The position numbers and the translations under genes are program-made. Positions 1-64,000 of a DNA stretch of 64,000 nt are shown piece after piece. Below the pieces are notes generated by a model. That model saw nothing but the letters and a program-made list of their open reading frames with translations, searched no databases and was not told the origin of the DNA. The stretch is from Pachyseris speciosa (Eukaryota; Cnidaria; Anthozoa; Scleractinia; Pachyseridae). Every line of letters begins with the position of its first letter. Position 1 is the stretch's first letter. Location of the stretch: the NCBI GenBank assembly GCA_016490735.1, contig JAEMWC010000756.1, positions 308,501 through 372,500 of the forward strand, in the 5' to 3' direction.

Positions 1-196
1 GTGATTTAACAACAACATGATTGACATCATTACCAGGTTTTACATTTGTCAAAAGTTTGTTTTCAAGATCATAATGCCCATCTTGAGTCAATCTAAATCC
101 ATTTCCATCATCACCTTTATCACCTTTTGGACCGATTGAACCTCTGTTACCATTTCTTATATCATCTTGATTTGGTGAAAAATTGAATATACCCAT
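1..196 (-). CDS. Collagen-like fibre protein, second copy, cut by window edge
   Basis: The first about 65 codons of a fibre gene that runs off the left edge. It starts MGIFNFSPNQDD, resembling the start of the neighbouring large fibre ([12 protein letters not shown]), then has a short Gly-X-Y stretch ([13 protein letters not shown]) and a segment like the one that follows the collagen repeat in the neighbour (DGHYDLENKLLTNV). It is therefore a tandem paralogue with a much shorter collagen stalk. The start is chosen from the shared N-terminus and the TCTA...TATATG context just upstream. Role by inference: virion surface fibre of the Polinton. Its C-terminal head lies outside the window. Confidence 0.75.
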   Translation of the reverse strand, partial: MGIFNFSPNQDDIRNGNRGSIGPKGDKGDDGNGFRLTQDGHYDLENKLLTNVKPGNDVNHVVVKS

Positions 197-212
197 ATAA
201 TATTAATTTAGA
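194..212 (-). promoter_or_regulatory. TCTA...TATATG start-proximal motif (fibre copy 2)
   Basis: Minus-strand TCTA at 209-212 in an AT-rich stretch, 13 nt before the ATG at 194-196, which sits in the context TATATG. It follows directly on the stop codon of the upstream fibre frame. The same arrangement precedes most capsid-module genes here. Confidence 0.5.
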
Positions 213-1412
213 TTAATTCATAATTACTTCTAATGTAAATGTGATGTGAAATGCTCCATTATTGGGATGTGAATAGTTAATTACAAAATAGCCTCTCGAT
301 AATGATTTGTTGATGTTGACTGTTGTGATGTTTCTACTCATAGAAGAACCTCTGTATTGAAAAAAAGTTGTTGGAATTGGAAAAGGCCCAGCACCTTCAT
401 TCTCTTTCTTAAAGTATAATATTCCGGGTTTTGATCCCTGTATGATGTACATTTTCTTAATATAAAAGTTATTGTTATGAACAACCAAATGTTCAGAGCC
501 ATTTATCAATACATTCTTTATAGTATTCTTATTATGTCCAGTACTGGCTTTAACAGAGCAATTTAAATATTGTATTTGACCAATTATTCCATTCCCATTC
601 AAATTTAGATCACCTCCTAATTTCGGTCTGTAAAGAGCAAATCCACCCAAATCGAAAGCCGTTTCCATAATTACACCTGTAACGCTTGAACGAAAGAGAT
701 TTAAACCACCATTGTGAATTCTATGGCCATTTAGATTTAAATCACCACCAAGTTTAGCCTCTTTTATTGAATATGTGTTCATATTAATATCATTTAACAT
801 TGTCAATTCACCATTTTGTCCATCAAATAAGTTTGATGAATTATTAATCAAAGCATGTCCATTCAAATCTAAATCAGTTTGTAATTGTATTTTTTCATTC
901 ACGATTTTGTAAGCTTCAGTGAAGTCGTAAACACTTGATGGAACGTCTGCTGCTTCACCATCAATACCATATGCAACACAATGAACTTTGAACTTATTTG
1001 GATAAGTTGGGTTAGCATTAATATGTATTGTACAATACAAATATTCAGGTGGTGAACTTACTGAAGGTTTTTCAATCCATAATAAATATCTCGAATGATC
1101 TTCATTTCTATTGTCAAATTTTCTCCCTACAGTTCTATGAATTGTACTTCCACCAGTTGCACTGAATGTTACACTACTAAGATTCATTCCTTCATAATCA
1201 GGAAATAGCCATTCGAGAACAAAAGTGTATTTTCCATCATTTATTGTGTACATATTAAATCCAATTCTAGCTCTAAAAATATGATTAGCTTCTTTATTCA
1301 AGTCTACATCAATGACCTTTTTTGAAATCATATGTGGTGAACGAGGTAAATTGACATATCCATTAACTTTCAAGCCATATTCAGTACTAACTTCATCGAT
1401 ATCATTCATCAA
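213..1412 (-). pseudogene. Distal (C-terminal) half of large fibre protein, split off by frameshift
   Basis: An open frame of 399 codons with no collagen repeat. It has beta-rich modules with recurring GGDLNLNG and LDLNGHAL motifs, as in phage-like fibre shafts. Its N-terminal part (RSPHMI, then a GKYTFVLEW segment) resembles the middle domain of the upstream fibre (RSPYHI, then [10 protein letters not shown]). The frame stays open upstream of the listed ATG, where it encodes HPKNAFKYL, resembling KNPFAFLL in the upstream protein. It overlaps the end of the preceding frame by 11 nt. The likely history is one fibre gene of over 1,000 codons broken by a single-base change near 1449-1463, beside a run of five T (1457-1461). 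Independent translation from the ATG ATG pair at its start is possible but less likely. Confidence 0.7.
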
Positions 1413-3462
1413 ATATTTGAAAGCATTCTTTGGATGAGAAGCAGATGAAATATGACTTTTTAACTAATTGATCTAAATTTACGGCATCGGTTTTATTTGT
1501 TCCTTCTTTTAAGTTAATGATTTTATGCCCTCCAAGTTTTAAGTCTGCTGCCATCGCATTTGTTCCATTCAATAATAAAGTGTTTGCTCTGATGGTTTGT
1601 GAAGCTCGATTTAAAACTCTAAAGCTCACTGCATCAGTTTCATTCACCACGTCCGCTAAATTCGTCACTTTATTTCCACTCATTGATAAATTTCCATACA
1701 TCGCAGTCGAACCGTCTCGTCGGAGAAAATATTCGTCAGTATATCTTTTCGTCGCCGCATCGTCTAAATTTACGGGTGGAGCAAGATCAGTAATGGTATT
1801 GTTGTTCATATTTAGATTTTGTTGTGCGATTGCATCAAGTTTGGTTTGCAACCTCTGGTCCACATATTTTTTATTAACTGCATTTTCAGCTGGTGTACTA
1901 TTATCAACATCTTTCAGATCTTCAATTGCATATCCAGCCATGTTCAGATTGCCCTCTGCCGGGTCGGTTCCATCCCGTTTTAGACAGCTTGCAATTTGAG
2001 AGTCAACATAACTTTTGTTTACAGCATCTTGTGGGTTTGAGGGGTTGTCCTGCAGGTTGAGGATTTTATTTAATTTCATGTCAATATTACCACCAAATGC
2101 AACATTACCGTTTTCAATGTCATAAGCTGGGTCATGGACAAAGTAGTTTAGATTTGAATGATATCCAAAGGCTCCATATACAATAAGATGTGTTTTTGTA
2201 TCAGATGTAGGAGATGCGCTTTTCAAAGTAATTATCATAAGAGCCTGACCACTTGCTGTTTTTTCTATCTTGAATAATTTTTTCATATATCCATCAACAT
2301 CTGGAGTTCTAGGGAATGTTTTTTGAATTGGGGGTCCCTGTTCACGCATATTAATTGTTGGAAGAGCTAAATCAATAGAAGCATTGGTTGGATTTCCAGG
2401 TGAGTAAAACTCAGCAATAAATGTGTATTGCCCAACATCAATTGATGATATATCAAAACGAATTTTGGATGTAAAGTTGCCGCTATTTTTAACATTCCAA
2501 GCCAATGATGATTTATTTATGTGATATGGTGATCTGTCATAGTCCTCAATTTGAAGGTTATCCACTCCTTGTAATGAAGAAGACTTAGATGCGTCTTTCA
2601 ACAAAAATGCGAATGGATTCTTTTGAAGTCCAGAAACAGATAATACCGTAGTATCAACATACTCCTTCGCGTTGAGGAATGATGAAACAACAAGGTCATC
2701 AGTATACTCCTTTGTGGTAACATCTTTATCAGAAGTTGGTGTTGCTACATTAGTCAATTTCTTGTTTTCGATATCATAACTACCATCATATGTTAATTTG
2801 AATACATTTCCTGTATCACCTTTATCACCTTTAGGACCTCTTAGACCTGTATTACCTTTTTCACCTTTAAAACCAAATGGACCTCTATCACCTTTTGGAC
2901 CAATTGGACCAGTATCGCCTTTATCACCTTTATCACCTTTATCACCTTTAGGACCTATTGGACCAGTATCACCTTTTGGACCAATTGGACCACCTGCTGG
3001 ACCAGTATCACCTTTTGGACCAGTTAGACCTATATCACCTTTGTCACCTTTATCACTTTTTGGACCAGCTAGGCCTCTATTACCTCTATCACCTTTAGGA
3101 CCAATTGAACCAGTATCACCTTTGTTACCTTTATCACCTTTTGGACCAATTGGACCAGTTAGACCAATATCACCTTTATCACCTTTTGGACCAATTGGAC
3201 CAATATCACCTCTATCACCTTTATCAGCTTTAAAACCAACTGGACCTCTTTCACCTTCATCACCTTTTGGACCAACTGGACCAACAGGACCTATATCACC
3301 TTTATCACATTTTGGACCAAATGGACCTCTATCACCTTTATCACCTTTTGGACCAGTTAGACCTCTATCACCTTTTGGACCCTTTGGACCAATTGGACCA
3401 ACTGGACCTCTCTCGCCAGTTTTAGATTCATCTTGATTCAATGGAGAATTGAAAACACCCAT
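1402..3462 (-). CDS. Large collagen-like virion fibre protein (N-terminal part)
   Basis: A 686-codon frame. After a short N-terminal anchor ([12 protein letters not shown]), residues about 17-215 are almost perfect Gly-X-Y collagen repeats with typical GPKGDKGD blocks. A folded middle domain follows, and then at least four fibre modules of the type D-L-N-M-x-x-N-x-I-x-D-L ending A-V-N-K-x-Y-V-D, as seen in phage tail fibres. There is no signal peptide or membrane segment. The role in attachment is inferred from architecture. The start is supported by the TATATG context and by the paralogous start at 196. The last dozen codons look out of frame relative to the conserved continuation in the next frame, so this is probably the N-terminal two thirds of a longer protein. 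Confidence 0.8.
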
Positions 3463-3478
3463 ATAATATTATATTAGA
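3460..3478 (-). promoter_or_regulatory. TCTA...TATATG start-proximal motif (large fibre)
   Basis: Minus-strand TCTA at 3475-3478, with ATG at 3460-3462 in TATATG. The TCTAA includes the TAA stop codon of the upstream packaging ATPase, so the stop and the presumed promoter core share bases. Confidence 0.5.
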
Positions 3479-4115
3479 TATTTCCATAAAAGTTTCTCTT
3501 AACTATTTTCATTGGTTTGTCAACATAGCAGAAAGAATATGGTTTTTTGGTTGCTTCAATATACTTTTGTTTATCGATTCCAAGCTCTTGTGATATAATG
3601 TTTCTCTCTCTTGTGGATGGAAAATCATAAAGGCAGAAATGGCTACAATTGAGTCTGACAGATTTTGGGCATCCGTAAAATGACTGAGTCAGATACAACA
3701 CTGAGCAATTTTTGTGGCGACCCTGAATGAAATAGCTTATGATTTGATCTTGTTTTTTATCAGTCACGAAATCATCAAACACAACCAGTCGCTGCAAATC
3801 AGTGTCTTTAATTTGTTCAACAGGTAAAATCTCATCTTGACTGCAAATTAAAACGGGGTAACCAACTTCTTTGCTTATTTCATTCATCACTTGCTGCAGA
3901 TGTCGATATTTATCTTGATCCAAGTTTTTGGCGTACAGATGTATCTGATCATAATAGACCAACGGTTCCATAATCAAGTGCATGAATAATGTCGTCTTTC
4001 CAGATCCAGAATTACCCGCCAATAACATTCTGAATGTATCTTTTGGCATATATGGATACAACTGCCTGAAAGACTTATTTGAATTCTGAAAAATGTCATA
4101 ATTTGGAATTTCCAT
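3474..4115 (-). CDS. FtsK/HerA-family (A32-like) DNA packaging ATPase
   Basis: 213 codons, the usual size for Polinton, adintovirus and virophage packaging ATPases. Walker A GNSGSGKT is at residues 34-41 and Walker B LVVFDDF at 110-116. A downstream LTQSF fits the sensor position, and SFYGCPKSVRLNC is a familiar stretch of this family. By family knowledge it translocates genomic DNA into the capsid. The frame is complete with no lesion. It lies on the minus strand, divergent from the coiled-coil gene at 4156, with only 40 bp between start codons, so that gap must hold both promoters. Two minus-strand TCTA motifs (4128-4131, 4133-4136) lie there. Confidence 0.93.
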   Translation of the reverse strand: MEIPNYDIFQNSNKSFRQLYPYMPKDTFRMLLAGNSGSGKTTLFMHLIMEPLVYYDQIHLYAKNLDQDKYRHLQQVMNEISKEVGYPVLICSQDEILPVEQIKDTDLQRLVVFDDFVTDKKQDQIISYFIQGRHKNCSVLYLTQSFYGCPKSVRLNCSHFCLYDFPSTRERNIISQELGIDKQKYIEATKKPYSFCYVDKPMKIVKRNFYGNI

Positions 4116-4136
4116 ATGTAAATAGTTTAGATTAGA
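4113..4136 (-). promoter_or_regulatory. Doubled TCTA motif in divergent promoter gap
   Basis: Two minus-strand TCTA cores in AT-rich sequence, 12 and 17 nt before the ATPase ATG (4113-4115). They lie in the 40-bp gap shared with the divergent gene at 4156, which itself lacks a TCTA. Confidence 0.45.
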
Positions 4137-4155
4137 TTTTATCCAATGTACTTGT

Positions 4156-5034
4156 ATGGAAATAGAGCGTATGAAAAGGCTTCTTAAAAGTGGAATTGAA
4201 GCTGGAAATAGGACTAGAGAAGTTCGTGAGGTTATTAAGACTTATGAAAATAGAAAACAAGATGCATATGATGAAACATTACAATTACTAAAACCATCTA
4301 TTGATGTTCAGAAGAGTGTAAAAGAAAGTGTCGACAAAAAACAGGATGAAGTTATTGAACAGTTGAAAAAGAATCAAAAAGCCTTGACATCCGGTTTTGA
4401 AGATCTCATGCTTTTGAACACATTGCCTGAATCAGTACCTATGGAAACAACAAAATTACCAATTGACTACAAACCAACAATGATGTCTGAAATGAAACCC
4501 ACATATCAGTCAAATATTGAAAAAGGTTTTTCACTTGAGGAGATTGAAGCATTGACAAAATATAATTTACCACCTCCATCACAAATTTTAAATATGCAAG
4601 TAGATGGAACAATCGATCTCAATGACTATGATGCAAAAATCGGCAAGTTAACCCAAGAAATGGGACGTCAAAAAGCAGTAATGTCAAAAACCAAAAAGGA
4701 GAGGGACAGAAACAAAGAAAGGATATTTAAATTGACTCAAGAGATCAAATTACTGCAAAAGTACCGAAAAAGAATTGATGTCATTGAAGAAGGCTCAAAA
4801 ACTATCGGTAAAGGTATGAGAAAGAGAAAAAGACAATATGGAGCTGGTGTTGTTCATTATAATAATATCAATGACTTGCTTTCACGACTTCAGTTACTTG
4901 GTGGGTCTATTTTTGCGGGCAACAACAGTATGGGTGTGAGAAATGAGTTTGCAAACATATTGCATACATTGAACAGATTGGGTGTCATTGGAATCAAGGA
5001 GCTAAATAGCATAATGATGAAATATCTAATGTAA
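4156..5034 (+). CDS. Polinton coiled-coil protein of unknown function
   Basis: 292 codons. Charged helical segments predominate. Residues about 45-75 and 155-205 are rich in K/E/Q/R with a heptad-like pattern, indicating coiled coil. A basic patch follows (GMRKRKRQYGAG, about 220-232), then a more hydrophobic C-terminal tail (SRLQLLGGSIFAG). Its place between the packaging ATPase and the penton-like gene suggests a structural or assembly role, which is inference only. The frame is intact and ends 6 nt before the next start codon. I do not recognise a named domain. Confidence 0.75.
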   Translation: MEIERMKRLLKSGIEAGNRTREVREVIKTYENRKQDAYDETLQLLKPSIDVQKSVKESVDKKQDEVIEQLKKNQKALTSGFEDLMLLNTLPESVPMETTKLPIDYKPTMMSEMKPTYQSNIEKGFSLEEIEALTKYNLPPPSQILNMQVDGTIDLNDYDAKIGKLTQEMGRQKAVMSKTKKERDRNKERIFKLTQEIKLLQKYRKRIDVIEEGSKTIGKGMRKRKRQYGAGVVHYNNINDLLSRLQLLGGSIFAGNNSMGVRNEFANILHTLNRLGVIGIKELNSIMMKYLM

Positions 5035-5043
5035 TAGTATATG
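5025..5043 (+). promoter_or_regulatory. TCTA...TATATG start-proximal motif (penton-like gene)
   Basis: TCTA at 5025-5028, 13 nt before the ATG at 5041 (context TATATG). It overlaps the last codons of the coiled-coil gene. Confidence 0.5.
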
Positions 5044-5825
5044 ACTGAAATTTCACTACGATTCAACAGCAAAAACAGAGACAAAATAGGTGTCAGTAAG
5101 AGTCATGATTTCACAAAAAGATTTAATGTCCCTCTTAAATTAGCGGATGATTTAAATTATGAAATGGCAGTAAAGACTATCAATATGACATACAGTTGGT
5201 ACAACATCAGAGAATCTTATGGGAATAATCAAATTAAATATAGCCATGACAAAGGTGCAAACTGGCAAACAATAACTTTTGTTGATGGGATGTACTCATA
5301 TGATGAAATTAATAACTACATTCATGAGTACTTGAAAAAAAATGGACATATACTGAATCCAGATGAAGAAGACGAAACAAGATATAAGTACGGTATCGAT
5401 TTGTTTTTCATTTTGTCAACATATCGTGTCTTAATGGAACTTAATGAAAATTATCGAGTGGATCTGAGAAATAATGATTTCAGAAAACTTATGGTTTCGA
5501 TTCAAAAATAATTTCAGCCACAGAGTATGGAACAATCTTGCCTGATATAACACGGGGATTAGATGAAATCTATATTAATTGTGATGCTGTGGTAGATAGC
5601 ATTGTTGATGGGAATTCCACAAATACTATCGCTGTTATTCCAGTCACAGATCTCATCAGAAGTTTTCCTTTCACTTATAAACCTCGTTTTCTTTCATGGA
5701 ATCCAGTCTCAACACATACAATCAGCACAATACGATTCTACATCACAGATTCTTTAGGAATTCCAGTTGATTTGAATGGAATAGATTGGTATATTGAGGT
5801 ATTCTTGAGAGGAACACAATTATAA
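5041..5825 (+). pseudogene. Penton-like minor capsid protein, frameshifted
   Basis: Two open frames, 5041-5511 and one entering near 5495 and ending 5825, together match the single penton-type minor capsid gene expected between ATPase and major capsid in Polintons. The first begins MTEISLRFNSKNRDK with a typical TYSWYNI segment. The second holds PDITRGLDEIYINCD and ends FYITDSLGIPVDLNGIDWY, characteristic of the single jelly-roll minor capsid family. The frames are offset by one base, with the break near 5490-5496 by conservation. No canonical slippery heptamer lies there, so I read it as a one-base loss or assembly error and not programmed frameshifting. Role by family knowledge: pentameric vertex protein. 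Confidence 0.8.
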
Positions 5826-5838
5826 AACGTACTAGTAT

Positions 5839-6060
5839 ATGAAACGATTTGAATATGAAAAATATGGTGAAGGTGTCATGACTGACATCATAAAAACCGC
5901 GGGAAAGAAAGCAGCTGAGAAAGCAGCCACATCAGTTGGTGAATATGCAGGAAAAAAAGCTGGTGACAAAATCATTGAACTTTTAAGCAGGAGAAAGAGT
6001 GGAACTAAGAGTGGGGGTATGATTAAAAGAGGCCGTGGCAGACCTCGTAAAATAAAATGA
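5839..6060 (+). CDS. Small basic protein, AT-hook-like C-terminus
   Basis: 73 codons. An acidic/aromatic start (MKRFEYEKYGEG) is followed by an Ala/Lys-rich helix (GKKAAEKAATSVGEYAGKK) and a C-terminus GRGRPRKIK that contains an AT-hook-like GRPRK core. The size, charge and position just before the major capsid gene suggest a DNA-condensing virion protein, analogous to adenovirus core proteins. That is inference. The start context is AGTATATG without a clear TCTA. The frame is intact. Confidence 0.7.
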   Translation: MKRFEYEKYGEGVMTDIIKTAGKKAAEKAATSVGEYAGKKAGDKIIELLSRRKSGTKSGGMIKRGRGRPRKIK

Positions 6061-6069
6061 ACAACTTTA

Positions 6070-6088
6070 TCTAACCCATTAATATATG
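6070..6088 (+). promoter_or_regulatory. TCTA...TATATG start-proximal motif (major capsid gene)
   Basis: TCTAACCCATTAATATATG: TCTA at 6070-6073, ATG at 6086. Near-identical TCTAACCCATTTGTATATG stands before both small Cys-rich protein genes (8797, 9168), making this the clearest version of the motif. Confidence 0.6.
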
Positions 6089-7372
6089 TCAAACTATCGC
6101 GACTCAAATTATATTGAGAGATATGAAGATGTTGTATTTGAGCTTGAGACAGCACTTAATACAGTAGTTGCAAACAATGCTCACCAGAAGAAAACTGGTC
6201 ACCGCTTCGTTGTTGATAACAGTGGAGAGACTACACCATTTGATTGGTACAATGGTCGTTTTAATATTGATTTCATTGAAAAGAAGCTTGCAGATGGAGG
6301 TGATATTGCTGCTGATGACAGAAATGGTATCGTCAATTCAATTCACGCTTTCATTAAAAGCATAAATGTGAAAGTAAATGGTGTTGATGTTTATGAATGT
6401 CGTGACGTTAACCAGGCTGTAAATATTAAATCACTACTTGAGTATTCACAGGGTTATGCTTCAAGTCAAGCAACAAATGAGTTCTACTATCTTGACACCA
6501 ACAGGCATGCTGAAGACAGAGTGGCTCAGGCTAATTATAACAAGGGTTTCGCAGCTCGTAAATCAATGTTGAATGGTGCTAATGGTAAAGTAAATGGTGA
6601 ATTGGCATTGAATAGATATGCATTTTTCAAGAGACTTTATGATGAACTTATGCCTAACTCTAAAGTGGAGCTTAATTTGGAACTTGAAAGTGATGATAAT
6701 CTTGTTTGGCAGGCTGCAGATAATTGTCGTGTAGTACTAACCAAATTTCAGTTGATTGTTCCTCGTATTATTTTCAATTCAATTGGAAAGTCCTTGTATA
6801 TGAGCAAGTATCTTGACACCAGAAAGTGGACTTATCTGAGAGAAATGATTGAGAGGGGTAATTCTACAAGACAGCAGACAGCTAATTTCCGTATCACAAC
6901 AGGAATAAATAAACCAAGGCATGTATTTGTTTTCATCATCAATGATGCCAATGATGAGTCTCAGACAGCAAATAAATTCTTGTACAACACGTTCTCTGTT
7001 GCAAATAACCGAACACTGACAAATTGTTATCTCGAGGTTGGCAATGGAAATGATTATCCAGAGGTTCATTATGATCCATCAACAGAGCCCACAAGAGTGT
7101 TCAGAGATGTTCTGAAATATGTTCATGCAAATAATGACTTCAGTGAAAGCACCTTGCTCAACAGAAGCAACTTTGGTTCAATATTCCCTTTTATTTATTT
7201 CGATCTGACAAAACAGAAACAGGACATAAAAGACGGAATGACTAAACTGACTTTCAAATACACATTGAGTGCTGAAACAAATGCAGATTACAGTGTGTAT
7301 GCACTAGTCCTCTATGAGAAGGACATTGAGATGAGAAAGACTGATGGTAAAATCGTCTTGAGATCTATGTAA
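6086..7372 (+). CDS. Major capsid protein (double jelly-roll, Polinton type)
   Basis: 428 codons, intact from ATG to TAA. It starts MSNYRDSNYIERYEDVVFEL and ends with a strand-rich LTFKYTLSAETNADYSVYAL, both familiar from Polinton/adintovirus hexon-like proteins. The family forms trimers with pseudo-hexagonal symmetry that tile the icosahedral shell. I see no catalytic motif and none is expected. The length is shorter than adenovirus hexon and typical of Polinton proteins. It lies after the basic protein and before an AT-rich spacer, and is preceded by the best TCTA motif in the element. Its intact state contrasts with the broken penton-like and polymerase genes. Confidence 0.92.
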   Translation: MSNYRDSNYIERYEDVVFELETALNTVVANNAHQKKTGHRFVVDNSGETTPFDWYNGRFNIDFIEKKLADGGDIAADDRNGIVNSIHAFIKSINVKVNGVDVYECRDVNQAVNIKSLLEYSQGYASSQATNEFYYLDTNRHAEDRVAQANYNKGFAARKSMLNGANGKVNGELALNRYAFFKRLYDELMPNSKVELNLELESDDNLVWQAADNCRVVLTKFQLIVPRIIFNSIGKSLYMSKYLDTRKWTYLREMIERGNSTRQQTANFRITTGINKPRHVFVFIINDANDESQTANKFLYNTFSVANNRTLTNCYLEVGNGNDYPEVHYDPSTEPTRVFRDVLKYVHANNDFSESTLLNRSNFGSIFPFIYFDLTKQKQDIKDGMTKLTFKYTLSAETNADYSVYALVLYEKDIEMRKTDGKIVLRSM

Positions 7373-7446
7373 TCTAATATTATATGGATATTAATAGTCT
7401 TGAATTGAAACTTTCACTAGATGAAAAAAGGAGCTTGAAGAAATGA
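7373..7446 (+). CDS. 20-codon ORF after a TCTA motif, possible gene remnant
   Basis: TCTA at 7373-7376 is followed by TATATG with the ATG at 7384-7386. The frame encodes MDINSLELKLSLDEKRSLKK and stops at 7444. The regulatory context is as good as that of real genes, but the protein is only 20 residues and an AT-rich low-complexity block follows at once. It is probably the decapitated start of a gene interrupted or eroded by that block. The LKLSLDEKRSLKK stretch loosely resembles VKLSEGQKEKLAKA at the start of the downstream frame at 7610, which would fit a former start of that gene. That link is tentative. Confidence 0.35.
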
Positions 7447-7575
7447 TAGAAAAAAGAACTAAATCAATAATTAATCAATTAATTAAATTAATTAAAAAAA
7501 TTATAATAAATTAATAAATAAATTAAATAAATTAATAAATTAAATTAAATTAAATTAAATACAATTTAGTATAAA
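7447..7575 (+). repeat. AT-only low-complexity tract
   Basis: About 110 bp of almost pure A/T built from short TTAAT and AAATT words with several self-complementary stretches. It separates the major capsid gene from the pVI-like gene. Function unknown; microsatellite-like expansion is the simplest explanation. Confidence 0.7.
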
Positions 7576-7609
7576 CATATATTATCTGACTACTTATCAT
7601 CCTTATGGA

Positions 7610-7945
7610 GTGAAACTTTCAGAGGGTCAGAAAGAAAAACTAGCAAAAGCCATGAACTCAAATTCGGCTGTGACATTGAGGCTATCACATGGTGGATTGT
7701 CTGGAAATGATCAGCTGATGTTGACAAAAACACAAATCAATAAACTGATGAAATCAAAAAGATCAGGAAAAGGATCAGACATCAAGATATCAAAAAGTCA
7801 AATCAGAAAAGCTGTTGTAGAAGGAGGTTCTCTTTGGAGCAGTCTTTTACCATTAGCAACTAAAGTTGCCGCAAAGGCGGCTCCAGCATTGGCTACAGGT
7901 GCTCTTTCTTCATTAGCAGGTATTGGTGTTGAAAAACTATTTTAA
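7610..7945 (+). pseudogene. pVI/pX-like minor virion protein, N-terminal part; damaged start
   Basis: The frame encodes KLSEGQKEKLAKAMNSNS, a middle with regularly spaced Lys (LTKTQINKLMKSKRSGKG), and a hydrophobic Ala-rich tail (ATKVAAKAAPALATGALSS). This pattern is seen in Polinton proteins compared with the adenovirus pVI/pX membrane-active or core proteins. There is no ATG in frame. The nearest ATG (7605-7607) is one base out of register and meets a stop after one codon, so the start seems to have been lost by a small indel. The frame ends at TAA 7943-7945, but the same phase remains open afterwards into the next entry and continues with related sequence. Confidence 0.6.
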
Positions 7946-8785
7946 AAGAAACAAAGTGGGGGATTAGTTATTCCTTATAGAAACTTACCCCAACTATTGA
8001 ATTTCCAAAATCTGTTGAATCCAAGACAAACGGCTGATCTTATCAGTTCAATGCAGTCTGGTGGAGACCTTTATATCAAACCAACGAAAACACAGATTGG
8101 AAAAGGTCTTGGAGCAATACTCGCCAGTATTGCAGTTCCTATGGTCTTGAATGCCATAACTGGGAAGGGTTTGCAGGTTGACAGACGTCGAACCAAACAG
8201 TCAAGAGCAGTTCATGTTCCAGATGACAGAAGTGGAAAAGGTATTGGAACAGTACTCGCCAGTATTGCAGCTCCTATGGTCTTGGCCATTGGTTTTGGAA
8301 TGAAAAAAAAAAGGTCTTATGATGTAAGATTCATAAATACACCATTATCAAACTTTGATTTATTAAAATGGGTGAAACAACTTGGAATAAAATATTTCAG
8401 AGGAGTTTTCAGTCGGGATGCCCTTCCAATACAAATAAAAAACAAAGAATGTGGGATAGTGAATCTTGACAGTCAGATTGGACCTGGTACTCATTGGGTG
8501 TGTTATCGTAATATGGATACATACTGTGAATACTTCGACTCATTCGGTTTAATGATGCCAACAGAAGTTCAAATATATATGGCTACAAGTGGGAAAGAAC
8601 TTGAATACTCTGGTGATGAGATACAAGAAAGGGATTCAGTCTTGTGTGGATATTGGTGTTTGTACTATCTTCTTGAGAGACAAAAAGGCAGATCAATTCT
8701 GGATACAATACACAATTCCAAATTCAATCCAACAGATCCTAGTGTCAATCACAGATTCATCATAGACTACTTTGAAAATATCTAA
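7946..8785 (+). CDS. pVI-like repeats joined in frame to adenain-type cysteine protease
   Basis: Two similar hydrophobic units (GKGLGAILASIAVPMVL and GKGIGTVLASIAAPMVL) precede a complete adenovirus-type protease. Numbering from 7997, the catalytic set is His166 (THWVCY), Asp181 (YFDSFG), Gln210 and Cys217 (LCGYWC). The Gln-Cys spacing of seven matches adenain. By family knowledge it matures capsid proteins. There is no ATG in the first part. The first good ATG is at 8300 (MKKKRSYDV), just before the protease domain, and is the likeliest start. Upstream the frame is continuous with the pVI-like frame across one TAA. So either a separate protease starts at 8300, or a pVI-protease fusion carries an in-frame stop. 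The stop TAA overlaps the TCTAA of the next promoter motif. Confidence 0.8.
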   Translation, partial: KKQSGGLVIPYRNLPQLLNFQNLLNPRQTADLISSMQSGGDLYIKPTKTQIGKGLGAILASIAVPMVLNAITGKGLQVDRRRTKQSRAVHVPDDRSGKGIGTVLASIAAPMVLAIGFGMKKKRSYDVRFINTPLSNFDLLKWVKQLGIKYFRGVFSRDALPIQIKNKECGIVNLDSQIGPGTHWVCYRNMDTYCEYFDSFGLMMPTEVQIYMATSGKELEYSGDEIQERDSVLCGYWCLYYLLERQKGRSILDTIHNSKFNPTDPSVNHRFIIDYFENI

Positions 8786-8799
8786 CCCATTTGTATATG
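8781..8799 (+). promoter_or_regulatory. TCTA...TATATG start-proximal motif (Cys-rich protein 1)
   Basis: TCTAACCCATTTGTATATG: TCTA at 8781-8784 overlaps the protease stop codon and the ATG is at 8797. A second copy with the same bases is at 9152-9170. Confidence 0.6.
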
Positions 8800-9138
8800 A
8801 AATCATATTGTGTAAAACAGAAGAAAGTCACAGAATGTGTACCTGGAAGTGAAAGATATCAAAAGACTAAAAACGGTCGAACTATGATGAAATGCACTTG
8901 TGCTGAGTGTGGCATAACAAAGACAAAATTCGTCAGAGGAAACCAAGCAGGAGGAGCTTCAAGATCAACCATCAGAAGAATTCAAAATAAAGGTCCTTCA
9001 GCTGTTGATAAAGCTGCATATATAATGTCTAATTTTGTGACTCCAGCTCCTAGTTTTGCTGGTTTGGCAAAGATACTTGCAGGTCAGGCAGTCAAGGGTG
9101 TAACAGACAACATTCAGCATTACAGAAGTGGAAAATAA
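8797..9138 (+). CDS. Small Cys-rich protein with DUF5679-like N-terminus
   Basis: 114 codons from the ATG at 8797. The N-terminal about 48 residues resemble DUF5679-like treble-clef or rubredoxin-like proteins found in large DNA viruses (YCVK...TKNGR...C-A-E-C-G). Usually these carry two CxxC pairs. Here the first pair reads CVKQ, so one ligand is missing and zinc binding is doubtful. The C-terminal half is basic and Ala-rich (ASRSTIRRIQNKG, AKILAGQAVKG), possibly a DNA-binding or virion-associated tail. Function unknown. The first 170 bp are tandemly duplicated just downstream. Confidence 0.65.
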   Translation: MKSYCVKQKKVTECVPGSERYQKTKNGRTMMKCTCAECGITKTKFVRGNQAGGASRSTIRRIQNKGPSAVDKAAYIMSNFVTPAPSFAGLAKILAGQAVKGVTDNIQHYRSGK

Positions 9139-9151
9139 AAACCCAAACTTA

Positions 9152-9170
9152 TCTAACCCATTTGTATATG
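9152..9170 (+). promoter_or_regulatory. TCTA...TATATG motif, duplicated copy
   Basis: Duplicate of the motif at 8781-8799, carried along in the tandem duplication of the Cys-rich gene's start. Confidence 0.55.
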
Positions 9171-9323
9171 AAATCATATTGTGTAAAACAGAAGAAAGTC
9201 ACAGAATGTGTACCTGGGAGTGAAAGATATCAAAAGACAAAAAATGGTCGAACTATGATGAAATGCACTTGCGCAGAGTGTGGGATAACAAAGACTAAAT
9301 TTGTCAGGAAACAGGGAAACTGA
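9168..9323 (+). pseudogene. Truncated tandem duplicate of the Cys-rich protein gene
   Basis: 51 codons nearly identical to the first half of the gene at 8797, with only synonymous-type differences visible, followed by RKQGN and a TGA. The break falls right after KTKFVR, where the upstream gene continues into its basic tail. Promoter motif and start are intact, so a short product could be made. This is a recent partial tandem duplication. Confidence 0.7.
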
Positions 9324-9367
9324 ATAGCCCGTCTGAAGGGGCGGGCATACTAGATTCAGCCGCAGAT

Positions 9368-10105
9368 ATGGCACTAACAGGATTCTTGGAACACGGTGTC
9401 CCTTATTTAGCGAAGAAAGGTGTTGAAATGGGGAGATATTATGCTTCAGAAGCAATGAGAAATCCAAAGCTGCAAAAGCAATTGATTGATAAAGGACTTT
9501 CCCTTGCAAAGCCAGTGATTACAAAGGTTGGTAAAGAAGGCTTAATGCAATTGAGCACTGCTATTAGACCCAAACGCTCTGACAAGAAAAAAATGTATAA
9601 AACGGATATTGCTGGAGTTGATTATACACGTGGTGGCTCATTGCTTGGAGACATCATGTATGCAAAACCAGAAGATATACAAAAATGGGTAGCTCAAATC
9701 AATAAAATGGGAGGCGCGATTGATATTCATAAGGTTATTGGCAAGCTTCCTAAACCAAAAGCAGGTTGGACTCCTAGTAAATATAAATACATGGGACCTT
9801 ACAATCCACTCCATGAACAATTGGAATATGATCCAAACACTGGTGAGGTTTTGAAGTGGCATGTCCAACCTTACAACAAAGTGGATGAAATAGCAGCTTA
9901 CCACGATATTTGTTATGATATGGGAAAAGATAAAGGTGATTGTGACAGAACAATGGTAAAATCTCTCGATCAAATACCATATGGTGAAATGCCAAAATGG
10001 GGTCAAACAGCTAGATTCCTAATCAACAAAAAGGAGAAACTAGATTTAGGTGTTCCAAAAAACGGAAAAAGCCGTCGAGTGAAGAAAACTGGCAAGATAA
10101 ATTAG
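9368..10105 (+). CDS. Phospholipase A2-like virion protein (parvovirus VP1u-like)
   Basis: 245 codons. The N-terminal half is a basic amphipathic region (GVPYLAKKGVEMGRYYASEA). The C-terminal half has a PLA2 calcium loop, GPYNPL at 143-148, and the active-site helix HDICYD at 179-184 with the catalytic His179-Asp180 pair. This layout matches the PLA2 domain of parvovirus VP1 unique regions and Polinton/adintovirus homologues, which by family knowledge breaches endosomal membranes during entry. The last 14 codons (10064-10105) overlap the integrase frame. A canonical -1 slippery heptamer lies in phase at 10057-10063, so some ribosomes are predicted to bypass the stop and make a PLA2-integrase fusion. 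No TCTA motif precedes the ATG. Confidence 0.85.
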   Translation: MALTGFLEHGVPYLAKKGVEMGRYYASEAMRNPKLQKQLIDKGLSLAKPVITKVGKEGLMQLSTAIRPKRSDKKKMYKTDIAGVDYTRGGSLLGDIMYAKPEDIQKWVAQINKMGGAIDIHKVIGKLPKPKAGWTPSKYKYMGPYNPLHEQLEYDPNTGEVLKWHVQPYNKVDEIAAYHDICYDMGKDKGDCDRTMVKSLDQIPYGEMPKWGQTARFLINKKEKLDLGVPKNGKSRRVKKTGKIN

Positions 10106-10150
10106 CTGATGAATTACATACACCCATAAAACGCAATTTTACTCGACGGC
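10057..10150 (+). promoter_or_regulatory. Predicted -1 programmed ribosomal frameshift signal
   Basis: Slippery heptamer A AAA AAC occupies 10057-10063 and is in phase with the PLA2 frame (codons CCA AAA AAC). After a 7-nt spacer, GCCGTCGAGT (10071-10080) pairs perfectly with ACTCGACGGC (10141-10150). Allowing G-U, the stem extends to 10071-10084/10137-10150 (14 bp). The -1 frame entered is exactly the integrase frame. All three elements of a classical -1 signal are present with standard spacing. A downstream pseudoknot was not examined. Confidence 0.8.
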
Positions 10151-11022
10151 GTGTGATTGTAAATAAAATTGATGAAATATGGGCTGCTGATCTTGTTGAA
10201 ATGCAAAAATTCAGCAAATGGAATAAAGGTTATAAATATCTTTTGATGGTTATCGATGTTTTCAGTAAATATGGTTGGATTGTTCCTCTGAAGGATAAAA
10301 AGGGTGAAACTGTAACTGAAGCATTTAAATCAATATTTAAGGAAGGCAGAAAACCACAATATTTATGGGTTGATAAAGGTAAAGAGTTTTACAACAAACA
10401 TGTGAAAGACCTATTAGAAAAAAATGGAATACATATGTACTCAACTGAGAATGAAGAGAAGTCATCAGTAGTTGAAAGATGGAATAGGACAATTAAATCC
10501 AAAATGTGGAAACAGTTCACAGTTCAAGGTAATACACAGTATTTAGACATGTTACCAAAATTAGTGAAACAGTATAATAATACAAAACATTCAAGCACAA
10601 AGATGGCACCCACAGAGGCATCAAAGAAAAAGAATGAAGGAACTGTTTACTTTAATCTTTATGGTGATATGGAGCCATTATCAGCTAAACCAAATTTTAA
10701 GGTTGGTGACAAGGTCCGAATATCTAAGTATAAACGGAATGTGTTCGACAGGGGCTATACACCAAATTGGACTGAGGAAGTATTTATAATAGATAAGATT
10801 CAATACACTAATCCAATCACATACAAAATAAAGGATCTTAGAGGTGAAGATATTGAAGGGAGTTTTTATGAACCTGAATTATTAAAAGCCAGACAAGAGG
10901 TATTCAGAATTGATAAAGTCATTCGCAGAGATTACAAGAAGAAACAAGCTTTAGTGAAGTGGAAGGGTTATAGTGACGAATTTAACAGTTGGGTACCATT
11001 TAGGGATTTAAAAGATATATGA
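10063..11022 (+). CDS. Retrovirus-type DDE integrase with C-terminal chromodomain
   Basis: rve-family integrase of the Polinton type. Catalytic residues: D1 in IWAADL (codon 10189-10191), D2 in LWVDKG (10372-10374) and E in SSVVERWNR (10474-10476), with 33 residues between D2 and E. An SH3-like segment follows, then a chromodomain (VIRRDYKKKQALVKWKGY, about 10,900-11,020) that may guide insertion to chromatin. The frame is open from 10015, and residues before D1 (KLADELHTPIKRNFTRRRV) look conserved, yet the first ATG (10201) lies after D1. Normal initiation would therefore give a dead enzyme. Expression by -1 frameshifting from the PLA2 gene explains this; non-AUG initiation (a GTG is at 10153) is the alternative. 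Confidence 0.88.
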   Translation, partial: RKKPSSEENWQDKLADELHTPIKRNFTRRRVIVNKIDEIWAADLVEMQKFSKWNKGYKYLLMVIDVFSKYGWIVPLKDKKGETVTEAFKSIFKEGRKPQYLWVDKGKEFYNKHVKDLLEKNGIHMYSTENEEKSSVVERWNRTIKSKMWKQFTVQGNTQYLDMLPKLVKQYNNTKHSSTKMAPTEASKKKNEGTVYFNLYGDMEPLSAKPNFKVGDKVRISKYKRNVFDRGYTPNWTEEVFIIDKIQYTNPITYKIKDLRGEDIEGSFYEPELLKARQEVFRIDKVIRRDYKKKQALVKWKGYSDEFNSWVPFRDLKDI

Positions 11023-11166
11023 AATTGTTTAAAGAGAAAATTATCTAACGTATATATAACAGAAGATACAGTTGTACATACTGTTATTTGCTTATGGTAG
11101 CCAAAGATATTGTTTCTGGTTATCTCATTGCGGTCAATTAAATGGAATAATTTATATTAATATAGT
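11023..11166 (+). promoter_or_regulatory. Intergenic spacer with TCTA and ATATAGT motifs
   Basis: This spacer holds TCTAACGTATATATAA (TCTA at 11044-11047), which is not followed by an ATG, and AATATAGT directly before the ATG at 11167. AATATAGTA also stands directly before the ATG at 12001. This is a different start context from that of the capsid genes. Confidence 0.35.
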
Positions 11167-11977
11167 ATGACAGAAACTTTCATTTATGAAGAAACCAAAC
11201 TAAATATTATAAAAAAGGATGATGACGTACGGTTCAAAGCCAAGACTGTTGCTGAAATATTAAAGTATAAAAACACTCGCAAAGCTATTCTTGATCATGT
11301 TGATTCTGAAGATAAAGTCACATTAAACAACCTAAAATCTTGGGGTAACGAACCGTTACCCCTAAAAAATAACCATGTGATTTACATAAATGAATCTGGA
11401 CTGTATAGCCTCATTTTGAGATCTGATATGGACAAAGCAAAGGAATTCAAACGATGGGTCACAAAAGAGGTTTTACCATCAATCAGAAAAACTGGACGGT
11501 ATGAATATAACCACAAACATTTCAAAATGTTAACTTTCAATATACAGACAGAGTACGACTTACATAAAAAAAGTGGTCAACTATATAAGAAACCATCATC
11601 CAAAAGCACTATTAAATGCATCACTAGGTGAAAACCAAATAAACAGTGACATGAGATTAAGATCTTATAACATGGGTTATCAAAAAGGTTCACCTGATCT
11701 GATCATTCAAAATCTTCATAAAGTGTATTCAGGATTTTCTATTGAATTTAAAAACCCAAAAGGCAATGGGCAATTATCAGATGATCAAAAAGTAATATTG
11801 CAAGAGTATAGAAACAACAATTTTAAAGTGTTGGTCAGTAATGATTATGATGAAATCCTGAAAGAAATAATTCATTATTTTGATGGTGTAAGGATCAAAT
11901 GTAATAACTGTTCCAGAAAATTTAAGTCATCAGAAACATTAAACAACCATTTAAAACATATTCACAAACTATTATAA
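11167..11977 (+). pseudogene. Bro-N + VRR-NUC nuclease + C2H2 zinc-finger protein, frameshifted
   Basis: Residues 1 to about 115 form a Bro-N domain (baculovirus repeated ORF family; FKAKTVAEILKY, INESGLYSLILRS, WVTKEVLPSIRK). In a second frame (from 11573) comes a VRR-NUC nuclease with motif GSPDL and catalytic-type EFK (SIEFKNPKGNGQLS), then one C2H2 finger (CNNC...HLKHIH). The two parts join at a run of seven A (11564-11574 region), where a one-base length change shifts the frame by +1. That is not the -1 direction of the integrase signal, and the run lacks a proper heptamer phase, so mutation or assembly error is likelier. Role by inference: DNA processing or repair during element replication. 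Confidence 0.75.
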
Positions 11978-12000
11978 AAATATATAGTCATAATATAGTA

Positions 12001-12213
12001 ATGGAAAAAGAATATAGTTATACTGAAATTCTAGGCAGCCAAAAAAGAGGAAGAAAAAAGATTTACAATGCTGAAGAATTAAGAAAGAGAAAAACAAATC
12101 GGATGTTGAATAAAGAATGGTATTGTGACATTTGTAAGACAGGACGAAACTACACACTTGCTGGAAAATGGTGTCACATCAAGACGAACAAACATCAGAG
12201 AAACATGAGTTAA
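12001..12213 (+). CDS. Small basic zinc-finger protein
   Basis: 70 codons. A lysine/arginine-rich N-terminal region (QKRGRKKIYNAEELRKRK) precedes one zinc-finger-like unit CDIC...WCHIKTNKH, of C2H2 type with long spacing. It is probably a DNA-binding protein. The frame is intact, starts in the context AATATAGTAATG, and lies 23 bp after the nuclease gene. No named family recognised. Confidence 0.6.
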   Translation: MEKEYSYTEILGSQKRGRKKIYNAEELRKRKTNRMLNKEWYCDICKTGRNYTLAGKWCHIKTNKHQRNMS

Positions 12214-12324
12214 CAAAAATGAAATGGTTCAAAGGATCCTGTGTTTGGATTACATGAATTGATCATACTTAAACGCGGATGAAAGTCATTTAAACAAAAA
12301 CGACTATAGATTTAATACAAGAAA

Positions 12325-15300
12325 ATGGAAAAATTTATCTCAACCAATAGTAGTATGGATAAGAAAAGTCTAAAGAAACTTAGCAAATCTCAATTAATCA
12401 AATTGCTGTTGAAGCAACAGAAGAAGCCAAAAATAATTGTGGTAGATGATACCAAGCCTGTACAGAGACCAGTGCCAGCGCCTCGCAGGAGTGTAAAACA
12501 AATGGTTCAAGATTATGAAAATAGTATAATTCCTCCACCATTAGAGTTTAGAGACAAACCAACGCCTGCACCAAGAACTAAAAAACAAAAACCGGTTCCA
12601 GCACCAAGAACCAAGATAGAGCCATTAAACAAAGCTCTGAAAGGTTATACTGAGTCTTTTGAAATTGATATAAAAAATGACAAAGACCCGCTAGAGCAAC
12701 TACAAAACACAAGAAAGGCTGTTGCATATCATATTATAAAATTGTTGAATGAAATGAAAGGACTGAAATTTGTTGAAACACTCAAGGTAACATTTACAAA
12801 AATGACAGACGGAGAAATAGTGTATAAGACCGCATATTTCAACAGTCCAGCTCAAACAATTGTGAATAATCTGGGAGTCACTGAATCACTACAAATATCA
12901 AAACAACAAATCTTGAACAAAATAGCTAAATGGGTATCTGAAGGTTCTGGTTGGACAATCGAATCTGTTGATGGTCATTATCTTAATGTGGTAAAATATG
13001 AACCAATCAAAGGTTCTTCATACATTAAACTACCAGCAGAATTACGAAATAGTGCTAAAGGTTTAATTAACTTGAAAAATGAGGATAATGAATGGTTCCG
13101 ATGGTGTCACATCAGACATTTGAATCCACAGGATAAAAACCCACAGAGGATCAAAAAGTTGACAAAGAATTAATCAAAAATTTGGATTATACAGGGTTTG
13201 AATTCCCAGTCACTACCAAACATTACAACAAGATTGAAAAACAAAATGAGATCAACATTAATGTTTTCGGTTATGAAGACAAACAACCATATCCAATATA
13301 CGTTTCAAAAGAAAAGTATGAAGACTGTTTGAATCTTCTTCTTATAACTGAAAATGAAAACAAGCACTATGTACTCATCAAAGATTTCAACAATTTAATG
13401 TACAATCAGACTAAACATAAGGAAAGAAAGCATTTCTGCATGCATTGTCTTCAGTGTTTCAGCTCTGAAAGGATATTAACAGATGAAAAAGGAATTCAAC
13501 AAACCACTGAGAATGACAAAAGATAATGAGGAGGAATTCCAAAAAGCCAAAGAATGCCACATTTGCAATAAAAAATATACTGATAAAGATATTCGAGTTC
13601 GAGATCATTGCCATATCACTGGTAAATACAGAGGCTCTGCCCATCAAGAATGTAACCTTAAACTTAGAGTAAATGCAGAAGAAATAAAAATTCCAGTTAT
13701 ATTCCATAATTTGAGAGGTTATGACAGCCACTTCATTATGCAAGAGATTGGAGCTGTTGTCAAGAAACACACTTACAAAAATAAGAAAGGTGAAGACTGT
13801 CAAATGACAATCAATGCCATTCCCAACAACATGGAAAAGTATATGGCTTTCATTCTTGGTAATCAACTCACATTTATCGATAGTTTCCAATTTATGAGCT
13901 CTGGTTTGGATAGACTAGTCAGTAATCTTCCAAGAGAAGCTTTGAAATATACCTCTCAAGAATTCAAAGGTGAAGAGCTTGATTTAATGTCTCAAAAAGG
14001 TATATACCCTTATGACTACATGGACAGTTTCAACATTCTATGAAGAACTACCAACAAAAGAAGAATTTTACAGTGTATTAAGAGACGAACACATAAGTGA
14101 TGAGGACTACACACATGCCCAGAAGGTGTGGAATACATTCTCTCTCAAAAATATGGGTGAATATCATGATCTTTACCTTAAATCAGACATTCTTCTATTA
14201 GCAGATGTATTTGAAAACTTCACGAAAACATGTCTTGAATACTACAAACTGGACCCATGTCATTATTTCACGTCTCCAGGGCTTTCGTGGGATGCAATGC
14301 TTATGATGACTGATATCAAACTGGAACTGATGACTGACATTGATATGTTCCAATTCATTGAAAAGGGTATGAGAGGTGGAATAAGCTATATTGCTAACCG
14401 TTACGGAAGAGCAAACAATAAATACATGAAAGAATACGATGAGAAGGCGCCCTCGAAGTACATCATGTATCTTGATGCTAATAATTTGTATGGTTGGGCT
14501 ATGAGTCAATATTTACCAACCGGTGGTTTCAAATGGATGACAGAAAAGCAGATCAGCAAGTTAGACCTAGCAAAGTACCAAGAAGATAGCAACAAAGGTT
14601 TGATACTTGAAGTTGATTTAGAATACCCCCAAGAGTTACATGATCTACATAATGACTACCCACTTGGACCGGAAAAGATTAAAGTGATCGAGGACATGCT
14701 ATCAGATTATTGCAAAAACATCGCGAAGAAATACAAGATATCAACTGGTTTGGTACATAAACTGATACCAACATTAAGCAACAAAGAAAAATACGTGCTT
14801 CATTACAGAAACCTTCAACTCTATACAAATCTCGGTTTGAAAATAACTAAAGTCCATCGAGTGTTAGAGTTCAATCAATCCCCTTGGCTCAGGCAATATA
14901 TTGATTACAACACTCAGAAAAGAACTAATGCCAAAAACACATTTGAAAAAGACTTTTTCAAGCTGATGAATAACAGTGTATTTGGAAAAACGATGGAAAA
15001 CCTTAGAAAGCGAGTAGACGTCAGATTAGTCACCGATGAAAAGAAACTATTAAAAATGGCTGCTAAACCGGCATATGTTAGCAGTAAAATATTCAATGAA
15101 AATCTAGTAGCTGTGCATAAGATTAAAGAAACACTTACCCTGAACAGGCCGGCATATGTGGGGATGTGTATTCTAGACCTTAGCAAGACATTGATGTATG
15201 AATTCCACTACCACTACATCAAAGAGAAATATGGAGATGAAGCAAAATTACTATTCACAGACACTGACTCATTAACATACGAAATTGAAACCGAAGACGT

Positions 15301-15737
15301 CTATAGAAATTTCTGGAACGATAAAGATAAATTCGATAACAGCGACTACCCAGAATACTCTCCATATTTCGATAAGACGAATAAAAAAGTAATTGGTAAA
15401 TTCAAAGATGAGGCTGCAGGAGTTCCAATTTGTGAATTCATCGGTCTACGATCGAAAATGTATAGCTATATGAAAGACAACCAAAAAGGAGGAAAGACAG
15501 CCAAAGGAATTTAAAAAAATATTATAAAAAAATAACATCACTCATGAAAATTATAAAAATGTACTATTCAATAACGAACAAATGCATCATACAATGAAAA
15601 CAATCCGAAGCAATAACCATCAACTTGGAAGCTATGAGCTTAATAAAGTGTCATTATCTTGCTTCGATGACAAGCGGTATATTCACGATAATGGTGTGAC
15701 AAGCTATGCATATGGACACTACGCTATTAACAACTAA
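12325..15737 (+). pseudogene. Protein-primed family B DNA polymerase (pPolB), multiply broken
   Basis: The N-terminal region has a Lys-rich start and three PVPAPR/PTPAPR proline motifs. It runs through the conserved YIKLPAELRN segment to a CxxC-type finger (FCMHCLQCF). The frame then jumps near 13,475-13,485 to NKPLRMT...CHICNKKY...RDHCHITG. Relatives carry the 3'-5' exonuclease motif I (D-F-E type) between these blocks, so the exonuclease core is deleted. Later lesions: a frameshift near 14,030-14,043, an in-frame TGA/TAA change near 15,510-15,515, and short frames to TAA at 15735-15737. Polymerase motif A (YLDANNLYG, about 14,468), motif B (LMNNSVFGKTMEN) and motif C (DTDS, about 15,260) persist. 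The element cannot replicate itself with this gene. Confidence 0.9.
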
Positions 15738-16110
15738 AATAACATTTCCTTCATTTCTCAATATATCGGTATTCATTAATTTGAAGAAGATATTTTATGA
15801 CTTCAACTGAAAAGTCTGATAAATCAATTGAAGATTCAACTCAAGACTCAAAGGCATCTTCGGTGTTGTTAATTTAAGGACAACCAACTTTTTATCAAAA
15901 TGCTTGTACTTCTGATAAAAATATCAGAAAATTACAAACGAGATACAATTCTGATTGGTTAGAAAAATCATACGACCGTCTCGTGATGACTCATTTATAT
16001 GACATCATCGACTTCTTGTTTTTCCGAGAATGTCACGCTTGGTGATTCTTCCGAGAAAGTCACGCATTTTTAATAAACTATAGTTTTCATTGAGTGGTAC
16101 CAACAGATGG
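15738..16110 (+). pseudogene. Possible decayed ORF (15797-16045) beyond the polymerase
   Basis: An ATG at 15797 opens 26 Ser/Asp/Lys-rich codons to TAA 15875-15877. The same phase then stays open for 55 more codons (GQPTFYQNACTSDKNIRKL, then WLEKSYDRL) to TGA at 16043-16045. The read-on suggests one gene with a nonsense change, loosely reminiscent of N-termini of hAT-type transposase or zinc-finger proteins, but I cannot assign it. Just inside and after its end are two 17-bp near-identical direct repeats (16022-16038, 16049-16065; TTCCGAGAA[T/A]GTCACGC). Confidence 0.25.
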
Positions 16111-16190
16111 AAGAGTAGTATAGGAGTTGGGTTGGTTTGAGAACACTTTTGAGAAAATGTTCTCGTACCCCCAACTCCTATACTACTCTT
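16111..16190. repeat. 80-bp palindrome, candidate Polinton end or small foldback element
   Basis: Perfect 21-bp arms, AAGAGTAGTATAGGAGTTGG(G) at 16111-16131 and its complement at 16170-16190. Inside is a second palindrome, GAGAACA...TGTTCTC (16139-16145/16158-16164), with TTTT/AAAA extending it. It lies about 370 bp past the last Polinton coding sequence. It may mark the right end of the element, where terminal inverted repeats are expected, or be an unrelated foldback insertion. No flanking target duplication is evident. Confidence 0.55.
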
Positions 16191-17250
16191 GTCATTCAAC
16201 AACAACAACAACAACAATGTACTCCTCTAAGCTCTATTCAATTTATTTCCTCTATTCTCATGTAGATTTCTCTTGCTACAATTTACGCTGGGGTTTCAAA
16301 TAATTCACTGGTTTTTCTGAGTTAAATGTATTACTATCAACAAGATAATTGGCACTTTTATGCTCTCCTCACGAAATTTTGTTAAGTGTAAAAATTGACA
16401 AACATTCAATTTAAGCTTAAATTTAATCTGGAGAGACTGACGTCCACTGTGAAGTTCCTAAAGCCCTTCCATCGAACTCTTTCTATTGCCGGTCATTCTG
16501 CTATTTATGTTTTTTTTTTCATATCAAGACACATGTATTTTATCACTCCCTAATAAGAAAAACTTTATTATTGGTGGTGTGAATTACCCAACAGTGTTTT
16601 AGTTGTTGTTCCATAGGCGAACCTACATGCAAATGATAATTTATTAACTTTGCGGCCGTAAAAGAATGGTACAAAACAAATTTAAAAGAACTTACATTAA
16701 GTTTTCAAAATGTTTGTCCATAGAATAGGAGTACTCTCGCATCCTAACACTGAAACCAACGTGTCTATGATCTTGTACTTATCAGCTGAGCTTCGATGTG
16801 TCTTGCTTCTCATTGAATTGTTCTTGAATACAAACCAGCCAGCTTCCAAGTCTTTATACCGTTGTTTTTGTTGGCTTTCACAAACACGAAAGATAATGTT
16901 CGAAATAGAGGAATAACAGAGGGAACTCGTCAGAACGCTTCGTCTTTATCATTCTTCATGAAGATCATTCCGCGAATCTTTTAAGTGATTCCAGTATCTA
17001 CATCAAAAGGAAAGCTAATAACGTTTCCCTCTCCGCTAATTTACATGAAATTAGAAAGGCTCGGTTGTTTTGTGTTATAAAACTAAAAAGAACTTGAGAT
17101 TACTCATTGTCCGTAATGGCGGCTCAGTCGCGAGAGAATTTCGCGAGAGCCTCGCGAACACGCCTCTTAGTGACTTCCGGTTATTGAATCAGCCAATCAG
17201 ATTTCGTCCAAATTCTGGACGAAGCCACAGACTCCCGTGAGACTTTGTAT
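16191..17250. other. No gene recognised
   Basis: AT-rich intergenic sequence with a short (CAA)n run just after the palindrome. The small open frames here lack any recognisable protein feature. Confidence 0.5.
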
Positions 17251-17735
17251 CAGGCCCAATTGTAGCGAGCGCCGACATAAGAGGACATAAGAGCGATGCT
17301 TCAATTGGGCCTGATCGCAGGTTAATCACAGTTATGAATACTACTTAAGCAGTTTTTCCAGGCTTTATTTTCACTACTGCTTAAGTAGTTAAATATGTGA
17401 CTGATCATCGCAGTTATGAACACTACTTAAGCAGTGGTGAAAATAAAGCCTGAAATATATGATTTTCATATATTCATTCTCATATATTCACCACTCACGT
17501 GTATATTACGAACCAACAAAACGACTAGCTCTCAGATGGCTAGTTAGCTCAGTCGGTAGAGCGCTGCTCCGGTATCGCAGAGGTCGTGGGTTCGAATTCC
17601 GTACAAGCCTGAATTTTTTCAGGCTTTATTTTCACTACTGCTTAAGTAGTGTTCATAACTGCGATGATCAGTCACATATTTAATTATAAATGCGCAGTTC
17701 AAATATATGATTTTCATATATTCATTCTCATATGC
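17251..17735. repeat. SINE/MITE cluster with tRNA-like sequence and inverted repeats
   Basis: A hairpin CAGGCCCAATT...AATTGGGCCTG spans 17251-17313. A block at about 17407-17457 is repeated in inverse orientation at about 17617-17670 (GCAGTTATGAACACTACTTAAGCAG type, holding ACTACTTAAG palindromes). Between them, 17538-17609 is tRNA-like on plus: an A-box-like TTAGCTCAGTCGGTAGAGC, loop CCGGTAT, and a B-box-like GGGTTCGAATTCC. Stems are imperfect, so this is a tRNA-derived SINE head and not a working tRNA gene. A related fragment lies at 33660-33790. Confidence 0.7.
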
Positions 17736-19066
17736 TTAAGTAGTGTTCATAATTAACTGTGATGATGATTCACATATTCGTTGGCCACGCTTTGTTGCTT
17801 GGGTGGCTAAACGATCAAACATAAGTGTTCGTAACGCGAAATGTTGGATGGAAATGTTTGATTTACATGCAATGTTGAGAGAGGTGGCTAAACAGTCAAA
17901 CATGCTCGTCCAACACGTTATTGATGAAAATGTATGATCGTTTAGGGGCTGGGCTTTAAGGTCGATCAAACGCTACAACTTACGAGTATCAAACATGAAA
18001 TTCAATTTCAGTAATGTGCGCGTGCAAACTGTGTTGCGTACAGCAACTCTCGTCATTTAGCATTTATCTGGCATACGATTGCTTGTCGTAATATTAAAAA
18101 ATATGTTTTAAAATCCCACGACATTTTAGGTCCATGTCATTCGTGACGAGTGAAGGTTTATAATTTGCACGAAACAATATCCATCGTGCTTGTTGTAATT
18201 TCAGTTTGTTCACCACTTACTATATCATGTAACAGGCGTTTGAACAAGCTTGGCTTGAAGCTTATCTTGTATGACAAAGTCGTACCTTTTAAATCGGCCT
18301 TATGATTTTAACCCAATGACGCCAGGTATTTGGAGGTAATATCGACCGCAATACTCCCGTCTACCATTCGCTGCATTTACCAATCCAAGCACAGTACTTG
18401 CGTTTCCACCCCAAGACATGGAATGGGCACATCTGCACGAGAGCGGAGGTTTATGGCTGCCAGGAAGGTAAATAAGCAGAATAACCTGATTATATTAGTA
18501 CTAATATTTTAGCGGGGGAGTGAAGATAGTGGGTGGGGGAAGGGGTGGGTAGGGCCTTTTCTTCTTAAAATAGAGTTTATGAAGAGTCATAAATATTATG
18601 TTGTGAGTTTCACGGTAGAACTAAATTTATCTTCATGGCCGTGCTTTCCTTACATCAGCGTTTCCAGAAGACAATTCATTGATTGAAAGCATTCTTCTCG
18701 ATATGCTTCGATTCACCTTAATAAAGGCTTATACATCAGACAAAGCGGGAGATCTCTCGATCCGGTTGCGATGCGAGCTACTCCTGACATCGCTCCGATA
18801 AAACAATTTAAACTCTCAAATAATTACATCTGACGTCTTCAGGGGCGTAGCCAGGAGTTTTCCACAGTTACGCACAATTGTCGAAATCTCCCTCTCCCTC
18901 CACAAGTCTCCAATCTTTTTCACGTGCCTTTATTAAATTTTCTTTTACCATCAGCATGCCGAGGTTATGTGGCAAGCGTATGCGTTCTTTCTTGCCTATG
19001 AAATATTACCTAAGTCGTGAGATTCTATGCTGCTTTTTTGAGTTTATTGAAGTGCTTCCACATTAA
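17736..19066. other. No gene recognised
   Basis: Short open frames only, without domains, signal sequences or repeats I can name. Ends at the TAA target site of the following MITE. Confidence 0.5.
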
Positions 19067-19762
19067 GGGCCTGTTTATATGGTCTCGGGTACCCGAGACA
19101 GCCCTCCCCCGAGTTACCCTGGGCGAGCTATTTTTCCACTTATTTCTTTGAAAAGTTCTACCAACCGTTTACATGAGATGGGCGAGACAACTCGGGTAGG
19201 CGAGTTGTCTCGCCTCGGCAGGTAGGGTAACCCTGGTAAGCGGGAAAACGTTTTCTCATGTAAACACTTTGTCTCGCCTACCCGGGACGAGACGGCGAAA
19301 ATTAAATATGCGTGTATGCGAAAAAAACGTTATTTTGGTCCAATTTTTGAGTTAAAAAACGCAAATTTATTTCAAGGAATTACATTTTAAAAGCCAGCAT
19401 TACCCACAGTGATCAGATAGAGCGGGGAAGAAACTGATTCGGAGCTAAGTACGAAGCTAAGTTATGTGACACGTTATAAACTTCGAATTGGCTGATGGCT
19501 CACTGGTCCTTTTATAAAAAGAAGTATCGAAGCAAAAATGAACCTAGGAAGGAAATTTTCGATCAATATTGACGATATTCAATCAAAGAGCAACCAAATA
19601 CAAAGAAAGAAGGGAAATGAGGATTTGTAAATTTGAGACGTGCTTTGAATAACTAAGTAGGGTCAACTTTGTCTCGGTCACGCAATTCTCATATAAACGT
19701 TCGGTAAAGTTGTCTCGGGGGGGAGGGTTGTCTCGGGTACCCGAGACCATATAAACGTGCCC
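19067..19762. mobile_element. 696-bp MITE, Harbinger-like TAA target duplication
   Basis: Terminal inverted repeats of about 45 bp begin GGGCCTGTTTATATGGTCTC on the left and GGGCACGTTTATATGGTCTC on the right (reverse strand). Each TIR holds an 18-bp palindrome, GTCTCGGGTACCCGAGAC. The element is flanked by TAA at 19064-19066 and 19763-19765. TIRs starting GGGC with a 3-bp TAA/TTA duplication fit non-autonomous PIF/Harbinger elements. No coding capacity. Inner sequence carries further GAGAC/GTCTC inverted motifs. Confidence 0.75.
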
Positions 19763-19778
19763 TAAGCCGAGGAGAGAC

Positions 19779-19789
19779 TTCAGACTTCA

Positions 19790-19834
<45 letters not shown>

Positions 19835-19875
19835 CTCGGACCTCGGACCTCGGACCTCGGACTTCAGACTTCAGA
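19779..19875 (+). repeat. GACTTC(A/G) heptamer minisatellite
   Basis: About 13 tandem copies of a 7-bp unit, GACTTCA or GACTTCG/GACCTCG, followed by a short conserved tail ending near an AGCCATATTTTCAGACTTCTG segment. The same unit and flanks recur at 40.2 kb and, inverted, at 22.8 and 41.8 kb. Confidence 0.85.
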
Positions 19876-20169
19876 TTTTGGAATTTGGGTCTGGGATTTC
19901 CGACTGTGAATATTTAACATATCAGCCATATTTTCAGACTTCTGAAAATGGATGAGGAGGTAAGCTGAGTTCAATAACTTTCCCCCGTCTATTTATTTCT
20001 AGTGTGGGGATATTTTGGAAAGGGATTGGGGATCTGTTAAGCTTGTTATGCACAAAGTAACATGAAATGAAATACACGGCGACGCGATGACCAAAGCTGG
20101 AACCGCTTCGTACTCATGAGTGAGACAAGCTTATAATATAAAGCAATTGTTCAGAGATTGAGATGAACG

Positions 20170-20709
20170 ACAATTTTTTTTTTATTTGTCCATTATATCA
20201 GTCGTTTACATAAAGTGATATATATGCATATCTGCTACGAAATAATATATAATGGCAGGAGATCTTAGCAAGCTCTACCGAGCTTTTCAAAGAAGATCCC
20301 CATACTTAACTACCGAAATTTAAATAAAGCAGATGGATACATTTATAAATCTGATATTTCTACGGGTTTTTGATTTTGATTGGAATCAAGTAAAAATCTG
20401 AGTGGAAATTTGATTTTGAACATAAAATTTTGCACATTTTTTAAAGGAATTATAACATTTAATTATTTTTAAGTCATTTGGTAACTTATTCCAAATCTGT
20501 GCTCCCCTAAATTTTAATGAAAATTTCCCATAATTTGCCCTTGTATAATCAATGTGTATGTTGAAGGCTGACCTGGTATCATGATTATGCATATTTTCAT
20601 TTAATTTAAAGTAATTTTTGTAATAGGTAGGCAGATTTTCATTAAAGTACGAATACATAAAGAGTGCTATGAGGTACATAGCATACATACTTTCGTATAG
20701 GCTGTACAA
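20170..20709 (-). mobile_element. 5'-truncated non-LTR retrotransposon (CR1/L2-like) 3' end
   Basis: On minus, 20386-20709 encodes the typical C-terminal tail of a LINE reverse transcriptase ORF (NENMHNHDTRSAFNIHID, then TRANYGKFSLKFRGAQIWN and KLPNDLK). A 3' UTR follows, ending in a T-run on plus near 20173-20182, which fits a poly(A). The catalytic part is absent because of 5' truncation. Copy inactive. Confidence 0.7.
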
Positions 20710-22039
20710 CTGAATTCAGACTATCGACAAGGAAATTAAAAAAATGGAAAGCAAGAGAATAAAGGACAATAATAAAAACGACTCAGTTTTGAAAAAAAAA
20801 AAAAAAAAAGATTGAAAGCAAACCAAGGAATGATATTAGCTCTGCGGGAAAAAGGTTGAATTATGACAATTTTGCACGGCGTATTTAAGTGTCACGCAAT
20901 AGCCTTGAGAAATCAATGTGAAATTGCCCTGCTGTCAGTTTCAGTCAAGCGTTAGCCCTCCGAAGGACGAAAACTTCAGCACTAGAATCTCTTTACGGAT
21001 GGTACCTTCACCTATCAACTCTGTTGATAAACCAAATATTTGATCATGCTTAAACCTGCTCTGAATATCTATCTGAATATCTCTGAAAAGATTTTAAAGG
21101 GAAATCCTCCCGCAAGGATGTCTTGTGTCTTCTTTGACCCAAAATTAGAGGTAGCATTCCAACGAGAAAATAGTGACTGAAAACCGGAATTTACTTGTGA
21201 CTCCTACACAATAACCATGTACACCTGCAGTCGCTACTGATTTGTATACATTCCACACCTGTTATTTCTCACATGTTGTACAGGTGTTTTTAAGTAATAA
21301 GGTGAAGGGATAGTCCATTTTGTTCCTTAGAAAATGAAATAACTAAAATCGTGCGCTAGTTTTGTTGCATACAATTTTGGTTTGTTTCGTTTTTCTTACA
21401 AGGGTCTCAGTTAAGGGAGTGATCAATGCTATGTGGGCTAATTAAAACTATTTTTTAACGCTTTCCTAGGGTAAACCTCGAAGTAGTGACGTAAACAAGA
21501 GGTGCATGGGAAAATCATGAGATGCTTGGCGCGCTTGCGTGACGTCACCTCTACAAGTGCCATACTGCCTACAGATATGACAAGATTGTTCGATGGCATC
21601 AAAAATTAGTTGTGTGTTCCTGTTCAATGAGGAGAAAAAAGTCGGCACAAAGTGTAAGAACTTAACTGAGTGGCACGCTGACCATTAGCGGGCGTGTACA
21701 AATATTATTCGAAGGATGTCCAAGTTCATTTGAATAAAATTTTATTTCAATTCGGGGACTCAAAGACGTTATTTTGTGAAACGCAATCAAACATAATAAA
21801 AGCAATATCATGTTGACATGTTTCCGACTACAACTAATAGCTGTATATGTAACTTTACAACGTGACAACAAGGAATCTGAACGTGCTGCAGCCGAACATT
21901 CCAGATGCTCTAAATATTTTGAAAGCAATCATTATTTACGGCTATGCTTGATAATGGGCGCTGTGGACAGGCCTGCAGCGTTCAAATCCTAATCGTTTCA
22001 AATTATCTGTTATTTCTATAAAAAGCATTAACCTTTCTT
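20710..22039. other. No gene recognised
   Basis: Intergenic sequence with an A-run at about 20793-20810. From about 21,900 it becomes similar, inverted, to 41.35-41.47 kb, marking the edge of the duplicated transposon segment described next. Confidence 0.45.
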
Positions 22040-22640
22040 CTGGGTTTTGTGGTGCTTGGTGGTTGGGGACTATATACCCCACGAGCTCTCAAACTCGCGC
22101 GAGTAAGTCTGGATTGTGCCCCGAACGGACTTTTACAGGCTTCCACAACTTCTTCAGTGATGGACATCAACGAGATAACTGGGGGTCTAATATACTTCAG
22201 GCACAAAGTACATTACGTCTGGCTTTCCTCTAAGAGCATCTGCGTTTTTGTCAACTCTTAGTTTCTTGATATTCCACAATTTTGCAACAGAGCGGAGTTA
22301 GGCATAAACAAAACTTTAAGCATTCTTTAAGCAACGGATCAACATCTAAAAAGACACCAGAATCTCTAAAATCCTTAAACAAGTGGCCACCAGCCGCCTC
22401 CACCTTGCCTTAACTTTGACCAGTAGGCTTCTTTTCATTGGTTGGCACTACTTCCTTGGACAATGCTGTTATCGCCTGCTAAATCATCACCGTCATTATA
22501 CCTTAATAGCCTCTGGATGATGGAAACCCACATGTTTTCCATTCCCTTATCAATGCGAGCCACCCTAGGACTGGTACTCCCCCTATCTGCTGGACAGTAC
22601 TTATAAAAAATCAACACCAATATCCGGGTTCGGGTTGTTA
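22040..22640 (-). pseudogene. Integrase-like transposon gene remnant, copy A
   Basis: On minus, a decayed reading frame contains RIDKGMEN followed by GDNSIVQGSSANQ, then KLRQGGGGWW. The D..G.EN ... NQRIE..W layout belongs to a DDE-type integrase-core family found in animal transposon-like genes. Internal stops (for example right after SSANQ) and frame changes kill it. Nearer 22,050-22,200 the minus strand keeps CLKYIRPPVISLM and further C-terminal remnants. It is an inverted, diverged copy of the sequence at 40.8-41.35 kb. No transposon ends were found. Confidence 0.55.
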
Positions 22641-22799
22641 TTGGTTGAACCTACTTTTAGGCACATTATACGTCGTGAGAAGCCATCTGCACAGCCATGC
22701 AAACAAAATCCATACAGTTTTAGTTTATCTCAGTCATCTAAACAGCATGATATACTAAGCCATATCCACAGACGGAAATCCCAATCCCGAATTCCGAAT

Positions 22800-22823
22800 T
22801 CTGAAATCCGAACTCCGAAATCT

Positions 22824-22913
<90 letters not shown>

Positions 22914-22920
22914 TGAAGTA
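22800..22920 (-). repeat. GACTTC(A/G) heptamer minisatellite, inverted
   Basis: Reverse-complement copies of the 7-bp unit (GAAGTCC), ending at CTCCTCGGCTTTCGTAC. That end is shared with 40.17 kb and 41.85 kb, so the minisatellite is an internal part of a dispersed element. Confidence 0.85.
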
Positions 22921-24261
22921 CCTCCTCGGCTTTCGTACTACGATTACACATTGCCAGGATTGTTTTCCTTGTAAAAGCACCTACATATACTTAATTGAAT
23001 CCTAGTCAAGTTTCATTTAGGTTAGCGCTTCTTAGAAATCTACAAAAAAACAATCAATGTGTACATTGTGTACATCTCTATGAACTATAGACCAAAATCC
23101 TCAAGCTATGTAAAATATAACTGTCTATATATTTCGGGGCCACATCTAGGATTTATTTTAATATACGACCGATAAAGGCGGGAGTTTCTAGGGGTTAGTC
23201 CTCGGGAATGCGATTTCCAGCTTTCTCAGGGGCAAATAAAAGTGATTAAATAAATCGTTGTAAATTTAAGTCAACTCTTGCGTCAAAACGAAAGAATATG
23301 CTAAAACGATCGACATTTATCGATGTACATTCGAATTTATATTTACAAATCTATGTTGAATTCAGTTGATTTGACATTAGCAATTGAGTTCAGGTTGAAC
23401 AGGCTTGCTTTACGTTTCTAAACAACTTTGTGCTTCATTAAAAGCTGAAGAAACAAGAAGCTAATCCTAGCAATAAGCACACCAAAGCTTATCTTAACGC
23501 TGATGCATCAGGCATATGTCGACATCGGTATGTTATCTTATATTACGCAGATCCAAACGCTAAATTTGCTGCTGTGAGCGACATGCTCTATTGCTTTCAT
23601 TGCTTTACCTTATTTGAATTTTTCCACCAGAGTTTTGTGGTAACTGCAAGTTTTTAGACGCTATAATTAATGCCGTAATTTTCGAGGATATAATTACGCA
23701 TTTGCCACTGAGGAAGAGGCAGCAGTCTCGGAACTTCTGGCATTAAAACTAATTTTTTAGCACATTTCCAAAAAATTACAAAATGTTTATTTATGACATC
23801 TGAGCTACACAGTTTTATCAAACTATTAATTTCAGGGGAGTCGACCGAATCCCCCCGAATTGAACCACCCTTGGTCCGCAATCCGCACCAGGCTTTTTTT
23901 TAGAAATTTACAGAAAAATAACGTGAATTTGTACATATTTCTATCTCCAAGAACAATAAATCAAAGTCCTGAGCTGTGTAAAATATAACTGCACATAGCT
24001 TTCATAGAAGTTATAACTGGTTTTCCGTTACAGGCACAGAGCTAATTTTCTGTCTTTCTTTCCAATAAATTCTGAAATTACCTCATTACAGTCGATTTTC
24101 TCATGTTTTTGAAGTTATATCACGGATAGCGAGGACTACCTAGCAAGTGACATAGCGCTCCGTCTTGAGCCTCTTCACTCTACTATAGCTTTGCTTCAAT
24201 TTCTTCTTTCTGCTCTGTCATTTTGTCAGTGCCGATGGCAAAGTAACAATCAGTAATTGAT
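22921..24261. other. No gene; diverged direct repeat
   Basis: Sequence around 23,045-23,150 recurs diverged at about 23,905-24,000 (TGTGTAAAATATAACTG core), a dispersed repeat of unknown class. No coding exon recognised. Confidence 0.4.
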
Positions 24262-24497
24262 TTTTTGGCCATGGAAAACTTAGCAGAGCGAAGGCAGGCC
24301 GATTCAAAGGCTGTAAAAGGAGTTGACCACAACGCGTTCACTCTTTACCATCCCGCTTGCTTTCTGATCGCTTTTTTTTTTTGGCCATGGAAAGCTTAGA
24401 ATAGCAAAGGCAGGCCGATCCAAAGGCTATAAAAGGAGGTGACCGCAACGCGTTCACTCTTTACTATCGCGCTTGCTTTCTGATCGCTTTTTTTTTC
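24262..24497 (+). repeat. Tandem duplication of about 120 bp with TATA-like core
   Basis: Two copies (24262-24375 and about 24383-24497) beginning TTGGCCATGGAAA and ending CTTGCTTTCTGATCGCTTTT. Each contains GGCT(A/G)TAAAAGGAG followed about 25 bp later by GTTCACTCTTTAC. The TATA-plus-initiator-like layout suggests a duplicated core promoter. The nearest candidate gene is the discoidin-domain gene starting by 25.5 kb. Confidence 0.45.
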
Positions 24498-25498
24498 CCG
24501 CCTTATCTGGGCCATTCGAATGAGTCACGTCGCCCCTTTCTGGAAACCGGCAGTTTGTGTTGAAAAATTCCTTCTTTTGTTTTATCAACAACACATCAAA
24601 GAAATAAGCAAAGTTAAATGAATAAAACTGGGCAAACTGTGTTTTTTACTGACCAAAAATTATCTTTTACACATTTGCTTTTTATACATTTGTTCCTTAT
24701 TTTCTTTTCTTTTATTTTTTTCTTTTTTTTTTTTTTTTTAACTTTTTCATTTACGCACGTGCGTACGGTGCGTACAGGTCTTTTCATTGTTTAAGTTAAT
24801 TACCCGTGCTGTCTTATTCATATTTCGAAAAACGTTGTCTGATATCAATATCCTGACCTTTTTGTAAAATTCTTTTTTGTCGTACCGTATTTTTTAAACA
24901 AGTCTCCGTTGTTCTTTACGACTTCTTTCGTTTTAAATGTCCTGCTTGTTGACGGACTTTTACATCTGAACGGTTTTTTTTTTTATATGTAAATTGAACT
25001 AAGCTGCTGTTAATTAAGAATAACGTCCGTTTGTACTGAAGATTCTCGTTTGAATTTTTGAAGCACCAAGAAAATTCTCAGTCTGTGTATTCGCCGTCTA
25101 AAAATTATGTTTTCCTCCTCTCCTTCCTCCCTTCATGATTGAACTCATGATTGAAATCATAGGGGACTGTCTGCGTGTTTTCGTTGTTGTTGTTGTTGGG
25201 TTTTTTTTTCTTTTTTTTTTTTTCATTTCAATCGCAAAGTGCCTCATATCTCGTGCCTCATATGAGATGAGATGTGAGGGGTGCGATTTCTTGGAAGCAA
25301 ACATTGCGAGCGCCACGATCTCAGTTTTACGTTATAAACAGGACCCGGAGTGTGTTTCTCAAAACCTCCAGCGTTCATGGGCCCGACAAATATTTTTCTC
25401 ATTCAATTTTTATGGATTATAATTAGTAGTAGTGTATTTTAGCAAAACTAGTCCAAAGTATTTCCAGTTAATTTTGTCATTTTTCAATAATTACTTAG
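24498..25498. other. No gene recognised; poly-T rich
   Basis: Contains several homopolymer T tracts (24721-24740, 25201-25224). Any upstream exon of the discoidin gene could lie here, but I could not identify one. Confidence 0.4.
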
Positions 25499-25824
25499 GA
25501 TATCATTGTTCAATGTCGCTTGGAATGGAAGACGGCCGAATTCGCGATGCCGCTATGTCTGCCTCAACTGTTCACGACAATAAGTACGCCGCAAGACTCG
25601 GCCGCTTGAACCTGGTAGCGAGGTCAGGTAATGCAGGAGCCTGGTGTGTCAAAACAAATAACAACAAACAATGGATTCAAATCGACCTTGGAGCAGCCAC
25701 AACGATTACGAAAGTAGCGACGCAAGGAAGACAGGACAGTTCACAATGGGTGACCAGCTACTCACTGTCTTACAGCCTGACCGGTTCCTACTGGGTTCAG
25801 TACACAGTGCGAGGCAAAAAGAAG
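25499..25824 (+). CDS. Exon: F5/8 type C (discoidin) domain, first part
   Basis: Preceded by an AG at 25497-25498 after a pyrimidine-rich stretch and followed by a GT donor (AAG|GTGACA). It enters in phase 1 and leaves in phase 0. Encodes CSMSLGMEDGRIRDAAMSAS, AARLGRLNLV, AWCVKTNNNKQWIQIDLG and VTSYSLSYSLTG...WVQYT, the ordered core motifs of a discoidin domain. By family knowledge these domains bind glycans or phospholipids outside the cell. The signal-peptide exon was not found. Confidence 0.8.
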
Positions 25825-26304
25825 GTGACACCTAAGTCGAACTGTTGCTTTGACGAAATAATGCGATCAAATTGTCATTAATTCTGAGTCTGAGGTACTG
25901 AGTTACCTAACTACATGCAGGTGCCCATAACTCCTGCTACATGGCGAGCAGCTCAGTTTAGGATGTCACCACCACTGAGGATAAAATAAAATTCATTCCG
26001 AGAAAATTCACTTTACGTGGGACAGTTAGTACAAACGTATGTAGTCTTCATTTTTTACGAAAGTACCTTTTTCACGCTATCTCGTATTCTTTGTTTGTTT
26101 TTTTGTTTTTTTTTTTTGTTTTTTTTTTTTTTGGTTTTTTTTTGTCACTAGTTTATTTACTTGTGTATTACCTACCCACCCCCACCCAACCCCCCACCAC
26201 CACCCCGCAATGATTGTTTTTGACACAAAAAAGAAATGCCGAGAAAAATGTTTTCTGTTGAATCTCAAACAAGTTTTCTTCCGAAATAATTTTCTTTTTT
26301 GTAG
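25825..26304 (+). other. Predicted intron of the discoidin gene
   Basis: Begins GTGACA and ends TTTTTTGTAG. Contains a long T-rich tract (26085-26145). Removing it joins the two halves of the domain in phase. Confidence 0.6.
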
Positions 26305-26448
26305 GTTTTTCGTGGCAACTTTGATCGCGACTCCATTGTTGTTCACCGAATCTTCCCACAATTCCACGCGCGCTTTGTCAGAATCCATCCTTTGAGTTGG
26401 GTCAACCATATAAGCATGCGTGCTGAGCTGTATGGATGCCCGATAAAG
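26305..26448 (+). CDS. Exon: F5/8 type C (discoidin) domain, end
   Basis: 48 codons in phase 0 completing the domain: FRGNFDRDSIVVHRIFPQFH, ARFVRIHPLSW and the closing MRAELYGC, whose Cys pairs with the first Cys of the domain in this family. The donor AAAG|GTAAAA follows. A short terminal exon could start after TTTCTTTACAG (ends 27148), where the phase meets a TGA after two codons. That would make this a compact discoidin-only secreted protein; this last step is tentative. Confidence 0.78.
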
Positions 26449-27682
26449 GTAAAAGAATAAGCAGCGACAACCTACAGAAAGCTAATGTTTAACGATGTAT
26501 CTACCATCTTAAAGTCCAAAAGAAATTTCACTTGTAAATGTGTGACCAACTCATGCAGGTAAAGAATGTGGCTAACGGTCGAGTGGCCAGTTAGATATTT
26601 AACAATTATCCTGCGAAATCGCGCGGAATATCGCCTGGTACTTAGCTGACGAGGCCGTGGGCCGAGTGGCCGAGTTGGCTAATATCAGGCGACATTCCGC
26701 AAGATTGATTAGAATAATTGCTTTATAATTCAACACAAATAATACAAAGCACTACTATAATAACCGCGTATACGAAGCAGTCCTTATAATCTTTAGTGGG
26801 TTTGTGTTATGCTGGTTCCTGAGTCTCAGTGTCAAAACCTAAACATCATTATCCCCCGAGGTATTCTATAATAGTGTAGCCTCAGTTTGACTGGGCCGGA
26901 TTCATACTCACTGACCGCTTGTTTACTCATTCTTTGGAAATAGGAGACATCCGCTGACATCGAAAAGGAGTAAACTTGAAAAATATTGAATTTGGAAAAA
27001 GCTCACAGTTATATCATTATCAGCTCTTTTTGAAATGCACAAGCTTGATGGTCAATATGAGGTTTTAGACCGAAAGAATAGAATAACGGCCTTTTATTTC
27101 AGTTTAATATACTACAAAGTTATTTACGGTGTCATGGTTTCTTTACAGGGAATCTGAGGAAAAGGGAAGCTTCCAGATGCCACAGAAAAGAGAAATGGCG
27201 AAACAACTTGGAGCACGTGACTCTTTGTTTCTTATGTCTTCAAGTTCGTAGAAAGTAGAATAAAAAGTCTTCATGAAGACAAATATAAAGTTTCTTGTTT
27301 TGACCTCTGAGGCTCCATCCCGATTCCTCGATAAAAGTTTGTTTTTCGAAGCTTTATCCGGGTGCGATAGAAGTAGAGTTTGCGCATCACTGACAGCGCA
27401 TGCACCTCCACTCGACTAATAGAGAGACTTTGCGACAAATTAAAGGGCCTTGTCATCAAGCTGACGGCGCTCAAGGGTGTTATAAAAGGTAAATTTTCGA
27501 ATAAGCCTTACATAAACTCCAAAAATACATCAGGCCAGTCTTCCAGTTAAAGGTGGATTTTCTGCTCCGATATTTGACGTTACTCCTTTACTGGAAAATG
27601 AGGCAACAACTACACTGTGAGGCACTCCACATAACTACCGCATTAGTCGAGGAACACGCTCGCTTTGAAACAGGAAATCGAA
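26449..27682. other. Intergenic or intronic; nothing else recognised
   Basis: Apart from the possible last discoidin exon near 27149 there is no recognisable gene. 26575-26705 holds a short stretch with GAGTGGCC(G)AGTT repeats resembling degraded tRNA-like or SINE sequence. Confidence 0.35.
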
Positions 27683-27761
27683 TCAATTCAATTTTATTCA
27701 AGCTCGATAGTGAGGGGTGGTTGCCCAATCTCCCGAGCCAGGGACTCATGTATGAAACGTT

Positions 27762-27792
<31 letters not shown>

Positions 27793-27960
27793 GTGTTGAG
27801 GAGTGGGGAAACCGGAGTACCCGGAGAAAAACCTCTCGGAGCAGAGAACCAACAACAAACTCAATCCACATATCATGACGTCGAGTCCGGGAATCAAACT
27901 TGAGCCACATTGGTGGAAAGCGAGTGCTCTCACCACTGCGCCATCCCTGCTCCCCAGGAA
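27683..27960 (+). repeat. Dispersed SINE-like repeat, copy 1
   Basis: About 270 bp shared with 42319-42588: TTGCCCAATCTCCCGAGCC, ATTCCGGATC, GGAGTACCCGGAGAAAAACC and CAACAACAAACTCAA blocks in the same order. The 3' part (GGGAATC...GCTCTCACCACTGCGCCA) looks like a tRNA-derived promoter region read on the other strand. Confidence 0.65.
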
Positions 27961-29343
27961 GATGATCAAGCGTTTTAGCAGGAAATTCATGATCATGTGA
28001 CGTAGCTGTGATACCTTTTATATTTGCAAAAAAAACGTGACGCTCCACCCTCCATTTTTGGTGTGATTGGAGGAGAAGATTTCATTTCTATGAATCATAG
28101 TAGGTTTCCATCGTATGCATCATATGCATGCATCATATGCATGTTTTTAAACCGTATCGGCATTGTTATTAACAAAAGAAAAGATGCATTTCCATTCTGT
28201 AGTAGCTTTAATTTTACATTGTTTATTTTTTCTCTCTGTTTCCTCGCGCTTCGCGCTCCATGTTTCGTGTTTCGCATTCGGCGAAATAAACGTCTGTCAC
28301 GCTGACTACCTGTAGATTTTAAGATGCTCTTGTATGTTGTTGTTATGTCGGGCACACAGGAATGGATTGGAACGATTTTATGTCACTTTTAGAGGGAAAG
28401 TTTGCATGGGTTGCTAGCAAAAAAGTTTCCTTTCAACGATGGATAGAAAAAGTCACCCGTTTTTCTCTTTTAGTTTCTTTTCCGTTACCCTCGACGACCA
28501 AAGAGCACGGAATTTACTAGGACGAGTATCCAACCAAAGAGTTTCTTCTTATGATCACTTTCCACCAAAAAATATCTTCATCTCATTATGCTAGTAGTTG
28601 TTGATCTGCTAAACGTGGAAATTTTGCCGTTACATGGCGAAAGCAAAATTATATCGTTCGCCAGCAAACTGTAAATTAAAATTAAAATTTTAGAGGGTAT
28701 CTCTCTAGCTGTGCTGTTCCATACTCGGACCAGCAACGCTTCGGAGTGGTATACCGTGGAATATCCCACGAGTCTCTTGACTTAGCAAGGCGTTTCTCTC
28801 TTCACTCCTGGCTCACTTCTCGAAACATGTCTTAAAAATAAAAGCTTTATCGATCTATCGAGAAGAAACCTCGTGTAAATCACAGGACGCACAGCAAACA
28901 TTGAAACTTTCTAGTTTTTCACCGGCACATCAGACAACAGGGCTCACAAGGCACTTTGCAGAAAGGCAAACAAAACAGCAGACAAGCTAGCGATGTTTCA
29001 AAACCCATTCTTGCAACAGGTCGAGCTCAACCGTACCTTTCATATCACGACTCAAATAATTTTGCATTCAATATTTAAGGCATTAACGCTGTTACTGAAA
29101 TGTTCGTCGTAATTCTTTCTCGATTCATTCTTCGCCAAACTCACTCAAAATGAGGACCTGATTCTCTGTAGCCGCAATGCAGCAATTAATATTGGAAACT
29201 AAAATGCATTTCAGCTGTTTCAGTCAAGAGGTGCTCTCCTTAATAATTTGTCACCAAGGTTAAAACCTTTAAATACAGGTAAAAACGTTTCAATGCAGTT
29301 CAATTCCTTACAGTACAGCAAACAGACGCCAGAGAGAGAAAGA
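27961..29343. other. No gene recognised
   Basis: Contains a CATATGCATG-rich short repeat (28110-28142). No domain or repeat family otherwise identified. Confidence 0.45.
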
Positions 29344-29835
29344 TGGCAGTGATTGACTACTGCCAACAGCAAGAATTACAAAATGTCATCGAGCGTGTCA
29401 ATACCTATAAGATCTTAGGAGTTATTATGGACATTGACCTGAAGTGGAACTGTCTTGTTGATTACATTATTAAAAAAAGCTTGTAAGAAGTTATACTCCC
29501 TTAGAGTTTTGCACAGAGCCAGGGTGAGCCAACCCAACATCTTGAGGATATACCTTAGCACAGTCCGAAGCCATAGAGCGAGTGCAAAAAAGGGCGCTTA
29601 ACATAATCTACCCCGAGGCAGAGTCATATGCTCATGCCTTACAGTTAGGTAAACTAGATAGGTTAGATGATAGAAGAGTACACTTGTGCTACAAATATAT
29701 GGCCAAAATGAAGTCCCCCAGCCACCCTCTGCACCACCTGCTTCCCAGACCACTCCTAGACGCGCCTAACTACACCTTGAGGCAGAATGTAGGACAAAGA
29801 GAGTGGAAGACTTTTTTACATTTAAATTTTTAAGT
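29344..29835 (+). mobile_element. LINE reverse transcriptase C-terminal remnant
   Basis: Broken frames encode VNTYKILGVIMDIDLKWN, then IIKKSL, then VQKRALNIIYPEAESYAHAL...LDRLDDRR. This is the conserved order of the region downstream of the catalytic core in L2/CR1-type LINE ORF2. Several frameshifts and stops; no catalytic motif; inactive. Confidence 0.65.
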
Positions 29836-30151
29836 GATTCAATTGTTATTATCATTGTTATAACTGTAAATTACTATACTTTAGATAATAGTTGCCTTAA
29901 GACTGTAAAATGTACTCGATAATTCAGTTCTTTTTACTGCAAGAGAGATTTTATTAATAAACAAATAAACGCCAACACTACTTTAATTCGGGAATATCTT
30001 TCAAGTTCATTTTAATTTAGTTTTTCCGTCTCCTTTATTTTATAAACGTTAGGTACATTTTTTTTCCCATTTAATTGAAACAACGTATCGGCTCTTAACA
30101 ATGTCAGCAAAGAAGTTAAAATTATTGGAGCTGAGTTTGAACTTTATCCGG

Positions 30152-31148
30152 CTAAATATTCTTCATGACTTTATCTTGAGATTCATCCCGGTTATCCATA
30201 TTCATTCTTGCGCAATCTAGAGTTCTTGCTGCAGCACAAATGTTCCTGACTGTTCTCTTGAACTGAAACACAAAAAAAAAGTGTTTAAAGAAGACAACTG
30301 CAGTGTATCATCAACTGGCGCAAAATCTCATCGTGATATCTTATATACATGGTTTAACAAATTCAAGGTGTTAACATTTTTTTTCACCAGAAGGTGCAGG
30401 CTGTGCAAAGAGCGATGGTTCACGAAACAGATGTCAGTTTGTGATCAAATTTGAGGCAAAGTTCTAACACATTTAAGAGAAAAATTTCATAAATATGCAT
30501 ACAAGTAAACATTTTAGCTATCAACTTGGGTTTTCTGTTTTAATTTCATCGTTTTAGCATTGAACGCAAAGTAAACTTTTTAAGGGTAGACAGTAGGTAT
30601 GTCATACAAGCATTTTGAATAGAGGCCGTTAAGGTTTTGAAAAAAATTAACGAGTGCCACCTAACAAGACCAACCGGCTACAATCTGTGCTTACAATAGA
30701 TGCGTGTGTCGACATAAAGTCCATAGGCTGATTTTAGTGTCCTCAACCTGTTGCTCCGCAAGACTGCCTTTAAACCTTCCTTGTAAATAACAGCAAGTGC
30801 CCATGTTGAAATCAGGCTGCGTTTGATTGGCCGTATTCCCGCGCAAATAATAATGCATACAATGATTAAAACAAATTTTATGAGTGAATTGTTTGCAGCT
30901 TCTGGAATACAAAAATCGTTTGGACATGTCATGCCTTAAAATTGCCTTAAACGAGAAATTTAGCTGCTATTCCGCGTATATTTATTCAGGAAAACGGCCA
31001 ATCGCAAGTGAGTTTGAGGTAAACAAACCTTTTCGCGGCCATTGTTTGGTTTCGCTTTAGCTGGCGGTAATGACAAAATTCCCTCCTCGCTTTCCTGAAT
31101 CAAAAGGTTGAAGAGCATTAAAAATAAAGCAGCGATCACAATCTTCAT
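30152..31148 (-). CDS. Two-exon secreted peptide gene, paralogue 1
   Basis: Exon 1 is 31029-31148 (40 codons) and exon 2 is 30152-30262 (36 codons plus TAG). The intron is 766 bp with GT...CAG ends on minus, phase 0. Exon 1 encodes a signal peptide (MKIVIAALFLMLFNLL) and a variable, Pro/Lys-rich spacer ending REK. Exon 2 encodes a 36-residue tail with two Cys (VRNICAAARTLDCARMN). The predicted product is 76 residues, secreted. Upstream, a TATA element (TTATAAATAA, 31211-31220) sits about 65 bp before the ATG and is conserved in the paralogues. No known family recognised; a secreted peptide of unknown role. Confidence 0.7.
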
Positions 31149-34100
31149 CTTATGATTACCTTTCTTGGAAACGAATTAACCCTTACTGAACAAGACTCTG
31201 CAATGACTGGTTATTTATAAAAAAAATTGTTGTGGGTGTGTCATTGGATAATGGAGAACTTAGGTCAAATTTAACACTTTAATAGGTTAGGATACTTGAA
31301 GAGGGAAGAACAGCTAAGTCCATTAACTACTTAATGTTACAATGTAATGTGACGTGTGAACCTCAACACAAGAACAAGAGTTTCTGATGTTCAATGAGTA
31401 CTTTTAAGCGTGAATAAGTCACGACAACCTGAAGCTCGTGTCACTTAGTTTTTTCTATCTTCAAGTTTGTAAAAATATGTAGTTTTCAGTATTAATTTGT
31501 TGACCTCTTAGGGTTCTAAACGCGAAACTCTCCGGCAAAGAAGATGGCCACGCGCTTGTTATTCAACTAATGGCTATTTACAATGTTGCTATTTTCATTC
31601 AGTTTTTCATTTTCTTTTCCTAACAAGTCAAACATAAGGTTCCTCTCACGAGCAGGTGCCCTGGTTTTGAAACATGTCATGTCATGTGTAAAGCGTTGAA
31701 GAGAAATAAAGTAGATGTAGATGTACAAAGCTTTGCCAGAGACACTTTATCATTGCGTGTCACGAGATAGTTGACTTGATACTGGAGAATTATCCCTGTT
31801 TACTGCAGTACGTCCATGGGCTATATCAGCAAACGTATTTCTTAACCGCCGCACGTTCTATATTCCAAATATTATTGAAGATTTGCTCATGAATATCAAT
31901 ACTAAAGTTTACTAAAAATCATGTTCTAGGAGACAATCTTATCAAAACCATGTGGATGCCAAGCTTCATAAATTCGAAAGTTTCATATCACGAGAAACTA
32001 AAATTAACTGGTGTATTTTACTTAATTGGTCCAAGAACTAATCACAACACCTTAACCAGTTAATGTGCAATATGGCCTCTCAAAAACTCTCAAAGTTTTT
32101 TTCCTTTACAAATTTAAAGACTGGACCTGTTTGTGGGTGTAAAAACATTGTACGGAACAATCTCCCCCTACAGTTCGAATGCAGAGTTGGCAATCTAACT
32201 GACCCCTCGCCTTCCCCAGCAAAGTGCCGAATAAAGGCATTGACTGTAGACAGCAATAAACAATTGGATCTTCTTTTTGTGTTTTACCTCATTATAAACA
32301 AAGTTAACTGAAAACGAATGAACAAGCAAGCAAGTTTTCTTTCTATTCTGGTTTCAAAGGATTGCTTTGTTTGGTCTTTAAGTCATGATCAATTGTAGCT
32401 GTACCAGTTACTTAGCTGGTTTTCAAGAAAGTCATTAAATACTTTAGTCCATCAAGGTAGTATTAAAACGTAATTGTGTGAGATAAAATAGAATTCATGA
32501 TTAATTTTCACGCCTATTTTCAAAGTCGGTTTTCACAACAAATTTGCAAAAAAGTTGTTTGACTTGTTTAACAAGTTTGACTCGCTCTTTTCCGCCCGTT
32601 AAGACAATTATATTGTTCTGTGCTCCTCAGTTTCTTTAGGTTGCAAAAAGATGTGGTTAATTAAGTGTAGCGCTTGGTTGTCGTGAATATGATTCACTTG
32701 TTTCTCAACCACAAACACCCGCCAGGCGTCAATATTTACTCTACACTCTTGTGCTTTGTCACGAAAATTCACTTCTTGGAACTTCCTTTCACGGTTTACA
32801 CTTAATAACCGTGCATCAAGTTCTTACAAACTAAAAAAAAACTGATCAAACGGACAAACTCCGAAGAAAACGAAAAAGACTTACGATGTGTAGATTAAAG
32901 AAGCCAACTAACTGTAGATTATGATCATAAATCACTGTGGTGCAAGCAGACTGTTCCAAAGCCGTGGCGCTGCCACCATGAAGGATCGATCCCCCATGGT
33001 AACTTTTGTGAGACGCTTTGGGGTGCTCAGAAGAAAGATCTCAGTTGTAGAAACAGCGAGTTCAGAAAATCGCGTGTCAATAGGGATAATTTTTTATCAC
33101 TCGACCAGTCACAAACCCACACTAACTATAGCAGCAAACCTATAGTTAGTCTGCGAGCCGGCGGTGATTTCTGATGGGGTCGAAGCAGCAACTGTTACGA
33201 GTCGCGGCGAGAAAGAGGCGAGAGAAGCTAGCCGTCTTTGACAAGACCACCTACTCGTAGCCGGGCTACTCAGTGGCCCTCAGGGGCTTGATTGATAATT
33301 ACTTCTTCTTCTTCTTCTTAACACTACTAAAGTCTTTTTAATTCCATCCTATTTTACCCGCTTGCTTCCATGACTACTATTTTTTGACTGGTAAAAGCAG
33401 CAAAACACTTCTTAATAAGAGATTACCATATTCCTTCGTTGAGCACGTGCAATAACATCAACAAAACTTTTGGTTCAAATGTTAACGTTAGTGTTGTTAC
33501 ACGGGTTCATTTGTTTGCTTCTGTAAATCTTACTTTAATTTAGAAGGTGTCATTGATGGGTTGAGGGGAATTTCACCGATCACTGTGAATATTGAATTTA
33601 GCTGACGGACTGAAAAGATGAACAGAGATTTCTCACGGCTCTTACGACAACAGCATCTTTGAATATGCGAACACTACTTGCGGTAGGAGTGAAAATAAAG
33701 CTTCTTTTAAAAGTAGTGTTCATAACTGCGATGATCGTTCACGAGTATCCATTCTTTAATCCGCAGTTCAAATATATGATTTTCTCATATTCATTCTAAG
33801 GCAACAGCATCTTTGTTCAAATGTACTATTCATTTCAGTCAGGTTTTTAGCTTCACAGTGTAATTGGAAAGAAACTGTTTCAAATGGTACGTTTATGGTC
33901 AGAACCTCTAATTAATGTTATGTTATTGATAATTGATAATCAAGAAGCGAGTGGAAGTGATTAACTTAACTACTAACAACAAGAAAACGTTTTATGACTG
34001 TCAACACTGCTTTAATTTGGGAATTCCATTTCAAGTTCATTAGTTAATCTTTTTCCGTGTCCATTTAATTAAAACATTTAATGAAAACAGTGCATCAGCT

Positions 34101-34158
34101 CGTAACAATGTCAGCAATGACGTTAAAATCATTGGAGCTGAGTTTAAACTTTATCCGG
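31149..34158. other. Upstream part of duplicated unit 1 and spacer; no further gene
   Basis: About 31.15-32.9 kb is the 5' flank of paralogue 1 and recurs in the units at 35.3-36.85 kb, 37.56-38.36 kb (inverted) and 51.6-53.2 kb (inverted). A small frame at 32063-32311 is broken in the other copies, so I treat it as non-coding. 33660-33790 matches the 17.4-17.7 kb SINE/MITE cluster. Confidence 0.5.
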
Positions 34159-35326
34159 CTAAATATTCTTCATGACTTTATCTTGAGATTCATCCCAGTT
34201 ATCCATATTCATTCTTGCGCAATCCAGAGTTCTTGCTGCAGCGCAAATGTTCCTGACTGTTCTCTTGAACTGAAAAAAAAGTGTTTAAAGAAGTTACAAT
34301 ACAATACAATACAATACACTACTTTATTATTAATTCTCCCCATGGGGCTTTTCAGAATTAACTTACAATTATTTTTATATATAATATAAATAAGACTAAT
34401 GATATAAAATATAATAGCTTACATGAACTTGATATAGAAATAACAACTTAAGAATTGCAAATGCTAAAATTAAGTTAACTTAAGTATGGCAGCAACTGGC
34501 GCAAAATGTCATCGTGGTATCCATGCTACTAGTTTCACAATTCAAGCTGTTAACATTTGTTTACTCCACCCGCAGAAGGTGCACGTGGAGGCTATGTGCA
34601 AGGAGCGATGATTCAAGGAGCTGATGTCGGTTTATGATGAAATTTAAGGCGACGATCTAACATATTTAAGAGAAATTTCATGAATATGCGTACAAGTTAA
34701 CTCCAATTTAGCTATCAACTTGCGTTTTCTGTTTTCATAGTTTAGCATTGAAAGCAAATGTTCTGAGGGTAGATATAGGTATGTCATACAAGCATTTTGA
34801 ATAGAGACTGTTAAGGTTTTAAGAACATAAACAGATATAATTCCACCTAAAACAAATCTAATAAGTGCTCCCTAAAAAGGATTAACCAGCTACCATCTGT
34901 GCTTACAATGCACGCGTGCGTCGTTTGAATTTAGTGTCCTTAATCTATTGCTCCACAAAGCCTGCATTAAGCCTTCCTTATAAATAACAGCAAGTGCCCA
35001 TGTTAATCAACTTAGGCTGCGTTTTATTGGCCGTATTTCTGTGCAGATAATAGTACATGCAATGATTACAACAGTGAAATGTTATAAGGTAATTGTCTGC
35101 AGTTCCTGGGATACAAAATCGTTTGGAGATGTGATGTCTTAAAATTACCTAAAACGAGAAATATACTAAATGCTATTCAGCATACGTTTATTTAGCAAAA
35201 CGGTAAACAAACCTTTTCGCCGCCACTGTTTGGTATCGGGCCAGGCGGCCCCAATGCTCCAGTATGCTCCTGGCTAAACTGAACAAAGACGCTGACGAGC
35301 AGTAAAGCAGCGATCACAGTCTTCAT
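34159..35326 (-). CDS. Two-exon secreted peptide gene, paralogue 2
   Basis: Exon 1 is 35213-35326 (38 codons) and exon 2 is 34159-34269 (36 codons plus TAG), with a 943-bp phase 0 intron. The signal peptide is MKTVIAALLLVSVFVQF. The spacer is Gly/Pro-rich (GALGPPGPIPNSGGEK) and unlike that of paralogue 1. The exon 2 tail differs from paralogue 1 by a single residue (Trp for Arg in DNWDESQDKV). TATA element at 35389-35398. The intron is longer than in paralogue 1 because of a repeat insertion at about 34294-34488. Confidence 0.7.
34294..34488 (+). repeat. Repeat insertion with (AATAC)n in intron of paralogue 2
   Basis: Sequence absent from the same place in paralogue 1, starting TTACAATACAATACAATAC and carrying an AT-rich body. 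It accounts for the intron length difference. Confidence 0.6.
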
Positions 35327-37345
35327 CTTATGATTGCCTTTCTTGCAAGCGAATTAACCCTTACTGAACAAGACTCTGCAGTAACTGGTTATTTATAAGA
35401 AAAAAATTGTTGTGGGTGTGTCATTAACACTTAGCTAATAGATTTCTTGAAGAGGGAAAAACAAGTAAGTCCATTAGCTTCTTCATGTTACAATATAATG
35501 TGACGTGTGAACCTCAACAACACAACCTCAATGGGATAAGTGTGGATAAGTCACGACTCACAACGTGAAACTCGTGTAGCTTTGTTTTTTCTTTGTTCAA
35601 GTTCGTAAAAGCTGTAGTTTTTCAGTATTTTAAATTTGTTGGCCTCCTGGGACCCTAAATGGAATCTAATGGCTATTCACAATGTTTCATTTTATTTTAT
35701 TTTTTTATTTTATTTATTCTCTTTTCGTGACAAGCCAAAAATACGGTTCCTCTCACGAGCAGAGATTCATAGCTTCAAAGATGCGGAACTTCCTTATTTA
35801 AACTAAAATTATCTTGTGTATTTTACGTGATTCATTTACTTACAGTTTACGTCTCTTTATCTCTAATTTTTGTAATATATTGAATGAAAATAACTACTTA
35901 AAGCACCTTAACCAGTTAATGATGTGCAATATGGCATCTTAAAAACTCTCAAAGGTTTTTTTCCTTTAAAAGTTAATTTAAGACTGGAGCTGTTTGTGGG
36001 TCTAATGTATATTGTACCGAACAATCTCCCTCTGCAGTTCGAATGCAGTGTTGGCAATCTAACTGATCCCTCGCGCCTCAACAAAGTGCAGAATAAATTA
36101 AGGCTGTAAGGTGGAGACAACAATAAACAATTGGATCTTCTGTTTAATTTCTGTTTTACCTCATTACTATACAAACAAAGTTAACTGAAAACGAAAGAAC
36201 AAGCAAAGCAAGTTCTCCGCCCGTGTTCCGGTTTCAAAACATTTTCTTATTTGGTCTTGATCATTTGAACAGTGGCCGCGGTCAAATTTCAGTTAGCTGT
36301 GTTTTTTTTAAGAATATAATTAAAGACAAGAAAGCCATTAAATACTTCAGTCCATCAAGTTAGTACAGTACGTAATTGTGTGAGATAAAATAGAATTCAT
36401 GGTTTATTTAATTTTCATGCCTTTTTTTAAGTTTTCACAAGGAATTTGCAGAATAAGTTGTTTGACTTGCTCGTTCCTCCCATGTATGTTGTTCAGTGTC
36501 AATTGGTGAAATGGAATCGCATGGTCGTCGTGAACATGAATTATTTGTTTCTCAACCACAAACGCCCATCAGGCGTCAATATTTGCTCTACACTCTTGGG
36601 CTTTGTCACGAAAATTCACTTCTTGGAACTTCCTTTCAAGTTTGTACTTATTTAATTATAACAGCGCATCGAGTTCTTACAAATCAAACAAACCTGATAA
36701 AACACCATATTCCGAAGAAGACTACAAGAAGACTTACGATGTGTAAATTCAATAAAGAAAATAACTGTAGAAAAAGCGAAACATCGTATCAGTGGGAATA
36801 ATTTTCTTACTTTCGAGGGTGGCATTGATGGTTTGAGGGGAATTTCACCAATCACTGTGAATATTGAATTCAGCTGACGGACGAAGAAGATGAACAGATA
36901 AATCTCATTGTTCTCACAGCAACAACATCTTTGTACGTTTGTTAACAGAACCTTTAATTTTATGCTATTTATAATTAATAATAATGATAATCAACAAACC
37001 ACATGAACTAGGAAGCAGAAAATGGTATGACCATTTCGTGATAGTAAACGAAAGTTGGCAAAGTTTTGATTGACTGACATCTACCCTAGGCTCTTTCAAA
37101 TCTTTTTTGAGGAACACTAACAAATCCCTTTTAATGTCAGTTTATGATGTAGATCCGGCTAGTCTGTAAGTGGTTCATCACCACACGAGCGTAAAAGACT
37201 TTTAGGCAGTTTTTTAATTTCTATCTGACTTTTTAAACTTTTTTTAATTTTGTAAATATACCTGGAGTTTTGGAAACAGGGCTCTAGAAATCCATATTTA
37301 CCCTTATGTGTTTTAATACTTACTAGGTGTCGCTCATTGGTGTGT
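35327..37345. other. Upstream part of duplicated unit 2; no further gene
   Basis: 35.33-36.85 kb is the 5' flank of paralogue 2 and aligns by eye with that of paralogue 1 (for example TTCGAATGCAG...GTTGGCAATCTAACTGA). The remainder holds short frames without features. Confidence 0.45.
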
Positions 37346-37379
37346 GTGTGTGGGGGGGGGGGGGGGTTGGGGGGGAGGG
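37346..37379 (+). repeat. (GT)n followed by long G run
   Basis: GTGTGTGTG, then a run of about 15 G, then GGTTGGGGGGGAGGG. Potential G-quadruplex and a likely site of length error. Confidence 0.8.
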
Positions 37380-37559
37380 TCCACGCTAATCAGATTAACT
37401 CTCAAAAGAAGAGAAAGCAACCGTCCCTGACTTAAAATTTAGCAACATTTTCTTTATTATCTGCACCTGCTTCACCTGTTTGCTTTTGTGACAACTTGAT
37501 ACACGGTTATTAAGTGAAAGCTTGAACTGAGGAAATTCAAACAAATGCATTTTCGTGAC

Positions 37560-38360
37560 AGACGCTAAGAGTTTGGACCAAAAACTTGACGCCTGTTGGG
37601 CGTTAAATGTGGTTGAGAAACAAATACCCGTAATTCATGTGCACGACGACCAGGAACTTCCACTTCACTACAGCTTGCTTGCAACCTAAAGAATGGAGCA
37701 CAGAACAATATAGTCTTAATGGGAGGAATTAGTACATCATACTCATTGTAAGGGATTACTCTGCAAATTTCTTGTTTCATCATAGTTGGTAATAAATTCA
37801 TGACTATACCGTCAAGAATATCTGAAAAGTCACGAATGTTTTAGCAAGCATTTGTCATGAATTCTACGCCACCTCATGCAATTACATATATATTATTAAT
37901 AAATCATGGACTAAATAAATTGGTTAATGAAAACCATCTCACTGAAATTTTATCCCAGTGAGGTTCTCTTCTTCAAGATCCCGCACAAAAAACTAGAATT
38001 GCATCGGCACAGAGCTTGCCTTGCTTGTTCATTCTTTTGTTAATTTGCTTGTAATGAGTTAAAACAAAGCAAGAAGATAAAATCATTTATTGCATTTGTC
38101 TCCACTATACTGCTATTCAGCACTTACCAACACTACATTCGAACTGCAGAGGAAGATGTTCTTATAGCAACTTAACAATCAGTATCAAGTTGGCCAGTTT
38201 CTATAGCCGGCAGATCATTACGCCCACGAACAGCTCCAAACGTTTAACTTTTAAGGGAAAAATGTTTTAGAGTTTTTGAGAGGCCATATTGCACATTAAT
38301 TGCTTTAGGTGTTGTGATTAGTTCTTAAATTAATTACGTAAAATACACAACTTATTTTAG
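37560..38360 (+). pseudogene. Fourth unit of the secreted peptide family, 5' flank only
   Basis: Plus-strand copy of the family's 5' flank (GACGCCTGTTGGGCGTTAAA, then GAGAGGCCATATTGCACATTAAT near 38,280). It breaks off before the promoter and exon 1. The matching 3' intron part reappears at about 41,885-42,130, so the unit was split by the 38.4-41.9 kb repeats and lost both exons. Confidence 0.55.
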
Positions 38361-38410
38361 TTTCTGAGGCAGGCCCTTTCGCGTACAATAAGATAGGCAA
38401 CCATTTGTAA

Positions 38411-39720
38411 TACAAATAGTGGAATAGAGAATTAACTCTAAAGTGTAAATTAAAGTGCTACTTAAAGCCATGAATAACCCACTGGGCGTTAGCCCTAGTA
38501 AAGGGAAACAGGGAACCACACGAGGCAAAGAAAAAATCTTTTGACCTCGGTGGGAATCGAACCCACGACCTCCGGATTAGATCTACCGTTACTCTGCCGA
38601 CTGAGCTACAAGGTCGCACAGAGAAAGTCGGGGACGATTTTAGATGGTGAATCGCAGCAAAGAGAAATTAAGGGTACATATGAATGTCGTGCCGCGTAGC
38701 ACTAGGAACACAAATAGTGGAATAGAGAATTAACTCTAAAGTGTAAATTAAAGTGCTACTTAAAGCCATGAATAACCCACTGGGCGTTAGCCCTAGTAAA
38801 GGGAAACAGGGAACCACACGAGGCAAAGAAAAAATCTTTTGACCTCGGTGGGAATCGAACCCACGACCTCCGGATTAGATCTACCGTTACTCTGCCGACT
38901 GAGCTACGGTAGATCTAATCCGGAGGTCGTGGGTTCGATTCCCACCGAGGTCAAAAGATTTTTTCTTTGCCTCGTGTGGTTCCCTGTTTCCCTTTACTAG
39001 GGCTAACGCCCAGTGGGTTATTCATGGCTTTAAGTAGCACTTTAATTTACACTTTAGAGTTAATTCTCTATTCCACTATTTGTGTTCCTAGTGCTACGCG
39101 GCACAACATTCATATGTACCCTTAATTTCTCTTTGCCGCGATTCACCATCTAAAATCGTCCCCGACTTTCTCTGTGCGACCTTGTAGCTCAGTCGGCAGA
39201 GCAACGGTAGATCTAATCCGGAGGTCGTGGGTTCGATTCCCACCGAGGTCAAAAGATTTTTTCTTTGCCTCGTGTGGTTCCCTGTTTCCCTTTACTAGGG
39301 CTAACGCCCAGTGGGTTATTCATGGCTTTAAGTAGCACTTTAATTTACACTTTAGAGTTAATTCTCTATTCCACTATTTGTGTTCCTAGTGCTACGCGGC
39401 ACAACATTCATATGTACCCTTAATTTCTCTTTGCCGCGATTCACCATCTAAAATCGTCCCCGACTTTCTCTGTGCGACCTTGTAGCTCAGTCGGCAGAGT
39501 TACGGTAGATCTAATCCGGAGGTCGTGGGTTCGATTCCCACCGAGGTCAAAAGATTTTTTCTTTGCCTCGTGTGGTTCCCTGTTTCCCTTTACTAGGGCT
39601 AACGCCCAGTGGGTTATTCATGGCTTTAAGTAGCACTTTAATTTACACTTTAGAGTTAATTCTCTATTCCACTATTTGCGTTCCTAGTGCTACGCGGCAC
39701 AACATTCATATGAACCATTT
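38411..39720. repeat. Palindromic array of 298-bp tRNA-like units
   Basis: Units of 298 bp, each with a 73-nt tRNA-like core plus a shared flank (CTAGTAAAGGGAAACAGGG etc.). Two are in minus orientation (cores 38543-38615 and 38841-38907, the latter truncated). At 38907/38908 the array flips to plus (partial core 38908-38952, full cores 39178-39250 and 39476-39548). A/B boxes look good (TAGCTCAGTCGGCAGAG, GGTTCGATTCCC), but the anticodon stem pairs poorly, so these are tRNA-derived repeats, not proven tRNA genes. The arms form a head-to-head palindrome of at least several hundred bp. Confidence 0.8.
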
Positions 39721-39769
39721 GTAATAGTTTTGATAATATTGTGCTCTAATAAAATGATAGTTTGAACGA

Positions 39770-40090
39770 TGTATATGAAATAAACAATATATGAACTGCG
39801 GAAATGAAATCAAATGAAGAATGATCGATATCCTGGCACTTGTGAACGCAATTGCGAAAAGAAAACCTGAACAAAATTCAGGATTTCAATGGGGTTTGAA
39901 CCCGTGATGTCGCGATACCGGTGCGATGCTCTACTAACTGATGAAGCCACTGACGTTGGGAGCAGGTCAATTGTGGGTTCATCTGTTCCCGTGAAAGAGA
40001 AGAGTGTGGATCATTTATGTGAAATAAATCGTATATGAACTGCGCAAATGAAATCAAATGAAGAATGATCCTTGCAGTTGAGAACGCAAT
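39770..40090 (-). repeat. tRNA-derived SINE
   Basis: A minus-strand tRNA-like head at about 39881-39950 (TTAGTAGAGCATCGC, loop CCGGTAT, CACGGGTTCAAACCCC) is flanked by two copies of an AACTGCG(G/C)AAATGAAATC...AAGAATGATC segment (39794-39830 and 40035-40072). The loop matches the tRNA-like head at 17538, so they may be one family. Confidence 0.7.
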
Positions 40091-40189
40091 TTTTTTTGCT
40101 TCACACGATGAGACTTTTAAGGGGAGCATCATCAGGTTTTTTTTGGTGGAATATCTGCCATGACAACCTTAACTACGAAAGCCGAGGAG

Positions 40190-40620
40190 GGACTTTAGAC
40201 TTCAGACTTCAGACTTCGGACTTCAGACTTCAGACTTCAGACTTCAGACTTCAGACTTCAGACTTCAGACTTCAGACTTCAGACTTCAGACTTCAGATTT
40301 CGGATTTTGGATTTTGGATTTCGGATTTCGGAATTCATAATTCGGGTTTTGGATCTCCGACTGTGTATATGGCTTAACATATCAGCCATATTCAGACTTC
40401 TGAAAATGGATGAGGAGGTACGTTCAGACTTCAGACTTCAGACTTCAGACTTCAGACTTCGGACTTCGGACTTCAGCCTTCAGACTTCGGACTTCAGACT
40501 TCAGACTTCAGACTTCAGACTTCAGACTTCAGACTTCAGACTTCAGACTTCAGACTTCAGACTTCAGACTTCAGACTTCAGACTTCGGAATTGGAAATTT
40601 GGAATTCGGAATTCGGGATT
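40190..40620 (+). repeat. Two GACTTCA heptamer minisatellites in tandem
   Basis: Blocks at about 40195-40300 and 40421-40590, mostly perfect GACTTCA units. Each is followed by a similar tail (GGATTTCGGATTTCGGAATT, then CTCCGACTGTGTATATGG) and both are linked to GGATGAGGAGGTACG. Because seven is not a multiple of three, all frames read as a DFRLQTS repeat, which explains the false ORFs. Confidence 0.9.
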
Positions 40621-40639
40621 GGGATTTCCGACTGTTAAT

Positions 40640-41420
40640 ATGGCTTAATATATCAGCCTGTTTAGATGGCTGAGATAAACTAAAACTGTATGGATTTTGT
40701 TTGCATGGCTGTGTAGATGGCTTCTCACGACGTATACTGTGGCTAAAAGTAGGTTCAACCAATAACAACCCGAATATTGTCATTGATTTTTTCTAAGCAC
40801 TGTCCAGCAGATAGGTGGAGTACCTACGGTGGTTCGCATTGATAAGGGAATGGAAAACGTGCGGGTTTCCATCATCCAGAGGCTATTAAGGCATAATGAC
40901 AGTAATTATTTAGCAGGCGATAACAGCATTGTTCAGGGAAGTAGTGCCAACCAAAGAATAGAAGCCTACTGGTCAAAGTTAAGGCAAGGTGGAGGCGGCT
41001 GATGGATGAACTTGTTTATGGATTTTAGAGATTCTGGTGTCTTTTTAGATGTTGATCCGTTTCTTAAAGAATGCTTAAAGTTTTGTTTTATGCCTAACTC
41101 CACTCTGTTGCAAAACTGTGGAATATCAAGAAACAAAGAGTTGACAATAACGCACGGATGCTCTCGGAGGAAAGCCAGACGTAATATACTTTGTGCCTGA
41201 AGTATATTCGACACACAGTTATCTCGTTGATGTTCACCACTAAGAAGATGCGGAAGCCTGTAAAACTCTTTTCGGGGCACAATCCAGAGATTACTCGCGG
41301 GAGTTTGAGGAGCTCGTTGGGTATATAGTCCCCAACCACCGAGTACCACAAAACAGAGAGGAAAGGTTAATGTATTTTTTTTATAGAAATAACAGATAAT
41401 TTGAAACGATTAGGATTTGG
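40640..41420 (+). pseudogene. Integrase-like transposon gene remnant, copy B
   Basis: The plus strand encodes VVRIDKGMEN, then VSIIQRLLRHND, then GDNSIVQGSSANQRIEAYW and SKLRQGGGG, where a TGA interrupts. It goes on to NLFMDFRDSGVFLDVDPFLK and ECLKFCFMPNSTLLQ. The D..G.EN and NQRIE..W pattern matches an integrase-core family of animal transposon-like genes. Better preserved than copy A at 22 kb, which is its inverted relative. Frameshifts and stops rule out function. Confidence 0.6.
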
Positions 41421-41751
41421 ACGCTGCTGGCCTGTTAACAGTACCCATTATCAAGCCTATTTCAAAATATTTAAGGCATCTGGAAAGTTCGTAAAGAGAT
41501 TCGAGTGCTGACGTTTTCGTCCTTCGGATTAAATAAAATAAATAAATAAATTAATCAACATTGTTTAACGAGGGTGACACTTAACAGTCTTTGACAAAGG
41601 GCTAACGCTTGAATAAAACTGACAGTAGGGCAATTTCATACTGATTTCACAAGGCTATTGCGTGACACATAAATACGCCGTGCAAAATTGTCATGATTCA
41701 ATATCCACAGTCGGAAATCCCAAACCCAAATTCTGAAATCCGAAATTCGAA

Positions 41752-41848
41752 CTCTGAAGTCTGAAGTCTGAAGTCTGAAGTCTGAAGTCTGAAGTCTGAA
41801 GTCTGAAGTCTGAAGTCTGAAGTCTGAAGTCTGAAGTCTGAAGTCCCT
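41752..41848 (-). repeat. GACTTCA heptamer minisatellite, inverted
   Basis: About 14 units of TGAAGTC ending CCTCCTCGGCTTTCGTAC, the shared element end. It abuts the 3' intron remnant of the fourth peptide unit. Confidence 0.88.
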
Positions 41849-41859
41849 CCTCGGCTTTC

Positions 41860-42130
41860 GTACTTAACAGTCTCGATTCAAGATGTTTGTATGACATCCT
41901 CTATCTACCCTTTACAGCGTTTATTTGCAATGCTTAAACGATGAAAACAGAAAACGCAGGTTGATACCTAAAATTCAGTCTTCTTGTACGTATGTTCATG
42001 AAATTTGTGTTAAATATGTTAGAACTTTGCCTCAAATGTGATCGTCAATTGACACTGGCCAAGTGTTAACGTCGTGAATTGTTAAATCGTATATAATATA
42101 CCACTATGAGACTTTGCGCCAGTTTTTGAT
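41860..42130 (+). pseudogene. Intron remnant of the fourth secreted peptide unit
   Basis: Matches by eye the 3' half of the intron of the 53.2-54.2 kb gene (for example CTTAACAGTCTCG...AGTC(T)TACTTGTACG, GCCTCAAATGTGATCGTCAA, GAGACTTTGCGCCAGTTTTT) but no exon 2 follows. Together with 37560-38360 it forms the broken fourth unit. Confidence 0.55.
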
Positions 42131-42318
42131 ACAAACTGTGTCGAGTGATTAGTTGGGATATGAGACAACAATGAACAACACGTGCTTCTCTTCTAATCGC
42201 CATGTTTAATAACTATCCCCTAATTCCTTGCGGGTCACAATACGAAGAACATACTTCATGTACGCTAACACAACATTTCCCCTTTTGGTTGAAAGACTGG
42301 TGTTGCAAGCAAACAAAA

Positions 42319-42483
42319 AAAGTAAAGTAAAGTAAAGTAATTTATTTAAGCTCGATAACGTGGGGAGTGGTTGCCCAATCTCCCGAGCCGGGGGCTCATG
42401 GAATAAACGCTCGAGCATTCCGGATCCAATTGGAATTTAGAAGTGTTGGTTTTTGAGGAGAGGCCGGAAAACCGGAGTACCCG

Positions 42484-42527
<44 letters not shown>

Positions 42528-42588
42528 AACCCACATATGACGTCGGGTCCGGGAATCGAATCCGGGCCACATCCCTGCTCCCCGGATT
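42319..42588 (+). repeat. Dispersed SINE-like repeat, copy 2
   Basis: Same block order as the repeat at 27683-27960, preceded by a (AAGTA)n stretch. Confidence 0.65.
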
Positions 42589-42680
42589 GACGAGGCATAG
42601 GCTAACTGAGTCGGTGAAACTTAACGAAACGTGTCCTCATCATGCTAATCCTAAATTTTCCCTAACTTTGAGAGATGGTT

Positions 42681-43700
42681 TTATGACTCTCTTGGGCCTA
42701 TTATTGAGAACAGGCGATATGGGAGGCACTGCACGTCTACCTTAGCAACAGCAATGTCAGTTTTAACAGGTGATAAAATCTTGGTATCCTTCGGTGAACG
42801 TGGCTGTTGCTTCTGCTCTGGTAATGGTGTAAGGTGAGCGCGGTTTCTTCGTATGATGCTTGTTGGCATCTCCACCTCGTACGATCGGGTTTTTCTAGCA
42901 GCTTTGACTACGATACCCGGTTTCTGCCGATCTTTGATACGAACTTCTGAACCAGGTTCAGTTAGTATCAAAGGCTTAGATTTGTGCCTGTTGTTGAAAG
43001 TTGTCTCCTGTTTCAGCTTGCTTACAATTTCTCGTGCACGTAATGGTTTCAGCTCTGGACACACAGTGTGGGTCGAGCTGTGTGTGGAAAGTTGGTATAC
43101 AATTTCTGATCTGTCCTCCCATCAATAACTGGCCCGGAGAGTACTGGCATGCTAATGGTGTCAATCTTTAAGCGAGCAGCCCTTTTGCGGGATCTTTTTC
43201 TTTTGTCAGGAGGTTCTTGATCGTTCTGACTCCACTCTCGAGTCGGCTCGACCTCTCCGTTTGATTGGAGAAATCTTTGGCTACTTGTGGTATACTTGAA
43301 TCCCCATTCCTTAGCAAAGTACGACAATTCTGCACTATCAAACGGAAGACCACTGTCGGATTGCACTTGCTTAGCGATCCCACGCCTGGCAAATATGGCT
43401 TTCAGTGCCCTTATCACTTCACTTGACTTTGTTGTCTTCTTAATAGCTGTCACTTCCATTCACCTTGCGAAGTAACCAATAACAATGAAGTTGTCCAGGC
43501 CTTTCAGTTCGAAAATATCTGTGGCTACCACCTGCCAGGGACGATCTGGTAGGGGTAACACTGAGCGGTTCTGGCTTGTTTCTCTGGTAACGCCCTGCAT
43601 TGCTTCACTAGGTCTTAGATCTCTGTGCTTATCCCTGACCACCATACAGAGTTCTTAGCACGCTCGCGCCATTTGGTGATCCCGCTTGATGTCCCACGTG
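42681..43700 (-). pseudogene. Ty3/gypsy-type integrase remnant
   Basis: Read on minus: VVATDIFELKGLDNFIVIGY (first catalytic Asp), then after a stop RGIAKQVQSDSGLPFDSAEL (second Asp) and QRFLQSNGEVE (catalytic Glu), then a basic C-terminal segment with PLILTEPGSEVRIKD. Stops and frame changes separate the pieces; no reverse transcriptase or LTR found nearby. An orphan integrase fragment. Confidence 0.75.
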
Positions 43701-43796
43701 GAGCTTGCCTAACATTTCCAACCGCATGCTGGAGGAAGTGACCATCCTGGATACTTTAAGCAGAACGTTTTGTGTCACAGGGAGCTCGCTCCTGTA

Positions 43797-44471
43797 CTGC
43801 CAGTAGGGTTTTATGGCATCATTTAAAGAGTGCTTGTCAGGCCACCCCTAATAAGAGAGCTTTTTGATCTGTCTGAACACGGAATCTTCTTCTTGAGCTT
43901 CTAGGATTTTTAACCAAGTTGTGATCAATTTTTTGACATAGAAGGTAACCACGGCAAAAGTACACTCACTTAGAAACACCCTTAATTTTGGCTTTATGTG
44001 CCTGTAACTCAAAAACGAGTCGGATGACCCCCGTTTTTTATTTAATTGAAATCAGCATATGAAGATTCATCTTTCTGCAAAATTAAAAAAAAATCTGTGC
44101 ATGAGGTTCTTAGACACTTTAAATTACCGAAAAATTAAGGTGGCTCTAAACCCTATGTACCGATTTTTATTTTAAAAGTTTGTAGAAAGATGAATCTTCA
44201 TATGCTGATTGCAAATGAATAATAAAAAATGGGGGTCATCCGACTCGTTTCTGAGTTACATACAGGCACATAAAGCCGAAATTAAGGGTGTCTCTAAGAG
44301 GATGTACTTTTGCCGTGGTTACCTTCTATGTCAAAAAATTGATCACAACTTGCTTAAAAATCCTAGAAGCTCAAGAAGAAGATTCCGTGTGCGGACAGAT
44401 CAAAAAGCTCTCTTACTAAGGGTTGGCCTGACAAGCACTCTTTAAATGATGCCATAAAATCCTACTGGCAG
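43797..44471. repeat. Foldback palindrome with arms of about 285 bp
   Basis: The left arm (43797 to about 44085) and right arm (about 44185 to 44471) are near-perfect inverted copies. For example, CTGACAAGCACTCTTTAAAT is on the right arm and its complement on the left, with few mismatches, around a loop of about 100 bp. Could be a foldback transposon or a hairpin formed by repair. A further partial arm copy follows (44472-44541), into which the LINE inserted. Confidence 0.75.
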
Positions 44472-44527
44472 GCACATAAAGGCAAAATTAAGGTTGTTGC
44501 TAAGAGGCTGTAATGTTGCTATAGTAA

Positions 44528-47250
44528 CCTTATGTGTCAAAGATAAAAGACAACGAGTTTGTTACTACCGATAAGGAGATTTTAAATCAATGCCAAAATT
44601 TTTACGAAGATCTCTACAAATCCTGTATTGAGGAACATGATTTGGACAATTTATTTTGTAGTTTTGTGGAAGACTCAAATGTTAACACTTTATGTGAGGA
44701 TGAAAGAGAAAATTGTGAAGGCTTACTAACCGAAGGGGAACTTTTACAGGTATTAAAAACTATGGAATCCAATAATTCACCAGGCTCGGATGGCATACCA
44801 GCAGAATTTTATTTTTTATAATTTTATAAATTATTCGTACCAACAGGGACAGTTCTCAATCACCCAAAGAAGAGGAATCATTAAGCTTATTCCGAAGAAA
44901 GATGCAGACCCTTCCCTTATTAGAAACTGGCGTCCGATTACGCTCCTTAAGTGTGATTATAAGATTGTGGCAAAAGCTCTTGCTAACCGTGTTAAAAAAT
45001 TCTTACCAAAGTTGGTAAATAGTAACCAAACTGGATTTATGAAAGGCCGATTTATTGGAGATTACATTCGACTAATTGATGGAATTATTAATTACACTGC
45101 AGAGGAAAATCTCCCAGGACTATTACTCTTCTTAGACTTTGAGACAGCTTTCGACACCGTGGAATGGACCTTTATTCAAAAAACACTTGGAATGTTTGGC
45201 TTTGGCTCGTCAATTGTCAAATGGATCAACATGTGCTATAACAATATCGAAAGCTGTGTCTTGAATAATGGTTGGTCTACTGATTTTTTTGAGCTGGAAA
45301 AGGGAGTTAGACAAGGCTGCCCCCTTTCGCCTTATCTTTTCGTTCTTTGTGTAGAAGTTCTTGCCGAAAAAATCCGGAAAACCAAAAGTATAAAAGGAAT
45401 AACGATATCCCAGAACGAAGTTAAAATTAGCCAACATGCCGACGATACCTCCCTTATTCTTCTAGAAAATTCTAGAAAGACGTCGGGCTTAAAACTTAAC
45501 AATAAGAAAACAGAAGCTCTTTGGATTGGAGCATACAAGGAAAGTGATGTGATCTTACTGTCCTGAATGAGAATCTAAAGTGGATTGAACATAAGGGAAA
45601 AGCATTAGGGGTTTGGTTTTGCACAAACCCCAGAGAAACACTGGAGGTAAACTACGCAGACAAATTAGCTAAAATCAATAACTGTTGGGATGTTGGGAAT
45701 TACGAAGGCTATCTCTACTAGGTAAAATTACAGTGCTCAAGAGCCTGATAGTCTCGCAACTGGTTTATATTCTTTCGCCGGCCGTTACCAACAAATCAAA
45801 AACTGTTGGAGGAACTCAATTCTCGGTTTTTTAAGTTTTTATGGAGCGACAAGGGGGATAAGATCAAACGGAGTATAATGATTACGACTACTCTGAAGGT
45901 GGTCTAAAATGATTGACTTAATATCCTTTAATAAGGCACTGAAGTCCACTTGCGTTAAAAAATATCTTGACCCAGAAAACCACGCAAAATGGAAGTATTT
46001 ATTTGAATGGCAATTACACCAATATGGAGGCCCGGCCATTTTCAGAGGCAACCTGAATAAGCACGATATGCACAAATACGTAACTACAACAGACACGTTT
46101 ACCACGGAAGTTCTACATTTATGGTCAGAAATAAGCTTCGAACGAAACGTGAATTCTCTAGACCACTTTCTTTCTTTACCTATATGGCATAAGTATCTTG
46201 TACGAATAGACAATAAACCCGTTTTCTACCCAATCATGGTACTCTAAAGGTATTCGAAAGGTCGCAGATTTACTAAAAGATCGAAATGCTTTTCTTTCCT
46301 TACATGAACTGAAAGACCGCTTCGATGTTAAAACTAACTTTCTCACTCTACTCGGCCTACTATCTTCTCTAAATTCGCTAAGAAAACGTTGTAAAGACAA
46401 CCAATGTACCGGCGTCTCTGAAAGCTTCCTTGAAAGATTCATTAAAACCAAAAAAGCCAATAAAATAGTCTACAAAGAACTGGTTTCCATGAAGCAGGTA
46501 TGGCCCACTCAGAGTCAGGAAAAATGGATTAGTGATTGTAAACTTCAAAGGGACGACTTGATTGATTGGAAGGCGGTCTACTTATCACCATTTAAATGCA
46601 CTAAAGTAACTAAGCTAATTGTTTTTCAGTTTAAACTTTTGCATCGACGGCTTGCTACAAACTCTTTTCTTAAGAAAATAGGAATAAAAGAAACTGATTT
46701 GTGTACTTTCTGCAAATCTGAAGAGGAAAATTTAATTCATCTTTTCTGGTACTGCAGAGACACGTCGCAATTTTGGAAAGGATTTAAACAGTGGATGGCA
46801 ATCAGTCATGAATTTGTAGAAAATGAACTTACACCAGAAATGATATTGGGATTAAAATCTTCTCTTTTCTACAAGAAGAACTCTTGTCGGCTTCTTATTG
46901 CCAGATATTTTATTTGGATATGCAGAACGCAGGATAAACCTCTTGAAATGGAAAATTTCAAATCATTTCAGCTTTCGCTCGCTTCCTATTAATGCATCCA
47001 ATGCCTTGTAGATTTAATTACCCCTAGTGGTATAGCGTAATTTTTTATTTATTAATTAATATTGTAGGGCACCAAGAATTGTATTAATTCTGTTAGTAGG
47101 TTAAGGCTGTGTAATGTATTGCAATAACTATGTGTAGTGTTAGATAGGTAAGTTATGTAAATCGTTAGTATTGTAAACAATGTTATTCTGTAGCGTCCGT
47201 GTTCTTGAAATAAACTGTATTGAGCAAAAAAAAAAACCTTATGTGTCAAA
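44528..47250 (+). mobile_element. L1/Tx1-like LINE, 5' truncated, 14-bp target duplication
   Basis: The body is 44542-47236, ending in a poly(A), flanked by identical CCTTATGTGTCAAA at 44528-44541 and 47237-47250. It encodes reverse transcriptase from the fingers (FETAFDTVEW) through HADDTSL (catalytic Asp pair) and a C-terminal zinc-ribbon like zf-RVT (LCTFCKSEEENLIHLFWYC). Frameshifts near 44,800-44,815 and 45,560, with more stops to 46,250, make it inactive. The endonuclease and ORF1 are missing by truncation. Clean duplications suggest moderately recent insertion. Confidence 0.85.
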
Positions 47251-48309
47251 AAAATTGATCACAACTTGTGAGAAATAATTGGGAAATTTTTTGATACCAT
47301 GTTCAAGGAAAGATACGAAAAATTGTTGGAGTACCGATCCATCAAAGAGTTGGAGACGCATGTATGCGTCGAAAATACCGCTTTTGCTTTCATGTTTTAT
47401 TTTCTAGTTTAAATTTTGTCACAACGTCGTGATAATGTGTCAATAGCACCAACTGGTGTGTTTTGCCATCATCACAGCCAAAAAATCTTTTTTTTTTTCT
47501 TCCTGTTTATTGTTCTGTTTATTGATATTCAGGTAAGAGCTACAAAATAAATATAAAAAAAATTATACATAAACACACATATCAACTTCCTCTGCTCGCA
47601 TATAGCTTAGCAAATCGAGGCGGGCAGAGGAAAACAAACATAAGGTGATTCAGTAGGAAGAGATTAAAAAAGGAAAGAAAAGGAAAGGAGAAGGAAGATA
47701 AATCTATGTAATCGATACAAAAAAGATGAACTAGAATTATTACAATTCAACTTTACAAAATTACAAGCTTATATTAGATTACATGGCATCTTGCTTAATT
47801 TATTAACTAAAGTAGGTGTGTCAACATAAGTATCCTCTGATTCGAAAATATGTAAAAGGAGCTGATGTAGAGAAACAATAAATTTGTGCTTAGGGAGTAC
47901 TCGGATACCAAATTCTTGCACCAAATCTAGAAAAAAAATCTTTTAACTGATTTGTCCTGAAATATTTAATGCTAAGACTACCCGTCTCTGAAAATCAACT
48001 GAAATTCCCGAATTTCGCTGCATTTCACCGTCCGTTTGGCAGCAAAGCACAAAATTCTAGTCTTTTGGCCAAAGAATAACACCAAAGTTGATTTTAATTG
48101 AAGTTGAAATTGAATTTTATTGACTTGCTATTAAATAAATACAGAATTACCTGACCCGTAGGTAGCATAGCTAATCTAGGCCGGCCAGGAAATAAGGAAA
48201 GATGAAAAACTGCTGAAAAGAATATCTTGATAAGACGTTGAGATTAAAACGAGAACAACGTTGAGAAAAAAAAAAGAAAGAGTAAAAATCCGAATAAAGA
48301 GCTGATTTC
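47251..48309. other. Repeat tails; no gene
   Basis: Two similar non-LTR-type 3' tails (about 47510-47640 and 48100-48185; TATAGCTTAGCAAATCGAGG versus CATAGCTAATCTAGGCCG). No coding sequence recognised. Confidence 0.4.
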
Positions 48310-49420
48310 AGTTCGATGGCCAGTTATTTGAGCAAACGGATGGAATGGCTATGGGTTCTCCCCTAGGCCCCTTGATGGCGAATGTCTTCATGTGTCATCT
48401 CTAAAAGCAACTTGCGCGCGACGGCCTTATGCCTCAGCTATACAGAAGATACGTTGATGACACCCTTGTAAGAATGCCTAACACTGATGCTGCCGACGAA
48501 TTTCTTACTTCTTTGAATGGACTACACTCTAGTCTTACATTTACGTGGAACTTCCTGAGAATGGTAGGATCCCTTTAACTGGTGTTGAGATCATTAAGAA
48601 CGGAACGAAACTTGAGACTCAAGTCTACAGAAAGGCAACAAACACTGGTTTACTATTGCATTTTAAGCCGGTCATACTGACAAACGTTACAAAGACTCTC
48701 TGTTAAAAACAATGTTGCATCGCGCTTATGCATTGTCTTCTACGACAGAAGCTTTTAATGCAGAATGTGACAAATTACGCTCTATTTTCAGTCATCTCGA
48801 TTACCCTAGGGGCCTTATTGAATCTACCATTTCCAATTTTTCTCTTCGAGACCCTTCCGGTCCTTCAGCGAACATAATCGAAAGAGATACCACCATAGTT
48901 AGAATCAGTCTTCCGTTCAAAGATCAAGTTTCTGCCAATACTGTTCGGAGACATTTGCGCGATCTTAGTCATAAGATCGGCCCCACTATACAGCCAGTTT
49001 TTGTCAGAAAAAGTTGGAGCAAGACTTTAGGCCTAAGGAAGCCAAGCCGTCTATTGTAAATCAGCAACGCGTTGTTTATCATTTTTCATGTGGTCTGTGC
49101 GATGTAGATTATGTCGGTTACACAGCCCCGCACCTTTTCCAACGCGTTGCTGAACACAAATATTCGGCAATTGGCGAACATCTCGCTGAGGCGCACGGTG
49201 GCAGCAATCTTTTGAATGAAAGCCTTTTCACGATTGTTAAGAAATGCCAAAGCAAGTTTGATTGTTTAGTGTTTGAGATGCCCGTTTTTATCAAGAAACT
49301 CAAACCTAATCTCAACGTGCAAACGGACTCCATACGTGCTAAACTTTTTGTCTGGTTAAAGTTATTTATGTTACACTTCCTAATCAACTATTGTTCTTTT
49401 AGTATTTATACGTCCTAAAA
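48310..49420 (+). mobile_element. Penelope-like element remnant (RT + GIY-YIG)
   Basis: Scattered frames encode GMAMGSPLGPLMANVFMCHL and YRRYVDDTL (reverse transcriptase active site). Then comes a linker (LSSTTEAFNAECDKLRSIF) and a GIY-YIG-type endonuclease (CDVDYVGYTAPHLFQRVAEH, SAIGEHLAEAHG). This order is typical of endonuclease-positive Penelope-like elements. At least three frameshifts and several stops are present. No terminal repeats found. Confidence 0.8.
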
Positions 49421-50385
49421 TTTTATCATTTTTTGACTTCATAATGACGTTACGTTAACGTCAAAACGTCGTCGAATTAGCTTTTTACCTTTTTTATCAT
49501 TTTATCATTTTTTTTAGAAATATTTTATCGCAATTTTTTATAGTGAAAGAGCTGATTAGAGCATCAACTGAAGACCAAAGGACGAAGACCAAAGGACGGG
49601 CTACACATTTTTGTGGTCAACTTTTTAATCAAAAACATTGCCCAAATATCAAAATTCTACATTTACAGCAAACCTCTAGCTCTCTCCTTGGTATCGGTAA
49701 TGAACAATTTCTCTCACATTTTCTGCCAGCCAAGCTTCAGCCCGTTTCTGAGAGCCCATCTCGTTTATCTCAACTTGCCTCGTTCACGCCCGAAAAGAAT
49801 TCTGAGTAATTCCCCTATACCAACAGCACAGAAATTTCCTTCGGTCCATTTCATAGTTTTTGGATAAGTATTCAGCCACCCGTTGCTACCAGCAAAAAAT
49901 TGCATCGATGAGTTTTTTATCCCAAATTGCCTTGGTAGGTACCGGAATCCAATCGAAGAATGGCAAGAGAGACAGGTTCCATTTTGAGTTGCCATGCTTA
50001 CAACAGAGCGTGTTTGGCATCTCTGTCAACATGCAACCGCCTCTCGCCTCTGATTTCTTTCAAAGGCTCGCCTTTACCCACATTCTAGCTTAATGATGCC
50101 AGCCTGTGAGCTTCTGCAGAGGAACATGGCTCAGAAACCACTCTAAAAACGACAATCTTATCCAATTAGAGCGATTCCACTCAATCGAAAAACAACAGCC
50201 ACTCGCGTGCATCACGCGACACTGTAGTCTGAGTCCCCAGTATTTTAAGGCAGCTGATATTTTAGTAGTAACTCCATATATGGGGAAGATAAGTGTCCAA
50301 GACTATTAACTGCCCAAAATGTGTTGAATTAAATAGCACCCCCTTGGTACGCAAAGGGTTGAAGTCATATAAATATTTCTGATAA
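49421..50385. other. No gene recognised
   Basis: T-rich after the Penelope remnant; the small frames have no recognisable features. Confidence 0.45.
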
Positions 50386-50480
50386 ACAAACGCACCGGTA
50401 AGGCGTACGCTTTTCAATCCAGCAGTTCCAGTTCGAATCCGGTTACGGACAGGACTTTTTTAGAAAATCTCCGACAAAGA
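50386..50480 (+). repeat. Short dispersed repeat, copy 1
   Basis: GCACCGGTAAGG...CAATCCAGC...CCGGTTACGGACAG followed by CTTTTTTnGAAAA. Shared with 55372-55470. The GTTCGAATCC stretch resembles a tRNA B box, so it is a SINE fragment. Confidence 0.6.
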
Positions 50481-50818
50481 ATTTATGAATAGTGCATTTT
50501 TAAGTATAATTAAATTTCAAGTGAATTAATATAAGTCTTTGATGAGGTCAATTTGTTCAGAAATTATGCTACTACGTAAGCTAGTGTGGCCATGAAATCT
50601 CTACGAGATATCGGTGAAATTTCTTTACCACCATCGATGTATCTTTCGAAAGTAAGTATTGGGATAGCAAACCAATGAACCTGTGTTTAAGTGGAGGAGG
50701 GTGAGTGCAGCCGATTCTAATGCGCTTGCTCTGTGCTAAAGAATGACACCGCCAAGAAACCTCTCCACAATTAAAACGGCGATGAAGGAAACCGCTGTAT
50801 AAAAAAAGCGAAGTGACC

Positions 50819-51102
50819 CTAGCCTCCTTCGCAGCCGTTTGTGTCGGTCCTATTCTCCCTCCCCACCAACGTCTGCTGAACCGAGCCGAACATTCCATTC
50901 CAGGAACTGACCAATCACATCGTGGGTTTTAAATTTCGGTGGCTAAGTTCCCGTAGCCTCCTTTGCGACCGTTGTTTGTGTCAGTCAACGGTAAAGAATT
51001 GAACGGTTCTATTCTTTCTCCTGATTGGATACTCGGTTACAATGACGTTGGTGGGGTGGGAGAATAGGACCGACACAAACAACGGCTGCGAAGGAGGCTA
51101 AG
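50819..51102. mobile_element. Hairpin MITE of about 284 bp
   Basis: TAGCCTCCTTCGCAGCCGTT at the left is matched in inverse at the right end (AACGGCTGCGAAGGAGGCTA), with about 48-bp arms interrupted by one small indel (TTTGTGTCGG / CCGACACAAACA). A partial inner copy lies at about 50955-50985. No coding capacity; target duplication not resolved. Confidence 0.65.
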
Positions 51103-53140
51103 GTGCTCCAGGATAAAAAATTAATTTCTCGCCATTCCGTTTAAGGAAAAGCACATGCACTGTAATTATATTAAGCAAACGGTTTAATAACATGAAATAA
51201 AAAACACTTAGTGTAGTGTTAAAAGGAAGTCGACAATCAACGCCGGCTCGTAACCCCCGGGCTTCGCTGTTCGCCAAAGAGTCAGACAACACCGGCTCCT
51301 CGCAGGCTAAGTGTAGGTTGAGGTTGCCAGCTATTGTATGGCGATTATAAATGTGGGTCTCTATTTTGCTGTCTGTTTTGCTGTTTATAAGCTTTATAAC
51401 TATGATTTGAGTGTCTCTAACTAAAGCCGAAATGGCTTAGCTGGATTACTAGGTACTTTGAGAAGGAAGGAGACTGTGAGTTTATTACTAACTGAATGGA
51501 TCGGTCAGCTGGACTCGCCGTTTCTTCAGTCAGTTGGTTTACTCATATTTTATACATCCATTAGTCTTTTTCACCTGTTTCAGCTTTTGTGACAACTTGA
51601 TACGCGGTTATTATGTACAACTTGAAACTAGGGAAGTTTAAAGAAATGAATTATTGTGACAGATGCTAAGAGCGTGAACCAAATTGACGCCTGGTTGGCG
51701 TTAAATAATGTGGTTAAGAAACGAATGATCCATGTTCGAATTCACGACAACCAAGCACTTCACTTCACCACAGCTTTTCGCAACCTAAAGAAAGTAGAAC
51801 AGAACAATATAGTCTTAATAGCAGGAAGGAGCAAGTTAAACTCATTGGAAGGGGTTACTCTGAAAATTTCTTTTTAAAACACACCTGTCAGTTGTAAACA
51901 AAACTGAAAATAGGCGTGAAAATTTATCATAGATACTAGGTCACTTCTCATACAATTACATATAAATACTAAATCATGGGCTAAAGTAGTAAATGGATTT
52001 CGTCCCTTTTACATTTCATTAAAAACCATCTCACTGAAATTATATCCGAGTGGAAGTTCAATTCTTCAAGGCCAACAGAAAACATGTTTTTAAACTAGAA
52101 TTGAACCTGAAAGGCGCAGGGCTTGCCTTGCTTGTTCTTTCTTCTGTTACTTAACGAGTTAAAACATAAATCATTTCTCGGTTATCTCCACTCTATTGCA
52201 CTGTACAGTGCGGCTTTTCAGCACTTTGCTGCGGAAAGCGAGGGGTTTATTACCAACAATGCATTCAAACTGTACACCCACGAGCTCCAGTGTTTTAACT
52301 TTTAAAGAAAAAAACTCTTGAGAGTTTTTGAGAGGCCATATTACACATAGACTGCTTAAGGAGTTGTGAGTAATTTCGTAAATATACTAAGTAAAATACA
52401 CTTGTTAATTTTAGTTTCTGAAGCAGGCACTTTCGTGCACAACTAAGGTAAACAACCTTTCCTAATAGTTTTGAAAATATTGTAAAATGATATTCATGAG
52501 CAGAGCTTCAACAATATTTGGAATATTATGTGTAGCGCGGTTAGAGAAAGCTTGCTGATTTATCCCTTGGACTTACCAGCACTGTGAACGCCGTTGTTAC
52601 TTGCAGATCTCGGTTTTCTTTCATCGAGTCAACTATCTCGTGACATTTTGCACACATGACAGGCTTCAAATGCTGAGCACCTGCTCGTGAGACGGGCCTT
52701 ATTTCTGACTTGTTAGGAAGGGAAAATCATTAAGATGGAATGAAAATAATAACATTGTAAATAGCCATTAGGTGACTAACAAGTGTTTGGCTTTCTAATT
52801 CCACGGAAAACAACGCCATCTGCTTGGCGGCGGAGATCAAGTTTAGGGTCCCAGGTGGTCAACAAATGAATAAAAACAACAACCATTTGTTTAATCATCT
52901 TTTTACGAACTTGAAGATCGAAAACAAAACAAAGTGACACGAGCTTCAGGTGTTCGTGACTTATGACACCTTAAAAGTACTCACTGAACATCAGAAACTC
53001 TTGTTCTTGTGCTGAGGTTCACACGTCACATTAAATTGTAACATGAAGTAGTTAATGGACTTAGTTGTTCTTTCTTCTTCAAGTAACCTCTTTGCTAAGT
53101 GTTATGTTTGACTTAATTCGTCCATTAAGCGCTGACACAC
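51103..53140 (+). other. Upstream part of duplicated unit 3; no further gene
   Basis: From about 51.6 kb this is the 5' flank of paralogue 3, inverted relative to units 1 and 2 and collinear with 37.56-38.36 kb. No independent gene recognised. Confidence 0.45.
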
Positions 53141-53231
53141 CCACAACAATTTTTTTCATAAATATAACCTGTCAGTGCAGAGTCTTGTTCAGTAAGGCCA
53201 GTAATTCGCTTGCAAGAAAGATAATCATAAG

Positions 53232-54161
53232 ATGAAGATTGTGATCGCTGCCTTAATGCTCTTCTTCGTTTTTGTTCAGTATAGCGAGGAGCTTGGGGTA
53301 TTACCACCGGCTAGACCGCGACCAGACGGTGGTGTCGAAAAGGTATGCTTACCTGCTAAAGTCACTTTCGATTGGTCGTTTTGCTGAATAAACGTACACC
53401 GAATAGCAGCTAGTAAATTCTCGTTTAGGGCAATTTTAAGACATCACATCTCCAAGCCATATTTGTATTCAAATTAAAGCTGCAAATAATTCTTTAACTT
53501 AAGTTTGTAGCAATCACTTGTATGCTTTATTATGATTTGCGCGGGAATACGGCCAATCAAACAGGCAAAGGAAATATAACATGGACACTTGCTGGTATTT
53601 ATAAGGAAGGTTTATAGACAGGCTTGTGGAGCAATAGATTAAGAACACTAAAATGAGTTCCTATGGACTGATCGGTATCGACACACTCGTCCACTGTATG
53701 CAAAGATGGTATATTAGTCTTTTTCAGGGGGCATCACAGGTTTTGTATAGGGAAAAGCTTAACAGCCTCGGTTAAAAACGCTTGCATGACATACGTCTAT
53801 CTACACTTAAAGCTTTTGCGTTCAATGCTAAAAGGAGGGAGACAGAAAGGTTGATGGCTAAAATGCAGTCTACTTGTACGCATGTTCAAGACACTTCTCT
53901 TAAATATGTCAGAACGTTGCCTCAAATGTGATGATCATCAACTGACACCTGCTAGTCAAATTTAACATCTTAATGTCTTAAATCATATATTAATAATGTA
54001 CCGCGATGAGATTTTGCGCTAGTTTTTCACACTATTCTACTGTGTTTCAATTTAAGAGAACAGTCAGGAACATTTGTGCTGCAGCAAGAGCTCTGGATTG
54101 CGCAAAAGTGGATATGGATGACTGGAGTGAATCTCAAGATAAAGTCATGAAGAACATTTAG
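53232..54161 (+). CDS. Two-exon secreted peptide gene, paralogue 3 with shifted acceptor
   Basis: Exon 1 is 53232-53342 (37 codons; signal peptide MKIVIAALMLFFVFVQY, then LPPARPRPDGGVEK) with donor AAG|GTATGC. Exon 2 most likely is 54057-54161 (34 codons plus TAG). The acceptor used in the paralogues (CAG) reads CAA here, but an AG six bases downstream (TTTAAG|AGA) restores phase and simply drops two residues. The tail keeps both Cys and the DWSESQDKVMKNI end. TATA-like CATAAATATAAC at 53157-53168. Intron 714 bp. Predicted secreted product of 71 residues; function unknown. Confidence 0.65.
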
Positions 54162-54682
54162 TCGGAAAAAGTTTAAGGTCTCCAATAACATTAACTTCTT
54201 TGTTCACATAGCTGGGCTGAAGCATTCTTTTAATTTGATGGAATATCTGAAACATGTACCTAACTCTGTTTTCAAAGTAAAGTCACATGGAAAATGATTT
54301 AACTTACCTTGAATTAAAATGCGCTATTAAAAGCTGTGTGAAAATTTAATTCATAAATCGCTTTTGATTTCTTTTCTTAGTTCCAACACAGATTGTATCC
54401 CGAAAGTACTGAAATCAAAGGGCTACTATGAGCCAACTCGTGAATTTCATTAGTGGAATTGGGAATAATACTAGTCGGGAATCAAAAAGTCTTTATGTAA
54501 ACAGTTTTGTCAGTCGTTTTCTAGTGGAAAACCGTAACATAAGAAACTTCACTTGAATAGGTTAAAATTTAGCTATGTTGGAGCTGTGATGTGCAGCATG
54601 GGTTTTGTCGCGTATATAGTTTTGTTTCCTAACGTTACCTGAAAGCTCCAGAGGATAGCGTGACACTTGCAGAATGGGACCT
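54162..54682. other. No gene recognised
   Basis: 3' flank of paralogue 3, then unassigned sequence up to the MITE. Confidence 0.4.
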
Positions 54683-54685
54683 TAA

Positions 54686-55297
54686 GGCCCGGTTCAGACG
54701 CCGTACTTCAGCCGAGCCAAAACCGAATTCAACGACAAATTAAGTTCATGGGAAGTGCGGCGTCTGAATCAATTCGGAACGGCTGATTTAATTTAGATCC
54801 GCTGAGCAATTAATCCCGCCTGGCTCAGCCGGGAGGAACGGCTCAGGCGCGGATCCAGGGGAGGTGAAATGGGTGAATTTACACCCCCCTTTTTTCTGAG
54901 CCCCCCTTCTTTCTTTTTTTTTTTTTTTTCTTATCCCTCAAATATTGAAATAATATTTGATTTCTCTGATTTCTCTGATTGAGGTGGAGAAAATTCACCC
55001 CCATTTCAAAATCCTGGATCCGCGCCTGCGGCTGTAGACCGGTTTTGATTGAGACGCCGTACTTCACAATGAGCCTAATCAAACTGATGCATAAATAATT
55101 TTAATGTATTTTTCATGCTGTTTTTACATGAGAGCAATGCGCAAAGGAGTGTTGCAGAAGAAAAAATGGCGACTTCGCGGGCCAAACTCAACGAAGGTGA
55201 CATGTGTACTTCATGTTTCGGCGTCTGAATCAATTCAGGATTAATCAATTTAGGTCGGCCTATCGTTAAGGCTGGGTTACGGCGTCTGAACCGAGCC
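54686..55297. mobile_element. 612-bp MITE with TAA target duplication, carrying a nested element
   Basis: Terminal inverted repeats GGCCCGGTTCAGACGCCG (left) and GGCTCGGTTCAGACGCCG (right, reverse strand), flanked by TAA at 54683-54685 and 55298-55300. Harbinger-like by target site. Internal copies of GGCGTCTGAATCAATTC repeat. A second palindromic element occupies about 54844-55029. Confidence 0.7.
54844..55029. mobile_element. Nested hairpin element with CAGGCGCGGATCCAGG ends
   Basis: Starts CAGGCGCGGATCCAGG and ends CCTGGATCCGCGCCTG, with inner GGTGAAATGGGTGAATT / AATTCACCCCCATTT extending the inverted repeat around a T-rich centre. It is inserted in the MITE above. Confidence 0.65.
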
Positions 55298-55371
55298 TAA
55301 GGTATAACAGGAAGTGAGTTAAGTGACCCAGAATTCATAAACATATGCTACTTTTAAAAGCACAATCTGTC

Positions 55372-55470
55372 AAAGCCTACGCACCGGTAAGGTGCGCCTT
55401 CCAATCCAGCGGTTCGAGTTTGAAGCCGGTTACGGACAGTCCTTTTTTGAAAAAAATCTCCAATATAAAT
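55372..55470 (+). repeat. Short dispersed repeat, copy 2
   Basis: Second copy of the repeat at 50386-50480 with the same block order. Confidence 0.6.
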
Positions 55471-56978
55471 TAAATAATATGAAGTCTACGCCTCATCGAG
55501 TGAGTTTCTCCATAACTATTCTTGGTTTGCATGTGACGTCAGAAAAAACTAAAATTTATAATTTTAAACTTTTGCCTTCATCAGGAAAAGGACATTTTAT
55601 TATATGTTTTCAGTTCAGTAGCACGCTTTGTTTTGAAAATAGAGAAGTTTGAATTTGGAGTTTTCCACAATGCGTGACATCTGGGTTGTTTGTGAGAGAC
55701 ATGTCACGAACACGAAAATAACGATTCGCGTCGTGTTTTCGAGTTCTGAATGACAAATGAGTTAAGAGAAGTGTCTATAAGAATGCTTTTAAGTTTAGCA
55801 GAGAGAAAAAATGTTTTGAGATAGCCAGACCGAACTCCAGATGTTTCCACTGGATTTCCGGCCGCCATGTTGGTGCCCCTCAGAGGGACTCCAACATGGC
55901 GTCTCCATACTAAACACGTTAATTTTCAGTGAAACCCTTTGCCGAATAACTCGAGTTCAGAATATCACACAACCCTGAAACTTGGACACGTTGTGTATTT
56001 ATTATTTAGTGATTTTATTTTTTATTTGCGTGGTACTTTTGTGACGTGCAAACCAAGAATAACTCATTCATTGCGCAGGCGCAATTCACCAGTTAAAATA
56101 AATAGCTCACTTTTGAACAATCTCGTTCCCAGAGGCTGCGATCCTTTTGGCAAGCGCCAAGGATACGAACCTCTGGTCGAATCCAAAAAAGGACACTTGT
56201 GATTGGCTGGTAAAAACAAAGCAATAAACATGACCGGATCAACCGCCTCTCCGCCTCGGAAGTTGTTTTCGCGAAGTGTCAGGCAATGGCGGAACGAAAG
56301 CTACAGAAATGATCACAAGCAAAGGAAAATTACTGTTGTTGTAATATTGCGGTTAGAAACCACCGCGTTTAAGTTTGTAGAGATAAGGCGAAATTAGATG
56401 GACTTTTAATAACTCTCAAACAGCTTACAGATGTCGATTTACAACATGTACTCCGACCAGTGTTCAAGGTATTTGAGCCGTTCATGTTTAAATAAAACTT
56501 TCCACATCAAAACCAATGATAAAGAAGTTGAAATATCTTGTTGAAGAGTTAGAGTAGGCGAGGCAATGTGCAGATCATGTTCAACGAGAGCGTAAGTTAG
56601 ACGAGGAATGTGGTAGTCGAATTTCGCAACGCCAATTGAAGGAGTGTAGGTAAGTCGATAACGCGATTCGTAACACAACTGAAGCTTTAATTAAACTTGT
56701 ATGACAGTAACAGAACAAGCGAGCTTACAAACAAGAGTCGAACACACGAGGCCCGAGGCCGCGCACGCCTATAACTAACGTACCGCTGTCCGGTACTGGC
56801 GTGACTTCCTTTTCTTCTACCCTCAAACTATGTAAAAAGGTGACGAGTTCCTTGGGTACATGGCGAATATCAAGTTAGAGCCAAATAAGTAACAGTACCT
56901 GATAGAAAACAAGTGATCGAGTTCTTCAAACCAACGGGTTGTATGGTTTGAGTCCATAACTCAGAGTCAAAAGCTTAG
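55471..56978. other. No gene recognised
   Basis: Short frames only. On minus, a purine-rich GGGTAGAAGAAAAGGAAG near 56805-56823 lies about 200 bp past the LTR-element coding end and could be its polypurine tract. The sequence at about 56,630-56,800 could then be 3' LTR, but I found no matching 5' LTR. Confidence 0.35.
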
Positions 56979-56997
56979 AGATAGATAGATAGATAGT
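56979..56997 (+). repeat. (GATA)n microsatellite
   Basis: AGATAGATAGATAGATAG just beyond the end of the LTR element's integrase frame. Confidence 0.8.
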
Positions 56998-57006
56998 GTC
57001 CACAAC

Positions 57007-60000
57007 TCAGTCAGAGTCCATAACAAAGTCATCATATCGTGCGGGACGACGTCGCACGCGTGTGGATCTGCGAGGCGCGGAACAGGTATCAGAGTCATTG
57101 CCTGTGGTGGGGGAGTCTAAAACTGGATCAGGGGGATTGTCTTCGCAGGGCTCGTATTCATCGGCAGGAAGGTGGACATCAGGAACTTCTTGAGTGGCAG
57201 GTGTCGATATTGCACTTGGTATGAGAGGTGGAGATGGAGGGGAAGGTACTGGCTGCACTGGAAGGGCCTCGTCGGATGAGGAGTCAGGATCACTGCTGAC
57301 TGCTGATGGACGGAAGACTGTTACTTCGGATGGGACCCTGTAGCAATCAGATGTCTTTACGCGGTAAGAGGTGCTTCGAAGTTGAGAGCCAACAAACTTT
57401 CTGATGTTGCAGAAAGAGCCGGTTACCTCTACGACTAAATAGCGATCGCGAGCTCTTGTCTTGTTGCGATCGGAGAAAAGGTAGACTAAATCACCGACGA
57501 CGATGCGATTAGCTGGGCGGCGCCTCGCGATGGGGGCCTTTGCCTTCTCGCTGTGGGTGTGGTTGGCGATACGTTGTTCGTTCTGCTTAACGATGATGCT
57601 TTGGTCCTGCAGTGGTATTTGTTGGTTCGAGAATTGATCTCGCTGCGTCCACATCTCTCTAGAGGAAAGGCCATGTGAGCGGATGCGCGCGTTGAGGTTG
57701 GCTGTGGCTACGGCTAGTGTCACAAGGGAGATGGGGCCTCCTAGGGGTTCGTGTCGGAGTAACTCGTTTTCGATCTCTTGGACCGCTCTCTCGGCCACAG
57801 GATTCTTGTTGCGATTCTTGGCGTTTCCGAGCTCTATTGTGATTCTGTGATGCTTTAGTTGTTGATCCTCTGTTAGTGCCTTGAATCCTGGGGCAGGATC
57901 AGTGCGAATGATGGCTGGTGGTCCATCTAGTGGACGCAAATGGATACATAGGCGGATAATGGCGTCACGAAGGGTGTGGTGTCGCTCAGCCTCTAACAGA
58001 GTCGTGGCTGTGAAAGAAGTCACACATTCACGTAGCACGAGGACGAGCTGTCTCGATCGTTTGATAACGTCAGCGGCGAACGAAACGCCAACGGCATCGG
58101 GTGGAAGGGAGGTTGACTGCTACTCGCGTGCGTTCGGGGTCTGACTTAAGGCGGCACACTGGTGGCAAGCTTGAGTCACTTGGTCGATGGCCTTGTCTAT
58201 ATCCAGGGCATAGAGATAGCGCTTTGTGACAACCTTGAGTTGATTACTGGATGGGTGACTAAGCTGGATGTGTAACGCGGCTAAGAGTCCCTCTAGTACC
58301 TGCCGGGGGAACACGATGCATTCACGGGTGGGAGCGAGAGGCTCGTTACGCTTCACAACGAGTAAGCCGTCCTTGGCAATGGTGGCCAAATTGAGGTACC
58401 TTTTAACGTCCCTCATGTTGGTAAGCTTCTTCGAAGGACGTGTTCCCCGTTGAAGATGTGCGCGTGTGCGTCGTAAATCGGGACATTCCGCCTGTGTGGC
58501 CAACCAGGCAGTGCGACTGGTGAACGGGAGATGCTTATTGCCACTGAGTATGTCTTGGACTGACGTGCATCTGATAACAGAATCCTGGGTGAGTCGTGTG
58601 AAGGCGCAGATCAGGCAGGCCTCATCCTCACACGGGGCTGCATTGCGACTGGCGAAATCTGAAGGTAGTATTGCAGAGCCAGATACGTGTCTTACAGAAG
58701 CCTGGTAACGGCTCACGGTGGACAGAAAGGTAGATACACGGGGGCTTGCTGAGAATTCCCCTCTGCAAAGTTTTTCATACGCCTGTACGCAAGGTTTGCT
58801 GTCGGTCAATATGCAGGCCTTATGATGGGACTGTATCAGGTATGGGCTGAAGTGTTTGGTGGCAACGGCGATTGCTAGAGCCTCCACCTCACATGGTAAC
58901 CACGTTAATTGTGAGCCTCGCTGTTTGGCGCTAAAAAAAACCTGCCAGGCGTAACTTGTCATTACGGGTGGAGTACAGGGTGGCACCTATGCCGGGTTTG
59001 CGAAGTGCTCCGTCTGTTACGATCCACAGTTGATCACCCGGGATGGGAAGTGAGATGGTGTGAGCAGTGGAAAGGGCTGCCTGGGCCTTGTGGAATGAAG
59101 CACTGAGGTCGTCTGTCCACTGAATCCTCTCTTTAGATTCACGGCCAGCGACGGTGTCGTCAAGTTTTGCAAGGAGAGTAAAGCATCCTGGCATGACGCG
59201 GGAAAGCACCTTGAAAGCTCCGATGAATGATCTCATTCGGGTAACAGTGTCAGGTTCAGGACAAGAGACAAGAGCGGCGATGCGGTGCGGGCTGAAACTT
59301 AAAGTACCAGAGTTCCAAACCCAGCCTAGTATCGTTGTGGACTGAGGGTTGATGATTGTTTTGGAGGCGGAGAGGCGAAGATCGCACTTGTGCAGCGCCT
59401 GTAGAACTTTCTTCCAGTTGAGTAGGAGTTCACCTGGGGAGTTTCCACCACAATACAGGTCGTCCGCGATTTTGGCTACGATGCCTTCCTTTAATAGGTC
59501 ACCGAGCACTCGGCTCATGAGTTCTTCGAGGGCCTTCTCGGAGCCTGGCATGCCCATGGCAGACCGCGCCTATACTCGTACGCCCCGGAATGGTGTGGCA
59601 ACGCCACAATATTTCATGGAGTTGCGTGAGAGAGGAATCTGGTAGAATGCGCTAGTCAAGTCTGTTGCTATGATGTGTTTCCACTGCGCAATAAGACGCA
59701 ATGTGGAGTCCACATCAGGCATAAGGGATGGCTGGGGCTTGCTGTAGTGCCCAACATCGGCGAATGCGGTGACTAAGCGGTACCCTCCGCTGGGTTTCTT
59801 GATGAGGAAGGACGGGTTTAAGTACTCGACTGGGATGTTGATGTCTTCGGGTCGTTTAAAGACGCCCAATGCTTCGAGCTCGTCAAACTTTTGTTGGAGT
59901 TCCAGTAGTTGGTGGCGGGCATACTGGGGCAGCCTGCCTTTCCGTTGGGGGGGAGGGGGTCCACAGGACCCATGTTAACTCTGGCTTCGAACGGACCTTC

Positions 60001-61714
60001 TGCGCCATTGTAGCCTTTGATGTTTGGGTCAAAGATGTGGTCGTATTCATCCAAGAGTGATGTAAACTTCGCTCTGAAATCGTGAGGGAGTAGGTTGTCT
60101 GGGTCAAGACTCACGTTTGTAGAGTGTTTTGTGCTGGTCTGATGAACGGGTGGCCTGGGTGGTGGCTGTACGTTGTTGCTGTGGGCTTCGGGTGAGTAGA
60201 CGGCATGTACTTGACAGAAGTGTTCATTCCGTTTGAGGAAGTGAGGCTCAGGAGTTCAGTTGGGGATGCGTATTTTTCCCGCGACGCTGGAGACTATGGT
60301 TGGTTATGACCACAGTTGGGAAGCTGTTAGCTTTCTTATGCTGGGGGCATAAGTCCGCGGTTCCAAAGCATACACGGAGTCAGGGGGTGCTTCGCTTGGC
60401 AATTCGACTTCTAGAAACTCTCCAGGCCAGACGGTCATAGACGTGGGCGGAGAGCGTAGCACAATGGCTCGGCGTGCAGCGGAGTTGACTGTTACCGGTT
60501 GCTGGGACCCATAGTTGTGGATAGTTCCGTCACCAAGGGTTATTTGGCACTTGGCAGGACGTACTGCAATATCATTAGACTCCATGAAGGGGGTTCCTGC
60601 CAGGACGTCTACATCAAGATTTTCCACGACAAGGCCTTCGAAGGTAAATGTATGGCCTTCGCGGGTAAAAGGGAAGCGTGCCTCACCGACAACATGCAGA
60701 GGGGATGAGCCATGTGCTTGGTGGACGAATTGGGAACTGGGCGTCACCAGGTAGCCAAGACGTTGGACGACGGTGTGACGAATCATGTTTCCTGTGGCGC
60801 CACTGTCGATGGTTACGCGCACTGGGTGGTGTGCATAGAACATGTCCAAGTATGGTGACTGGCGAGTCTGTATGCGGAAGACATGGGTGCTTAGGCCTGA
60901 TCCGGTGTCGTCAGTGTCACTGACTGATTCATCTACATAGGGTCTGGTGTCAGGTTCAGAGGGATCATCTAGGATGTCGGCGATTTGTCTGGCTTTGGCT
61001 ATGTACTTGCGATCCTGTTCTGGGAGGAAACTACATTCACTCAGGAAGTGGGCGTGATTGGGACGGCCGGCTTGCTTGCAGAGCGGGCAGGACCTGGCTG
61101 GACGGTTGGGTCGTGTGCTCGCCTTGTGTGGAGTTCTGCTGTTAGTAGGTTTATGGTAGTTACTAACAGCGGTGAGCATAATCTTGGCGTCGTCAGCTGT
61201 ACGTATTTCGTCGAGCAAGGAGGTGAGGGCCTGAGATATTTCTGGTTTTATCGAGGCTAGAGTTCGTGATCTTAATACTGTTCCGTATCTTTGTTTTACG
61301 AGCTTGGGTAACTCAGGATGTATCAGTTTAAGCCAGGTCAGGATAATGAAATTTTCCAAAGTGGGAGTGAGTTCCTCGTCTTCGGTGGCCACTTCACCAT
61401 GGTGGGACAGGCTATTGGCACGCAGTAGGGTGTCCTCAACAAAGGCCATTAGTCGTTGGAAGAGGTCTTCTGGGCGCTCGTCAGCTTCTAAATGCAAATT
61501 GGCGAAATCCAGAAAGTGAGCCCCCGTAATCTGCAAGCCAAAATGTGAGCGTATCATGTTCCAAACAGACTGGATAGAGGTCGAATTCTTCACTAAGGTA
61601 TTTCGGGATATTACCGGACAATAATTGGCTATTTGCCCGAGTATGAGTTCCAGGAAATTGACTTTCTTTCGGGCAGCCGAGTTCGGCGTTTGGAGAATGG
61701 TACTGTTTCTCCAT
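57007..61714 (-). mobile_element. Decayed LTR retrotransposon (gag-pro-RT-RNaseH-IN), Ty3/gypsy-like
   Basis: Read on minus from 61714: gag-like segment; zinc-knuckle-like CPLCKQAGRPNHAHFLSEC; aspartic protease VTIDSGATGNM (frame 60304-61593); reverse transcriptase ([16 protein letters not shown], then IADDLYCGG); RNase H ([17 protein letters not shown]); integrase with HHCC finger ([12 protein letters not shown]...CHQCAAL); and a core with AIIRTDPAPGF and NKNPVAERAVQE. Lesions: a 7-G run at 59947-59953 (frameshift), TAG at 59570-59572, an 8-A run at 58933-58940 (frameshift) and a stop at 58120-58122. No LTR pair detected. Inactive. Confidence 0.82.
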
Positions 61715-63465
61715 CGTCGGTGAGGCCGCGCAGGGGCTGGGTCTTAGTCTTCTTTCCCATGTGGTGCTGTCGGCGAGAAATGATTTTTTCCATCTATTTT
61801 TGAGGAGGGTTGCACTTATTAAAGAGAAGGCTTATCATAAGGGAAATTGGGCTAAGTTTAAAACTGGAGCAGCAATGTTTGGTAATGTTAGGAGAATAGT
61901 AAAAAGGAATAAAGTTATAGACAACTATTAAATTACTTTCTCCAGCTATTTTTAATCGTACTGCTGTTTGAGACCTCTGTCATTTTCTATGCAATGTGTC
62001 CGTCAAGGTCAAGTTGTGATAATGGTGCAGCCAAAAACATTTGACTCAGGGTACGAGTACAACACTCTTTTCTCATTCATGATCTGGGTACTGGGCATCA
62101 AACTGAATAAAACATTCTATATTTGGCAATAGGAGCAGTTCCTGTTGGCTCATACTGCTCGCACTCTGCGTTTATTGCAAGGTTACCATATATCAGCGTC
62201 AAAGGAAAATTAAGTGCTTTTGAATCAATCTGTATTTTGATGGACCCAAGATTGCCTCTAATTTGGTGTCTCCTTGATTTTGCCTTGGATGTGCAGCCAA
62301 AAAACAAATCAGGACTTGTTTTATCTGAAAAGGGATCTAAAAGCCCTTACGACTAGACTATGTCTTCCTTCTTCAACGAAGTTACTGTAGCTGTGCAGGC
62401 TAAGCTTGGGATACTGGAAAAGACACTTGTATGTAGAAAGTGTTTTCCATACATGGCCAGAACTAGGGAAGAATATTACCAAAAATTAATACATTTTAAC
62501 ACATAAATGTACAGGATTTTCCAGAATTCTAATAGCCAGGTGTGAGGGTCAGCTATATATTCTATTTTCAGGATTTTCATTTGTTCATAAATAGATGTGT
62601 CACAAAAACTGTGTTGTGGCATAATAAATAGGCAATCCCCTCTCCCCCAGGTCAAGGACAAGAAAGGGGGCCATTTAGAGGTCACATTTAGAGGCCTGAG
62701 AGGTCACATTTATTTTTAGGGAACTCTTTATGGGTGAAAATATATTTCATCTAATATGTATACTTGAAAGATAAATGTATCTTTTATGAAACCATCCAAC
62801 AAACAAGGTGGGGAAGGGGATGGCAAGTTTTGAATAGAAAAGGTCAATGACCATATAGGATACAACCAAAAAATCCATCAATAATAATGAAACTTTATTT
62901 GCACATAAAAATTACACAATGATGAGAAAAGGTACTGAAACACTGTCTCATTGTGAAAGTAAAAATAATACTAAAAATATAATTAAATCAGATAATCTTC
63001 AATTAAATTTGCCGAGTCAGTAGTCTACTTCATTACATCATTAAAAATCTTGTTCTCCAGATAGCAGCTACAGTAAGAACTTCTGGGTGGGCTAACAAAA
63101 ATTGAGGTGGGACTATTGTTGAGGTTAAGCTTTCATCGGCCTTTTTCTAAGCCAACACTGAAACGATGATTCTTGAGAATCCGAACCTATATTATAAGTA
63201 TGCTCTAAGCGGGTAATGTAAAGCTTAATTAAACTTGCAAGTTGTAACTGAGCTTCCTCTAAAAGAATCGATGTATGTGTCCTTAGAAAGAGTCGTGTTA
63301 TACAAAGGAAATCGCTCACAAGTTGGCTTCTACCGCATGTATGTGATTGTTTTCTGATTGTTGGTCGATTACCGTGGTATCGCCCCTGCTGACCGCCCTA
63401 AATTGGTCCTGCTGAGCGTGTTGACATGATCAACAGCCGCCATTTTGTCCTGAAACCTCACGCAG
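61715..63465. other. No gene recognised
   Basis: AT-rich; 62880-62960 resembles the 3' end of a non-LTR element in minus orientation (GAAACTTTATTTGCACATAA). No coding exon identified. Confidence 0.4.
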
Positions 63466-63580
63466 GCGCAATCAAACCGGAACCAGGATTTTCTGGTTCC
63501 GGTTTTGGATTCTTCCAGAGCGTCCGTTGCCCGTTCCGCTGGACAAGGGTAACGTAGGCTCTGGGGACGAGATTGACTTT
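63466..63580. repeat. Dispersed inverted-repeat element fragment
   Basis: GCAATCAAACCGGAACCAG ... CTGGTTCCGG forms a short inverted repeat. The adjoining GTAACGTAGGCTCTGGGGACG segment looks like a repeat end. It interrupts the open frame below. Confidence 0.4.
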
Positions 63581-63774
63581 TGAAATGACCTCCAAAACAA
63601 TCGCACAATCGCTTGCGCAGCCATTTGGTCCAAGTCTATTCCAAAGAGAGCTACTTTGGCAGGGGTAATTTTGAGACCTAACTTCCATGCCGCTGCCCTG
63701 GCTATGACATTGTAATAGTGGGCAAACAGAACAATATTGAACTCACTGTTTGCTCTGGTGCACAAGAGAGACAA
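63581..63774 (-). CDS. Possible coding remnant, unassigned
   Basis: About 65 codons on minus (FAHYYNVIARAAAWKLGLKI, LFGIDLDQMAAQAIVRLFW) have a protein-like composition and end where repeat sequence begins. I do not recognise the family. It could be an exon or a retroelement fragment; equally it may be chance. Confidence 0.2.
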
Positions 63775-64000
63775 ATACTGCGGTTAATTTGTTTTCTCGG
63801 GCTCACTTTGGAGTTTTTTTTTTCCAGCGACTCAAAATAATCCTGAACCAAAAACCCTTCTGAATATGTTTTCGAATAATAAATGAGACGAAATTATTTA
63901 AAAAAGGACTTTTAAACAGCCGCTATACTGGGCAAGCCCTTTAAAAACCTTGACTTGAGAATCGTAAACAGTCTTGAGCCACGCGAAATCAGGTGAACGG

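What the first reader, a model, noticed from the sequence alone, without database searches (positions are those of the whole stretch)
10057..10203. Predicted -1 ribosomal frameshift fusing a PLA2 virion protein to the integrase
Directly visible: heptamer A AAA AAC at 10057-10063 in the correct phase of the PLA2 frame; 7-nt spacer; a perfect 10-bp stem 10071-10080/10141-10150, extendable to 14 bp with G-U; and the -1 frame is precisely the integrase frame. That frame has no ATG between its upstream stop (10012) and 10201, which is after the first catalytic Asp (10189-10191), so AUG initiation cannot give an active integrase. Frameshifting would yield a PLA2-integrase fusion, a Gag-Pol-like way to place a few integrase copies in the virion via a capsid-associated entry protein. 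I know of no such arrangement described for Polintons, but I could not search.
Basis: partly seen in the sequence, partly recalled or inferred. Interest (0 to 1): 0.93.

Follow-up and report, generated by a model that had tools for sequence, protein, structure and literature searches.

The report
Polinton frameshift joins lipase to integrase
In a virus-like mobile element of the kind found in corals, the enzyme that pastes the element into chromosomes seems to be made by ribosomes slipping back one letter at the end of a membrane-cutting lipase gene, much as retroviruses make their enzymes; the slippery letters appear to be kept in more than a hundred related predicted proteins, but the slip itself has not been measured.

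Summary
The window holds a cnidarian-type Polinton whose PLA2 ORF and rve-chromo integrase ORF overlap in the -1 relation. A_AAA_AAC lies in phase, followed by a 7-nt spacer and a 14-bp stem (2 G-U). The integrase frame has no AUG between its upstream stop and its first catalytic Asp.

No close relative's DNA could be fetched, so I tested proteins. Of 239 PLA2 relatives, 197 have a readable tail; 157 carry x-K-N and 18 L-N. In all 157 the residue before K-N has an NNA codon, although linker length and stop position float. Back-translating PLA2 tails against integrase N-termini gives one consistent -1-frame DNA over the site for 84 of 188 tails (64 force AAAAAAC), against 0 for +1 and 0, 3, 0 for shuffles. 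The 3' stem arm uses rare Arg codons; synonymous resampling rebuilds the stem in 55 of 200,000 draws.

Against: folding energy is not significant, stem covariation and shift efficiency are untested, some relatives have an upstream integrase-frame ATG, and this copy is partly decayed. Packaging of the fusion is inference.

The parts
9299..10105 (+). PLA2 ORF (stop to stop); ATG 9368, stop TAG 10103-10105; 0 frame
   Evidence: ORF list; Pfam Phospholip_A2_4 3.8e-08; YMGPYN 9788-9805 and HDICY 9902-9916 (that these are the Ca loop and catalytic motif is recalled)
10057..10063 (+). slippery heptamer A_AAA_AAC in phase with the PLA2 frame
   Evidence: conservation deduced from relatives' proteins
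10064..10070 (+). 7-nt spacer
10071..10084 (+). 5' arm of stem (14 bp with 2 G-U)
10137..10150 (+). 3' arm of stem; codes part of FTRRR of the integrase, with the rarer Arg codons CGA and CGG
   Evidence: 55 of 200,000 synonymous resamplings reach it
10015..11022 (+). integrase frame (-1 relative to PLA2); after the proposed shift it is read from 10063
   Evidence: Pfam rve 1.7e-11 and Chromo 2.8e-07
10012..10014 (+). TAG in the integrase frame that closes the ATG at 9997 (reads MGSNS*)
10189..10191 (+). first catalytic Asp codon (GAT); the other two triad codons are 10372-10374 (Asp) and 10474-10476 (Glu)
   Evidence: codons; the last two align to D and E of solved retroviral integrases; the first lies outside that alignment and its assignment is recalled
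10201..10203 (+). first ATG of the integrase frame after the upstream stop; lies after the first catalytic Asp

Best explanation
A functional -1 programmed ribosomal frameshift. Most ribosomes end PLA2 at 10103-10105. Some slip at A_AAA_AAC into the -1 frame, helped by the stem 10071-10084/10137-10150, and go on through the integrase, giving one PLA2-linker-integrase-chromodomain protein. Shown here: the signal, its phase, the absence of an AUG for an active integrase in this copy, and conservation deduced from relatives' proteins. Inferred: that it works in cells, at a low set ratio, and that the fusion (or integrase cut from it) is carried in the particle so that it enters the new cell with the DNA.
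For: Signal geometry. 157 K-N and 18 L-N of 197 anchored PLA2 tails; 157 of 157 residues before K-N have an NNA codon; 127 of 157 residues after it have G-starting codons; the 0-frame stop follows after 0 (24 tails), 4 (73), 13 (45) or other numbers of residues. Dual-frame back-translation: 84 of 188 tails give one consistent DNA of 9 or more codons over the site, forced heptamers AAAAAAC 64 and AAAAAA[CT] 14; controls: +1 frame 0, shuffled peptides 0, 3, 0. Earlier set: 36 of 99 tails at 10 or more codons, +1 0, reversed 4. Of 54 integrase models with 18 or more residues before the ADELH motif, 42 hold K-K-R/L and 4 F/L-K-L/R, as the -1 reading of such sites would. Stem against synonymous recoding 55 of 200,000. 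A_AAA_AAC and U_UUA_AAC are among the most shifty -1 sites with mammalian ribosomes (PMC5009743, passage).
Against: No close relative's nucleotide sequence, so stem covariation is untested. Folding energy z = -0.03. A pseudoknot partner is not above chance: 627 of 2000 shuffles. The L-N class is weak: 4 of its 28 tails supported, 3 reading C_UUA_AAY and 1 U_UUA_AAC; two K-N tails force GAAAAA[C/T], not a classical site; 104 of 188 tails found no partner of 9 codons. 22 of 197 anchored tails have neither K-N nor L-N. Of the 54 integrase models above, 7 fit no class and 1 reads the 0 frame; some of the 42 K-K-R lie in the 0-frame linker of fused models rather than in the -1 frame. Penton-like and polymerase regions of this copy are split between frames, so it may be dead.
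Confidence: 0.8

Rival explanations
1. Separate initiation: the integrase is translated from its own start (internal ATG by leaky scanning, non-AUG codon, or own transcript), and the overlap is only gene packing.
For: 13 of 120 integrase models begin MG... and run through the junction; for P0010 the ATG is placed at the Trp codon of a PLA2 gene by 26 consistent codons, for five others by 8. The frame here has 8 near-cognate codons between the stop and the Asp codon.
Against: In this copy the ATG at 9997 is closed after five codons. It does not explain a kept A_AAA_AAC with floating linker and stop, nor the recoded stem. 10 of the 13 ATG-bearing models also hold K-K-R/L.
Confidence: 0.09
2. Splicing: a small intron joins the PLA2 frame to the integrase frame; the public fused gene models are right as drawn.
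For: 32 of 120 listed integrase relatives are single predicted proteins with both PLA2 and rve domains. Nine GT..AG pairs of 20 nt or more and the right phase exist here, 4 of them 50 nt or longer.
Against: The predicted junctions differ between near-identical models, for example P0013 and P0014, as expected if a gene finder bridges a frame break. Splicing does not need the heptamer or the stem.
Confidence: 0.05
3. Decay: the two frames were once one ORF and a mutation separated them in this copy.
For: Other regions in this copy are split between frames. Some relatives' fused models read straight through the A run as if in one frame, for example P0003 and P0036.
Against: The -1 relation is deduced for 84 of 188 relatives' tails, the +1 relation for 0. 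Random decay would give both frames and no fixed heptamer.
Confidence: 0.03
4. RNA polymerase slippage on the A run changes its length in some transcripts and so fuses the frames.
For: The site is an A run, and some fused models read straight through it (P0003, P0036).
Against: Six A is short for Pol II slippage (recalled). The stem does not follow from it, nor do the few L-N relatives.
Confidence: 0.03

Closest known systems
Retroviral and LTR-element Gag-Pol -1 frameshifting (general features recalled)
   Same: A virion-type frame upstream, integrase downstream, a retroviral-type slippery site, a stem after a short spacer.
   Different: A dsDNA element with its own DNA polymerase; the upstream partner is a PLA2 protein, not a capsid; no protease or RT in the -1 frame; packaging not shown.
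IS3-family OrfAB transposase frameshift
   Same: An rve-type enzyme made as a -1 transframe fusion. The integrase matches NCBIfam IS481, IS3 and IS30 transposase models, all below their cut-offs. ISSau2 OrfAB: programmed -1 frameshifting (PMC5771124, start of abstract in listing).
   Different: There the upstream ORF is part of the transposase itself (recalled); here it is an unrelated lipase.
Adintovirus Penton -1 slippery sites suggested with KnotInFrame (PMC11071296, passages)
   Same: A related virus group and a predicted -1 site near the 3' end of a virion gene.
   Different: Penton with an alternate C-terminus; not PLA2 and not integrase.
Insect Maverick CAP (PLA2) and INT genes (PMC5803895, passages)
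   Same: Parvovirus-like PLA2 and rve-chromo integrase in one element.
   Different: Listed there as separate ORFs; no frameshift link in the passages seen.

Membership tests
-1 programmed ribosomal frameshift signal | X_XXY_YYZ heptamer in phase with the 0 frame | tested here: met
   A_AAA_AAC 10057-10063
-1 programmed ribosomal frameshift signal | downstream stem or pseudoknot after about 5-9 nt | tested here: met
   7-nt spacer, 14-bp stem; 1 of 20,000 shuffles, 55 of 200,000 recodings. Against: pseudoknot not supported, folding energy not significant
-1 programmed ribosomal frameshift signal | heptamer conserved in relatives in the same phase | tested here: met
   from protein sequences only: 84 of 188 tails consistent in the -1 frame, 78 of them forcing AAAAAAC or AAAAAA[CT]
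-1 programmed ribosomal frameshift signal | stem kept by compensatory changes | not tested
   no close relative's DNA: viral contigs gave none, genome contigs one distant locus, own-genome search did not complete
-1 programmed ribosomal frameshift signal | measured frameshifting | not testable with these tools
   needs a reporter or proteomics
Gag-Pol type expression | fusion carried into the particle by the upstream virion protein | not testable with these tools
   none; PLA2 as a particle protein is by analogy with parvoviruses
Polinton/Maverick | rve-chromo integrase, PolB, A32-like ATPase, DJR capsid protein | tested here: met
   rve, Chromo, DJR-like; Pox_A32 and Endonuclease_7. DNA_pol_B_2 matched at 9.6e-05 on ORF 13480-14043 but below its cut-off, and ORF 13988-15514 had no match
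Polinton/Maverick | terminal inverted repeats | not tested
   window opens inside the element

The most novel reading that the evidence does not exclude
Cnidarian Polintons make their integrase mainly or only as a PLA2-integrase frameshift product, a Gag-Pol-like device in a dsDNA virus lineage: the entry lipase carries a few integrase copies in the particle, so integration can start on arrival, and the integrase has given up its own start and its usual N-terminal domain for this.
Probability: 0.4. Interest if true: 0.9.

Novelty: new variant of a known kind. Interest (0 to 1): 0.8.

Why it matters
Relatively few eukaryotic DNA viruses are known to use frameshifting (PMC8310308, passage). In the listings and passages I saw I met no report of a PLA2-integrase frameshift in a Polinton; most of those papers were seen only as listings, and the library lacks most subscription papers. 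If it works, it gives a testable answer to how an incoming Polinton brings its integrase along, a case of the Gag-Pol solution outside reverse-transcribing elements, and a reason for the odd fused or broken PLA2 and integrase gene models met here.

Tried and rejected
Rejected: a pseudoknot between the loop and downstream bases (627 of 2000 mononucleotide shuffles reach it); decay as the cause of the frame break; adenain-type cleavage at the KLGLG motif (does not fit the consensus as I recall it; no call made).

Led nowhere: viral-contig scans with the integrase, an integrase alignment, a 24-base DNA pattern, a PLA2 alignment and a polymerase ORF gave no relative. Genome contigs gave one locus, a 31%-identical integrase on a contig filed under a Bathymodiolus symbiont; in its ORF list I saw no PLA2 ORF next to the integrase, but ran no domain search on it. 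A PDB search with the PLA2 alignment gave no significant hit. In one search I counted PLA2 codons in the wrong frame; one search repeats it correctly (55 instead of 73 of 200,000) and only one search is used. One search also printed a PLA2 translation in the wrong frame; one search has the right one (ATG 9368).

Full report
What is there. The first 16 kb of the window holds a Polinton/Maverick: DJR-like capsid protein, rve-chromo integrase and PLA2, A32-like ATPase, collagen-like fibre protein, Bro-N, VRR-NUC, endonuclease VII and a PolB match below its cut-off. The host is not known from any call; 'cnidarian' rests on the named relatives, from the corals Oculina patagonica and Stylophora pistillata. 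The PLA2 ORF (ATG 9368, stop 10103-10105) overlaps the integrase frame (10015-11022), which is its -1 frame. A_AAA_AAC lies in phase at 10057-10063, then 7 nt, then a stem of 14 pairs with 2 G-U. The integrase frame has a TAG at 10012 and no ATG from there to 10201, while the Asp codon 10189-10191 comes earlier. That it is the first D of the D-D-E triad is recalled; the second Asp and the Glu (10372-10374, 10474-10476) align with D and E of solved retroviral integrases.

Is the signal more than chance in this copy. A stem this good at this place arises in 1 of 20,000 dinucleotide shuffles. A stricter test keeps the integrase protein and the 5' arm fixed and redraws synonymous codons of RNFTRRRV at the element's own usage: the stem returns in 55 of 200,000 draws, or 1,594 of 200,000 with uniform synonymous choice. 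The copy uses CGA and CGG there, 11.5% and 2.3% of its Arg codons. Against this, the fold of 10064-10200 is no better than shuffles (z = -0.03) and does not hold the stem; with 10 more bases it does. I found no pseudoknot partner above chance.

Relatives. No close relative's DNA could be fetched, so I used proteins. The integrase search gave 6,971 relatives, of which the best 120 were listed, one of them named (Oculina patagonica); 32 of the 120 are single predicted proteins with both PLA2 and integrase domains. Their junctions differ even between near-identical models, which looks like gene finders bridging a frame break. The PLA2 searches with the window's domain (best 120 of 620) and with a very different PLA2 type (best 120 of 286) gave 239 distinct proteins. 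Of these, 42 gave no readable end to the script (truncated, other, or missed; P0167 and P0230 in fact carry K-N) and 197 did: 157 with x-K-N, 18 with L-N directly after the anchor, 22 with neither. The residue before K-N is S 48, P 44, Q 29, T 19, K 11, A 5, L 1: each has a codon ending in A. The residue after is V 46, G 45, A 34, E 2 (codons starting with G), stop 19, other 11. The linker between the KLGLG-like anchor and K-N runs from 1 to 17 residues in the first set, and the stop follows after 0, 4, 13 or other numbers of residues. What stays is the slippery site.

Two-frame test. If PLA2 tails and integrase N-termini are two readings of one DNA, some nucleotide string must encode both. 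For 84 of 188 K-N or L-N tails at least one of 55 integrase stretches fits in the -1 frame over 9 or more codons covering the site; 104 found none. The heptamer is then forced to AAAAAAC in 64, AAAAAAC or AAAAAAT in 14, C_UUA_AAY in 3, U_UUA_AAC in 1 and GAAAAA[C/T] in 2. The +1 frame gives 0; three shuffles of the integrase peptides give 0, 3, 0. By class, 80 of 160 K-N and 4 of 28 L-N tails are supported, so a switch to U_UUA_AAC in the L-N class is suggested, not shown. The first, smaller run: 36 of 99 at 10 or more codons, +1 0 of 99, reversed peptides 4 of 99. The partners are mostly from different proteins, so this shows a family property, not a property of each record. From the other side, of 120 integrase models 25 lack the anchor and 41 start too late to tell; of the other 54, 42 hold K-K-R/L, 4 F/L-K-L/R, 1 reads the 0 frame and 7 fit none; some of the 42 lie in the 0-frame linker of fused models. 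The distance from K-K-R/L to the F-T-R-R-like motif that codes the 3' arm is 24 or 25 residues in 28 of 37 models where both were found; the window has 24.

Why a frameshift rather than packing, splicing or decay. A protein-level reason for K-N (a basic tail) fails for the 19 tails that end right after it. An own start for the integrase may exist in some relatives: 13 of 120 models begin MG... and run through the junction. For P0010 the ATG sits at the Trp codon of a PLA2 gene like P0251 with 26 codons consistent in both frames; for five more the match is 8 codons, for seven only 4 to 6. 10 of the 13 still hold K-K-R/L. Here that ATG is closed after five codons. A spliced join cannot be excluded from sequence but needs neither heptamer nor stem. 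A_AAA_AAC and U_UUA_AAC are listed among the most shifty -1 sites with mammalian ribosomes (PMC5009743, passage).

What it would do. The integrase frame here has room for only 33 residues before the LHTP motif. The distant relative on L001 has an open frame reaching over 100 codons upstream of its LHKP, with a segment that looks to me like the usual Polinton integrase N-terminus (recalled). So the integrase seems to have handed its start to the PLA2 frame. A low-level PLA2-integrase fusion could ride into the particle with PLA2, which in parvoviruses is a capsid-borne enzyme; this step is analogy. At least three PLA2 types sit upstream of the same kind of junction, as if the lipase were swapped and the junction kept.

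Prior art. In the passages seen, slippery sites were suggested for adintovirus Penton (PMC11071296); PLA2 in Polintons is known (PMC4642659, PMC5803895); few eukaryotic DNA viruses are known to frameshift (PMC8310308). I met no report of a PLA2-integrase frameshift, but most papers were seen only as listings, and the adintovirus paper that I asked for by DOI is not held.

Limits. This copy looks partly decayed (penton-like and polymerase regions split between frames), so it need not be active itself. Stem covariation, shift efficiency and packaging remain open.

Noticed in passing
window 8779-8936 and 9150-9307: 158-bp direct repeat, 95% identical: the start of an ORF with a weak DUF5679 match (below cut-off) is repeated just before the PLA2 ORF.
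   Followed up: partly
window 5038-5825 and 13137-15514: Penton-like (by reading, no Pfam match to penton) and polymerase regions are each split over overlapping ORFs in different frames; this copy looks partly decayed.
   Followed up: no
window 11161-11977: Bro-N ORF overlaps a VRR-NUC/C2H2 ORF in another frame. A Bro-N/VRR-NUC fusion is reported as not previously described in a dinoflagellate Polinton-like virus (PMC12721341, passage).
   Followed up: no
window 1402-3468 (-): Collagen-like repeats with a T7-tail-fibre match: a likely fibre protein.
   Followed up: no
window 10037-10053 and relatives: A KLGLG-like motif (KLDLG here) just before the slippery site is kept across at least three PLA2 types; possible cleavage or linker signal, unexplained.
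   Followed up: partly
window 17334-17477: Inverted repeat with 56-nt arms, 79% complementary, about 2 kb after the last Polinton ORF found.
   Followed up: no
L001: Polinton-like genes on a contig filed under a Bathymodiolus symbiont genome: probably host DNA in the bin (inference).
   Followed up: no
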